Shown: positions 1 through 64,000 of the stretch, piece by piece | Numbering within the stretch: the stretch's first letter is position 1 | Layout: every line of letters starts with the position of its first letter | Assembly (NCBI GenBank): GCA_030847615.1 | Contig: JAUMIR010000005.1 | Coordinates: 113,985,116 to 114,049,115 of the forward strand | Direction of reading: 5' to 3' | From: Gambelia wislizenii | Lineage: Eukaryota > Chordata > Lepidosauria > Squamata > Crotaphytidae | DNA length: 64,000 bases | Program-made: the position numbers and the translations under genes | The notes under the pieces: model-generated | The model's database searches: none | Seen by the model: the letters and a program-made list of their open reading frames with translations, nothing else | Told to the model about the DNA's origin: nothing

Positions 1-270
1 ATGGTGCCCTTCTGAGTCACCTCTCTGGGATGTACTGTTCTACAGTGGCTCTACTCTTTCCTGGAGAGGTGTCTTCAGAGAATGGTGCTGGGGGATTCCT
101 GTTCAACTCCTTGGCCATTGGTTGGTAGAGTCCCACAGGCTTCAGTCTTGTCTCCCATGCTATTTAACATCTACATGAAACCACTGGAAGAGATTGTCTG
201 GAGTTTTGGAGTCAGGTGTCACCAGTATGCTGATGGTACCGAGCTCTATTACTCTCTCTTTTTTTAATAC
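1..270 (+). mobile_element. L2-like LINE reverse transcriptase fragment
   Basis: Translation of 82-267 gives the C-terminal half of a non-LTR reverse transcriptase palm: a PQxSVLSPMLFNIYMKPL stretch followed by HQYADG. It closely matches the same part of the larger L2-like copy at 20.2-23.4 kb, where the box reads YVDD. The catalytic box is YADG here, so the second catalytic aspartate is lost. The fragment is cut by the window start, and homology stops near 270 at a run of T. It is a dead 5'- and 3'-truncated copy. The L2 rather than CR1 label is by resemblance only. Confidence 0.8.
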
Positions 271-985
271 TTGCATATACACAATGAGATATCTTGGAGA
301 TGGGACCTAAGTCTAAACATAAAATTAATTTATGTTTCATATAACTTTATACACACAGCCTGAAGGTTATTTTATACACAATATTTTTAACAATTTTGTT
401 CACAAAACAAAGTTTACGTACCCTCAGAAAGCAAAGAAGGTATCTCTATCTCAGTCACTCATGTGGACAATTTTGGATTTTGGAATGCTTTGGATTTCAG
501 AATTCTTGCTAAGGGAGACCCAACTGTAAGATGGTTTAAGGAGCATAGTTCTGTGCTTAGATGCAAAAAGGCACACATTGGTTTCTTGGACTATTCAGTA
601 ACCTTTCTCTCTTCTCTCCCCCATCCTGCCATATCTGAGAATCCTCAAAGGAGAGCTATGATGAGATAGACTGTAGTGTTAAGAAATGCTATTTTGGATT
701 TGCTGTTAGTATGATACATACATAAGACTATTTGTTAGCCTGAGGACAATCGAGCATGGTAGGAGTATGAGAGGTAAATGATACAACAGGGAATAGAAGA
801 CATGTAGATGAGGAAGAAACAAAAGGAAAAATAGAGGGAAACAGAAAAGTGCTACACTAACTAGCTCTGAAAGTCATTTGAGAGGAAAGCAACTGACTGG
901 GAAAGTGTTTGTACTGGTGGAAATGCAGAGGATCTAATGAGACAAAACAAGAAGCTGGTAATAATCAGTACAATGCATTATTTGT
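271..985. other. No recognisable feature
   Basis: AT-rich sequence with only short ORFs. I see no exon, RNA gene or clear repeat. Confidence 0.5.
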
Positions 986-989
986 CCTA

Positions 990-1180
990 ATTATTTGTTA
1001 CATTTCTATTCCACTGTTCATCTCATGAGTTCATGGTTCTCTTTCACTTTCACAATAACTCAATGAGGTAGGTTATCTTGCAAAGTAGTTACTCACATAG
1101 GCCTATGGTTATCCTTCAAGCTTTGTGGTCAGACAGAGATTTGAACTTTCCCAGTCCTAGTCCAATACTTAAAAGTAGAT
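990..1180 (-). mobile_element. tRNA-type SINE with LINE-like tail (antisense)
   Basis: The reverse complement carries a B-box-like stretch (GTTCAAATCT) after a 'ttggactaggact' segment, then the 'acctacctcattgagttattgtgaaa' middle typical of tRNA-derived reptile SINEs. It matches the copies at 16.87-17.08 kb (antisense) and 57.09-57.30 kb (sense). The copy is old, with scattered substitutions and an eroded tRNA-like head. Confidence 0.6.
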
Positions 1181-1199
1181 GACAAAGTGCTCAAAATAT

Positions 1200-1862
1200 T
1201 TAAGATTTCCTATATCTTGGCTTGGTCATAAATCAAAATGGAGACTGTAGTTGAGACATCAGAAGACTAGGGCTTGGAAGGACAGCTATGAAGGAACTAG
1301 AAAAGATAATCAAATGAAGATATATATCTTTCAATACCAAAGTCACAATCATCCATGTCATAGTGTTTCTAATTTCTATGTATGGTTATAAAAGCTGGAT
1401 TGTGAACAAGCTGGAAGGAAGAGAATCAACTCATCTGAAATGTGGTGCTGCAGGAGAGTTCTGCAGATACTATGGATCACCAAAAAAGGCAAATAAATGG
1501 GTCCTAGAGCAAATCAACCTTAAACTCTCACAAGAAACCAAAATGATTAAACCTATTGTATTTCAGGCATATCATGAGATGACATGACTCATTAGGAAAT
1601 ATGATAATGTAAGGAAAAGTGGAAGACAGTAAGAAAAGATGAAGATCATGTTATAGATGGCTTAATTTAACCATACAAAGATAAGCCTTTATTGTGGTCA
1701 ACAAACTATGAAAGGCTTAATTTAATCAAGGAAGTCACAAACCAGAGTTTGCAAGACCTGAGCAGGCCTTTCAAAGACCAGAACTCTAGAAGATCCCTCA
1801 GATTTCTGTAAGTCAAAACTGATTTGATGGCAATGACAAGTCCAACACTCAAAACATGGCAC
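1200..1862 (+). mobile_element. RTE/BovB-like LINE, 3' end
   Basis: From 1210 the sequence encodes the tail of an RTE reverse transcriptase: a 'YLGLVINQNGD'-like stretch, then MYGYKSWIV, then a 'KKANKWVLEQIN' block (1363-1587), all hallmarks of the post-palm region of RTE/BovB proteins. The non-coding 3' end follows ('agtttgcaagacctgagcag' near 1747 and the 'tcaaaactgatttgatggca' end near 1815). Frames are broken in several places. The copy is truncated at its 5' end. Confidence 0.8.
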
Positions 1863-3040
1863 AATGTTAGCTTAATTAATTCAACTCTGTACACATTGCC
1901 TGAGACTGCCATGCTCTTGGCCAGCTCCTTGGCCAAGGGTGACACCAGGACAACAACAGAGTGGGAAGATGTGGGTAAAAACAGGTGACTGGTAGCAGGT
2001 GTACAGAAATGGGGTGGGCAACAATAGATGTGATCTCAAGGCTGCTGCTATCAAAATAGCAAAAGCAGAGAAGAGATAGGGGAGTGAATTGAATGCAGCA
2101 AGAAGAGAAAAATGGACATTGGAAAGGAGCTGGGGTCACTAAAGGGAGAAGAAGAACAGCAGAAAACAAAGGCTGTGTGCCCAAGGAAAAAATGGACAAG
2201 AAGTGAAGGGATAAGACGGACTCAAATTAAGGAAGCAGATATGAGTTGGGAGTGGGAATGCTGCAACACCTACAAGCACTAGTTTGCACAAGTTTGTATT
2301 ACTTAAGTTCTCAGGTAATGTGGGATACCTCTGGATCTCAATGCAGTCCAGTGTATGCCCTCCATGGAAGACATTTTGGTTGACTCCGTAGGGAGCCAAC
2401 CTACTGACAACATACTGTTTTTCTGCACCACAATTCGCTGAAAAATAGCATGATTGCCACACCTCCCCCCATGCAACATTAACTGGTACAAAGAGAAGTT
2501 CTCCAAAAGTGAAACTAAATTGCTGGGTCTTCTTGTCTTTCATTGGCTTGTCTTTATTTGTTTGTAAGACAAAGTTTTACATGGGTAATAGATAAAATCT
2601 GAGGACATTGTTTACATCTACTTGGAAGAAAGAGGCAGAGCACAAGCTGGCTAAACTAGATCCACACTTTTAAAATGATTGGTACTGATTTGCAGAGAAA
2701 CCAAAAAGTTCAGGACCTCCCCTACTGCCATGTCATAGATAAGCCACCTATGGCTCCATTACCAATATACCAGTTTGCCCTGGAATACATCCATCCCCAG
2801 GCCAAGGACTTACCCAGTTTCCAGCTTATGAGATACAAAAGTAGAGCAGACCTTAGGTTGGCCTCAAGGTTATGCTGTTCCCCATCCCTCAGTCTGAGGG
2901 ATGGAGCACAGACCATGTAGTGCTAATATCTAAAATTAGAGTAAAGCCAAAGAATAACGTTAAACCAACCATAGTGACAAATTACAGCCTGAAGAACATC
3001 CTCATAGAATTTAAAGATAATATAAAAATAGATTTGCAGT
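1863..3040. other. Unassigned stretch with one 134-codon antisense ORF
   Basis: The only notable object is an antisense ORF at 2543-2139 (134 codons). Its first roughly 80 residues look protein-like in composition, but the rest is low complexity. A second antisense ORF overlaps it at 2506-2303. I recognise no family and no splice context, so I do not call a gene. A short palindrome lies near 2881-2905. Confidence 0.35.
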
Positions 3041-3044
3041 ATCA

Positions 3045-4595
3045 AGCCTAATTGACCAGGGGAAGAAGAATTCTGGACTGAAGCCAGGTACATTGTCAGG
3101 AAGAAATGCAAAAAAGACATTATCTGTATCCCAAAAGAAAGAGCTGGATGACAGATGAAACTTTTCATGCAGTTATGGACAGACTAGAAGCAAAGGTAAA
3201 AGGTGTCAGAAATAGAATCAGAACCCTGAATGAAAATGTTCAATGATTTGGGCATAGGGACAAGGAGAAGTACTATAATAATCAATACAGAGAAATAGAA
3301 GATGACAACAAAAAAGGAAGAACAAGAGACCTCTTCCACAATATCTGAGAAATCAAAGGGAAATTTAAACCAAGAATGGAGCTGCTCTAAGACCAGCTGA
3401 GGAACACATTAAATGAACAAATAGAAATAAAAAGGCAATGGAAACAATACACTGAAGAACTAGATAAAAGATGACAGATTCATTCAAAGAAGAACCATTT
3501 GAAGATGAACCTACAATTTTAGAAAGTGAAGTGGAAGCTGCACTTAGAATGCTCAGGAGAAATAAATCACCAGGAACAGATGCATACCAATAGGGTGGTT
3601 TGAAGCTAGAGAGACAGAACCTACACTCCTTCTAACTAAAATTTGTCAACAAATATGGGAGGAAATGGCCCATAGATTGGAAACACCCAATATACATCCC
3701 AGTCCCCAAGAAAGGGGACACCAGGGATTGTAGTAACCACAAGAGCATTGCATTAATTTCCTATGCAAGCAAAGTGATGCTCAAAATTCTACAACAATTT
3801 TTGCTATATATGATTTGAGAAATGGCAGATGTCCAAGCTGGGTTCAGGAAAGGAAGAGGCACTAGTAATCATATTGCAAACATATGCTAGATAATGTAAC
3901 GCACCAAAGAATTTCAGAAAAAAATCAACCTGTGCTTTATGAATTATAGCAAAAGCCAAAACTATGGATTGCTCTTAAAGGAATAGGTGTGCCACAATTT
4001 GATTGTCCTGATGCATAACCTCAGGACAAGAGGCTACCATCAGGACAGAATATGGTGAAACAGAATGATTTCTGATTGTCAAGGGAGTCAGGCAAGGTTG
4101 CATTTTATCATTCAGTCTCTTTAACTTGTATGCTGAACACATCATACTTAAAGCAGGATTCGATTTAGAGGAAGGGGGAGTGGAAATTGCAGGAAGGAAC
4201 ATCAACAATTTAAGATGTGCAGATGACACCATATTACTAGCAGAAAATAGCAAAGACTTGGAAGGATTACTGAAGAAAATCAAGAAAGAAAGTACAAAGG
4301 CAAATTTACAGTTTAACATTAAGAAAACAATAATAATAAACACTGGTGATTTACATAACTTTAAATTAGATGATGAAGACATTGAAAAAGCTCAAGATTT
4401 TCCATACCTTGGCTCAGTCATTAATCAGAATTGAGACTTCAGTCAGGAATTAGACAAGATCTTGAAGTCAAGGAATCCGCAGCCCTGAGTATGCAAGACC
4501 TGAGTAGGGCTGCTGCTGATAGTGTGACTTGGAGGTATCCCATTCATAGGGTCACCATAGGTAGAAGTCAACTGATGCCAGGTAAAAACAACATA
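3045..4595 (+). mobile_element. RTE/BovB-like LINE, RT domain to 3' end (decayed)
   Basis: Reading across frames, 3045-3480 gives the linker before RT ('YREIEDDNKKGRTRDLF', 'KQYTEEL'), 3480-3600 gives 'LRMLRRNKSPGTDAYQ', 3640-3780 gives a degraded motif 1-2 region, and ORF 4126-4434 (102 codons) gives the palm with the catalytic box as CADD (residues about 31-34), then 'FPYLGSVINQN'. These are RTE-clade signatures. The thumb/C-terminal part is deleted between about 4435 and 4490, after which the RTE 3' end resumes ('tgagtatgcaagacctgag', then 'catagggtcaccatagg'). Stops and frameshifts make it non-functional. Confidence 0.85.
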
Positions 4596-4599
4596 TTTA

Positions 4600-5620
4600 A
4601 GCATGGATTTATGAATTATTTTGTGAAGATGTGGGGTTTTTTAAGTAAAACGTTTGAAGGTTAAAGCAGAACTAGGTCAAGACAGGTTTATAAAGGCTCA
4701 CAGACAAAACTAGTGTAAGAGATTTATCCCCATCATAACCAATACTCTGTTCACCTGACCTCATTGATACAGCATTTCAAACCACTGCCTGTCTGTCATT
4801 CACAGAAGCAGAAGAGTTGCTCCTGGGGTGGGAGAAAGAAGCCACTTAAGAGCACTAGCAGAACCAAATTGTTCAGGATTCTACAGAAATTGATATAAAA
4901 ATATCCTCCCTGCATCAGTCTAGGCACAATGAGAAAAACAAGACTTAGTTAACTATGGTCCCTGTGCAATTCTCATTCTCTGAAGAAGAAGAAGTCTGAA
5001 CACACAGGAAGATATAAATAACATAAACTCACAAAAGGCTGTTGCAACCAGCACTATTAAAAAGAATCTGATAGCTTAGAGTGGCAGGCTTCTTCCCCCA
5101 CCCTTCTTCAGGAGATAAAGCAAAATGCTGAAAAACCTATTAGGTATATTTATAGTCTGAGCTTAATGTCCAAGATGCAAGATATATATTCTCTTCCAGG
5201 TGGTTCTTCAAACTAAGGCTTAAATACTTAAGACATTCCAAATCTTAATAAATAGTTCTTTGAAGATTACTTCCGTACATGTCTCTGAACAACAAGACAA
5301 AGACAATAACAATAACAATAATAATAATAATAAAAATCCCAACCTCCCAAAAAAACCCCCTCAGGTTTAAAAATGTGACATTTCAAAATAGCAGGTACCT
5401 CTTTTCCCTATGGAGACAAACAAAACTATTGAAAACTCCATTAGGGTATACTTTATGATCTCAGCTTAATGGCCAGGATTTAGCTTAGCACACATGGCTA
5501 TTGCCCTCCAACTTGAGGATTAAGAAAACTTCTTTCTGCAGCAAATGTCAGCCTTAACTCATCAAAATCCTAACAAGAATTGATCCTTTCACTTATGTAC
5601 CAGGCAATAGTTCCTTTTCC
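4600..5620. repeat. Divergent internal duplication and AAT-rich microsatellite
   Basis: Blocks at about 5110-5240 and 5400-5540 read as diverged copies of each other: each has a 'gaaaa(a)c..attagg' stretch, then 'tgagcttaatgtcca' or 'cagcttaatggcca', then a 'cttcaaactaagg' or 'ccaacttgagga' stretch. They are separated by an (AACAAT/AAT)n run at about 5300-5332. No coding potential is seen. Confidence 0.4.
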
Positions 5621-5689
5621 CTGATGTCTTGTGCAACCAAGTTAGTCCCAGTCCAATTACTCTGACCCATTATGAAATAATCTCCAACT

Positions 5690-5835
5690 CCTGCCTTTCA
5701 CTTAGCTTCTGCTTGAAAACAGCAAGTTCTGCACAGGAAGTAGCATTTTCTGTGCATGAAATAATATTTGTGCAAAAAATTATTATTTTCTGCACAGGAA
5801 AGGTTGTTTTCTGCAATGCCTGCATACCCTCAGAA
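5690..5835. repeat. TTCTGCACAG-unit repeat (family C), fragment
   Basis: Several degenerate units of the type 'tctgcacaggaa' / 'ttctgtgcatga' / 'tttgtgcaaaaaa' lie in 130 bp, as in the longer copies at 24.8, 31.6 and 32.6 kb. The units are spaced about 25-35 bp and appear in both orientations, so the segment can fold on itself. Confidence 0.55.
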
Positions 5836-6347
5836 AGCTGTCCAGGAAGCAGGAGAGGCATTCAAGACAGCATTGATAGACACCTGCCAAGGGCCATGTT
5901 TCGGGGGGTATGCCAAACCCTATAACCTCCTGGCCCTGATGCTGTAGCTCTGCCTCCTCGCTGCAAATCATGCCATTTCCAAACTTGCATGCAATGACTT
6001 GAGTGAGGGATAGGGAGGTGTGCCTTATTTTATAGCAAAAGGGTAGCATTTATTTCTAGCTTTATACCACTATAATTTCCCATCACAACAACGTATTATG
6101 TAACGGCAGGGTTGCAAAAACTGGGGCACCTGCAGTGAATGCTCTCAGTATTGCCCACTCCTACAATACTGCCTCTGAATAGGGAGTTTCTGTTTAGCTA
6201 TGATAGTTAATAAATGCTGATCAATTTGTGCTCCAGGAACTTGTCTAACTATTCTTTAAAAACATCCAACATGATGGTCAGCACCGCATGAGAGTAAATG
6301 GCATACATTAAATACACATTATGTGTGGAGTGTGCATAATAAGTTAC

Positions 6348-6458
6348 ATTGCAATCCTACACATGTTTGCTTGAAGTGAGCCCCAGTGATTTTAATTGGT
6401 TTTACTCCCAGGTAGGTGTACACAGCATTGCAGCTTTAATGAGGTACTGTATATCAGT
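6348..6458. repeat. Short foldback-like repeat, copy 1
   Basis: Starts 'gcaatcctacacatg' and carries a loosely inverse end 'gtgtacacagcattgc', with 'ggttttactcccaggta' between. Nearly identical to 7871-7981. It resembles a short MITE family widespread in reptiles; no transposase lineage is assigned. Confidence 0.6.
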
Positions 6459-7132
6459 CCTGAATCCACTACCAATGCCATATGTTCATTTCAAAACAAA
6501 TGCTACATCCACCAATCCAACCTGCCTCCCTCCCTACTTTACTGTTTATTTCTGGTAGGTCTGGTTCACTTCTCAGTATTGACCATTATTTATACTTAGC
6601 AGCATATAAAATGTCTTCTCTGTAAAAGGTTTATTACTGCACAGAGCTGAGTGGGCCGAAGTATAATTGTCAATGGAATGTTCACCATTAAAAATATGAT
6701 ATTTCAAATGTCAAGGCAATTTTAAGAGGAACAGGTTCTGGAAAATATAGATCAACAATTTCAGGCCACTGTTGTAAAACAGTTGGATGCTAGTCACTTA
6801 AATAATTCCCAAACTATCTGACAATTATAAAGCACTCATAAAATTTTGAGCGTATAAACCATCTTGCTATCTTGACACCCAGAGGACCTTAACACAGCAG
6901 GAGCCCAATTTAATTTATAAGGGCAGCTGGTGAAGCATAAAAGAAAAAAAATTATGCAGGACATTCTAAAAATTGTATCACAATGAATCCTTATGCAGGT
7001 TGTTGGGCATACTGTATTAAGACCAACTCAACCATTCCCTTGTATATCAAAATTAAGATATTTAACTTCTTGGAACATGAAAATGTCTCAGTCACAACTT
7101 CACTGTTCTTCTCAAGATCCAAGCTTGGTTTT

Positions 7133-7467
7133 ATGTAATACGTAATAGAAAAAACACGAAATGGAAAGAAGAATGGAAGTAATGGATTATTGGAAAGAAA
7201 AGGGAGAATTGTTAGATAATAAAATATACACAAATGGATGGTAACTCCAGATGGAAAAAGAAGACAAACATATAAAAGGAAAAGGGAAGCTGAATGTAAT
7301 TAAACAGCAATAAAGTAGAAGCAGAAGTCAGAAAGCAAGAAGTATAGCTAATTATCTCACATCATCAAAATGACAAATTTGAGGAAGTTATAATTGATAA
7401 ATGTAACTTTCCTTTTTTTTTTTTTTACATATTTTTACTTTATTAGAGGTTAAGGCGGGGGAAAAAA
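7133..7467 (+). mobile_element. 335 bp retroposon-like insertion with 19 bp TSD
   Basis: The insert is flanked by exact 19 bp direct repeats (7114-7132 and 7468-7486, AAGATCCAAGCTTGGTTTT) and ends in a short A run just before the second repeat. This is the signature of L1-type target-primed insertion. The body is A/T-rich, with a T12 run at about 7412-7426, and contains no ORF that I recognise. It may be a 5'-truncated, rearranged L1 3' UTR or a processed RNA. Confidence 0.7.
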
Positions 7468-7870
7468 AAGATCCAAGCTTGGTTTTGTGTTCATCCTTGT
7501 GATATATCAACTTGTGAAAAATCCCCAGAAGTCTCACATCAAAATATATGCATATCTTGGTACATGCTTTTCCTGATAGACGTATTTTTCTTTTTGTTCA
7601 GTGATCCCACTGAATAAAGTCTGTTCCTAAGTGGAATGTAAAGAATATTTGCAAATATTCTTGTCCCAGATGAGAACACCCTGTCAAAAAAATTGTCAAC
7701 CGCTGTAAGATTTTTCATCCATGAATGTAATTGCCAGGCTAAGTATAGTATGGTGTTCCTGTAGCTTTAATTGTTAACAGATCCTGGATCAGGAAGCAGC
7801 ACCATAACATTCTGTCAGGTGGAACTGCAACACATTTCTCCCCCCACCCTTCCAACCTACCATTTAGTTA

Positions 7871-7981
7871 ATGCAATCCTACACATATTTGCTTGAAATG
7901 AGCCTCAGCGATTTTAATTGGTTTTACTCCCAGGTAGGTGTGCACAGCATTGCAGCTTTAATGAGGTACTGTATATCAGTC
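7871..7981. repeat. Short foldback-like repeat, copy 2
   Basis: Matches 6348-6458 at nearly every position, including about 25 bp ('aatgaggtactgtatatcag') beyond the inverted-end core. Confidence 0.6.
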
Positions 7982-8980
7982 AACTTATCTCCTCAACTTA
8001 GCTATTTACTGATTGGCCAAAAGCACCGGGGGGGGGCATGGAGAAGCATACAGCTCTACTCCTGTAGCTGGAGACACAGCAATAATGTCACCTTGATAGG
8101 TGTAATAGCTGAATGGGTTCTGGAGCTGCTGCCCAGCACTGTTACATCCTGATTACTGATTTTTTATTTGTTATGCAATGCAATACTGGAGGACTAGACA
8201 TCACAAGACAGACAGAAGTCACAGGATTCTAGTTCAAATGAAGAGAACTCTACTTTACTGTGGACTGCTGTTCTCATGTAAATTATCAGGGAAACAGAAT
8301 TTGGAAGAGAAAGTAGAGGACTGAAAAGGAACTAAAATACAACCTCAAGTTATACAAATGAGTGTCAAGCTGTTATTCTCATTAAAGCCAATGTACAATA
8401 AATCCCACCATGCACATTCTCCATACAAACACTAAGTTGTATAAAATCCTTTTCATCATTAAACACAATATATTAAGCCAGTCACCTCCATTCCATGTTC
8501 TACATTTCCTCATGAAAAAAAAATACTATCATGACCATGCATGCCTGTTCATTGTACAAATCAGTTACACAGTTTAGATGTGAAGTTTAGTGGCTTGAGC
8601 AAAGAGGACCAGATGTCCCCTATTCTATTGCTGCACCATTGCTTATCTGCAACTCACATCTTCCTCCCTTCCATTTTATCCTAAATATTTTTTTAAAAAA
8701 AATTCAAAACTTGAATCTGGTTTGCTGTTGACAATTTGCTGATTCCTTCTCCCACGCAACACACAGCAGCACTCATGAGTGTTGATCAATTCTGAGCCCC
8801 AAAAGGAATCCCAGTCTGACCACATCAAGTTTCTGTTTTGTGGTATACTTTCATCACTGTGCATATATGCACACTGGTAACTTGTAACCCCCCAAAAGGA
8901 AAGAAAATGCCAATCCTGCTTTTGTGGGAAGGATTAGATCAGCAGTAAGAGGCCTAAATCCTACTGCCAGTCCTAACAAG
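7982..8980. other. No recognisable feature
   Basis: Unique-looking AT-rich sequence; short ORFs only. Confidence 0.4.
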
Positions 8981-8984
8981 AGTC

Positions 8985-9420
8985 AATTATTTATATATTT
9001 ATTTTGCACCCTACCTTTCTCCCCATATGTGACCCAAAGCAGTTCACAATATAATTAAAATGAAATTCCACTTTGGGGAAAAAAATCACCATACAAAATT
9101 TGTTTAAAAACAATAAAATAAACTATCCTATTGAAAACAGCTTACAAGCATTTAAAACATGTCAACAAGAATGAAAGTGCCTCCACTTAAAAGATACATC
9201 CTCAGCAACTAGTTTGTAACCAAACCAAAAGCTCATACAAATAAAGACATCTTTGGCTGCCAGTGCAAAGACAACAGAGAGGGAGCCAACCTAGCCTGCC
9301 ATGAGAAGGAGTTCTATGGCCAGACATCAAAAAGGGACCTTTCATGTGTCCTCACTGAACATGTATTGGATGCATCGAAGAGAAAGCCCTTCCTGGAAAT
9401 TCTCAAAAATTGGTCAGGCT
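8985..9420 (-). mobile_element. L2-like LINE 3' end (antisense)
   Basis: Left edge reads 'atttatatatttattttgcaccctacctttctcc', the reverse complement of the L2-like 3' tail seen at 23.32-23.40 kb. Translating the minus strand near 9340-9250 gives an 'ARLAPSLLS..WQPKMSLFV.AF' stretch, equivalent to the end of the L2-like protein at 23.05 kb ('TRMAPFLLSFQWQVKT'). It is a 5'-truncated, decayed copy. Confidence 0.65.
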
Positions 9421-9544
9421 GATAAATATGTAAATCCCATTGATTCAATGGTCTAATATAGTTGGGACTAGCAATCCCCCAACAGTTTCAAGACATGAGA
9501 TGCAAGCTAAATATCTAGCTCTTCTTTCAGTTCCTGAAGAATAA

Positions 9545-10020
9545 GGGCTAATCTACATGGTCCAAATACCCTGGCTTGCCCCCATTTCAGAGATCTGTAG
9601 TTGAAATGATGCAGGGCATTTACACTGATCATCCCACAGGCAGTCCAAATGACTCCCGAGGCAGATACAGGGTTGGAATGGGGGGAAGCTGTGATAGGGC
9701 CCTTTACAGTGATATAAGATAATGCCCAGTTTAATCCAGTACTGCCAGATCAGGCCTTGTGTGTCCACGAGAGCCCATCTCAGAATGCAGTTCCTCGCTG
9801 GCTCTCCCGGAAGCCAGACAGGGGTCCCTTGGTGTGTGACCAAGGCTGGTCACATGCAGGAGGCCTTCAGTAACATGTTGTAGCTCCCCTTCCTAGCTTC
9901 TGTGACAGCAGAGAAAATGGCAGCAGCAGTGGCTTTAGTGATGGGCCAGTGTTCTGTTTGGATACTGGCCCATTTTCTTCAGGTAACATGGGGATGGGCC
10001 AGAACCAGGAGATGTCCTAG
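9545..10020 (-). mobile_element. hAT-like MITE (same family as 51.81-52.32 kb)
   Basis: The reverse complement of 51807-52320 aligns along this segment: 'aatgatgcagggcattta' near 9606, 'gggttggaatgggggg' near 9671, and 'ggtcacatgcaggaggcc' near 9849. Its left edge 'ggctaatctacatgg' corresponds to the terminal inverted repeat (TIR) of the other copy. No transposase ORF is present. The right edge is diffuse. Confidence 0.6.
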
Positions 10021-10740
10021 GTCTAGTTCTTGCCAGTTCTGGGGCATGTAATTTTCACCAGGTATAAGAAAGAACTCCACCTTCGCTTTGATGAATTAGA
10101 CCTTTCCTCTATCTCAACCAAAGACGCAATGTGACTTTTTTAAAAAATGACTTTAATAGGCAAACCTTTCTGCCTTTTCCTGACCCACTTTAGCTAGTTT
10201 ATCACATGCTCAAAAGTATATCAGCAAGGCAACAAAGTTTGTATGATATATTATTTAAAAGAGGCTTTTTAAGGCAGTGAACCCAGGAAGCTAAAGATTT
10301 TATAAAATCACCCTTTTGGCCATTAAAAGGATTGAATAACACATTATTTTTCACTGGTCGTGGAATTTTCAATTCGCTCTGCTCAAAAACATGCAGCTTA
10401 TATTTAGAGGTAAATGACCCAGATCTTGCTTATACACATCCTTGGGGCTGGAAGGAGGGGAAAGGAAATGGGCACAGTTTTTAAAAAGTGAGGTGCTTTA
10501 TTGTAGATGACAACTAATGCTTCTTACACCTTGTACCCTTCTATTTTTAACCTATATCCTAATGCAAGATTGCCAACATTTTTTGCTGGCCCAAGCTCTA
10601 ATGGCATGCTCTGTAGAAACCACTAGGAACAGCTTGAGATCTAAAAGATGGAGATAGGAATTATGGGTGCAGGAACAGGCAATACAAATCTTTGCCTGCC
10701 AACAATTATGCCCTTTTGGTTATGAAGGTGCAGTGATTTT
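10021..10740. other. No recognisable feature
   Basis: AT-rich, no coding potential seen. Confidence 0.4.
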
Positions 10741-10800
10741 TAACTAGGGATGCAAATATTTGATTGCTTCATGCTTGCATGCAATAATTTCTGCAGTTTT

Positions 10801-12295
10801 TGTTTGCAAATGAATGAAGGAGAATCACCTAAAGATGGTGAATCGGTGGTACATGACACGTGTAAAAATAAGTACAATCTACAAAACTAAAGATAACCAC
10901 TGTTGGAGATGCGGTAAAGAAATAGATCCTTATACCACATGTGGTGGACTTGTCCAATCATCAAAAGATTCTGGACAAAAATCCATAAGAGAATACAAGA
11001 AATATTTGACACTCAGTATGAAATGAGCCCCAAGTTGTATTTACTAAATATGACAACATCAATTGATAAAATTGTAAAAAAACAATACTGGAGGACGATA
11101 TTATACTTAGTAACAGCAGCAAGATTAGTGGAGAAGCAAGGAAACCCCACAAATAGTGGATTGGCTGCTCAAAATTAAAGAGATGCAGGAAAACGACAGG
11201 TTAACTGGTATCTTTAAAAAGACAAGATATGCAAATATTAAGGAAGAGTGGGATCCTATGCAAAAATTTTGGAAGAGAACATGGAACATGGATGAGAAAC
11301 TTTGGTAAATAAATGAACAATCACCCCTTTTGATGGGGGAGAGATACTTGGTGAAATATGAGAAGAAAGGGAGAAAGGAAAATAACGATACTGTAAAAGG
11401 GTAGCAAAAGCATGAATATAACAAATATCAAGAACAATCATACTTGAAGAGATTAAAGAACATAGGGTTATCAATTAAGATAAAAAAGCAACATAAATAA
11501 TGTACACAATCATATAACACAGTATATTATTATATATTATTATATTACCACACAGTTACTTTACTTTATATAGTACTGAATACATGCTGTACGTACAATA
11601 GCGGCTATCCAAACCTTTACATTTAATACAATGGACTTTTTCAGACAAAGAAAAAACAATGCTAGCAGCCTCGCAACGTGGTGAGACTGCTAGCATTGTT
11701 TTTTCTTTGTCCAAAAAAGTCCAACATGTAAAATGTAAAAATTTATACTTAATAGACAGAAAAGATTGAATAGAGTTTAAATTGTAAGAGGTAACGATGG
11801 AAATTACTTAAAAGAAACTATCCAACCAGAGATGAATGTAAATAGGAAGTCAATAGTTGATGTGGTAAGAGGGAAAGGAGATTGTGAGAAGATGGATAGT
11901 GAAATATATGGAAGAAGGATGATACAAGTTATATTGAGGGTACAGCATGTGTTGAGAAGGGTGTGAGTAAGTGATTGAAGGAATCAGGAAGGAGAGAGAA
12001 GGAAAGAAAGTAATAAAGATGTACAAAAGGAATTTGATGAGAGGTGTAAAAAAAGATAGTAAAAGGAAATTAGAATATAGATAATACAGGAAGAGAGTTT
12101 ATAAACGGGAACACAACATTAAGCAATATATATTGCAAATGAAAACGTATAGTTTTCTCTTCTCTTTTCTTGTGTTAGATAAGTTGACATGCTATGTAAG
12201 AATTTATGTTATATATGTGTATGTATGTATTTATGTTTTGTATGTATAAAAGAATGAGTGTGTAAGTAGAAGCAACTTTTTATAATAAAAAAAAT
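10801..12295 (+). mobile_element. 5'-truncated L1 with 18 bp TSD
   Basis: Exact 18 bp TSDs (AATAATTTCTGCAGTTTT) lie at 10783-10800 and 12296-12313. The coding part at 10814-11178 is the end of L1 ORF2: 'NRWYMTRVKISTIYKTK', then a CWRC start of the terminal CCHC-like knuckle (the following H...C half is damaged by a frameshift), then 'SPKLYLLNMTTSIDKIVKKQYWRTILYLVTAARL'-type sequence split over two frames. It parallels 40795-41100 in the long L1. About 1.1 kb of A-rich 3' sequence follows, ending in 'aataaaaaaaataat'. A 92 bp hairpin at 11632-11723 sits in this 3' region. Confidence 0.9.
11632..11723. mobile_element. Near-perfect 37 bp-arm hairpin (mini foldback) inside L1 3' region
   Basis: Left arm 11632-11668 (starting TGGACTTTTTCAGACAAAG) pairs with right arm 11687-11723 with only one or two mismatches; the loop of 18 bp contains 'cctcgcaacgtggtgaga'. 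No equivalent sits in the 3' end of the long L1 at 41.34-41.59 kb, so it was probably inserted. Flanking ACA (11628-11630 and 11724-11726) could be a 3 bp TSD, but this is weak. Confidence 0.75.
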
Positions 12296-12631
12296 AATAA
12301 TTTCTGCAGTTTTCTCCCTACTGCAGGAGAAATTAACATTTCTGTGCATCTCTCACCCCATATAAACATATCCCAAGATGTTTGGGGAAATTATTCTGTT
12401 CAGAAGTACATCTGGGTTTTTGCTGTTGTTTTCAATGCAAAACCGTCACATTTTTCAGGCAAAAGGCACTGGGCTGGATGGTTTCTGGAATCATGTTTTG
12501 TTGCACAAAAATGTATTTTTGTATGTGAGGGGAAAAAAAAACAAAAACACCCAACTTTCCCCAGAAACCTATATGGAAGTTTTGTCCAAAATTACTGTTC
12601 TTCATACAATAAACAGCAGTTGTGCAAAAAA

Positions 12632-12672
12632 CAAAACAAACAAACAAACAAAAAACAAAAAACAAAAAAGCC
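12632..12672. repeat. (CAAA)n-like low-complexity run
   Basis: Runs of caaa/acaaa units; all overlapping ORFs here are low-complexity artefacts. Confidence 0.8.
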
Positions 12673-13106
12673 ATGAGTATTGTTAATCAGTGGGGGGGGG
12701 GGTTTGCATTGTTTTTAGAAATCTATGTGGGGATTGTGCTTAAAATTGGTCTTTTTGCCAGTCAGTGCAATAATAAAGATACCAGACACATAACATGGGT
12801 TGTAAAGGGCCACTTTATTTAAGTATACAGTTGTCCCTTCACATTCGCATGTTTCACATTCACTGTTTTGCATATTAGATCCTGGCCTCAGGAACTACAT
12901 CTCCTGGCCTCTTTTAGTCTTGCTGGTTGTTGATTTTTGTATTTTTTTTAATGTGATTTTAGTTTAGGTGGTTTTTAATTTTATACTAGTTTAATATCTT
13001 TTTATGGAGGAGGGTGGGGGTGGGTGGTGCTTAGGGATTTTAGTCAGCATTGTTGTATTTTACGTGTTGTAAGCCTCCCCAATTGTTTTTAACAGAAGGG
13101 CAGGGT

Positions 13107-13141
13107 AATAATAATAATAATAATTATTATTATTATTATTT
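13107..13141. repeat. (AAT)n/(ATT)n palindromic microsatellite
   Basis: (AAT) units followed at once by (ATT) units, so the run is self-complementary. Confidence 0.9.
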
Positions 13142-13392
13142 ACAGATTGCAGCTACTGTTCAACTAGCTCAAACACCAAGACCCCAATTCCTCCCCTCTC
13201 CTCCTGTCCTGGCAACAAAACAACTCCAGCACTGCCCATTTAAAACAGTAAGATCACTCCTTTTCCAAACCGAAGCTAAGAGTTGCAACTGTAGCAACAC
13301 ACACCCTCAGGCACAAATCATGCCCCTCACCCACACTCACCTCCCCGCCAGCGCTCCCACCCTCTGTCCTGGCAACAAAACACTCCATCTTG

Positions 13393-13395
<3 letters not shown>

Positions 13396-13425
<30 letters not shown>

Positions 13426-13450
13426 ATATTATCATTATCATTATTATTAC
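13396..13450. repeat. (ATC)n microsatellite
   Basis: About ten ATC/TCA units, then degenerate ATT units. Confidence 0.9.
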
Positions 13451-14514
13451 CTTGTAACAAAACATCATTGCCTGTTGCTTTAAACCTTACTGTTTTAAAT
13501 TGGCAGCACTGTTTTGGTGCAAGGTAAGAAAGCAAGATGGAGTTGTGTTGTTGGCAGGGCAGAGGGAGGGACAGGTGATGGAGAGGTGAGTGTGGATGAG
13601 CAGCATGGTTTGTGTGCCCGGGGCAGGTGTTCCAACCACAGTGACAGGTATTGGCAGTCCTGTTGGCTGGAGAGAAGTCTACAATACTGTAGTGTAGTAT
13701 ACATGTTGGGGGTGGGGCTTAACTTATATGCTTTTTTTTTCACTTTTGCAGTGGTATTCAACCCCTAAACCCCCAAAATGTGAAGGGACAACTGTAACCT
13801 ATTTAATCCTTCTCTGAGAGAGCTGCAATGGGGAAGCAACCTAGTATGGGAACTGTTGGGGCAGGAGGTCAGCTCTAAATACCCTTCCCCAACTTCCCTT
13901 GGATGTATATACCTGAACTTCAGGGAGAACCCATAATCTGGGTCGCTCCCAAGTCTGTCTTCATCTGGAAGGCTGACCCAAAAGTCCCTACCCCAAGCCA
14001 CAGGAATCAAAAATGGGATTTATCTCTCAGGCTGGCCCCAAAGGAGGTCACTTTCCACACACCTAAGTTTTCAGGATCTAAAGGGGCAGTTCCAGATTCC
14101 CCCTTCACCACCAAAAGGGGGGAAGTGCCAAAGATGCTTACTGAACTACCAGATCTCCCCCTCTACCTGAGAAGTGACTGCCTGTTTAAGACATCATCCT
14201 AAACCAATGATCAAGTCCTCCTCCACAATGTGGGGTAGGTGAAAAAACTCCTGGAAAGGGAGCAAAAAAAAATTCTACCTGGCCCTGAAGTGACCAATTA
14301 TATCATACTGATTCAGTGGTGGGAGGGTGGGCTGATCTGTGATGAAAAGGATGAGGAAGAGGACGGCTGGGCTTAAATACCCTCTGACCCCACCCTCTGC
14401 TCTCCTAGCAATGGCTCAGGTGCTGAGGATGAATTTCCCGGCCTCTATCCTGCATGCTGTCAAAAGGGGATTCCTTCAGCACAGCCATGTCAGAGATGGG
14501 AACCTTATTCCCAG

Positions 14515-14650
14515 ACACCAACTTTACACAAAAAGCAGAAACAGTGGGGTTTGGCACAGACAACATGCTTTTTGCACAATTTCCTAACATTTTTTGGCAC
14601 AAAAATTCTCAGTATTTCTGTACAGTGTAATTTCCTGAAACATGTTGGGC
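14515..14650. repeat. Possible family C fragment
   Basis: Contains 'tttgcacaatttcc', 'ttggcacaaaaatt' and 'ttctgtacagtg' units like those of the TTCTGCACAG repeat. Weak, short match. Confidence 0.35.
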
Positions 14651-15149
14651 TGTGCAAATCCAGGGTGAAAACTGAACAAAATTCTTGCCCCATGGTTATT
14701 CTTCCTGACAGGCTTTCCTGAGTGCCAAGGAACCCATGTTTCTGCTGAGAAACAAATAATGGCAAATACTTTTTATTTCAGAGAATATCAACATGGATGC
14801 TGACCTAGCCTGTTTCATAAATGTCCTCATCCATGTCTACTTTCTTCATCACTTAGTAAATAGCAACAACAATAATACATTACCTGTATATATTTTTTCT
14901 GCCTTACAAATAATGTTGAAAGGTTGTTTTCTTCTTTTCTTCCTTACCTTACCTTTTTTCCCTCTCCATTTCCCCTGAGGGATATCTAAAAAAGTCTGCT
15001 TGGAAGGCAGACTTGCAATTTGTAAAGCCTTTTTTTTTTCTGTCACCAAGGCCTGATGATTGAAAGATTCTACTTGTTGAGCCACTACTTGTTATTGACA
15101 TACTAGATATAGACCTTTGCTGGGGCATGGGAGGTGGACAGCAACAAGA

Positions 15150-16830
15150 ATAGATGTTACCTGCCCTGATACCCCTCACTCTTCCAATAATTCATCATTT
15201 GGTTATATTTCATAAATTGGCTTACTATTGGCACTCCACATGGTTGGTAGTAGACCAGGGATTCCCAAATACAAGGATTCAAGGTTTGCCCAGAAAGCCT
15301 ATGGAAGTAGCCAGTCCAAATTCCTAAAGGGCATGCCCAGGTAGGGAATTAAGATAACCCCCCTCAGACTGGTGAGTTAGGGTGGAAATGGACTAGTCCT
15401 CCTGGACATACATAGAAGTGTGTCATTCATTAATTCAATCAAGGTAGCTGGACACTCATCTCCTTGCAAAACTGGTTTTTCCTTACACCTTTCCCCAAAC
15501 AATAGAGAGTTCCTTGAGACCCTCAGTTTTAATGTTTCAACTATTAGAGATTGTTAACACATAGAAAGAATCCATTATCTAATTGTGTCATGCCCAGTGA
15601 GTCTGATGAGAATATGGAATCAGAGGAGCAGGAGGACATGTCAGGGAATGGCCCTATGGACCCTGGCACAGGTTTATCTATACCTGTGCCAGCAGAGAAC
15701 TCTTCCAACCTGGAAGAGGAAGAGTATGGCCCTAGTGGGTTAGCACCAGTCCCAGCAGAGAGCCCTGCCAATTCAGGAAGAAAAGACAGACTTACCTCCA
15801 CTATCATTCAGCCAGCAGAGATCCCAAAAGGAAACTTGAAAAAGATTGCTGAGGCTTTATCAGAAACACTGGCTCATCAAGGAGCACTTGGTGAAGCCTT
15901 AATTGCTATATATACACCTTAGGGAGCTATGGAGACTTAAAGATCAACTGATCTTCCTGGAGAAAGCTTCCTGTTGTTGATCTTCAACTCTGTGTTCCTG
16001 CTACCTTGATTCCTGCTTAGACCTTGGACCAACTCTGACTACGTTGTTGCCTGACCCACGTACCTATTTCTGAACTACATTGTCTTCTGCAAGCTTTGAC
16101 CCTTGGACTGTATTCTGGACTCTTCTCTGTGTGCCTTCCTGCTTGTATTGCTGCTTCTCATGAAACTGAACCTTGCTTGTTCTGAACCTTATCTAGCTCC
16201 ACTTAAGCTATCACTGGGAGTTGGCTGCTTTCCTGGTCTTTTGAGCTTTATCTTGGTCAACTCCTTAACTGTTTGTTAATTGCTGGCAACTGGCTGCTTT
16301 CTCATACAAATTCTGGGAAACTCCAGCAGACATTGTATTCCACTCAAAGCACCCCTTCAGGGGGAATATCAAGTATAAATATCACCCCCCCCCCAAACAT
16401 CACCAAAGTGTCAGTTTCCCAGAGGCCATTACTCTGCTGGTTTGTTGAATCACCCAATGCTTCCAGCTGTTATTCTTCTCTAAATGAATCTCTGCTTGTT
16501 GTACAGGTATAGTATTGCCCATCATCCCAAACTTTATTCCTCTATCCCAATACTTCCAACTTGCTTCAATAGCCTTGTGCGAGTGCGTGATAATTGAATG
16601 AGTATATGTGTGCGTTCCCCTGATTATTTTTCAATAAAAACCATTTTTATTTTATCTCCTGGCTTGGAGTCTCGTCAGTGAGTACCAGTATAAATAGGTC
16701 AAAAGATTTCACTATTACCTGACCTCTCATAGCCACTATTTGAGCTAATTAAGAATTCCTCATAGAAATATTGATTTTTGGTAGAAAAGCATGCAATTTC
16801 CACAGAACTCAGTAATTTGGGTAACATAGA
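15150..16830 (+). mobile_element. LTR-like repeat (family A), long copy
   Basis: Blocks through this segment match 33.63-34.59 kb: 'gttacctgccctgatacccc' (15159), 'ttcataaattggc' (15211), 'gtattccactcaaag' (16336), 'agtataaatatcaccccc' (16370), 'ttcctctatcccaatacttcc' (16536), and 'gtaccagtataaataggtc' to 'gagctaatta' (16683-16750). An AATAAA lies at 16632, 75 bp upstream of the most conserved 3' part. The layout suggests a promoter, polyA signal and short downstream part of an LTR, but TG..CA ends and a TSD could not be fixed. Confidence 0.5.
15551..15922 (+). pseudogene. 123-codon acidic, Pro/Glu-rich ORF within family A
   Basis: The predicted peptide is rich in Glu, Ser, Pro and Gly (for example SEEQEDMSGNGPMDPG and LEEEEYGPSGLAPVPAE) with two imperfect copies of a 'PVPAE(N/S)' phrase. 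I do not recognise a domain. It starts just after a 'tgtcatgcccagtgag' stretch that could be the left end of an LTR. It may be a degraded element-encoded peptide or a chance ORF; the second copy at 33.7 kb does not keep it open. Confidence 0.3.
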
Positions 16831-16869
16831 TGAATGTAAATTATTCTGGTGAGTTACCATGGGGTACCT

Positions 16870-17085
16870 ATGTATTCATTATTTTAATAGGTAAATCTAT
16901 TGTCCGCCTTTCCTCCAAGTAGCTCCAGGTGGCTGGCCTCCTGAGTTTATTATTAAAACAGTTCTGCAAGGTAGGTCAGGCTGAGAGTAGATAATTGTCT
17001 CACTGAATTGCATGGCACATTGAATATTCATCTAATTCTCAGTCCAAAACACTAACCACTTCACCATACTTGATAGTCTTTATCA
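16870..17085 (-). mobile_element. tRNA-type SINE with LINE-like tail (antisense)
   Basis: The reverse complement begins 'tatggtgaagtggttagtgttttggactgagaattagatg', the tRNA-like head, passes through 'cagcctgacctaccttgcag' and ends 'cttggaggaaaggcggacaatagattta'. The tail resembles the L2-like 3' end at 23.32-23.37 kb ('tggaagaaaggtaggatataaatt'). Confidence 0.7.
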
Positions 17086-17590
17086 TCTCTCTGCTGTCTT
17101 GGCTGAATCAAGCTTCAGTTTGTTAGCCCTCATCTAGACCACTAGTATCTCCATGCACCTGTATAAAATGGCTATGGCTACCCCAGATCTGATTAAAAGA
17201 AGAGATAGAAATGGATGTCACCTGTACATTGATGGCACTTAACTTCAAAGTTCTTCTTTCAATGATTTCATTTAGATGCTAAATAACTGTATGGAGATCA
17301 GAGCAGAACCTTGTAGAACATCATAACATAAGCATGATGACACTGAAATATAGTTCCCAAATAACATCTTCAGCAATGTGCCTTTAAGATTAAGTAGGAG
17401 GACTAAAAATCACACCCCAAACAACCATCCTGGATATGTAATCCAAAAGAATACCATAGCTACAGGTAGCAAGTGTTGCTAAACATTTCAGGGGAAAGAA
17501 CTGCTACTGTTATACTACTGATGCAGGTCATCTGCCAGGATAATGGGATGCTTTTCATTTTGCATAAATGTTATTGTTCATATATTGTGT
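17086..17590. other. No clear feature
   Basis: A stretch near 17440-17480 ('ccaaaagaataccatagct') recalls reptile LINE-associated repeat sequence, but not strongly enough to annotate. Confidence 0.3.
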
Positions 17591-17596
17591 TAATTA

Positions 17597-17705
17597 CAGT
17601 GAATTACAATGAGATTGCTATACTGTAATTCACTATATTCAGTGAATTACAATGAGATTGCTATACTGTAATTCACTATATTCAGTGAATTACACTGAGA
17701 ATGCA
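17597..17705. repeat. 43 bp palindrome-containing tandem repeat (2.5 units)
   Basis: Two exact 43 bp units (17597-17639 and 17640-17682) and a diverging third. Each contains an inverted pair AGTGAATTACA / TGTAATTCACT separated by about 16 bp, so the array can form successive hairpins. Confidence 0.9.
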
Positions 17706-17794
17706 GGGGTAAGATAAGTGATCATGTCCTACTCACTATATCTTAGTACAAACCAAATATTGTTACTTCTGCAAACAAGTTATTAAGTGACTTA

Positions 17795-18145
17795 GGAGAT
17801 TTTCAGACCGAGTTTTAGAGTGCCTAGGGCGGGAGGAGCTTTCGGGAGAGGGACGGCAATCTTGCGCAGCAGGGGGGCGTTTTCGGACGCCGTTGTCCCT
17901 CTCCCAAAACCATTCGTGTCACTTCCGTGAAGCTTTGGAAGCCTCAGCACCATATTTTAATCACGGGCAACCTCCGTGATTAAAATATGGCTCTGCGGCT
18001 TCTGAAGCTTCACGGAAGTGACACGGATGATTTCGGGAGAGGGACAACGGCGTCCGAAAATGCCCACCTGCTGCGCAAGATCGCCGTCCCTCTCCCGAAA
18101 GCTCCTCCTGCCCTAGGCACTCTAAAACGCGGTCCGAAAATCTCC
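17795..18145. mobile_element. Harbinger-like foldback MITE with TTA TSD
   Basis: TTA at 17792-17794 and 18146-18148 flank a 351 bp, almost fully self-complementary element. Ends are GGAGATTTTC...GAAAATCTCC; the arms run about 155-165 bp each with few mismatches, meeting near 17965-17980 around 'cacgggcaacctccgtg'. GC content is well above the surroundings. A 3 bp TTA duplication is what PIF/Harbinger transposition produces; no transposase is present. Confidence 0.85.
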
Positions 18146-18303
18146 TTAGATTAACATAGGGTGAGAAAGACTGAAAATAGATGTAAAAGATTTACCAGAA
18201 TGTGATTATAAAAATGTCTCTTAACACTAACACTGTTCAGAGACCCAAGTAAAAATAAACAAACAATATTTTTAGAATTACTATGTTATTAAAGTAATTA
18301 GGA

Positions 18304-18916
18304 GTGCCTCTAGATGTGAATGGCCTCGATGCTGGTGATCCCTGCTTGCTCAAGGACAGCGACATTCATCACATAGTCAGGCCAGTGTATATTTAGGATT
18401 GTGCATATACAGCACTGATGAAAGCGTTCAAGGAATCGTAGGTGGTGGCGATAGGTGACCCATGTTTCAGATCCATAAAGGAGAATAGACAGTACAATGG
18501 CTCTATACACACTGATTTTTGTGCTTCGCCTCAGGTGCTTATTACTCCAGACTCTTTTGTGAAGTCTTCCAAATGTGCTATATGCCTTTGCTAATCTGTG
18601 ATCAATCTCTTTGTCAATCTTGGCATCTGAGGACATGATGCTTCCCAGGTAGGTGAACTACTGAATGGACCTGAGCACGGATTTGCCGACGGCAATGTGG
18701 GGATGGTGGTGTTCATCCTGTGGTGCATGCTGGTAAAGAACTTCCATTTTCTTCAGGTTGACTTCCAGCCCAAACAGCTCTGCAGCTGTTGCAAAGCAGG
18801 ATGTTAAGCGCTGCAGAGCTGCTTCTGTGTGGGCAACAAGGGCAGCATCATCAGCGAAGAGCAGCTCACGGACTAGATAGTTTAGAGTCTTAGTGTGAGC
18901 CCTCAGATGGGCTGAT
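18304..18916 (-). pseudogene. APE-type LINE reverse transcriptase segment, inverted part of a 5'-inverted copy
   Basis: Minus-strand ORFs 18933-18658 and 18636-18310 encode the RT palm with LLFADDAALVAH (catalytic FADD kept), 'LFGLEVNLKKMEVLYQ', then 'YRAIVLSILLYGSETWVTYR' and 'MNVAVLEQAGITSIEA'. They match 49.68-50.27 kb of the longer copy closely. The segment stops exactly where the sense segment at 18917 begins in the parent element, which is the twin-priming pattern. Confidence 0.9.
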
Positions 18917-19105
18917 AATGATATTGAGAACACAGCTGTGCTGGGCAGGGCACGTTTCTAGGATGGAGGACCATCGGACTTGTTTATCTCAGATTGGCCT
19001 TTTTAGTCATCAGCGTGTTTGCAGAAAGCGCAGGATGAGTCCTTCCTGAATCTTCGTTTGCAAAGAAAAGCCAGAGAGAGAGATAAAGAGAGCTGTGAAT
19101 GAGAA
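18917..19105 (+). pseudogene. APE-type LINE 3' end, sense part of the same 5'-inverted copy
   Basis: From 'atgatattgagaacacag' it encodes 'MILRTQLCWAGHVSRMED', then after an internal deletion jumps to 'RTCLSQIGLFSHQRVC', the end of a C-terminal C2H2-like zinc finger that in the long copy starts at about 50599. It ends in a GA-rich tail near 19070-19105 as the long copy does. Confidence 0.85.
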
Positions 19106-19812
19106 CTCACTGTTTAGATCACCCATCTATATGTCTAAATTTAATGACAGGCTTTTCCAATAGGAAATGTTTCAATAATACATCCAAAGTTTAGTTTTCT
19201 TGCAAGTTTTCATTCAATGGCCAAAGTTCTTAAATGTGTGAGGTGCTTTTGACAAGTAGTTGACCTGAGAGGCAGTTCTGAAGAGGAGCTAGAGTGATGA
19301 GTGACCTCTCTGCTTCAGTTACAGTCAATGGAAGAGTGTAAAAAGATGTGCAGAATTACACAAACATTTGGAAATGCACTTGACATCTTAAGTTCAGAAC
19401 CTTATTTCAGAGGTTAAATGGTTCCAAAGTAGCTTCTCCAAGGTTAGTCAAATTAATTGCTTTCAGATATTTAACTTCTTCTTACAAATCTATCATGACA
19501 TCAGCACTGTATCCTTCAGTACGACCTCCATGTTTCTTTGTGTATTTCCATAGAAACTCAAATACTGTATCTAAATACTTCACAGCTTTGTAACAGGTTC
19601 ACAGCTGGCAGTTAGATTGTTGACAATTACATTAAAAAAAGTTTTTCTTGAACAGCTTGTCAGAATTTCTTACTGTCATTTCATCCAAGATTTCATAATG
19701 AAACAATTTGCACCTTTTTGTGTGTTTCTTTGGAAATTTTGGCTTAATATTAGGTGCACTGGTGACAGCTCAAACTCCAGAAAGTATAGAGGATATGCAA
19801 ACTAAAAAATTC
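19106..19812. other. No recognisable feature
   Basis: Unique-looking AT-rich sequence; short ORFs only. Confidence 0.4.
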
Positions 19813-19813
19813 T

Positions 19814-20210
19814 CTCATAGAATAATAGATTCGGAAGAGACCTCAAGGGCCATCCAGTCCAACCCCCTGCCATGCAGGAATAGACAATCAAATCATTGCT
19901 GACAGATGGCCATCCAGCCTCTGTTTAAAAACCTCCAAAGAAGGAGACTCCACCACACTGTGAGGCAGTGTATTCCACTTCCAAACAGCTCTTACTGTCA
20001 GGAAGTTCTTCCTAATGTTTAGGTGGAATCTCTTTTCCTGTAATTTGAACCCACTGATCCATGTCCTAGTCTCTGGAGCAGCGGAAAACAAGCTTGCCCC
20101 ATCCTCAGTATGACATCCCTTCAAATATTTAAACACGGCTATCATGTCCCCTCTCAACCTTCTCTTCTCCAGGCTAAACATGCCCAGCTCCCTAAGCCTC
20201 TCCTCGTAGG
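19814..20210 (-). mobile_element. CR1 LINE 3' end (antisense)
   Basis: The minus strand translates (20181-19888, 97 codons) to the well-known C-terminal CR1 region: 'LEKRRLRGDMIAVFKYLKG', 'RFHLNIRKNFLTVRAV.KWN.LP..VVESPSLEVFKQRLD'. The non-coding end follows to 19814 ('gacctcaagggccatccagtcc' antisense). The copy is 5'-truncated near 20210 and fairly well preserved. Confidence 0.9.
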
Positions 20211-20240
20211 GGTAGAGTTTATCCTGGGGGTAGAGTTTAT
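20211..20240. repeat. 14 bp direct repeat at CR1/L2 junction
   Basis: GGGGTAGAGTTTAT occurs at 20209-20222 and 20227-20240, separated by 4 bp, at the point where the CR1 fragment stops and the L2-like element begins. It could be a target-site or repair duplication. Confidence 0.6.
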
Positions 20241-23200
20241 AATAGGGAGTTAGCCACCCCCCAAACTATCTCCCTCCCCAAATAATCTGGTAGCCATGGC
20301 AGGAAGCCACCCCCCCTTGGTTGAACATGCTGCTGCTTAATGCCAGGTTGCTGATTGGTAAAATAGCTGCTATTCAGGACCTCATCCAGAATGAGCATGA
20401 TGACCTGGGATGTATTACAGAGACCTGGTTGGATGAATTGGGGAGGAGGGGGAGAGTTAATCTCACTCAACTTTGCCCATCAGGTTTTTATGTGCAGCAG
20501 CAGGCGAGACCTGGGGGACAGGGAGGTGGAGTTCCAGTGGTCTTTGGCGATAATATCCCTCTAACCAGGTACCCTATCCCTTAGTCAACAAGGTATGGGT
20601 GTACATATTCAAAGGTGGGTAGCCAGGACAGATTAGGGATTCTGTTGGTGTACTGCCCACCCCACTGCTCAACACTCTCCCTTCCTGAGCTAGCCAGGGT
20701 GGTCTCTCGGGTGGTATTGGTGTCTCTGCGGTTTTACTGCTGGAGGAATTCAACATCCATGCTGAGACTACCCTTTCGGAAGTGGCTCAGGACTTCATGT
20801 CCACCATGACAACCATGAGTTTGTCCTAAGTGGTATCTGGCCCAACCCATGCTGTTGAGCACACTCTAGACCTTGTTTTCTGTTTGGGGGAGGGAGATGA
20901 TGGTGATCTGGGAATAGAGGAGCTTTCTATCACTCCATTGTCATGGACAAATCACTTCTTGGACAAGTTAGACTTGCTGGGACTCAGCGTATGTAGGGGT
21001 GGGGGAACCATTAAGATGGCCCACCCCAGGAAGCTTATGGATCCTGACAGATTCCTGATGGCTCTTGAGATTTCCTGCTGTCTTGGCAGATGGTCCTGTT
21101 GAAACCCATATTGATGTCCCTGGTTGATCTCTGGAAAGGGGAAATGACCAGGGCATCTCCTCTCATGGAGTGGAGCTAATCCAACCCCATAGTTCTCTAA
21201 GGAGCTGGCAGCAATGGGTTAGTGAGAGGGAGACTAGAGCAACAGTGGCAGAAAACCCAGAGTGAGTCCAACCAAAAACAGGCTAAAATCTCCCTGAAGA
21301 CATATCTCCTTGGAGGCTAAAATCTCCTTGAGGGTGGGAGATAAAAAGCAGCAATAAAGACTTTTTTGACTAACACTATTGCATTAGCACAGAATCAATC
21401 AGCAGAGCTGTTTTGAGCGGTCAGGGATCTGTTACAATCTGGCCCAAAGGGGAATGTAGACCACTCAACAACACACTGTAAAGAATTTGCCCTCCATTTT
21501 TCAGAGAAAATAATTCAGAATTGCTCTGACTTAAATGCCGGAGATTATACAGTTCTGGGGGATGTAATCTTGGCCCTGCTTGTCCAGTGTTCATGGATAC
21601 TTTTCAGTTTGTACAGCCTGAGGATGTGGACAGAATCCTTGCAGCAATGAGAGCCACTACCTTGACCTTACCAGGGCAGAGGAAGACTGGCTGAATGGCT
21701 AAGGGAAGTGATTAATGCCTCCTTAAAACAAGGCAAGGTCCCAACATGCCTGAAGAAGGGTGTGGTAGGGCCTCTTTTGAAAAGGCCGTCCCTGGATCCT
21801 ACCATATTAGATAACTATTACCCACTCTCCAGTCTTGCATTTTTGGAAAAGGTAATGCAGCATGTGGTGATTTTTTAAACTCCAATTGTTCCTGGATGGG
21901 GCAGATTATGTAGATCCATTTCAGTCTGGTTTCAGACCTGGCTATGGGACAGAGATAGCTTTGGTCACCATGGTGAATGACCTACACAGGAAACTGGACA
22001 AGGGGAGTGTGTCCCTGTTGGTTCTGATGGACCTCTCAGTTGTTTTTGATACCATCGGCCATGATATCCTTTTGAGTTGCCTCTCTTGGATGGGGCTTGG
22101 AGACACTGTTCTACAGTGTCTCCACTCTTTCCTGGAGGGGCATTCTCAGAGGGTGGTGCTAGGGGATTCCTGTTTGACTCCTTGGCCATTGACATGTGGC
22201 TCCCCCCAGGGTTCAGTCTTATCCCCTATGCTATTCCACATCTACATGAAATCTCTGGGAGAGATTTCCAGAGTTTTGGAGTCAGGTTTCACCAGTATGT
22301 TGATGATACCCAGCTCTATTATTCCTTTCGACCTAATTCCAAGGAAGCTGTCCCTGTGATAAACCAATGCCTTGCAGATGTAACAGACTGGGTGAGGGCA
22401 AACAAACTGAAGCTTAATCCAGACAAAACAGAGGTGCATCTGGTCAGTAGAAAGACAGACCTGGAAATAGGGATTCAGCCTGTGTTAGATGGGGTTACAT
22501 ACATTCTGAAAATACAGGTTTGTACTTCAGGAGTACTCCCGGATTCAGTTCTAAGGCTGGAAGCCCAAGTCTCAGCAGCAACCAAGAGTGTTTTTGCACA
22601 GTTAAAGCTACTCCACCAACTGCACACATTTCTGGTTGGATCAGGCCATGGTGATACATGCCTTGGTCACATCCCATTTGGATTACTGTAATGCACTCTA
22701 TGTGGGGCTGCCTTTGAAAAGTGCTCAGGAACTTCAGTTGGTTGAAAGAGCTGCAGCCAGATTGTTAACTGGGGCTAGCTACAGGGAGTACACAACTCCT
22801 TTTGCAACAGCTCCACTGGCTGCCAGTTCATTTCCAGGCACAATTCAAAGTGCTGGTTTTGACCTATATGGCTTGGGTCCAGGTTATTTGTAGGACTGTG
22901 TATCCCTGGATGAACCCAGTAAAACTTAAAGATTGTCTAGAGAAGCCCTTCTCTCTGTTCCATAACTGTCTCAGGATCATCAGAGGGGTGGGGCAAGGGA
23001 GAGGGCCTTCTCGGTGGGTGCTCCCAGATTTTTGAACCCCCTCCTCAGAGAGACCAGGATGGCCCCATTTTTGCTCTCCTTCCAGTGGCAAGTGAAAACA
23101 TTTTGTTGCTGCCAAGTTTTTATGAACTGGTAAGTGCTGGGCTTTTAAGGGTGTGCACTGTGGTTTTTAAGATTTTGAATGGGTCTTTTATACAGTTTCT

Positions 23201-23396
23201 AATGTTAATATTTTTACAGTTTAATGTTTTTAACCTATAAACTGTTTAACTCTTTTTTTAAAGCTTATATTTTTAATGCAATTTTTTTTTTACTGTTGTA
23301 TTGTTTTAAAGATGCTGTTTGTTGCCTTGGGTCCCACTCGTGGAAGAAAGGTAGGATATAAATTGATAATTGCAACAACAACGACAACAACAACAG
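20241..23396 (+). mobile_element. L2-like LINE, nearly full-length but decayed
   Basis: The order of domains is endonuclease then reverse transcriptase. 20321-20584 encodes the APE endonuclease start ('LLNARLLIGKIAAIQDLI', 'DLGCITETWLDE'). 21886-22359 and 22077-22691 give RT: 'FQSGFRPGYGTEIALVT', 'LLVLMDLSVVFDTIGHDILL', 'PQGSVLSPMLFHIYMKSLGE', then 'HQYVDDTQLYYSF' (YVDD) and 'ANKLKLNPDKTEVHLV'. 22636-23100 gives the C-terminal part ('ALVTSHLDYCNALYVGLP', 'LQLVERAAARLLTG', 'TRMAPFLLSFQWQVKT'). The 3' end is a (CAA)n tail at 23373-23395. Frames change several times and stops occur, so it is dead. The DLSVVFD motif replaces the usual DLSAAFD. Confidence 0.9.
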
Positions 23397-23576
23397 CTAA
23401 CAGGTTCACCCATGCAGGCAGGGAACTTTAAGTGTTTAACTCTCAAAAGCCTGGGTTTGAATCTCTGTGTACTCAGTCATGATAGGTAGGTGGAACATAC
23501 TCCTCTCAATGCTGGAAATAATTGTACCCCTTTGGATTTGAGTAGGGTACACTGAAGTTAGTTTCTGAAGCAAGTA
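23397..23576. other. Possible SINE head remnant
   Basis: 'gcctgggtttgaatctctg' at about 23450 resembles a tRNA B box with flank, but no full SINE follows. Confidence 0.3.
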
Positions 23577-23773
23577 CAGTTGGCCCTTGGTTCCAGGAAC
23601 CCCTGTAGATAACTAAAATCAGTGGATGCTCAAGTCCCATTATATATAATGGCATAGTAAAATGGTGGCCCTTATATAAAACATCAAAATCAAGGTTTGC
23701 TTTTTGGAATATTTTTGAACCATGGTTGGTTGAATCCATAGATGCAGAATCCATGGATAGGGAGGGCTAACAG
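23577..23773. mobile_element. Pogo/Tigger-like MITE with TA TSD
   Basis: Flanked by TA (23575-23576 and 23774-23775). Left end CAGTTGGCCCTTGGTTCC; right end imperfectly inverse ('gatagggagggctaacag'). The interior 'tggttgaatccatagatgcagaatccatgg' is the signature of a widespread vertebrate Tigger-type MITE. 197 bp, no ORF. Confidence 0.8.
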
Positions 23774-24770
23774 TATTAATATTTGCAAAAAGGATTGTTC
23801 ATGTTTGTCAGGGTAGAGGGGAACTTGTTTTTTTTTAAAAAAAAAATCAGCTGTAAAAGAAAGGAAAACTGATAGATTTTCCCACCCCTAGGAAGTAAGG
23901 GGTAAATACGAAAGAAGCAAAAGTAGTATAGGGTGGGAAGCCTGTGTTCCTCCAGGTCATGATCCCTCATCACTTTCCAAGCAGGCTGCACACAGATGAA
24001 ATCTGAAGTCCAACATCTTGGGGAGCGGTTGGGGAGAGGAAGAGAGAGATTACTCTTCAGGTTGCTTCTGTATGTGAATTGGATCAAGCCTGCTCTGAAA
24101 TCAGCCTACAATAAGCAAAACATCCTTTTTTTATATTCCTTTATAGCACAATGTCATTCAGCTCTTATAATTTGTTGCTCTACTCATTATTGTTTAATCT
24201 CCATTTCAAATATACCTTTGATTTAAACACTGTTGTTTGAGGGTTATTTTAAGTAAGATGTTTACTGTAATCAAGACACTACACTATGTTTTTCGGTTAT
24301 TAAATGTACTGCATTGGTAGTGGTTGAAAGCAAACTTGTATTCCTCCTATTTTCATTAGCATAAATTATGGGTCTATTTTTACAGGTCATTTGCACAATT
24401 AAGGTCATTTTGGCAATGTGAAAATGATTAGATTTATTACTAAATTGAAACCAATTTATAACTGAACACATTGGTTGGCATAAGTTCAAAATCATGCTTA
24501 CAAGACAATTCATACAGTTTGTACATCTGTGTCATCATCACCCCACAATTTCCATCTCCAAGGTCAAATTATGATAGCTGTTTGCTCCAGTTCTGCAATT
24601 ATTTGTGCTTGCAGGCACTTCAATTTTGTGCTTAAGTTCTGCCATCTGTGGAAGGTAGGAATGTAATTCTTCACTAATTTTGTTCTCAAAGGAAGGAATG
24701 AGCAATTTTAGTAATCTTTTTCCTGCCGAAAATCTTTTAAAAACTGTACCTTTTAAAGACTATCTGCTGT
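23774..24770. other. No recognisable feature
   Basis: AT-rich, short ORFs only. Confidence 0.4.
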
Positions 24771-24774
24771 TCAA

Positions 24775-25110
24775 GACTTATTCTGCACAAAATTCACAGA
24801 TGGTATTTTTGTACAGAAGACATGATTTTCTGCACAAGAAATAGCTGCATTCTGCACAGGAAATAGTATTTCTGCACAGAAATATCGTGCTGATAATACT
24901 GTAGTTAGGGACTTATTCTATGCAAAATGCACACGTTTGTGTAGAAAACATGATTTACTGCACAGGAAACAGTATTTTATGCACAGGGAAAAAAAATTGC
25001 TGCTTACTGTGCAGAAAATGCTGTTTTCAATGTAAAAAGTAAGGATTTTGTGCAGAATGAATCCCAGACTGCAAAGATTCCCACTAGTCCAGGGGGTTGC
25101 CTAAATGGCA
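24775..25110. repeat. Family C repeat (TTCTGCACAG units), long copy
   Basis: At least eight 'ttctgcacagga'-type units lie between 24778 and 25060 in both orientations; a larger unit beginning 'gacttattctgcacaaaat' recurs at about 24776 and 24910. The end 'gtgcagaatgaatcccagactgcaaagattccc' matches 31780-31825. The right terminal part of the family ('ttctttccatccctaa') appears at 25752-25769 after a G-rich interruption. Confidence 0.65.
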
Positions 25111-25264
25111 AAAATACTTCTCACAGAAGGCATTAAGAAGATGACTTGTCTTAATGGCCATCTGTGTTCTTTCACCTTATTGTGAAAGAGCAGGGGCAAA
25201 ACCGGCCAAAACTCTGGAGGAAAAGTCTTTGCAGTTTTCCCCAGAATTTTTAAAAACTAAGAGG

Positions 25265-25570
25265 AAAATGTGCACCCCCCAACCATCAAGGTAGCCATGC
25301 AAATTGTTCCAGGGTCTTGAGGGGGGGAGAACAGACCTTCCAATTGGTTGGGGGTTCACAGGTGTGATCCTTCTCTTTACCCGATTTTTGACAGAAGGGA
25401 CCCATGGAGGGCAGCCACAAGGGAGGGGGGATGTCTCCCCCACACCAGCAGCCTTCCTGCCACCACCACTGGGACCAGGGAGGGGAGGATGGCTTTCTCC
25501 TCCTCTCTCCCCTCCCCACGGGTGCCCTCCATGCCACCCCCCCCAAAAAAAATGGGGGCAAAAAAAAAAC
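25265..25570. other. GC-rich, C/G-run-rich island
   Basis: Contrasts with its surroundings: runs of C and G (for example at 25275, 25320 and 25540), with overlapping ORFs on both strands (25304-25615 sense; 25620-25177 antisense) in several frames, which is the pattern of biased composition rather than of a gene. It separates the body of the family C copy from its terminal sequence, so it may be an insertion. Confidence 0.4.
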
Positions 25571-25639
25571 ACATTAAGACAAATCAGGGCTAAATTTACT
25601 TTCTCATTACTGTGAAGCAATCCATTTTGGGGGTGCTCG

Positions 25640-25772
25640 TATAGTTGGCTCCAGGTTTCTCCTCACAAAGAATTCCTTGCATGTAAGAAGAATATTTTTA
25701 TACCATTTAAAAAATATACAGTATTTTAATAATATATGTTTTTTTAAAAAATATTCTTTCCATCCCTAATTG
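25640..25772. repeat. Family C terminal part
   Basis: 'tatacagtattttaataatatatg..aaaatattctttccatccctaa' matches the ends at 31905-31935 and 42597-42640. Confidence 0.5.
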
Positions 25773-25799
25773 GAGCTTTCACATTTATTTCCATGGAAA

Positions 25800-26890
25800 A
25801 TAAAACAGTATTGACTTGTGCATAGAACCCTTCCTCTCAGCCCATAAGCCTTACGCACATACACTAATACTCATGCAACTCAAAATTGGTGTAAATAAAA
25901 AGGGAAGAGTCTTCTACTGCAGGGGCAGGAAATGTGAGGTGTGACTCTCATGACCCTTCTCCATTGGCTATGCAGAGTAGTGGTGATATGAAGCTATTCT
26001 TTAACATCTGAAGGACCGACATTCTCCATCACTACAATAACGCATCTAAATGCAAGTTTTATTTTCAGTGGAGTTTATCAGATGTGTGGTAACACAGCAA
26101 AAAAACTACATTCCCAACCACATTGGAAGATTGTGAGGAAAAGTGAAAGGGCTACATTATCAGACACCCACGTCCTCGGCTGTTTCTGGGGTATAGTGCT
26201 GCTCTGGACAAAGGTTCCCTTTTTCATTGATGAGGATGAGCCGCCAACACAAAGGGATGCCTTATGACCGTGCTATGCCTCCAGGGACGGTGAAGGATGA
26301 TGTTGTCTGATAATATCTCCTATTCCTGTTCTCATTGCAATCTTCTGATGTGGTTTTGCCATGTCTCATAATCTCCAATGTTTATTTACCTCAATAGCTA
26401 ATGATATTTATAGAGAATATCTCTGGTTTAAAATCACTAAGAATACAACTTTCCAAAGAAGTTTTATTACTGTGAGCATCAGCAATTAAAATCAACCTTT
26501 GGGCAGAGCACTTACTATGCCTACCATTATTCTTTTCTTTCTTATTGTGTTTTACAACAATGCAAAAAAAAGTCAACACACCTGTAAGTAAACTCATAAT
26601 AAATCCCGCTTTCAATACAGAACTAAATCTGAGGTTGTCTGTTATCCTGAAATTAATTATCCAAATAACTTACTCATCTACTCCATTACTTAATGAAATT
26701 GAGAAAGCTCCTTCTTTTGCTCTTTGGTAATATGTAAGGTTTCTCATTAAAGCAATAGTCCAAATTGGAGAATATAATGGAAAGTGATTAGAGATTTTTA
26801 AGTTTCAGTGATACATGGTCTACCCACTATTAATAAACAAGTGATTAGTTCAAGATCTTAATCAATCAGAAGAGTCTTTGATGACCAACC
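25800..26890. other. No recognisable feature
   Basis: AT-rich, short ORFs only. Confidence 0.4.
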
Positions 26891-27404
26891 ATGAAATAGC
26901 AAGACCAGACACAGATAACTGGGATGAATAAGGGCCACTTTATTTAACTTGAATCCTGTTTAGCTTAGTTGAACCTAGAAAGGAGCAAGAGGGGGAAGCA
27001 ACCTAGTGCAGTATCAGCTGAGGCCAGGTGTCACCCCTTGACTTCCTCCCAAGCCTTCCCTTGGGCAAAAACCCCTCAGTCTCAAGAGCAAACCAATAGC
27101 TACGGTAGGTTGCTCCCCAGCTGGCCATCTACTAGAAGGCAGACCAAATGCACTAACCCCCCCCCACACACACACAAGTCACAGGACTTTGTAAGTGAGA
27201 ACAACCCCCCAGGTCCACCCCAAGGGTATTCTCCTCTTCCCCATGGGTCACAGGACATAAAAAGACAGTTCCAGAGTCCTACCATTCACCAAAAGGGTGC
27301 CAAGGTGTTCATTATATGTCTTTATCTCCTCCTACTACCTGCTACAGACAAGGGGAAAGTGTCTGCTTACTGCATTTCCCCCACCAGGCCAGCCAATAGG
27401 GCAC

Positions 27405-27911
27405 TCACTGTTGCAAATCCCCCAGGAACATGTTATCAACCTCTGAAAGATGCATACCATCAGTCCTGTAGAGCACAGAATACGGAAATGCTGTGGGGGG
27501 GGGGATATGGAAGAAAGTGGCCCAACTCCTTATTGAAGGCATTCTGGATTTTCCTATTTATCCTACTACAGGCCAAATTGATGCATCTGGAATCCCCTTC
27601 ATCCCACCAAATTTGGCATGGTAAAATTGCAGACCATACCAGGATTATACCAGGTCATCTATCCTATATAACCCAAAGATCATGCAGGGCCTGGAGAATA
27701 AGGGCCTTGTATTTCAGCAAGCCCAAGTCATTTCCACTTAGGTGGGAACACGTGACGGGGAGGCCCTGGGAACTCCTCATATAAAGGAGAAAGCAACAAT
27801 TCAACAAAGGCTTCTTCTCCCAAGCCACAAAACAGTAGTGTACTTGCTCAGACCCAGTTGAGCCTCAAAATGGCAGTTCAAGGCCTGGCTTGCCAACCAG
27901 TACACCATATT
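27405..27911 (-). pseudogene. SGNH/GDSL-type hydrolase domain, copy 1
   Basis: Minus strand: 'MVYWLASQALNCHFEAQLGL' (start of the domain, after the GHS block), 'VLWLGRRSLC', then after a frameshift 'HLSGNDLGLLKYKALILQAL' with the block III GND at plus coordinates about 27727-27744, then 'PGIILVWSAILP', and finally 'LYRTDGMHLSEVDNMFLGDL' with DGMH (block V Asp-x-x-His) at 27445-27462, ending at a stop. Three in-frame stops and at least one frameshift show it is dead. The nucleophile block (GDS/GHS) is interrupted by the LTR-like insertion at 27912. Substrate unknown. Confidence 0.75.
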
Positions 27912-28338
27912 TGTCAGGGGATAATAGGACATGCAATCCCCAGCAGAAGCCCACAAATTATCTCAGCAGACTCAGTAGCAACCCTTTCCAAGAATACTCA
28001 CACCCAGAGTGTTTGACATCCAAATAAGCAGGAGGCACTTTTATCTTCAAACTCAAACAGTTGCAATATATACAAATATTTACAATTCAGGGAGAAACTG
28101 CTTCACCAGGCCTCAGCATTCACAGAAAGAAGAGAAATGAGCTCTGCTCTGAGCTCTCCCATATACACAATTACAGGATATTGGCTTACTCAATCACATG
28201 ATCTTACACACCAGTAAGAACCATCCTTCTGTAGCTAAGGAAGACTAGGTAGTTCATGGAATCTGCCATTATGATTCAGCATGACTCTGCAGTTTGTTTG
28301 GCCATTTTATAATGGAGTTCAGTCACCAACTCCTGACA
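27912..28338. mobile_element. Solo-LTR-like insertion inside the SGNH domain
   Basis: A 427 bp segment begins TGTCAGGGG and ends CTCCTGACA, i.e. short inverted TGTCAGG ends typical of LTRs. The Ngaro-like coding sequence is continuous when it is removed ('ctgatctgtggcctgctctat' on one side and 'atggtgtactggttggcaa' on the other, as in the uninterrupted copy at 63.8 kb). Flanking 4-5 bp (ATATT / ATAGA) are similar but not identical, so the TSD is uncertain. Confidence 0.65.
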
Positions 28339-28389
28339 ATAGAGCAGGCCACAGATCAGGACCCACAACTTTCCAGATCAACTCTAGAA

Positions 28390-28750
28390 TCTTTTAAAAA
28401 TGACAACATTAGTAAACAACACAAAAACATGTTTAAAACATAAGAGGTCAGACATACCTCTTAAATGCACTGAATCTCCAACATCCAATACACTGGAAAA
28501 ACTCTGAGCCCAGAAACACGGCAGAAGCCATCCTGAAGGAGTGAGTCCCAAACTTAATGCCCTGTAGGCCAAAGCTCTGCAAGGCCTTTGAGATAATACA
28601 ATCCGAATTTGGTTAGGGGTGAAAAGTCCATATGACAAAACAACAAACCTGGGCTAATACCTCTGATCCATACATAATTCTGGAGTGCCTGCACAAGGCA
28701 TAAAGTCATGTCCATGCACCTCCCCAGATACTCCCCCCCCCTTTAATCTA
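28390..28750 (-). pseudogene. Tyrosine recombinase catalytic part (Ngaro/DIRS-like)
   Basis: Reading the minus strand across two frames gives 'LVQALQNYVWIRGISPG.LFCHMDFSPLT', then 'GLQGIKFGTHSFRMASAV', then 'GCWRFSAFKRYV' followed by a stop. THSFR (plus coordinates about 28529-28546) is the H-x-x-R box of tyrosine recombinases; 'GCWRFSAFKRYV' corresponds to the G-(R/H)-W..S..(F/Y)..Y segment near the catalytic tyrosine. The Cys in GCW replaces the usual Arg. The upstream Arg box is not seen. One frameshift lies between the two halves. The element enzyme would integrate circular DNA by recombination, without an integrase. Confidence 0.75.
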
Positions 28751-28759
28751 CCTTGGGAT

Positions 28760-29400
28760 CCTAGTGTCATCATCTACACCCCAAAAGGAATGGCTCCATA
28801 GGTCACACCACTATAGGCACTACTGTATGGCTGCTGCATGTTCATCCTATCGACATACGACCATTGCTACAGATATGGTTCCTGATAAGGTTCTGCAAAT
28901 AGAAATAATAAGGGATGGGTATCTGTGCATGGCTAGCATCATATCCCTGTTGAAAGGGCATCCTAACATCCAGTTACAACTTCCTGCACTCTCCTACAGG
29001 GACCAGAACCCCAGGGCTACTCTAAACCCCAATGGCCAACAATTAACCATAGACAATTTATTCATATATTTTCACTCCACATGTTAAATCTTAACCCAAT
29101 CATAGAGCACTGCTTTAAGTCACATCAAACACAAAAACACATTTCCTGGTGGCTTGATTTTTGCATCTGTGTGGGCCCATGCCACTTTTACCATATGCTC
29201 CCAATCACACATGAACCAATACCCAAATCTGTACATTTAACCATCTGGTAGAGTTAAATATTGATACCAGTCTTAAAGATGAGGTGTGTCCTGCCTGATT
29301 TTATACTTATATTATTTGGGGTATTCATGATTAAGCAGGCTGAAACTTAATTGAACTAATAAAAATACCAACTGAAAGAGATTTGTTTCTTCATAGCTAT
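28760..29400. other. Unassigned; possibly upstream part of the Ngaro-like element
   Basis: Lies on the 5' side of the antisense recombinase. I could not find the reverse transcriptase, RNase H or recombinase Arg box here. Confidence 0.3.
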
Positions 29401-29407
29401 GGAAGAA

Positions 29408-29652
29408 CTGTTGTTGTTGTGTACCTTCAAGTCATTTCCAAGTTATGGTGACCCGAAGGCAAACCTAGCACAGAGGGGTTTTCTAGCAAGATTTGTTCAG
29501 AAGGGGCTTGCCTTTACTTTCCTCTGAGGCTGAGAAGGTGTGACTTGCCCAAGGTTACTCAGTGGGTTTCAGTGAGGCTGAGTAGGGATTCAAACCCTGG
29601 TTGCCAGAATTGTAGCCCAGTACTCAAACCACTATACCATGCTTTCTTCTTT
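29408..29652 (-). mobile_element. Sauria-type SINE, full length (antisense)
   Basis: The reverse complement starts with a tRNA-like head ('catggtatagtggtttgagtactgggctacaattctggcaaccagggtttgaatccc', B box GGTTTGAATCC), has the central 'cactgagtaaccttgggcaagtcacaccttctcagcctcagagg' and ends 'gggtcaccataacttggaaatgacttgaaggtacac' plus (AAC)n. The tail matches RTE/BovB 3' ends such as 4540-4585. Flanks carry an 8 bp direct repeat TGGAAGAA (29400-29407 and 29653-29660). Confidence 0.9.
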
Positions 29653-29739
29653 TGGAAGAATACATCATGAATAAAATCACAACTGGTTATCCAGAGCGTA
29701 GGAAACACAGTCAAAATTTTCCAAGAAAAAAATGTTCAA

Positions 29740-30470
29740 GAAATAATGGTAATTGAACTGCCGGACTTACCCAGCAGCTCCTTTGTGGCCCATCCGGCTC
29801 CCCCCGACCTCTTTGCAGCCCCCTCAACCCACGTGGTGGCCAGCATGGGGCTGCTCCTCCTTCCCGGCATGCTATGCAGGCTGGGAAGGAGTGTAAAACA
29901 CCAGGAACTAACCAGGGCAGCCCCCCCACACCCTGATTGGTTGATTCTGAGGGAGGGAGGCTCTGTGGCCTTTTGCAGCAATTTTTACATTGTTTTACAT
30001 TGTTTTACGGCAATCATTTATGTCTGCCTGTTTTATGGCACCGAGGCCGGGTATACAACCTGAATTGGCACTGAATCGTCAGTGGCTCTTTAGGAGCTGA
30101 AGACCCACCCTCCCTCCCTTTAATTCTTATTGTTGTGTTGTATGTCATTTGTTGCATGTATTCTTTCTCTGTCACAACTTTAAGGGCGGTTGGCATGGGT
30201 CCTGATCCAAGGTCATTGATGATGGGAGGGGTATTCATCAAGTTCAAGTTCATAGAGACTCCCCCTTTGTTAAGGGGGTGGTGAATGAGAGAGGGAGAGG
30301 AGTCATCAGGCATGTGTAGCCTGGCCAGGACTCCTCCCCCTTCCTCAGTGGTTGTGTCGGCGCATAACCGACAGTGGTATCATCGATCAGCATTCGGGTT
30401 GGTCGATATCTGGATCCGGACCCATGTGACTTGAGCCAACCATTTGCAGCTGTTATCAATAAGCTTGTGA
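29740..30470. other. GC-rich segment of unknown nature
   Basis: Contains 'gtgtcggcgcataaccgacagtgg' (a small inverted repeat around 30355-30378), several CpGs, and a right end 'tgttatcaataagcttgtgacc' just before a microsatellite. The composition suggests a transposable element (LTR-like), but no paired copy or coding sequence is found in the window. Confidence 0.3.
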
Positions 30471-30477
30471 CCTTTGT

Positions 30478-30525
<48 letters not shown>
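30478..30525. repeat. (CT)n(AT)n compound microsatellite
   Basis: About twelve CT units followed by about eleven AT units. Confidence 0.95.
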
Positions 30526-30529
30526 CTTA

Positions 30530-31590
30530 TCATTTAGAATATATCTTTCTTTCCAAATGTATCATGTGTCTGTCATTTTTCAGGGAAAAGGGGAGGAGGA
30601 GAATATTCAGCCTAGGCATGCAATTATACCATAATACCACATTTTGCATTTGGATAGCTTAAGGACTTTGGGGATAATGTGGGTTCACACAATAAAATTC
30701 CTGATGCAAATAAAGATGGGAGCTGGTGAAGAAAGTAATTAATTACTTGTTTAGAGGACTAAAATGATATAATTAAGAAGACCACACGTGAGATTCAAAT
30801 ATAAAGTATTCTTTCTCTATTATAAATAAGCATTTCATACTAATGGGAATTATTAAGTAATTTTGATCATTATGTGGATGTGACCTCTGAGTGTCGTGGT
30901 TTCAGCTCAGCTACATCTGATGGACAAGCAAAACAAAAATTACATAGATGGGATGCAGTCATCCCCATTAGTGAAATTAATGGGAGTTTAGCTGCTTTCA
31001 ATGAAGTCACAATTAGAGACCCGGTCAGCAGGCTCTGGAGATTTGTAATAAGTCAAAGAGCCAATTTGTAGCTTGCTTCCTAATTTGATGTGGAACTAAC
31101 ATAACTTACAACATGTGATAGCTTTTGGCTACATAATGTGGAATCAATCAGCCATTCCTGTCTGGTTGCTCAGGAACTCCAGGCTGTTATTAATGGCTGG
31201 ATTTACTAGTTCACATTGTTACCATGCACAGCATAATTACCAAAGGATCAAGAACAAACAAGGATTCATTATTGCCTCACTGCTCTAAGCAGCCCCTCAA
31301 AAGAATGTATTCTATTGGACCATATAACTCTTACCATTATCTTCTGCCTGTGGCATAATCTTCTTGTTCTTACCTTTGATTACTCCTTGTTGGAGATCCC
31401 CCTGCACGTTAATCTTTATTCTTCATTTCACCATCACCTCTGACACCCACAACTCCAACTGTACGCCCCTCAGCCAATTAAAGACATTGTTCCTTTTGAA
31501 GAAGGGGACACTAAGATGGCTGTGCTTGGGCTAACCTACATCTCTTTAGAAGTGTGTGCTTCAATTTTAAGGATTGAAGACCACACAGTC
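30530..31590. other. No recognisable feature
   Basis: Short ORFs only; unique-looking. Confidence 0.4.
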
Positions 31591-31594
31591 TTCA

Positions 31595-31940
31595 AAGCCT
31601 ATTTGCAATTCAGGAGTTACTCTATGCAAATTTTTCATGTAGTTATTTAGCATAGCAAACAGCATTTTCTTCACAGGAAAGCTTCTTCGGCACAAAAAAT
31701 AATATTTGCGCACAGATTTTTTATGCAGAAAAAAACTACTTCTTGTGCAGAAAATGCTGCTTTCTGGGCAGAACAACCCCATCAGAATTTTGTGTAGACT
31801 AATTCTCAAGTTGCAAGGATTCCCTGCAGTCCAATATTCTTCTAATCAGGATTTCTTGATACTAAAATAAATAAAAAATAAAAATGTTTTTCAATCATTT
31901 TTTAAAATACTTTCAAATATTCTTTCCATCTCTACTTACT
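31595..31940. repeat. Family C repeat, copy
   Basis: Units 'ttcttcacaggaaagc', 'cggcacaaaaaata', 'tgcgcacag', 'cttgtgcagaaaatgctgctttc' match 24.95-25.06 kb; the shared end 'gttgcaaggattccctgcagtcc' then 'tattctttccatctct' marks the right terminus. Confidence 0.65.
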
Positions 31941-32439
31941 TTTAGAGACTTTCCTCCATAAAACCAGCTGACACAGCAGAAATTACACCCTGATGTTTTC
32001 CTCCTCAACACATAAGGGTTTAAGGGCTTTCAGAAACAAAGGAATGAGGACTTTATATGGAAGGAGTCCCTAGTAGCCAGATTAGATGCCTGGCCTGGAA
32101 AGATACCCTAAACATCTGGTAGGAATGGTCCCTGGATGGAAAGTTACCTTGGCACATGTATAATGTATGAGTAGCAACTTTTAGGTTGCTGCACTTAGTT
32201 ATCTGTCTTATGAATAAGTGGCTACTTTCCCTTTTGCTGTATTGTTATTTGTTATATGGTAAAATAAAATTTTAAAAAGTGTATGAGCCATGAGCTCGGT
32301 GTGCTGATTCTGTACAGCAGCCTGGCTGTCAAAATGTGAGACAGAAATGCAGTTTTTATAATAATTTGGCCTACTGATTGGACTAAGCATGACACAAGGC
32401 AAATCCTTGAGTCCCAAAATGTGGAAAAGGCAGGAGATA

Positions 32440-32505
32440 TTCTCTCTCTCTCTCCCTCCTTCTCTCTCTCTCTTTCACACACACACACACACATACACAC
32501 AAAAG
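32440..32505. repeat. (CT)n and (CA)n microsatellites
   Basis: CT/TC run at about 32441-32474, then CA run at 32476-32502. Confidence 0.95.
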
Positions 32506-32525
32506 CAAGCAAATTCTGATCCAGG

Positions 32526-32935
32526 CTAGGGATAGAAATTCTAAATTGTTTCATTTTTGCATGCAAGGAGGGTTCATTACTTTAGATTTTGCCATGCTGT
32601 GAGAGAAAACAAAGATCTTTGCACAGCATTCTCCCAGCATTTGAGTGTTCTGGAGGATATTACTGCAGAGAAAAACATGCAAGGTTTTTTTTTTCCCCCA
32701 CACAAAAAAAGCTTGTTTTCATCACAAAACGAACCACATTTCCAACATAAGAAAACACTGTTTCTGGACAGAAACTGTATATTTTTGCACACAAAAAAGC
32801 ATATTTCTCTGCATAGAAAAATCCTCCAGAGTACTTTGGGATATTTGAATACTAAGAGAAAATTGTGAGAAGAACCCCGGAGTCTATTATTTCTCCTAGC
32901 AGGATATCCCAATTGTTTAGAATCCCATTTTTCTA
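32526..32935. repeat. Family C repeat, copy with both ends
   Basis: Starts 'ctagggatagaaattctaaattg', close to the inverse of the family's other end ('ttctttccatccctaa'), so the family appears to have terminal inverted repeats. The interior holds 'acaaaaaaagcttgttttc', 'acaaaacgaaccacatttcc', 'cagaaactgtatatttttgcacac' and 'ctctgcatagaaaa' units. Right end near 'tagaatcccatttttctacc'. Confidence 0.55.
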
Positions 32936-33624
32936 CCCAAGCCCCAAATCTCTATGGGGAGGGGCTTGGGATACTCCAGGATGGTTCCAGTGGCTTCAGG
33001 AATGGCCTTGGCAGGCTATATTTGAACCATGAGCTACATTATTCCCATTCCTCCTCTAGACTCTAGAAACATATGTACTGCATGTCACTAAGGGAGCAAT
33101 TAGATGTCACAACAGCAGGACAGCCAAATAGATTTTTTCCCAATTCCTTATAAAGCTTGAGGGCTAATTGAAATGCAACAGAGGCATGTTGTAAGGGGTG
33201 AGGCAACTCCCTGCTTCCATTTTACAGTGGGTGTTACATCTTGTCTCAAAGCTCTATAAAAGTAATGACACTGGGTGTTGACTCCTTGTCGCAATGCTCT
33301 ACAAAGAGAAAAGTCTTGAAAAAGGTAGAAACAGTTTAAGTGGGGAAAGAATACATTTCCCATCTCTCTCATGCTCATGCTATGCTTTACATTTCTGAGC
33401 CTGAGTTTGTCTTTTTCTTTTCCATGTCCCATTCCAGTAGTTGAAGGAGTAGGGTAGAGATGGGGTCTTTCAGGTCACTAGATATTTTTGGCCCACAAAA
33501 CCTGCCAAGGCCCACCCAGTCCATCAAGTCCCTGAAGAAGAGTGTTCTTCTTATCAGAAACCCCACTCCAATGGAAAAGTGAGGGGTAAGAGAAGGCACA
33601 TAGGAGTTACCACTGAAAGGGAAC

Positions 33625-34590
33625 CTGTAGTTGTTACCTGCCATTATACCCCCACCCCTACATAAATTCATAAACTGGCAGTAATACATTAATTGGCATC
33701 AATTCATAGATTTGGCACCAAACAACAGTGAGTCCCGGTTGACCAGAGATTCTACAGGAAGGTTTATATAAAGGTCACCAAGAGACCTAATGGAAGTTGT
33801 CTTGGAAAATTCCCAACACTCAGACATGTCCAGGACTGGTTATGTGAAGCCCCCTTAGACAAGTTGTTAAGGAGGAATGTGCTAATCCAACTTGGACACA
33901 CCTGGTCATGAATCATACTTCAAAACAAACAAGTGATCAGACAACCCATTACTCTGCAAAGCTCTCCCTTCACACCTCTGCCTATCCAACAATAAAAGGT
34001 TGCCTCAACCCCACCAGTCTTAATGTCCCTGTCATTAATGAATCCAGAGCTTCCATTGTCTAAGCTCTGGGAAACTCACTCAAACATTGTCTTCCACTCA
34101 AAATACCCCTTAAGGATACAATAGTGAGTATAAATATTACCCCCAAACACAACTAAAGTGTGTGCACAGCTCCACACACCTTGTTAATCTGTCAGTCTGC
34201 TCTGTGACCCTCAGATTCAAGCTTGAGTATTCTTTCAATGCACAAACCTCTGCTCTTCAGACATGTAGTTTATAGCCCATCACTCCCTGAATCTATTCCT
34301 CTATCCCAATACTTCCTCCTAATTCTTCACTCACCTTGTGTGATAGCTTGTGAGAGTGTGTGCATGTGTGAATGCTTTCATTATTATTTTCATATAAAAA
34401 ACATTTCTATTTTCATTCTGGCTCATAGTCTCCTCAGTTAGTACTGGTGTACACAGGGGCAAAGATCCCACTAGTTACCCAACCTCTCTCAGCCAGAGCT
34501 TTGAACTAATTGAAATTCCCCAATATAATATCATAATTCAAAGGTCATGAGTGGGTTCCACAGACCTCCAGTACTTCAGGTAACAGGGAT
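33625..34590 (+). mobile_element. LTR-like repeat (family A), second copy
   Basis: Matches 15.15-16.83 kb in order, but with a shorter middle. Shared blocks: 'gttacctgccattatacccc' (33635), 'gtcttccactcaaaata' (34090), 'agtataaatattacccc' (34128), 'ttcctctatcccaatacttcc' (34298) and 'gttacccaacctctctcagcc' (34475). AATAAA-like polyA signal is lost here ('catataaaaaac'). Confidence 0.5.
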
Positions 34591-34684
34591 ACTTGAAGCA
34601 GCAGTTCCTTAAGCCTGCTCTTGATACTTAGTGAGAAGAAGCACATGGCACTCTTGTTCTGAGGGCTCACTATTTCTATTATCA

Positions 34685-34821
34685 CCATCATCTTTATTTA
34701 TACCTTACCTTTCCCAAAGATTAGGACTCAAGGCTGTTTCCAAATTAAAATGGTTATAATATAGGTAAAACATATAAAAAGTCAACAATGAAACATAATT
34801 AAACTATTAAAATATTAAAAC
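34685..34821 (-). mobile_element. L2-like LINE 3' end (antisense), left part
   Basis: 'ctttatttataccttacctttcccaaag..actcaaggctg' is the reverse complement of an L2-like 3' tail. The rest of the element continues at 41588 beyond the L1 insertion. Confidence 0.7.
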
Positions 34822-36480
34822 TTCCAGCAGGGGGAGCGAAGACGCAGGACCGGCTCAGACGTTGCTCCGTAGGGGTCAGTCGTCTAGGGGCGACAATTGG
34901 GGTCTGGTTGGAAGACCACCACAACCCCTTCACCTGGGAAGGTAAAGGGGGATTGGGGCTTGCAGTAGCTGCCAATTGTGTTCTGGGGGGCCAAGGGGAG
35001 TCCTACCCCTCCAGTTGCAAATGGCAGGCAGAGCAGCCATTGCCGTCCCTGGAGCTTTTGAGCAAATAGTCTTCATTCTCCTCCTACTCCTCAAAGCAGA
35101 AGACCTGCTAAAAACTTAGTGACTTTGGCAAAAAATAGCTCAGGGAAGTCGGATTCACTTCCAGCAGAAGCCTTTCATTTGAAACTAAAATTACGGAATA
35201 AGGAGAAAGGAAAGCTCATAATACAAAAGGGGAAAAAAACTCTTTTGTAGTGTGTTTCACCACCCACTTCAGGGGGTGCAGTAACGTGACTTTAAAACAA
35301 ATTTTTAAAACAAAGAAACACTCACCTCCGTTAGAGTTTTGCTGCATCAGACTGTAGTACGTAGAATTTTGATACGGGACTTTGTGAGAGGAGGAGCAAG
35401 AAGCAAAAAAAAAAAAAAAACGGAGGTGGGGAGGAGTCTTTAGGAGCCTCCGACGGAAAGGAAAAGTGGGAGGGAACAAATAGGTCGGGTGAAGTTGGAG
35501 GCGGAAGTAGGAAGCGAAAGGACTAAATACATTGATATAAGGGGCGGTACGTGAGAGAGGGTGGGGCGGAGTGGATGGAGCAGACAGGGCGGATGTGATA
35601 GACGATGCAGAGGAAGGAGACGGTGTGCTGGTAGAAGAACAGACGGTATTGGATCGGAGTGAGGAGCGGACGGTGCGTCAGGGAGTGTTGGCAAAGAGTG
35701 TGAGTTGGAGAGAGGGACAGCGGACGGTACAGACGGAGGAGGCAGTACAGACAGAGACAGAGACGGTGCGTGGGGAGAGCGGGATGAAGCGAGGACAGAG
35801 CAGACGGAGGAGACGGAGTGAGAGGGGCATTTGACTGGCAGAGCAGAGCAGACGGAGCATGATAGAGGGTTGGCAGAGTTGGCTGAGTGTGGGGAAACCA
35901 GATGGGTCGTGTGGGCAGAGAGAGCGGTTTGGAGTGTGATGGAGCAGACGGAGGAGACGGAGTGAGAGGAGGCGTATGGTGGGAGAGCGTGATGGAGCAG
36001 CCGGAACAAGCTGAGTTTGGGTGTTTGGCAGTACTGAAGTGGAGCGGAGCAGACGGAGGAAATGGTGGAGTGAGGGCGTTGCCAGTGAAACTGGATTAGA
36101 CTGAACAGAAAAGACAGTGCGAGAGTGTTTTGGAAGTGATAGAACGTGACGGAGTAGATGGAACGGTCGGAGTGTGCGGTGGATAACTGACAGTTGACTG
36201 TGAATAATTGATAGTTGGCTGTGGATAATTGTCAGTTAACACTGCGTGATAAGATTGATAAACAGAAAGGTGTTTAGGAGAGAGCCTGGATATTGGGTAG
36301 AGAAGGGGGGGTAGCAACTTGTGGAGGGGGCATTCAGAAAGTGGTAACAGAAATTCTGCCTACTCCATAAGGAGGCGCTTAAGTAAGCAATCTCTGATAC
36401 TGAAAGAAACGGATTAGTGAAATCAACAGGTTTTAGCAGCTAATATAACAACACATAAAGCCTATAAGAGAGGGAAGCAG
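34822..36480 (+). promoter_or_regulatory. L1 5' UTR with degenerate subrepeats
   Basis: GC- and CpG-rich compared with flanks, as expected for an internal promoter. From about 35560 to 36150 it is built of degenerate units around 'gagcagacggaggagacgg', purine-rich on the plus strand; this explains the long open frames on both strands (e.g. antisense 36009-35440). The last 120 bp before ORF1 are A-rich. Promoter function is inferred from L1 biology, not shown. Confidence 0.7.
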
Positions 36481-37446
36481 ATGGCATCTGGGCTAAGATC
36501 CAGGGCATATGCTACTTCACAGGTGACAACAGTAAGAAGGGGTTTGACAGAAATGACACCTAAGCAGATGGATATGTGTGCCCAAATTTTGGATGAGTTG
36601 AGATCATTTAAGACAGAGATAAAGGAAGAGTTGAGAGATTTTAAGAAAGAGATAAGGCACGATTTTGAGAAAATTAACAAGAGGCTAGACAAGATGTCTA
36701 CGGAGCTTAAGGATATCAAAACAGAGGTAGACATGGTGAAGAGTAGAGCTACGGTATTAGAAAATCAAACAGAAAAATTTACGACGGAATTGGAGAGAGG
36801 AAAGCATGCCACTCTTATACAAGAAATTAGATACAGGGAGAAATGTGTCAAATTAAGAGGCCTCCCAGAAAAAATGTATGAGAACTTGCAGGAAAGGATA
36901 ATACCTTGTTTGGCAGATTATATTAATGAACCGGAGGAACACCTTAGTCAAGAAATTGATAAACTTTTTAGGGCGAATTCAGCCATAGCTAAAGAACGGA
37001 AGCTGCCCAGAGACATAGTGATTTCTTTTATAAGGTCCAGATACAGGGATAGGATAATCCAGAAAAAATATACAGATAAGTTAATTATAGAGGGTAAAGA
37101 AATTCAAGTATATAAGGATACACCGATAGAAATCCTCAAGAAGAGACAGGAGTACAGACTGTTAACGCAAGCATTAACAAGGTTGGGAATTAATTATAGA
37201 TGGGAACGAATTGAAGGCATCTCTTGCACATATCGACAGAAGAAATACAGAATAACCTCGACAGATAAGGCAAGGGAATTGATGAGGCAACTCAATGATG
37301 ATGACCAGAGATATCAAAATAAGAGACGGAAGAAGCAAGGGGAAAGAGAGGAAGAGAGAGGGCGAAGAGGAGGCAACAATAATGAGGACTCAGATGAAGA
37401 AGAAGAAATGGGGGGAAATTTAGATACGATGCAAATAGAACTTTGA
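36481..37446 (+). CDS. L1 ORF1 protein (intact, 321 aa)
   Basis: This is the RNA-binding/chaperone protein of L1. Residues about 35-105 form a heptad-rich, charged coiled coil ('LDELRSFKTEIKEELRDF'). Residues about 115-215 fit the RRM-like fold ('YREKCVKLRGLPE', then 'LPRDIVISFIRSRYRDRI'). Residues about 216-275 fit the C-terminal domain ('LTRLGINYRWE'). An unusual C-terminal tail follows: basic (KRRKKQGERE) then strongly acidic (EDSDEEEE). Start at 36481 is the first ATG of the frame after an A-rich leader. The frame is uninterrupted. It acts with ORF2 in a cytoplasmic RNP. Confidence 0.9.
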   Translation: MASGLRSRAYATSQVTTVRRGLTEMTPKQMDMCAQILDELRSFKTEIKEELRDFKKEIRHDFEKINKRLDKMSTELKDIKTEVDMVKSRATVLENQTEKFTTELERGKHATLIQEIRYREKCVKLRGLPEKMYENLQERIIPCLADYINEPEEHLSQEIDKLFRANSAIAKERKLPRDIVISFIRSRYRDRIIQKKYTDKLIIEGKEIQVYKDTPIEILKKRQEYRLLTQALTRLGINYRWERIEGISCTYRQKKYRITSTDKARELMRQLNDDDQRYQNKRRKKQGEREEERGRRGGNNNEDSDEEEEMGGNLDTMQIEL

Positions 37447-37529
37447 GAACAGGAGATGGATAAGGATAAAAATGAAGAAGAAATAGAAAATGAAGGAGAC
37501 AACGCTGAGGGTGTTCAAGACTTAGAATA

Positions 37530-40500
37530 ATGGCCTGGAGCATAACATCATGGAATGTCAAAGGGCTAAATACAGCAACAAAAAGAAGCAGAGTGTTCCA
37601 TCTTTTGGAGAAAAATAAAGCTGCGATCACATGCTTACAAGAAGTAAGAATATGTCAAAGAGACAGTAAATATTTAAAGAATTTCAAGCTGGGGCAAGAA
37701 ATTTTCTCCTTAGCAGACAATAAGAAAAAGGGAGTTGTTATCTATGTGGAAAGGAAATACGAGGCCAAGCAGATATTTACGGACAATGAAGGCCATTTGT
37801 TAGGCCTGGAACTTAATCTCAGTGGCATCAAGATATATTTGATTGCTATCTATGCTCCACTAGAGAATAAGAGAGACTTCTTCATAAAACTTCAAGAAGA
37901 GATGGGAAAACTAGAACAAGGAAATATAATTTTAACAGGAGACTTTAATGGAGTGATGGATGGCAGCCGAGACCGATCAGGGATGAGCAAGGAGAAGCAA
38001 GGAAGATTGCTGAAAATATGTTTTGAGCACATGGAAGAATTCAATTTAGAGGATTTATGGACTAAAATGTACCAAACAGAAAAAGGATATACCTTCTATT
38101 CAGACGTCCACAACACGATGTCACGGATAGACATGTTTTGGGTATCGAAGATCTTGGTCCCCAAGATAAGACGTATGGAAATAATACCAAAATTGATTTC
38201 TGACCACAACCCCATAAAGATGAGCATGTCATTACCACGAAAGGAATATACTTGGAGATTGAAGGACGACCTGCTAAAAGATGAAAAAATTGTAGAGAAA
38301 ATTCAAAATAATATTAAATTATATTTCACAGAAAATAAGAAAGAAGAAGTTAAGGCGAGCATTATCTGGGATGCATTTAAAGCCACAGTCAGGGGGGTTT
38401 TACTACAAAAAGGAGCGGAGATTGCTAAAAGTAAGAGACAAAGAAGTCAAGGCTTACTACAAGAATTGAAAAAATGCGAGGATGAATTAAGAAAAAACCC
38501 TCAGAGTCCAACTTTACAAAAAGAAATAACAGTGGTAAAGAATAAGTTAAACTCTGATATGGTTGAAGAAATAGGAAAAAAACTCAAAAGAATTAAACAG
38601 AGACATTTTGAGTACGCGAATAAAACTGGGAGGTGGTTGTCGTATCAATTAAAGAAGGAAAAGGAGAAGAGTGGAATTACAGAAATTAAAACAGAAGGAG
38701 GATTATCAACGAGACAAAAAGAGATAGAAGAAACGTTCACCAAATATTACTCCTCCTTATACAAGACAGACATTCAGGAAGACAGCTGGGGAGAAGAATT
38801 GAATCACTATATAAGAGAAAACAGATTTACTACATTAACGGAGCAACAAAGGGAGGGCCTAATAAATCAATTCAGTAAGGAAGAAATGATGACAGCCGTT
38901 AGAGACCTTAAGAAGGGGAAAACACCAGGACCAGATGGTTTTACCAATACATTTTACAAAATTTTTGAAAATGAAGTAGCGCCACATCTATTGGAGGTAA
39001 TAAACAAAATCCAAGAAGAGGATATGCCGGAGACATGGAGGGCAGCGAACATTGTGGTGATTCCAAAGGAAGGGAAGGACAAAACGGAGGTCAAAAATTA
39101 TCGTCCGATTTCCCTCCTTAACGTGGACTATAAAATTTATGCTACCATGATTGCCAACAGATTAAAGGTGGTGCTAAAAACATCATACATAAAGATCAAA
39201 ACGGTTTTTTGCCGGGAAGATTACTAGCAACTAATGTCCGTAATGTAGTGAATGTATTGGAATTCTTGGAAAAAAACAATGAGAGAAAAGCGGCGATAAT
39301 ATTTGCAGATGCGGAAAAGGTATTTGACAACATAAATTGGAAGTGTTTAACCCAAACGATAAGAGAAACAGGATTTGGTCAATTTATATCTGCAAATATA
39401 GAAAAAATATATGCAAAACAAAAAGCAAGAATTATAATAAATGGAGAAAAAACAACAGAGATCGAGATTCAAAAAGGGACAAGACAGGGTTGTCCCCTGT
39501 CACCGCTGCTATTTATCATTGTCCTGGAGACCTTAATGAATAAAATTAGAAAGGATAAAGAAATCCAAGGATTGAAAATAAAAAAACCAGGAATACAAAG
39601 TCATGGTTTTTGCTGAAGATTTGGCAATAGTATTGGAAGACCCCCTAGAGAATGTAGATAGACTGATGAGAACCATTGTGGAGTTTGGGAAATTTGCAGG
39701 TTTTAAAATTAACAGGGAGAAACCCTAATATTAACTAAAAACATTATGAAAAAAGAGGAAGAAAATTTGGAAAGACTCTCACAATGCAAAATTGAAAAGA
39801 AAGTGAGATACTTGGGAATCTGGGTCACTAAAAGGAGCTTGGATTTGTACGACAACAATTACAAGAAAATGTGGGAGAAAATAAAAGCGGAATTAGATAA
39901 ATGGAAAAAACTAAATCTGTCTCTGTTGGGTCGCATAGCGACGATTAAAATGTTGGTACTCCCTCAGGTAATGTTCTTGTTTTTAAACCTGCCAATTCTC
40001 ACAAATGAAAAGCCATTCAAAATTTGGAAAAGGGATTTGTGCGATTTCATATGGAACGGCCGGAAGCCAAGAATAAAATGGCAGACTTTGTTAGAAAGAC
40101 CAGAAAGAGGTGGCACGGCCTTACCGGATTTAAATTTGTACTACAGAGCTAGCTGTTTGATATGGATCTCCGAATGGATTAAACTGAAAGACCACAAATT
40201 ACTTACGTTGGAAGGAGCCGGCTTAAGATTAGGCTGGCATGCTTATCTCGGATATGATAAAGCTGTGGTTCATAAGGACTTTAATAATCACATTATAAGG
40301 AAAGCCCTGTTGCAAAATTGGAAAAAGATTCAACTGATGTATTACAATAAATTACCAGGCTGGCTCTCCCCCGTGGAAGCTTTTTTTGGTAGATGGGGAA
40401 CAACAGGAGGAACAAATAAGTGGATGAGATATGCAGATTTACTCAAAAAGAATGAACAAACTGTAGAAATTAAAACAAAAGAGGAATTGAAAGAGGATGG

Positions 40501-41338
40501 ATGGGAAATAAACTGGTTGATATATCAACAGATAAATAACAGATACAAGCAGGATAAAGAGAGTTTTGGTTTCCTGGAGGAACAGACAGAAGTGGACAAA
40601 ATTTTATGGGGAGAGGGAAAAAAGAAAGTAGCCAAACTGTATAATTTGCTATTGTCTAGACAACTGGAAACCGAGACAGTGAGGGAGGCAATGACCAAAT
40701 GGGCCAACAATGTTCGGGAGGTAATTACTATGGAAGAGTGGGAGAAGGCGTGGAGACAGACAACAAAGTTTACAGCGTGCCAGGCTCTGAAGGAGAACTA
40801 TCTTAAAATAAGTAATAGATGGTACTTAACACCGTCAAAACTGAATAAAATATTTGGAGTAAAGGAAAAAATATGTTGGAGATGCGAGAAAGTAACAGGC
40901 ACATTAATGCACATGTGGTGGTACTGTCAGGATATGCGTAAATATTGGTTAAAGGTGCATACAATAATACAGAACGTATTAAACATACAATTTGATCTCA
41001 ATCCGAAATTTTACTTACTAAACATTACATCAATGATAGAAAAGGAAACAGAGAGGAAATATTGGAGAATACTGCTGTATTTGTGTACGGCGGCACGTAT
41101 AACTGCCGCCACAAGATGGAAGAGTAAAGAAGCACCGAAAATAGACGACTGGTTGGAAAAGATTCTAGAAATAAGAGTTAATGATAAATTAACCCATATA
41201 TTAAATAAAAGAATGACAGAGAAATTAGAAATGGAATGGGCCCCAATATCCAGCTGTTGTAAAAAAAAAGGTGGAATATTGTTACGAGTGTGTAGAAGTA
41301 GGAGGAAGGATCGTAATATGGAGTATGAGAAAACGTAG
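37530..41338 (+). pseudogene. L1 ORF2 (endonuclease-reverse transcriptase), three frameshifts
   Basis: Endonuclease: residues 1-230 with TSWNVKGLN, LQEVR (37-41), GDFNGV (137-142), SRIDMFWVS (198-206) and SDHNPI (224-229), all intact. RT: 'GKTPGPDGF', 'NYRPISLLNVDYKI', then motif A 'FADAEKVFD' and 'GTRQGCPLSPLLF'. The catalytic box is FAED (about 39610-39621) instead of FADD. Frame is lost near 39180, near 39590 and near 39722, consistent with single-base deletions in A-rich runs. From 39746 to 41338 the frame is open (530 codons) and covers the rest, with 'YLGIWVTKRSLDLYDNNY' and the terminal zinc-knuckle-like CWRC..H....C (about 40875-40927). The first segment alone (565 codons) would make an intact endonuclease. 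Confidence 0.9.
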
Positions 41339-41587
41339 GCAACAATAAGGATGAAAGGAGATTAAAGTGAGTTACATTGGAGTTTATATAATAAATTATG
41401 AGTACTCTATTTTGAGCAAGAAAGGAAGTTGCATTAAGATAACCGTTATGGGGAAAACCCCTTGAGTTATTTTTACAGAGGAAGTCAGTTGTTTTAATTT
41501 AATGTACATAGGAGACGTGTGAAAAGTGTGTTTGTATATAAGTGTTGGATAATGGATAATAATTGTAATAAAAATTATTTTATAAAA

Positions 41588-42060
41588 AAAATATTAAAAC
41601 AATATAAAACATACTTTAAAATGACAAAAAGCAGTTCAGACTAGTACAGTTTAAAATAATACAGCACCCTCTTAAAATCCCCTTTGTTAAAAAAAAAAAC
41701 CCCTTCATTTCTAAAAGCCTGTTGGAATAAAGATGTCCTCACCTCCTGATAGAATGACAGCAAGTGGGTGGGAGCCATTCAAGCCTCACTGGGGAGGGGA
41801 TTCTAGAGCCTAGAGACAGACACTGCAAAAGCCCTATCTTGTGTACCCGCCAAGTTTGGCTGTGAAGATGGTGAAGCTGAACAAAACACCTCTTCTGAGG
41901 ACCTCAGGGTCTAGGAAGGCTCATACAGGGTGATATGGTCTGTCAAATATCCTGGACCTAAGCCACATAATACTTTATAGATTAAAAACCAGCACTTTGA
42001 ATTATAGGGCTTTATAGGCTATAAGCACCACAGCTGTATGGCTTGGGTTCAGGCTGTCCA
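41588..42060 (-). mobile_element. L2-like LINE 3' end (antisense), right part
   Basis: Minus strand gives the C-terminal L2-like protein: 'FKVLVFKSIKYY' (about 42000), then a degraded version of the 'TR.RAF...LWN' region, then 'EA.MAPTHLLSFYQEVRTSLFQQAF' (about 41790-41715). It continues the tail at 34685-34821; the two were separated by the L1. Confidence 0.75.
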
Positions 42061-42485
42061 ATGAAGCATGTTCTCCTATATGAGCCTGCCCAGACTTTGA
42101 GATCCTCTGTTAGTACTGCTACTCTCAAAGGCATTTTTGGTTGTTGGACAAGAGAAGGTTTGGAAGCTCCCTACCAAGGGAGGCCAGGCTGATTCTCTTC
42201 CTGCTGTCCTACGGCACTACGACCCCCTTCTTCAGGTGGGTTATGGGAAATAACTGATTTCTGAGGAACTGGTGGATGCTGTAATCTTTGATTAATGTGT
42301 TTTTAAACTACTTTGTATTAAATTATGTTTCAATATTATCATTTGTTTAATTATAACATCTTGTGCTTTCAAATTAAATTAAATTAATTTTTAATTTTTT
42401 TGTTATCAGTTTTTAAAGTTGCTTTGTAAGGAGCTGCTTTGAGTCCGTGTTTTGGTAGAACCAATAAATAAATAAATATATAAAT
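42061..42485 (+). mobile_element. Second LINE-like 3' end, sense
   Basis: Sense sequence ends 'gctgctttgagtccgtgttttggtagaaccaataaataaataaat', the L2/SINE-type tail, in the opposite orientation to the copy on its left. The body includes 'LPAVLRHYDPLL'-like coding near 42200. Family not certain. Confidence 0.45.
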
Positions 42486-43925
42486 TAAGGCAGCTCCACT
42501 AGAAACCAAACTCCCATCTACATTTTTAATACAGAAGAAGCCCTCAATAGCAAAGATTCTTGCCCTTCTAGGCTTCTTCCTGAGAAACCCATTTTTCAAA
42601 TATTTATTGAATATTTTTAATGTTCTTTCCATCCCTAAAATTATTAGTCAGTGCAATTCATGGCTGCCCCTCATGTGCATTTTTATCGGAACCTTCTGTT
42701 GTCATCTCTGCATCTATGAGCAGCATAGACTAGGTATGACCAGGTATAGTGCAAAGGTGGGGAGAATGAAGGCTTTGTATCTTTTTTTTTTCCTGTTTCC
42801 TGTTTTAATCAACTAAAAGTGTTTAATCATAATAGTACACCTTCAAAAAGGCAAGCACTTATAGTATGACAAGCAGCATACCTTTTCTCTAGGACAAATC
42901 CTTACTGTATTCACAAGCTTATTCAGAAGCACCTTGTTTATGAAGAATTTATGGACTTGGTTTATTTATAGAACACTGTGGAAGTTATGTATTAGAGACA
43001 CCATGCAGGGGACTGAATAAATGGCAAGGGAGGGATTCTATTATTTCATTTAAAAAAAAATCAGACAAAACCGTCAAACTCATCTGCAATTGATAAAGAC
43101 TGTAATAAACTCCAACACCTGTTCATTGCCTTAAATGAATCCCAATTTATCTCCATGTTCTTTTAGCTCCAACAAGTGAGCAATGCATACTCCAAAGACA
43201 AAAGGCAATTCTAACCACATTGAACAGATGCTTTATGCTTTGACGTATTAAATTATGTACAACACCTGAACATTTTTCTTCATTAACGAGCAAATTGCAT
43301 CAGAAATTCCACACAAACTCATGTTGCTCCTGTGCCCCAAGGAAATGGCCAATGCTTTAATCTCATCTTGAAATATAGACATAATGACCACAGGGCAGCT
43401 CATGTGCCCCTCTGACTTTTCAGAGACATCAGGCTAGCAAAATATTCTGTCTCTCTTGACTTTTTGACAGTTGTGATTTTGTGCCTGATGTGTGGATAGT
43501 GGAAAAATAACTATTAATGTGGATATATCATTTTCTATAGGGAAAACACAGTGTGACAGCATAATAATAGGGAAAAGATATGTGGAGATGATTTGCTTCT
43601 CTTTGTATTAGCATTGTGCCAAGTATCGTCCACCTTCATATATTTTTCCCCTACTGACTGAAAGCAGTGACTTTTGCAGGGTGAAAATATCGCCGTTAAA
43701 AATCTTATTTATTTTGGTAAAAATACTTTGTACAACTAGTCACCTTTTCAGATCTCTTCCCCCCTGTGAGGTTTCTCCTGCTTCCCCTTTTACAGCTTAG
43801 TATTATGATGAGACCATGATGTGAATCAGATGATGTTACAAAGCTACATGGGCAATCAGGCTGGCTTAGTGACTCTTTAAGGGCAAGTGATAGCAGCTGA
43901 GCACCCAAGCCTATAAAGAAGCCTT
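42486..43925. other. Mostly unassigned; family C terminus at 42560-42645
   Basis: 'tttcaaatatttattgaatatttttaatgttctttccatccctaa' matches the family C right end. The remainder has only short ORFs. Confidence 0.35.
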
Positions 43926-43930
43926 CAGCA

Positions 43931-44036
43931 ACTTGGTGCTCTTCAGATGTTTTGAAGTATAACTCTCAACACCCCTAGACAACAAAGTAAATGATAAAGG
44001 GGGTTGGAGTTGAAAACATCTGGCGGAAACCAAGTA
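43931..44036. mobile_element. Short foldback MITE (hAT-like)
   Basis: Inverted ends 'cttggtgctcttcagatgttttga' and 'tgaaaacatctggcggaaaccaag' enclose a 105 bp element with 'tataactctcaacacccc' in the middle. This is a MITE type very common in reptile genomes. TSD not resolved. Confidence 0.65.
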
Positions 44037-44039
44037 GAT

Positions 44040-45890
44040 GTAGACTGTTCTAACATGTAAACATTTGCCCTATTTCATTCTTATTTCTAGTACTGTGACT
44101 GAAGACTCTGTAGTTAATCATTCTACTTGTGCCAGCATGCCCAGTCACCTGAGTTGGCACTGTGTCTTCTCAATGCTTTTTTGGCTATAGCAGGGGTTTA
44201 ACAAAATAAAGGCAGTGCTCTGAAATAAAAATTTTGTTCCCACAAATGAAATTTTCTTTCAATCCCCAAATTTCTAGCGTTGCATAGAGTGAGACATTGA
44301 AAATCATTCGCACTGAGAACTCCTATATTTGTTCTGTGTGCATTCTCCTGGTAACTTTGCCAAAGAAATGTTAAGTTACTACAATGCTAGAAATTTGGGA
44401 ACTGAAGGAAAAATTCACTGGGGGGAAGAATTCTTGTTGGAGGAGAATGGCATCATCTCTCTCCCCCCCAATAGTTATACCCCAGACTATAGGGCTCATA
44501 CAAGTCAATCATTTGTGCAAGTAATTATTTGCATCTATCGTGACTAAATGATATTTGCATGCATTGTATGATGTTATCATGACAGTGAAATATACCACAG
44601 TCACCAGAAAGGCAACATATTTATTTATTCCTAGGCATTCATGTTTCATCTGGGATTTATTTATTCCAATAGTGCAGCCTTGTTGCTGTACTGCATCATC
44701 TTGGCTATATCCATATCGACTGATGGCAGGAGGGAAAAGGCTGCACCAACAGGACTCCAGCCTAGTATTCCAATTTTCATCTCATTTCAGTTCTTCATTT
44801 CTAAAACCATCACCAGGATAATAAGTTTGCAGCTAGTTGTTTATTATTATTGCTGCTACTACTACTACTACTACTGGAGAGAATTATCACTAAAGCATCT
44901 GGGGCTGGTTTTGTCCGGGAGAACAAATTGTGTACACCAACTGAAAGGGTCAGAACTTTAGCCCTAACCATCAAGGCCACCCAAGACTCAGAGCAAATGA
45001 CAACTGATTTCACAAGAGTCTCATTCATTCCAAAGGGCATTTGTTGAAATCCATGATGTGCTTTCCTTGCAAGTAAATTAGTGGGCTGCCTGTTGGAGGC
45101 CAGATGCATGATTTGGTTTTCAGCCCGAAGGTGCCTCTCCCTCCCGCATAGTTTTGGAACCCAGCCAAGCCAAGTAGTCGAGCATGGAGAAAGTAAGGAT
45201 GACAGCTTGGACAGGAGGTTGATGCTGGGCTTGCTCTTGCTGCTTGCAGTTAGTGGCACAGAATGTCATGGAAAGGTCATCAAGATATGTGGAAAGACAT
45301 GGTCATTTTCAAAGCCTAGGAAGCTGAAGGAACAGCCCTAGCAATCACCATCAGCAGGAATTTTGTACAGCAGAGTATTATGTGTCAGAACAAAAACCAG
45401 CTCAGTGTGGAGAATTACTGTGATGCTTTAAATAGACAGAAACTTTCATATACCTACTTTGTGTCCTGATAAATAATCAGTGTGGAAATGTAAAAAAAGA
45501 AAAAGAAAAAGAAAATAAATAAATTCCTTTGTGATCATGGTGGAAAGATTGGTTGCCTGATTCCCTGCCTCAGATTAAACTTGTATGTGAGGCAAGTTGA
45601 TAAATAATAGGAATATAAAGAATATCTGCACATTTTCCCACCCTTACCAGAAAAAGGCATCTCACATTGAGACTGTAAATTGGGAAGAGGGGGATGGGGA
45701 GATATCAGTCATTGTGAGATCATTTGCAACTGGGAAGGTTTTTTTATTTTTGGCAAAAAAAAATACCAAAATGTTTGGTAAAAAAACATTGGCTGAGATC
45801 CTGTATCAAACATGTAGCCACACTATTATGGTTACAGTTTATCTCCCCATTCAACCACTGAAAGCCACCTTAAAAGCCAGTCAGCCATCC
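44040..45890. other. No gene recognised; ACT-rich microsatellite
   Basis: (CTA/ACT)n run at about 44853-44878. ORFs across 44641-45341 on both strands share no recognisable domain and run through this microsatellite. Confidence 0.4.
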
Positions 45891-45896
45891 CACAAG

Positions 45897-46102
45897 ATGG
45901 AGGTCTGTGCTGCTCACATGTGGGGCAGTGCAAGATGACATGATCATCTCCCTCCTACCATCAAGCGATGCTGTGAGGAGCAGGTGCAGAGACTTCTGGA
46001 GGGCCCTGCTGCAACTCATCATCACAGTGTGGCTTGCTGGTGGGAGGGGGCTGATCATGTCATCTTGCAGTGTCCCACTCAGGAGCAGCATAGATCTCCA
46101 TC
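45897..46102. mobile_element. Foldback element with about 50 bp arms
   Basis: Left arm 45897-45946 (including 'gcagtgcaagatgacatgatca') is the inverse of right arm 46052-46102 ('tgatcatgtcatcttgcagtg'). A 105 bp loop lies between, itself with partial inverted sequence ('gctgtgaggagcaggtgcag'). The perfect core is about 24 bp. Probably a MITE; superfamily not assigned. Confidence 0.75.
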
Positions 46103-46825
46103 ACTAAGGACAATTGACTTGCTTTTAAGATGGGTTTCTAGGTCACTTGTAGTCATAGCAATAGTGCCGTAATTGCAAATGAGAATGCAAAGTTGTTATT
46201 ATGTCCTAAGTCCAACTTATGACATTGTATGATGTCATAACTGACAGACAGGATGGCACCCATTGGTTTTGTTTTTTTGTTTTTTTTAGAAAACCAACAT
46301 TTTTTTGTAGAAAACAGTGTATTTTCTGCTCAAAAGTAACTAAATTGTTATTTTCATTTCCTTTTATGAAAATATAAAGGAATGCTACAAGCCGCCAGCC
46401 TGTGGTATAAAAGGACTCTCTCTTCTGTCTATCTCATTATCACCTCAATTCCCACAGCAAAGGCAGCACATAGCACACACTAAAAGTCAGAAACTAAACT
46501 ATGCAATGTTACTTCTACCATTTCATGAAGCCACGAATCCATAATTATAAAAGTAAGTAAATGTTGCAGCTACACCAGAAAAGTATAGAAGTTATGCCTC
46601 ATTAAGTTGCCATAATTATGTAACTTTGTTATACTTTCACATGATTAATTTGAAATGATTATTTTCTTAACTGGCCACTTACTGAGGAAGGGGATTGCAG
46701 TCATTCAGTGTAACATTTTCCTTAGTTATATATTTACAAATTTTGTTTGTAACTGTTTTAAGTCGTGCCTTTAATTTAATTCTATATTGTTTATCTTATT
46801 TCACCTATAAATTTAGCATTTTACT
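46103..46825. other. No recognisable feature
   Basis: AT-rich, no coding potential seen. Confidence 0.4.
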
Positions 46826-46834
46826 CAATATTCC

Positions 46835-49800
46835 TCTCCACTGATGCCCCCTTGTCATGGGAGAGAGGCTTGCATACCCTAATGATGTTTTGAGCTATGC
46901 TGATGGTGGCATAATAGCCACTGGTAGGGTCTCCCATGCCAGACAGGTCAAAAACCAAGGGTCTGACAAAGAGCGTCAAAGGGCAGGATGGGCTCTCTAG
47001 CCTTATGGCAACCATCCTAGGAGAAGGAAAACTCTAATCCCAAACCTGGGCAGATGGTGCTCATCCAACCCTGTAAGGTCAACCATCTAAGAGAAGGAAA
47101 CTCTAATCAAACCTATGACCTGAGGACCTCGCTGCTACTGTCCATGCTTGCAAGGCCACAGCAGATGAACCTTTGGTTTAAAGGGTGAGGCCAGTTCTGT
47201 GCACGCTGTGCTCCACCAGAAAAATCCATTGCACAGGCTCGAAGGACAAATCCACTTCCAAAAAAAGCCCTGTAGCGATAGGCGAGGGATGAAACGGCAG
47301 GTGTAAAGATGCATTGGAAACCGCAGACCCAACCCTACATGCAGGCGGTTCAGGACTTTGGTCGCTCGAGGCTGACCCGGGACATGACAGTCTTGCTCGG
47401 CAGCATCCTGAATGACTAAGCAGCCTTTTTTAAGGAGAGCACTGCTTGCTCCATATGGAGAAGGGCCTAGAAAAGGTGGCCTAACGAAAGCTCATCCCCA
47501 TCTACCTGGTTGGCTAGCTGCAGCCAACGGGCATCTTCTGATGCAGTCAAACCAAGGCAAAGAAACAAAGGCACACACTGGGCTCCAAAGGTGTAAATAA
47601 ACTGATGCTTGCATGCTGGAACATCAGAACCATTTGAGGCTCTGCAGATTTCGTCTCCATGAGGAAGGCAGCCTTAAAGAACACGGTGCTGGCTACACAC
47701 TTTACTGGTCTGGCAAACCCAAAACTGAAAAACATCTTCCAGGAGTAGGCTTTATGATTAAAGACTCAATTGCCTCCAAACTCGAAACCTTGCCAACAGG
47801 ACACTCTGATCACATTATTTCCTTATGCCTCCCACATGTTGTTCTCTTTAGTATATATTCCCCAACTATGCAAGCCAACCCTGTAGAGAAAGAAAAATTC
47901 TACACAGACCTAAGCCAACTCATACAAAAAGTCCCTGTAGAAGATAGAATCATTATCCTTGGTGACTTCAATGCCATAGTAGGAAAGAACACCAAAGGTG
48001 TCTAAGGCAAACATGGTGTTGGAAATTGCAATGATAATGGTCGTCTCCTGCTAGAGTTCTGTGCAGAACAACAGCTGACTATTACAAACAGTATCTTTCA
48101 GCAGAAAGATAGCTTCAAGACAACCTGGATGCATCCCCGATCCAAACATTGGCACCTCATTGACTATGTTCTAGTCTGCCAGAGAAACATTCACGACATC
48201 CATCATACCCGAGTGATGCCCAGTGCACCATGCCAAACAGATCATCACCTCATACAATGTAAACTAAATCTTCATTATAAGTTCAAACCTAAAAGGGGTG
48301 GCATCTTAAAGAGGAGACTCCAAGTCAACAATCTTCAACAAGCTACCATGAGAGACAACTTCCAGGCAAATCTGCAAACAAAACTTGTAGACCATCCTAC
48401 AGATCCTTCTCCTACAGTGCTTTGGCAACATATCAAAAACAGTGTCCTCCAGTCTGCAGAAGAATCCCTCGGGTTCTCCCACAAGAAAAATCAAGACTGG
48501 TTTGATGAAAACAACCAAGAGATCCAGGAGCTGCTGGCAAAGAAGAGAACTGCTCACCAGGCATACCTCGCCTAGCCAACTTGCCATGTAAGAAAAGCAG
48601 TTTTCCGCCTCACATGTAGTAAACTTCAACAAAAACTCCGAGACATGCAGAACAAGCGGTGGATCAATATAGCAGAAAAGACACAATGCTGTGCAGATCT
48701 GGGTGATCATAGAGGATTTTATGAAGCTCTTAAGGCAGTTTTGGACCTACTTATCAGGTCCAAAGCTCCATATACAGTACAGATGATCAAACATTAATTA
48801 CTGATAAAGCCTCCATCCTGAATCAATGGGCTGAACATTTTCAAAGTCTCTTTAGTGCCAACCGAGTAGTCCAAGGCTCAGCTATCCAACATATGATACA
48901 AAAACCAATGAAAAATGAATTGGACATAGCACCCACTTTGGAAGAGACCGTTAAGGCCATACAGCAGATGAAAAAACGGCAAGGCAGCTGGGATTGATGG
49001 AATCCCACCGGAAGTTTGGAAACACGGAGGTCATGCACTCCATGATAAATTCCACAAACTCCCTGTGAATTGCTGGGGAAAAGGGGAACTGCCATCAGAT
49101 CTCCGAGATGCAGTCATCATCACCCTGTAGAAGAAAAAAGGAGCAAAATCCGATTGCTCAAACTATCGAGGCATAACACTGCTCTCTATTACTGGAAAAA
49201 TCCTTGCAAGGATACTCCTGAACCGATTAGTTCCTGCTGTTGCAGTAGAACTTCTTCCTGAAAGCTAATGTGGCTTCAGAGCCAATAGGAGTACTACAGA
49301 TATGGTATTTGCCCTTAGACAACTGCAAGAAAAATGTAGAGAGCAGAACAAGGGTCTCTATGTAACATTTGTCCACCTCACCAAAGCCTTCGACACTGTG
49401 AGTAGAAAAGGTCTGTGGCAGATCCTGGAAAGACTAGGATGTCCCCCCAAATTCCTTAAAACGATTATCTTGCTACACGAGGGCAAGGCACTAAAATCAG
49501 ATATGGCGATGCACTTTCAGAGCCCTTTCTAATAACTAATGAAGTGAAGCAAAGTTGTGTTCTTGCGCCAACTTTATTTACAATCTTCTTCAGCATGATG
49601 CTCCAAAGGGCTACGGCTGAGCTTGAAAAAGAAGACGGCATCTATATATGTTTCCGTACTGATGGAAACTTGTTTAACTTAAGCCATCTGAGGACTTGTA
49701 CTAAGACTCTAAACTATCTAGTCCGTGAGCTGCTCTTTGCTGATGATGCTGCCCTTGTTGCCCACACAGAAGCAGCTCTGCAGCGCCTAATATCCTGCTT

Positions 49801-50725
49801 CGCAACAGCTGCAGAGCTGTTTGGGCTGGAAGTCAACCTGAAAAAAATGGAAGTTCTTTACCAGCCTGCACCACAGGATGAAAACCACCATCCCCACATT
49901 GCTGTTGACAAATCTGTGCTCAAGTCCGTTCAGTAGTTCACCTACCTGGGAAGCATCAACTCCTCAGATGCCAAGATTGACAAAGACATCGATCACAGAT
50001 TAGCAAAGGCATATAGCGCATTTGAAAGACTTCACAAGGACTGGAGTAATAAATACCTGAGGCGAAGCACAACAATCAGTGTGTATAGAGCCATTGTACT
50101 GTCTATTCTCCTTTATGGGTCTGAAACATGGGTCACCTACCGCCAACATTTACAACTCCTCAAACGCTTTCATCAGCGCTGTATATGTACAATCCTAAAT
50201 ATACACTGGACTGACTATGTGATGAATGTTGCTGTCCTTGAGCAAGCAGGGATCACCAGCATTGAGGCCATGATATTGAGAACACAGCTGCACTGCACAG
50301 GGCACGTTTCTAGGATGGAGGACAATCACCTCCCAAAAATAGTGCTCTAAGGTGAACTTGCCACGGGTCACATAAGAGGGGCGCTCCAAAAAAGCGATAC
50401 AAGGACTCCCTGAAACAACATCTCAGGCTCGGCCAAATTGATCACCAACAATGGTCCGTCATGGCCTCACATCGGGAGGCATGGAGACACACTATCCACA
50501 ATGCTGCAGCCTTCTTTGAGAACTCACGCCGAACAAGTCTTGAAGAGAAATGACAACGCAGAAAGAATCACAACCCAGAAACATCACCCAAGGAGACCTT
50601 CTGCTGTGCTTTCTGTAACCGGACTTGTTTATTTCAGATTGGCTTTTTATTTCCTGGCCATGAGTTTCATTGTTACCCTAATTGCTCTGGGGTCTTGAGG
50701 AACAGAGAGAGAGAGAGGAGACTTT
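46835..50725 (+). mobile_element. APE-type LINE (RTE/Vingi-like), nearly full length, decayed
   Basis: A 5' region of about 0.75 kb is followed by endonuclease (47613-48300: 'ILGDFNAIVGKNTKG', 'HPRSKHWHLIDYVLV', 'CQTDHHLI'), linker (48300-48900), RT (48950-49950: 'KAAGIDGIPPEVWKHGG', 'LTKAFDTVSRKGLWQIL', 'LLFADDAALVAH') and post-RT part (50081-50350: 'YRAIVLSILLYGSETWV', 'MNVAVLEQAGITSIEAMI', 'GHVSRMEDNHLPK'). The end carries a C2H2-like finger (about 50599-50645: 'CCAFCNRTC'). Catalytic FADD is intact, but several stops and at least five frame changes make it dead. A shorter, 5'-inverted copy is at 18.30-19.10 kb. Clade assignment is uncertain. Confidence 0.85.
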
Positions 50726-51029
50726 GTGAATGAAAAAGAGGAAGCAACTTCCTTTGTTTGGGTGAAGAAAACTAATGAGGTTAGTTTACAGGCTTTGAGT
50801 TGCCAGCCTGGGCAGATGGGATTAGCCATGTGTAGATGCCTTTAGTTGCTTTGAGAATTAGCATTTCTTTTAGAGTTTAGATGGCCTCTCCTTAAGTACA
50901 TTCCTGACTAAGCAATGTTTGTCTTTTGGTTTCCCCCAGTTCACCTGGTTTATGTTAATGATTGCACTATGTGAAAGAACACATTTAACCTAATTATTAA
51001 ATATTGCCAATTATTAATATAGCTGTGGG

Positions 51030-51130
51030 TTTGGGGTGTCAGGGTAGGTAACATAGTCACTTAGTACAGGTATACATAGGTCAAAAGGTCCTATAGTTAC
51101 CCCACCTCTCACTGCCATATTGGGTAACAA
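51030..51130 (+). repeat. Family A (LTR-like), 3' fragment
   Basis: 'tagtcacttagtacaggtatacataggtcaaaaggtcctatagttaccccacctctca' matches 16674-16731 and 34430-34487. Confidence 0.55.
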
Positions 51131-51806
51131 ATCTGCCCCAGGTATGAGCCTTCACTTTCAAAGGGTTTCCTATGGTACTATACCTCATCCTTAAAGTTTG
51201 GACAAAAACTGTCCCGCTGACATGGAAACCACCAGCCACCACAGATTTGCTGCATGTTTGCTCCAATCTGTTCCAAGAGATTTACTCTCAGGTAAATGTA
51301 AAGAGGGCAACCTTGGAGGCTAAGCTAGCACTTCAAATTGAGCCTGAAAATCTATGATAAGCACCTGCTCCTTATTTCTATCTTGTCAGTACTCAGCTCC
51401 CACTGTTCTCCCACCCATGGTATGAGCTAATAGTAGATTGGTGGGGGAAGAAATTTAATAAGAGAAATGTTACATGAGGAAAGAACTCCTCCTTTGCAGT
51501 TCTCTTGGATGTACTAAAACCAATCTTCCCTGAACTCAAATGCCACCAGAGCAACACCTCATTACTCATTAATTAACAATAACAACTTCCCTGCTCACCT
51601 TTATGAGCTTCCAGTCTAGTTTCTCATATCAAATGACAAAGATCCTCTAAGAAGAATCCTTTCCTGGCACTTCTGTCCTTCGTTTGCCCCTGAAATGCCT
51701 TTGTTTTAGGCAAAGGCTGTTGGGTTGGCCATGAAATAAAAAACAAAATCATTGTCATGACAATACTATTATTAGTCTGACCAAAAAGGGAACATGAATA
51801 AGGTCT

Positions 51807-52320
51807 TATCTACATTAGCCAGGTTCCTCACTGGCATAGCCTGGCTGCAGAGTTGGCCCGTTTCCCTCTCTCCATTACCAGCAAAGACCAGCCAGAGTCC
51901 AAACAGGATGCCAGCCTGTTGCTGAAACTGCCGATGCCTCCACTACCATTTTCTTGCTAATTTGAAAGCCAGTCAGGTGTGCCACAACATGTGATGGCAG
52001 GCCCCCTGCATGGGACCGGCCTCGGCCACATGCTGCAGGACCACTGCCTGGCTTCTGAAAGAGCTAGGGAGCTGGCAGCTGCAGGGAGGAGTGGCATGCC
52101 AGACGGGTCCCATGGACACATCGGCCAGAGCTGGTGGAAACAGATTAAACCAGGTATTTTCTTAAAACATGGTAAAGGGCCTTATTCTGGCTTGCTCCCA
52201 TTCCAGCCCTATATCTGCCCTGGAGGTCGTTGGACTCTCTGGGGGTAGAGTGAAGTAAATGCCCTGCATCATTTGGGCTGCAGTGCTCTGGAATGGGGGA
52301 AAGCTGGGGCCAGTGTAGAC
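51807..52320 (+). mobile_element. hAT-like MITE with 7 bp TSD
   Basis: AAGGTCT at 51800-51806 and 52321-52327 (7 of 8 bp if the next base is included) flank inverted ends 'tatctacattagcc' and 'ggccagtgtagac'. An 8 bp TSD with short TIRs points to hAT. 514 bp, no transposase; antisense relative at 9.55-10.02 kb. Confidence 0.75.
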
Positions 52321-52329
52321 AAGGTCTGT

Positions 52330-53060
52330 GTGAAAGATTTCAAGATTCAAAAACTTTTAATAAGAAAAGACACTATAAAAAGGAGGAATGAGGAAGAAAC
52401 AACAAACAAACTTGAAAACCCCAGAAAAGGCTCACTGTCTTTATCTGCCCATTGGGCTGTGGTAGGGAGGAGAAAAGTTGGTAGATTGAAGTGTGGCCAT
52501 GTCAGAGAACATACTGGTGTTACATCTGTACTTGCTGGGAACAAAGAAGGAAGAAAAACATGGTCTTCCATTATTTTGGTTGTTAAATCCAGGGTTATAA
52601 GGATTTTAAAATCAAGTCTGGTTTTATTCTTTGCTAAAGCATGGCTTCGTTTGGTTTCTTATTTTACAAAGACAGTAATTATCATCATTTTTTTGTAAGT
52701 TTAGTATGTTTTAGTCTTGCTGGTAGGAACTTTGTCTAAGTTCTTCTTATCTATGTTTGTCCTAGACTAGTCCATTTTTGTACTCCATCACCCTGAAGTC
52801 CTGGACCTGGATTACTTATCTACTGTGGCCTGAGACTGATTTTCTTGCTTCCTAGTAGTCCTTATCAGTCATACCTTATCATGACCTAGAAATCTCTTTG
52901 TTATGTCATACATGCTAACTACTGTTAATGACTGTACAAATTGTACAAATTTCTGAGCCAGCTCTATTGATTGGAAAGGAACGGTAAGACTAGAGCATGT
53001 GATATGTCAAGAACCAGGGGCTGCAGAGGAATGTGACTCACAAGGTGGTATCCAAATCAC
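52330..53060. other. No recognisable feature
   Basis: The 141-codon ORF at 52273-52698 begins inside the MITE and shows no domain. Confidence 0.4.
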
Positions 53061-53074
53061 TTGATGCTTCTTAG

Positions 53075-53291
53075 GCCAAATCCACACTACACAAATAATC
53101 TAGGTTGAAACTGGATTATTTGCTATGGCTCCTTCCTATGAAATCCTGGGATTTGTAGTTCTACAAGGTCTTTAGCTTTCTCTGCCCAAGAGTGCTGGTT
53201 GTTCAGCAATCTATAAACCCCAGGGTTTCATAGGAAGGAGCCATGGCAAATACTCCAGTTTCAAACTGGATTATTTGTGTAGTGTGAATGC
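53075..53291. mobile_element. hAT-like foldback MITE with 8 bp TSD
   Basis: CTTCTTAG (53067-53074) and ATTCTTAG (53292-53299) flank a 217 bp element whose arms pair over about 75 bp ('cacactacacaaataatc', 'ctatggctccttcctatgaaa'). One base of the TSD has changed. No ORF. Confidence 0.85.
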
Positions 53292-53406
53292 ATTCTTAGT
53301 GAACTCTCAGGGCATAGAATCAGTTTTAGCTGAGAGTCATTCAACCAAGCATGGTAATGCACAGCTACCATAACATGTCTAACTGGCCCTAAGGGATTCT
53401 TAGCAT

Positions 53407-53459
53407 ATCCCTAGATATATTGCTGTTGAAGTGTTACATCCCTAGATATATTGCTGTTG
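53407..53459. repeat. 22 bp direct repeat, 31 bp period
   Basis: ATCCCTAGATATATTGCTGTTG at 53407-53428 and 53438-53459, exact. Confidence 0.9.
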
Positions 53460-53564
53460 TGGGGACATGTATTAACCAGTATTTTTCACTTATGCATCTA
53501 ATTCGTGGTCTGCAAAACTATTAGCAAATTGTGCACATATCTACACAACTGACAAATTTTCCTT

Positions 53565-53610
53565 CTCTTCCTTCCTTCCTTCCTTCCTGCCTTCTTTCTT
53601 TCCTTTTCAA
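53565..53610. repeat. (CTTC)n microsatellite
   Basis: CCTT/CTTC units, partly degenerate. Confidence 0.9.
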
Positions 53611-53639
53611 ATTCTATGCAAATAAATCTCCACAATTTA

Positions 53640-55245
53640 AAATGCATTTCTTTTGAAAAATGCACAAACATTTTAATCAATGGAAAAATGCAAGCAAAAA
53701 AATGTCCCTTATGAAAAATACATAAAAATGTTTACATTAGGAAAAATGAATGCCAAAGACCCCCACAATACAATGCAAAACAACTATGGGAAGGAACTGC
53801 AGAAGAGATTCAGAGAAACTCAAGGAGATCAAAACAGAGATATTCACATCCCTATTTCTAAGCACAACTGTTTGTGACATAAGTACAAACACATACTATG
53901 AATATTTATTCAGAAATACTACTGTTATATGAGGTATGCATGAATACATGAGTAATTCCTTAGATCTTAGGTGTTTTATTTTGTTTTATTTCATTTGATA
54001 GATGAAATTAAACCAATATCTTCTCCTTTGAACCCATCACTGACCTTGCTGAGCTTCCGTTTAGTCTCTTCTGGGAACTGCAATAAAAGGAATATCCCTT
54101 TTCAGAGAGAACAAATGGGTAACTTCATCCACAAGTATTTGATTATTTTTTTTTAAGTGACAGCTGGTATGTTAACAATTTGGATGATAACCATTTTGTG
54201 AAGTTTTAAGAAAAATGTGACTTCAAAGAGTATGCACACTAGTTAGTCCACACTGAAGCATAATTCAATTTGCAAGTGGTTGTGGGATATTATTTTCATT
54301 TAAAGTTGGTTTTAAAATCACCATAGAGTTTCTTCTGTTTCCCAGAAATAAGTTGCCCAGGTCTATTTGAGATATACAGAATGCAAACACTAGAAATAAC
54401 TGGCTGTGTCTGACTGGTTGTATCTTAAGGTAATGAAACACAGAGTGGCTCATTCATTGTCCAACAATGTTGTGTTATAAGGCACTGGATAAAAGTGTAA
54501 CAAATTGCAGCATATTACTGCTTGCAATTGACATATCATTGTGTACCATCACAGAAATAAAGGGGTAGACACCAGTGAAGGGGTTAACTAAGGTATTGTC
54601 TACATGAGGGGGAAAATACAAACACATCCAAAAAGGCAGGCATTCGCAATGATGTGATCTGCCTACATGGCCAAAAGACCCCTCCAATCTCTGCATGACC
54701 CCCTGGCCAGCTGGCGGCCATGAGTGATTTACTCACAATTTTAAATCTGCTGCAGCCAATTTTTTTTAAGTTTCCAAGGGTGCACACAAGCAACACTTTG
54801 TATTTACAAATAAATAAAATTAAATTAAAAAATATAAAATTGCCACTTGATTGACTTACCAGACCCTCACTTAGCCAAAAATCCAACATGGTGGCCACAG
54901 CCGCTTTCCCTCTTTGCTAGCCCTGCCCCCATCCTCATCCAGCCAATCAGATTGCACTGCCTGTTTGTATCTGTGTGGGCATCAGTGTTCAAATGTTCAT
55001 ACATTTGGAAGTCCTATGGAGCTTTTCAGAAAATCCGTACAAAGCTGCACACACAGACTTTGCAGTGGATTTGGCTGCCTCCCCTTCCGAATGACACGTA
55101 TTTGTGTGAATGGCTATTTGAATGGATTGCCGATCTTTCACATCACGTACATATTATTTTGACTGTATTGACAGGACCTAAGGGCCACATTTTATTGAAC
55201 TCAATACCTAGCTATGCAGTGAGGCATAGTTAGTATGGAACTCAG
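53640..55245. other. Mostly unassigned
   Basis: 54575-55240 has the look of a transposable element (GC-richer, 'ggtattgtctacatgaggggg' left edge, 128-codon ORF without a domain), but I found no matching right end. Confidence 0.3.
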
Positions 55246-55249
55246 ACAA

Positions 55250-56115
55250 GGCCATGGGTCCTTCTTATACACCCCCTCAAACATACATGGGTAATAACCT
55301 GGTGTACTCTGTAATCTCATGGTCCACCATTAACTGGACAGATAATCTGACCAAGAAGACTCACTCAGACTCACCTCTCCCATATGCCCTGCAACTTAGA
55401 ATTTAGCTGATGGCCAGGATCAGGTCAGCTTCAAAGGTCATTCATCTCCTCACACCTGAGCACCACACAAATTAAAGAACCCCCTTTTACCCAAAAGGTT
55501 CTCCTACCCACCAATAACCTGAACCTTACCACTTATCACTTTGTCACCCTATCCCACCACCTGAGAAGCAAGGAGTACCTTAGCTCCAAGGCCCCACCAG
55601 GCCATCTAAGATGGTTCTAAGGCTACACTTCAGGTTTCTAAGGGAAATGTTGTTCCATGTTACCAAATTATGCACCCCATCACCCCTGCAAAGCTCTGGA
55701 CAGTCACCAGCTGGGCTAGGAAGATTTCCAGGCTTCCAGCCATGGTTTTCTTCAATTCCCAATTAACCTTGTATTGTGCCTTATTGAGGCAGTATGAGTC
55801 TCCTTCCCCCTTCCTTTGGCACCTGGGAGGTAGGGCAGAAAACACTAGACCCATCCCTGGCCACATCTTTTGCAACCTGGATAGATCTTTCCCCACCTGT
55901 ATAATTAATGCTTTCCCCTTAATGAGCCACATGTCATTTCCCCTGGTGTCCTTCTTGCACCAGCAGCAGAAGCAGGGCCAACCATCTCATATCTCTCTGG
56001 CCCAGCCATTCCACCATGGTCACTGTGGACATCCCCAACTGGGAACTCACTGCTGAGCCTGACTGGTTGCCCAATAGATGTACTTCATGCAGTATTTTTA
56101 CTTCCAGGGCCAAAA
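55250..56115 (-). mobile_element. Ngaro/DIRS-like remnant with SGNH hydrolase, copy 2
   Basis: The SGNH domain lies at 56110-55590 on the minus strand, followed by its 3' non-coding side down to about 55250. No recombinase or RT part is seen on its 5' side. Confidence 0.65.
55585..56110 (-). pseudogene. SGNH/GDSL-type hydrolase domain, copy 2
   Basis: Minus strand gives 'YIYWATSQA' (start of the domain), 'QLGMSTVTMVEWLGQRDMRW', then 'RGNDMWLIKGKALIIQ' with block III GND (plus 55931-55950), 'MWPGMGLVFSALPPR', and 'CRGDGVHNLVTWNNISLRNL' with block V DGVH (plus 55670-55681). The parts are in different frames. The block layout equals copies 1 and 3. His before the RGND is replaced, but Asp and His of DGVH are kept. 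Confidence 0.7.
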
Positions 56116-56119
56116 ACCA

Positions 56120-57080
56120 AAAATATAACAAAAGTGGAAATAGTCTTTCCCACCCATGTAGAGATGTGTATTTTTTCATAAATGTTGAAGCCATGAAGAA
56201 TACTTTTATGCTTGATGTGGGGAGAGGGAGAGAAATATGTGCGAGGTAATTGAAATGTGTGCATATCACCTCATGTAAGACTGGGAATGCACCATTCCTG
56301 ATTCAACTGTGATGTTACACACTTTATCTTTGCCTTAGGTTTGAATGGATAAGAACAGGTGTTAAGATGTAAACTGCAAAAACCATAATTCAAAGAATTG
56401 TTGAAGAAGTCATTGGGCTGTAGCTCAAAAGCCAACTTTATACATTGAGAGATGAGCCTCATGATTGCCTCTACGGAGTGTGAAGAGACTTTGATAGGCT
56501 CACAGCCCAGACAGATTTGTTTGGACTATCACCTGCACAGAGAGCTGCGCTTGTAATCACCTTGCATGTGAAACTTCAAATTACATGTGAAATTTGCATT
56601 TGAAATGCCAAAAAAAAGGGGGGCATAGCAATTACAAAAATAATTGACAGCCATGTGGCCAGGCTACATGGCCTCACCCAGGGTTGATTGAGGACACATT
56701 GCTGCCTTAGGTATAACACCAAAGACTCATCTCCACTACCTCAACAGGAAAAGATACATAGTACTAACCACAGTCAGGTTATTCTGGTACATGAAGTAGA
56801 AAATCCCACAAGCACTTGCCCCTGGGCCTGGAAGTAAAAATACAGCAATAACAAAGCAAGAGCTAAGAATCTGTTGCCCTTGCAATGGCAAACCAAATCT
56901 GCTGGCTGAGGTGGACACCTCACTCTGTCTAATAAAGTAGAGCCGGCCCTAGCTTCACCTGACCCTTGCCAAACTTCAAGTTCACAAAAAGTTCTACAAT
57001 GTCCAGACAAATTCTGTTCGCAAAGGAAGATTCAATGTCCAGACAAATTCTGTACATAGTATCAGAAGTACTGATTGCTC
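56120..57080. repeat. Mostly unassigned; 21 bp direct repeat at 56997-57053
   Basis: CAATGTCCAGACAAATTCTG(T) at 56997-57017 and 57033-57053, exact, 36 bp apart. Otherwise no recognisable feature. Confidence 0.5.
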
Positions 57081-57087
57081 AAGAATG

Positions 57088-57297
57088 GTTAAGCCAGTGT
57101 AGTGTAGTAGTTGTACAGCTGGATTTGGGAGATTCAGATTTTAATCTATGCTGACTCTTAAAATACACTGGAGCTCCTTTGGCCAGACACTATTTTTCAG
57201 CCTGATCCAGGATTGTTGTGAAAATAAAGAAGGGGCCAGTAAAGCTATATACACTGCCTTGAATTCATTGGAGGAAAGGTGGGATATAAGTAAATGA
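57088..57297 (+). mobile_element. tRNA-type SINE with LINE-like tail (sense)
   Basis: Starts 'gccagtgtagtgtagtagttgtac' (A-box-like region), has a degraded B box, and ends 'actgccttgaattcattggaggaaaggtgggatataagtaaatg', like the L2-like 3' end. Confidence 0.75.
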
Positions 57298-57299
57298 AT

Positions 57300-58850
57300 T
57301 CCATTGGAACTACCATGACTCCCTCGAACAAGAATTTCAAGCCACAATTTCAGTCTCACATATATAAAACTTTACATGCACATTTCCACGAGCATAGGGG
57401 ATGTGCTGGATCATCTCTCCAGCTTCTTATTCCTTTTGAATATTTAAAAAAATGTTTCAAACTCCTAAATGATAATGTGACCCTACTAACTGATTAATTC
57501 TTACAGTTCATGGAAGCCTCAATCAATAATCAAATATTTCCAGTGGTTAATGACCATTTTCAATTGTTAAAGTAACATTTGAAAGAAATTAATTAAAAAG
57601 TATGTGGACATCTTTTGGTTTGAGATATTTTAAGATCTGTATAGCACTGATAGACTTTGTATAGTTGCATTATAGAAATGAGTTTTATAAATTGGTGGCT
57701 CTTCAGGACTAAATAACTTCTGCCACAGAATCCAGTATGATCTTGATAGCTGCTTTTAAAAATTACATTGAATTAACAGTTTAAAAATCACATTCATCTA
57801 AAATACCACACTTGTAATGCATCCAATTTTCTCATGGCTATGTTGCATCTTTCTCTTTTTTAAAAAAAATGATTACTTGATGAACTGAATATTAGCTAGT
57901 GTTTCATATTCCAAAATATAAAGTTGAGGAGTGTTAGGAGCAAAGGTTTATTTTTTAAAAAAATGTTTTTGGTTTCATGACTCAAGAGAACAACATGGAT
58001 TAAAAATGATCTTTGAGTGCAAAAGGTTTATGACAGTAAAATCTTAGTTATAATTACCACCTTACAGTGATTAGAAAGTGAAGAGTACATAAGGTAGAAC
58101 TCATTTGCAAGCTGCAGGAGTGATGAAAGGAACAGCAAGAGTGGCTTTCTTCTTCTTCTTTCTGTGTGTCCACAGCATGGAACACAACACCCAAACTTTA
58201 AAAGCCATATTCAAAAAACAATCTAACTAAAAATAGTGCATATAAGGTTGCTAGAACATCTTTAGACCAATTGTTAAATAGCAAACCACAATGTATAGAG
58301 CTGAAATCTATAGAATGGCTTCTGTCTGTTATTGGGTTGGGTGGGGGGGAGTTCTTGCTCTCCTTTCAGGAATATACAATGCTAAGCATGCTATTTAAAA
58401 TGAAAGCCTTTCATCACTCCTATTTGATTCTTTTTAAACACACCTCCCCAACCTTTACTACAGAAAGGTAAAGCCTCACACATGGCTGGTCATGACTCTA
58501 AGACAACAGCCTCTAGAAAGTCAAAAGAAAATTCATTTTTTTCCTAAGTTTGCCAGCTTCAGTCCAAATGGATAAACCAATGAATCTCTGTAGTTATAAA
58601 CCACTTGAAGATCAAATCTCTCCTTGTAAGGAAGGAACAAATCTGGCTCTCTGATTTTAATAATAAATGGGAAGAGATAAAATCTAGTCTCATGACTCAT
58701 GTCAGAGCTACTGAGAGATCCTGGATTTGATTTCCTTTGATAAGGTGACACCATGTAAATGTGAATATGTTCCTACAACACAAATGTTACAGAAGGTCTC
58801 GACGGTGCTGATATTTCAAAGCAACTCAATAGCTGAGTCTTCATCACTCC
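57300..58850. other. No recognisable feature
   Basis: AT-rich, short ORFs only. Confidence 0.4.
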
Positions 58851-58852
58851 TA

Positions 58853-59476
58853 GGGGTTGTTTAGATGACCAAAAAAAATCCACAAATAATACAGGCAGAA
58901 TACCTTCTGTTCAGATGAGCTCCTGCTGGGATTCACCAAATTGGGAAGGAGGGGGGCTGAAACTCCAAATAGATTGCAATAACAGCATTTGCTGTTTCTC
59001 GTGATCTTTTTTTTAAAAAAAATACGCAGAAATGTGCATGATTGTACATCTGAACAACCATTTCAAATAGGGGCACATCAAATGGCTCAAACATGATTAG
59101 TTGGACCTCGGTGGGGGTGGACTTGCAAGGGAGGAAGCAGCCAGAGCCGCCATTAGTTTGTTTGTTGCCAGGTAAACGTTTGTGTGCATGATTGTTCAAG
59201 CAGCAGAGCAAACAAAAAAAGTTTTTTTAAAAAAAGCAGAAAATCACTCATCCACATCTGTCATTTAAGGACAAAAAAGGGGGGAGATGGAGGGTGGTTT
59301 TCAGCAGGTAATTCACTCATGGCCACCATCTTTTCTCGGGGGGGCATGCTCTGTGTGAACTGCAAACTTGACTAATTTTCCATACCAGCGATCTTGCAAA
59401 TGAGTTGTAGGCACAAATAAACACTGCAGCAATAGGGTGGTAAGGTGCTATTTTTCACTATTAATTCTCCTGTCTA
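58853..59476. mobile_element. Possible hAT-like non-autonomous element
   Basis: Ends 'ggggttgtttagatgacc' and 'ctcctgtctagatgagcc' are loosely inverse (about 9 of 14 positions), and internal 'gttcagatgagctcctg' / 'tacatctgaacaaccat' repeats the end motif. Weak, old. Confidence 0.4.
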
Positions 59477-59589
59477 GATGAGCCGCTAGAGAGTGAAAAA
59501 AATGGAGTGAATGGAACTTGCAACACCTGAAAGAACATTTGAATTGATAGCTAATGTTCTGGCATTTGGAATCATTATGACAGTTTTCC

Positions 59590-60645
59590 TGTTTTTGTTT
59601 GTTTGTTTGTTTGTTTTTTTAAATTTAATTCATTTTCTCAAAAATTGACACATATACTAAAGGTACCTATAGAAAAGGACAAACATACACACATTAAACA
59701 TTTAGACAAACATATGAAACTTCCCCCTTGAAAAGTATCAGTTTGTTATAAAGGAATTCTGTATTTTTATAATTCCATTTCTCCTAAACCCACCATATTA
59801 AATTTACTATAATCAAAATTATAGATTTTTACCAGGACAACCAAGTTACTAACAAAATTATCTCATTGTCACAGAAACAAATAATTACATTTTTAACATA
59901 GCATCTAGGTTATAACAAGCAATAACATAGAAATGATCCATCTGATGATCCATCTCACCTTAGATTGTTTTAGTCAATCACGTTATCTATATTATCTTGT
60001 AGGTAATCTAGAAATGGATGCCAGGTTTGATAAAATTTAGAATTTCCTTTATTCTCTAACATAAAATAACTTTTCCTTTCCCAAAATTTGTATTACATTT
60101 TCTAACCATTCTCTTTTATTTGGAATTGAAACCTTTCTCCAATGTTATCTTGCGATAACTATCCTAGCTGCAGTTGTCATGTGCCAAACCAGTCTTTCCA
60201 TATGACTTTATAACTTCCAATCAAGATTAACTATTCCTAATAGACAATGTTCAGGAGTGGGATCCATTTTTTTTAAAAAAAAGTCTGTATTTGGACACAT
60301 ACTAAGAACATTTTTTTTTGCATCTGGGTGCATCCCCACCATTGATGGTAAAACGTACCAAACTCCTTTGCACAGTTCCAACAATGTATTTTCATATTTT
60401 TTTTTACATTTTTGCTAATATTATTGGGGGGAGGTACCATCTAATCATCAACTTCATAGCATTTTCTTTCAGGTAAAATGACCTCGTAAACTTTGTAATC
60501 CTTTCCATTCATCTAGATTAGTACAACATCCCAGATCCTTTGCTCATTTGATCATGTAATTCTTCACCTCTTCATCTGCCATATCAAACAGTTTTTGTCA
60601 ATCTTAAGAAAAAGTTTAAATTCAAAGGTGTGCCAGGAAATTAGA
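59590..60645 (-). mobile_element. L1-clade LINE 3' end (antisense)
   Basis: A T-rich run with TTTG repeats (59590-59620) is the poly(A) end seen in antisense. Reading the minus strand gives 'MIRWYLPPIILAKM' (about 60400), the zinc-knuckle region with 'GCTQMQKKMF' and 'WHMTTAARIVIAR', then 'NKREWLENVIQILGKEKL', parallel to 40795-41130 of the long L1. It is more diverged than the copy at 10.8 kb. 5'-truncated near 60645. Confidence 0.8.
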
Positions 60646-60649
60646 ACTA

Positions 60650-61760
60650 GACAGTAAGATTTGTCCCAAAATTAACTATAATGTATTCAGAGTGTATGCA
60701 CAATTTATAGGTCAAAATTGGTGTTTGTTTATTGGTGTACTGTGATACCTAGGCTAAACAGTGGTTTAAATTAAGGGAACAACAGATTTGACTTGATGAA
60801 AGGTATAATGGGTTAGGTTAAAATGGAATCTTTCAAAGTGAATAGACTCTATACAGTAAGCAAACAATACAGCATTTTGAAAATAATGAAGAGGTTCAAT
60901 ACATTTATTTTCTACAGGCAATTTACCTGAGGAAGAAAGTAGAAGCAGTGTGATCACTTTTGTGCAGCGCAGGTCTCTAAAAGTAAAGAGGCTTCAATAC
61001 TGGCCTGTAATACTTGCACCGTTGACTGTAGTGAATCTTCTTAAAGATAAAGATAGCAGATTTAATTATATAAAGGACATATCAGAAGACAAAAGTAATG
61101 TTTAGCACTTATTATCCTCCTAATAAAAATGATTCCCATTTTTGTATACGAGTTTGAGGAACAGAACTATTTTAAGTCAGAGGATTTGATAATGGGAAGA
61201 GACTCTTATTTAGTTCTCAATGCCAAACTTGCTAAGTTTTAACAAAATTAACATGATGTAAACCTTAATAAAATGTTGAGGGACTAATTCATGAACAAGA
61301 ACTTATGTACATTTGGAGATACAATAGAGGGACTACACACTTTATCCAGAAATGCATAGTCCAGGGCTGAGAAAGCCATAAGTCAGAGACAGAGTTCTAG
61401 GGAGTTGTGGTAGAAGAGTTGATAAATCATCTAAGGGTCATAAATCAATTGAACACACTTGCGAGAACTGAGCTGTCAAGAGGAGAACTGAAATTGCATT
61501 CAGCGACTGGGAAATGTAATCTTGTTAAGCCAATGCTCTGATCCCAAGGAGTGTTTAGGAAGAAGGTTCCACAGCTGTACTCTTCCTGATGCATTGATTG
61601 TAGCCTTTTGCTCCATCTGTGGGGCATAGTCTAATCCTCCACCTTTCTTGGGGACTGGAGAACCTCTCCTCTCACTCCTCTTCCTGCTCCAAAGCCAATC
61701 CAACATGCTGAACCAAAGAGGACATGGCTGATTATCATTCGTCTGCTGCAGCTCCTCCAA
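60650..61760. other. No recognisable feature
   Basis: AT-rich, short ORFs only. Confidence 0.4.
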
Positions 61761-61765
61761 AGGTA

Positions 61766-62440
61766 CCGTATATTCCTGCATACAAGGCTACTTTTTAACA
61801 CTTGAAAATCTCCTCAAAACTGGGGTGGTGGTCTTATACCCCAGTAATCATACTCCCCTGCTGTGAGAATGATTGAAGTGTAAAATGGCCTGGGCAGTTT
61901 TCCCAGCAGATCCTTCCTCCTGCTGTGAGAATGACTGCTTTGCCTTTGAAGAGTTAAATGGCCCTCCATTTAGCTCAGGAGAGTCAAAATGATGTTTCTT
62001 TTCAGGACAAGTTAGCCTAAAATTCGAATTTCTGGATTCAGACTTATCATTCTGCATCAAGTTTTGTCTATGGTGAAATTCTCTTGTCTACCACTTTGGC
62101 TCTAAAATCATTAATGTGCTCATTCATTAATGTACTCATTCAAACATTTGGGATTTGATAGCTTCATATTAACCAATTTACAGTATTAATGCAACCTTAC
62201 TTTCCAAAGATTGAACACCACAGAGATTTTTCGAAGTATCCCATGCTTTTTTAGCTGTTCTCAGTCCTTTAATTTTATAGACTATTCCATCATCTATAGC
62301 CACTGAGCTGGCTGGCTGGTGGGGGACAGGCTTTCCAGCCAGGTGGCTGGCTGAGGGGGAGGCAAACTCTATATTTTAACTTAAAAAGTGTGGGGGGGTC
62401 ATCTTATGCACCCAGTCGTCTTATATGCCGGAATATACAG
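61766..62440. mobile_element. Mariner-type element with TA TSD
   Basis: TA at 61764-61765 and 62441-62442 flank inverted ends CCGTATATTCCTGCATACAAGG and 'cgtcttatatgccggaatatacag'. Subterminal 'ggtggtcttataccccag' and 'gtcatcttatgcacccag' also pair. 675 bp, no transposase. Confidence 0.8.
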
Positions 62441-62654
62441 TATGTCTGCTTCATCTTCCAAGGAAGACCAACTCTCAAGGGGGGAGCACAACAATTGTAT
62501 CAGATACACTGAATGGCCCTTATGTCTAAATAAAACATCTTTAATGCAATTCAGAGAGCCTCAATGTAATATACCATGGTAACAAACATAAATAGTCTAT
62601 TGCACTGCTCTCCCATGATGCCTGAAAGGCCTTTGGGTCTGAAAGGGTGGAGTG

Positions 62655-63960
62655 GCCTTTGCTGACCAACCATGGGAATAAAGAAACCAGGCACAGAAAT
62701 TGGGTTGAAATGGGGCACTTTATTTTAACTATAAACCTAGTTAACCTTTGACCCCTGAGAGAGGCAAAAGGAAAGAACAACCTAACGTGGGAGCAGCTGA
62801 GGCAGGTGATCTCGTTCTGACCTCCTCCCCAGCTTTCCCTGGGCAGAACACTGGAGTCCCAAGGAGAACCCAAAAGCTGGATTGCTTCCCAGCCAGCCTG
62901 CAACTGGAAGACCAACCTGACAAACCTGTCACATGACTGACAGTGAGGGCTCAGCTCTCACGCTAGCCCCAAGGAAAGTCTCCTTTCCCACCCCAGAGTA
63001 ACATGACCTAAAGAGGCAGTTCCAGAGCCTTTCCCTTTACCAAATGGGTGCCGGTGTTCACCAAATTCCTTCTCTCCCCCCCACTACCTGCCACTAATAA
63101 GGGGAAATCATCTTACCAATCCAAAAGTAAAGGATCATGGTGAGTAGGGTGTCCAGTCCAGTCCAAAAGTCAAAGTCTAGGCAAGGCAACATGAGTGTTC
63201 AGGATGCAGTTCCCCACCAATGCAGTCAGATAAACTCTGACAAGTTGGCAGAGCAGCCATCCCTGATTTATACTAGCTCAGAGACCATACAGCTGTCCTC
63301 TGATAGCTTGGCATCTCTCATAAATAAGCTGAGATTTCTCCTCCCTTTGGTGCCAGCATTTTTGAAAGGTGGGTACTACTGGGTATAATATCTCTCCATC
63401 TGAAGGGCCAGGCCTCTCTGCTGGGTCTGGGTTAGCTGTTCTGTCCCCTTCTGCTATCTCTGAGGGGCTAGGCAGCTCTGCAGGGTCAAGTGCTCTCTAC
63501 TCCCTGAAGCAGATCCTGCTCTGAAGCTCTTCCCTACTCTAGTTCATCTTCTGAGTAAGAATAGCAGGGTCTGCCACCCCAAGCCAGTTGATCCTCATAT
63601 CATGAATTGCTTGAATAATAAGGGCCTTGCCCTTCAACAAATCTAGGTCATTACCCACCAAGTGAATGACCAGAATGTGCGGTGGATTCGTCTTGCACTC
63701 CCCAAACAACATTGGCATCAGGCCATGCCACCAAAGACCCCTCTATCCAAGCTACATGACCATAGCCAGATTGATCAGTCCCAGATGGAATCTGAAATGG
63801 CAGCTGCAGGCTTAGTGCACCACCCAATAGATTATATTATGCCCACAGATCAGGACTCAATGCCTCACTGGCAATAACGTAGAATCTACAAGAAACCACA
63901 AAAGCAACAGCACAGCACATTAATATTGAAAAGGACAAACACATTTGGTTAGTCTTGCTT
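62655..63960 (-). mobile_element. Ngaro/DIRS-like remnant with SGNH hydrolase, copy 3
   Basis: The 3' non-coding end (62655-63120) matches 26895-27340 ('gctgaccaaccatg', 'ggcactttatttt', 'agaggcagttccagagcct', 'ccaaatgggtgcc', 'actacctgcca'). A middle part (63140-63590) is specific to this copy. The SGNH domain follows at 63890-63590. The element may continue past the window end. Confidence 0.7.
63590..63890 (-). pseudogene. SGNH/GDSL-type hydrolase domain, copy 3
   Basis: One minus-strand frame gives 'ICGHNIIYWVVH' (block I, normally GHS/GDS, here GHN), 'FHLGLINLAMVM', 'GLWWHGLMPMLFGE', then 'PPHILVIHLVGNDLDLLKGK' with the block III GND (plus 63641-63672), and 'ALIIQAIHDM'. Three stops interrupt it. 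It covers blocks I to III; block V is not found downstream. It is the only copy with block I to III contiguous, because copy 1 is split by an LTR-like insertion. Confidence 0.75.
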
Positions 63961-64000
63961 TATTGGATACCATAGATACCTGCTTGAGAGGTCAAGATGA

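Follow-up and report, generated by a model that had tools for sequence, protein, structure and literature searches.

Very probable remains of a dead, internally deleted Ngaro-like tyrosine recombinase retrotransposon with an SGNH hydrolase in Gambelia wislizenii

We have analyzed 64,000 nucleotides of the Gambelia wislizenii genome (contig JAUMIR010000005.1; hereafter the window) and describe the 3' half of a decayed retrotransposon, copy A, which taken as a whole is very probably a dead, internally deleted copy of a Ngaro-like tyrosine recombinase (YR) retrotransposon. Copy A contains, in order, the recombinase C-terminus, an SGNH hydrolase and a terminal repeat. A sequence-only reading had proposed an antisense Ngaro-type element with a hydrolase after its recombinase at 26895-28760. 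That class is supported by sister copies elsewhere in the genome, by a near-intact relative (L050) and by PMC9210276; the locus was right, its actual span is 26877-28728 (28914 with one scrap), and "antisense" holds in the sense of the minus strand only. Ngaro-like elements with SGNH after the YR are already known in amphibians (PMC9210276, in excerpt). New here are codon-phase support for past selection on the hydrolase and an ORF1-encoded protein as its best solved-structure match. Ngaro has been stated to be absent from lizards (PMC4746887, in excerpt), which would not hold for squamates as a whole. A squamate host also accords with the snake source of the closest named RT homologue and with a squamate-like SINE repeat in the window. 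The parts of copy A and the insertion within it are as follows.

26877-28728, with one scrap to 28914, minus strand: copy A, 3' half of a decayed Ngaro-like YR retrotransposon
28782-28914, minus strand: scrap from the 5' region of the element, ahead of pol (72% over 134 columns against L035 3747-3877)
28439-28728, minus strand: tyrosine recombinase, C-terminal part, in two frames (tblastn of the L050 YR ORF)
28407-28409, minus strand: ATG inside the TTTACTAATG box that lies between the YR and the hydrolase, possible start of the hydrolase ORF
28339-28409, minus strand: N-terminal end of the SGNH hydrolase, on the upstream side of the inserted LTR (aligned with copies that carry the CGHSMVYW block)
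27912-28338, minus strand: Ty1/copia-type solo LTR (TGTCAGG...CCTGACA) with flanks TCTAT/AATAT, in the catalytic-Ser block of the hydrolase
27408-27911, minus strand: remainder of the SGNH hydrolase, with stops and frame changes (tblastn of the L050 SGNH ORF)
26877-27311, minus strand: terminal repeat B and common 3' end (...GGTTGGTCATCAAA), without poly-A

The motifs that had suggested a recombinase box on the minus strand, THSFR and GCWRFSAFKRYV, share one stop-free piece of that strand (28451-28612), and the pattern HSFR(14-32)W(2-5)A[FYW]..Y stands above chance, occurring once in the window versus never in 100 Markov-sampled 64-kb windows. A looser H..R...W...Y pattern was below expectation in the window (3 seen vs 5.4 expected). 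For the hydrolase, HL.GND occurs twice (the second time in another relic, at 63.6 kb) versus never in 60 sampled windows, and [RK].DG[MV]HL occurs once versus a mean of 0.017 in sampled windows; GND by itself carries no signal (10 seen vs 6.3 expected). Pfam searches of nine stop-free window pieces gave no YR, SGNH or RT match, and searches of decayed pieces with Pfam and NCBIfam gave only weak matches, to unrelated families. The decayed sequence of the window alone is insufficient to prove the domains, and the proof comes from relatives: the Pfam check proposed in the earlier reading yields nothing for the decayed pieces on their own and succeeds for the family by way of L050.

L050 was found through P0001, an RT protein, in one of the family searches that were run across the 2.47 Gb genome holding the window. 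At least 83 scored places (83 scored of 16755 loose candidates) match P0001 at 62-65% identity over nearly its full length; their open frames span 594 to 1144 aa, and 26 of the 83 have no stop inside the match. So many largely open Ngaro-like RT-RH frames suggest recent activity. One of these places is L050, of which 6.5 kb was read. Its RT-RH frame of 617 aa is followed downstream by a tyrosine recombinase on the same strand and then by an SGNH frame of 232 aa; because its YR is spread over two overlapping frames, L050 itself is not whole. In Pfam its RT matches RVT_1 (E 1e-11), its YR matches Phage_integrase above the curated cut-off (E 1.4e-8) and its SGNH protein, which has GHS, GGND and DGVH blocks, matches Lipase_GDSL_2 at E 1.2e-6, 3.3 bits below the curated cut-off (29.6 vs 32.9 bits). 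A solved-structure search with the L050 YR ORF returned no relevant match.

The YR and SGNH proteins of L050 match the window copy in order. Its YR ORF aligns by tblastn at 43-45% identity (E 2.1e-9 and 2.6e-10) in two frames, with five residues missing after HSFR, which reads from 28543 downwards; the Tyr in FKRYV is presumed catalytic. Its SGNH ORF aligns with the window hydrolase at 49-50% identity (E 3.3e-27), a result that upholds the proposed SGNH domain with GND and DGMH blocks downstream of the YR. The blocks themselves are HLSGND at 27744-27727 and RTDGMHL at 27467-27447, and the P0012 protein matches 27408-27911 as well (E 3e-19). Reversed L050 proteins, used as a control, had no match in the window at E 0.01. 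The hydrolase architecture had rightly been called recognizable, while the copia-type solo LTR that splits the hydrolase had gone unseen.

Sister copies of the element are numerous. With 28344-28900 as query, at least 41 stretches match, one of them the query itself and 40 others with 65-81% identity (best 40 scored of 117 loose candidates), and a query of the hydrolase-bearing 3' half, 26860-27908, gave at least 44 including itself (best 40 scored of 3639 loose first-look candidates). DNA homology to the YR part (28439-28728) is present in 20 of 20 fetched copies, which had been picked by a search with the YR-region stretch itself, and most of them show collinear YR and hydrolase regions. Strict patterns were found at the expected place for HS[FL]R in 5, W.S.A..Y in 4, GND in 4 and DGxH in 4 of the 20 copies, all four together in L022 only. 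At the Arg position of H-x-x-R, 6 of 21 old copies have Trp, a change that would be compatible with CpG decay of a CGG codon. At the other end, the match stops within 26874-26882 in 15 of the 20 copies, and no poly-A was seen there in these 15.

The RT-RNase H half, which had been suggested as something to look for upstream in the host-genome family, is present in sister copies and deleted in the window copy. About 1-2 kb upstream of the YR is common to up to 13 other copies and encodes RT and RNase H; within the window RT-RNase H was not found, the best match of P0001 having E 0.53. A stop-free 299-aa piece of the old-family RT had 11 homologues among 529 candidates, the closest named one from the snake Erythrolamprus reginae; 8 of the 11 carry a precomputed PF00078 (RVT_1) assignment, and Pfam confirmed RVT_1 in 4 of 4 homologues tested. 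RNase H was assigned by homology to P0001/P0002, with RVT_3 appearing below cut-off only. The old SGNH piece had one homologue among 359 candidates (P0012), and the old YR piece had one among 611 (P0013, from the owl Tyto alba); in Pfam both fell below cut-off, P0012 for Lipase_GDSL_2 at 0.016 and P0013 for Phage_integrase at 0.23. Solved-structure searches with the L035 RT piece, the L023 SGNH piece and alignments A3 and A4 gave no relevant match. The AlphaFold predictions made for P0013 and for P0012 combined with window pieces had pLDDT values of 39.7 and 51.9, too low to be of use.

The extent of the deletion can be estimated from the scrap at 28782-28914, which within the fetched set of 20 is matched by L035 alone. 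Its counterpart, L035 3747-3877, lies ~2.5 kb ahead of the point where the L035 YR ends. In the window, the next match after the scrap end at 28782 begins at 28728. Judged by this one copy, ~2.4 kb comprising RT, RNase H and the YR N-terminus would be missing between the two, and the scrap therefore adjoins the YR part. Under the model for Ngaro elements, the A and B repeats would serve RT-RH in copying the RNA, and integration of a circular copy would be the work of the recombinase, through its H-x-x-R...Y site. Copy A is incapable of these steps, with pol missing, YR and hydrolase broken and a copia-type LTR in the serine block.

The terminal repeats fit the same class. L050 carries a direct repeat (B1 4112-4551, B2 4896-5335; 99.5% over 440 bp) in the 3' structure B1-A2-B2, and repeat B of the window has its counterpart as B in L050. 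In the old family, L048 has B twice, flanking a 430-bp A sequence, and the same B-A-B order fits C44:171944436-171945558 and C22:211070861-211071705 by coordinates only. The first third of A is found upstream in L020, L021, L027 and L041, at varying distances and in the element's orientation, and the end of A precedes B in L049. A contrary observation is that L028 matches a different part of A in reverse orientation (E 7e-9), and a direct search for A1 inside each old copy gave nothing convincing. Together, the repeats of L050 and the old family appear to be split direct repeats of Ngaro type as these are described in PMC9210276, PMC6681497 and PMC4157794 (all in excerpt), the putative A1 side consisting of A-like upstream sequence in four old copies. 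Many genome matches hold the end of A plus B, L049, read over 1.6 kb, being one. Such matches are perhaps stand-alone repeat units, i.e. recombination products or short non-autonomous elements.

The hydrolase may be expressed by separate translation, splicing or frameshift. Of 19 aligned old-family copies, 10 have the exact TTTACTAATG box, which in copies read by eye follows the YR-ending TGA at a distance of some 21-24 bases; L050 has no such box. It is possible, though we do not favor it, that the hydrolase is no independent ORF and that its product arises from the YR ORF or a leader, through splicing or frameshift. L050 lends itself to this reading, with no ATG in its SGNH frame before the catalytic Ser block and with its YR stop closely followed by TTTTGTCTTCCAG, a run of pyrimidines with CAG; the old family in turn has TACTAAT and TTCTAG between YR and hydrolase. 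A mini-intron with donor AGGTATGT was considered as a form of splicing. Against these points, 13 of the 19 old copies have an ATG in the box, which in several of those read by eye shares the hydrolase frame, the GT of the sole donor considered is altered in 11 of the 19 (by an identical G to A in 7), and the young-copy evidence comes from one copy, L050.

Old and young copies appear side by side in this genome, so that selection on the hydrolase can be tested from sequence alone. Codon phase was assessed by setting all-pairs differences at third codon positions against those at first and second, after exclusion of the reference copy, and by comparison with 5000 permutations of the sites. Four SGNH pieces, each with 20-24 copies, had third-position excess ratios of 1.36, 1.25, 1.48 and 1.28 (6, 35, 0 and 18 of 5000 permutations, respectively), values to be read with the limits that pieces partly overlap, copies are related and stop-free pieces were chosen. 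Ratios were 1.42 for RNase H (0 of 5000; 11 copies) and 1.36 for YR-N (0 of 5000; 16 copies), and weaker for YR-C (1.16; 232 of 5000; 23 copies) and RT (1.15; 705 of 5000; 5 copies). Twelve control tests on the 3'UTR ranged over 0.91-1.16, the highest leaning to phase 3 (119 of 5000). A codon test built on a guide protein, whose choice of sites is biased by protein similarity, yielded third-position ratios of 1.30-1.42 and a flat UTR. A codon test against single references was set aside, as the UTR control also scored 1.49. The codon-phase result supports past selection on the hydrolase and is not proof of it.

We consider it unlikely that the hydrolase was a passenger under no selection. The old-family copies read are all decayed, and some Ngaro elements have no hydrolase, as a passenger would allow. 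Opposed to this are the excess of third-position change in each of the four SGNH pieces where the UTR controls are nearly flat, the open 232-aa SGNH frame of L050 and the retention of catalytic residues somewhat above the column average (Ser in 18 of 24, Asn in 15 of 18, Asp in 17 of 21 and His in 17 of 20 copies, against a mean column majority of 0.68 to 0.73).

Amphibian Ngaro-like elements combine RT/RH, YR, SGNH and split direct repeats (PMC9210276, in excerpt). DIRS-53_XT and its relatives, the amphibian Ngaro elements with Hydro-SGNH in the same excerpt, resemble the present family in RT/RH-YR-SGNH order, in what appear to be split direct repeats and in having no methyltransferase domain, none being found by Pfam in the four L050 ORF stretches scanned. 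They differ in host and in that the window copy is old, dead and internally deleted. A PAT- or DIRS1-like rather than Ngaro-like element is very unlikely: PAT elements also have split direct repeats (PMC4157794, in excerpt) and, without a tree, RT and YR alone do not separate the groups, but the scanned L050 stretches have no methyltransferase domain, no inverted repeats of at least 40 bp lie within the 6.5 kb of L050 and the SGNH domain follows the YR as in amphibian Ngaro (PMC9210276, in excerpt).

SGNH domains also occur as an extra ORF (GDSL ORF3) in bdelloid LTR elements and Athena (PMC5408684, in excerpt). These belong to other element classes, and the word DIRS is absent from the PMC5408684 text. 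Among the titles listed in the literature search, none addressed the Ngaro hydrolase of a squamate or how such an enzyme relates to the LINE esterase.

Among solved structures, the best match of the L050 SGNH protein is 4c1b, an ORF1-encoded protein (E 4e-7), which we take to be the zebrafish L2 LINE esterase; two ribosomal-protein chains (0.04-0.06) and then the next SGNH entry (0.16) follow. If 4c1b is indeed that esterase, ZfL2-1 is the nearest structural match of this hydrolase, a point in favor of the SGNH stretch being a relic of a CR1/L2-type LINE that lies beside a recombinase relic by chance. That reading is extremely improbable and in our view refuted, because all parts occur in one near-intact element, L050, and YR and hydrolase are collinear in most of the 20 copies; moreover, RT-RH lies upstream of the YR, and the hydrolase is at the 3' end here versus in ORF1 for LINE esterases (PMC3905857, in excerpt). 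The CR1/L2 LINE ORF1 esterase ZfL2-1 is like the Ngaro-like element of the window in being an SGNH domain within a retrotransposon, and differs in that the LINE has no YR and has its esterase, with a coiled coil, in ORF1 before pol (PMC3905857, in excerpt).

The sequence-only reading had stated that Ngaro-type elements carry such a hydrolase for an unresolved purpose, and the literature agrees: excerpts of PMC9210276 and PMC6681497 give no proven or known function for YR retrotransposon hydrolases. Membrane targeting with slow lipid cleavage has been proposed for the LINE esterase (PMC3905857, in excerpt). By analogy with it, a lipid- or acyl-directed accessory role of the hydrolase is most likely: the enzyme would bind or cleave lipids or acyl groups and, in the manner suggested for the LINE ORF1 esterase, would assist in assembling particles or in transport linked to membranes. 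We tentatively raise the possibility, which we hold to be the less probable side of the question, that a hydrolase kept by selection worked in the transposition cycle, belonged to the SGNH lineage of the LINE ORF1 esterase and was transferred between element classes. If this were true, unrelated retrotransposons would have one lipid-directed step in common. As the PDB may hold few SGNH proteins of other retroelements, closeness to 4c1b is no proof of common descent.

The solo LTR (28338-27912) has 91-93% identity to at least 39 other places among the matches listed. In L009 and L010, paired LTRs surround a copia-type gag-pol, the class of whose proteins is presumed from their motifs. The copia-type element to which the LTR belongs, also seen in L011, is high-copy with LTRs of about 430 bp. 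No LTR is present at the insertion point in 16 of 16 copies readable across it (of the 20). In these uninserted copies the site reads GGCCATAGTATGG or a close variant, with AGT encoding the serine of the GHS block, which places the LTR insertion within the catalytic-serine block. The two flanks of the LTR, TCTAT and AATAT, share 3 of their 5 letters.

Three further relics of Ngaro-like elements lie in the window, all on the minus strand.

62657-63919, minus strand: relic B, SGNH hydrolase and terminal repeat of the copy A family (67% DNA identity over 490 columns, E 3e-30)
55592-56056, minus strand: relic D, SGNH hydrolase of a more distant subfamily (P0012 41% over 75 aa, E 1e-15)
12772-14331, minus strand: relic C, A repeat (14331-14231), then a broken B repeat (14118-13893 and 12822-12772)

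The L050 SGNH protein matches relic B at 63.9-63.6 kb (55%, E 2e-29) and relic D (E 8e-12), and A2 of L050 matches the A repeat of relic C (75% over 102 columns, E 4e-11). A SINE-like repeat at 29411-29651, in which ARAGORN found no tRNA gene and which resembles a squamate SINE, has 73-79% identity to pieces in L024, L027, L028 and L038.
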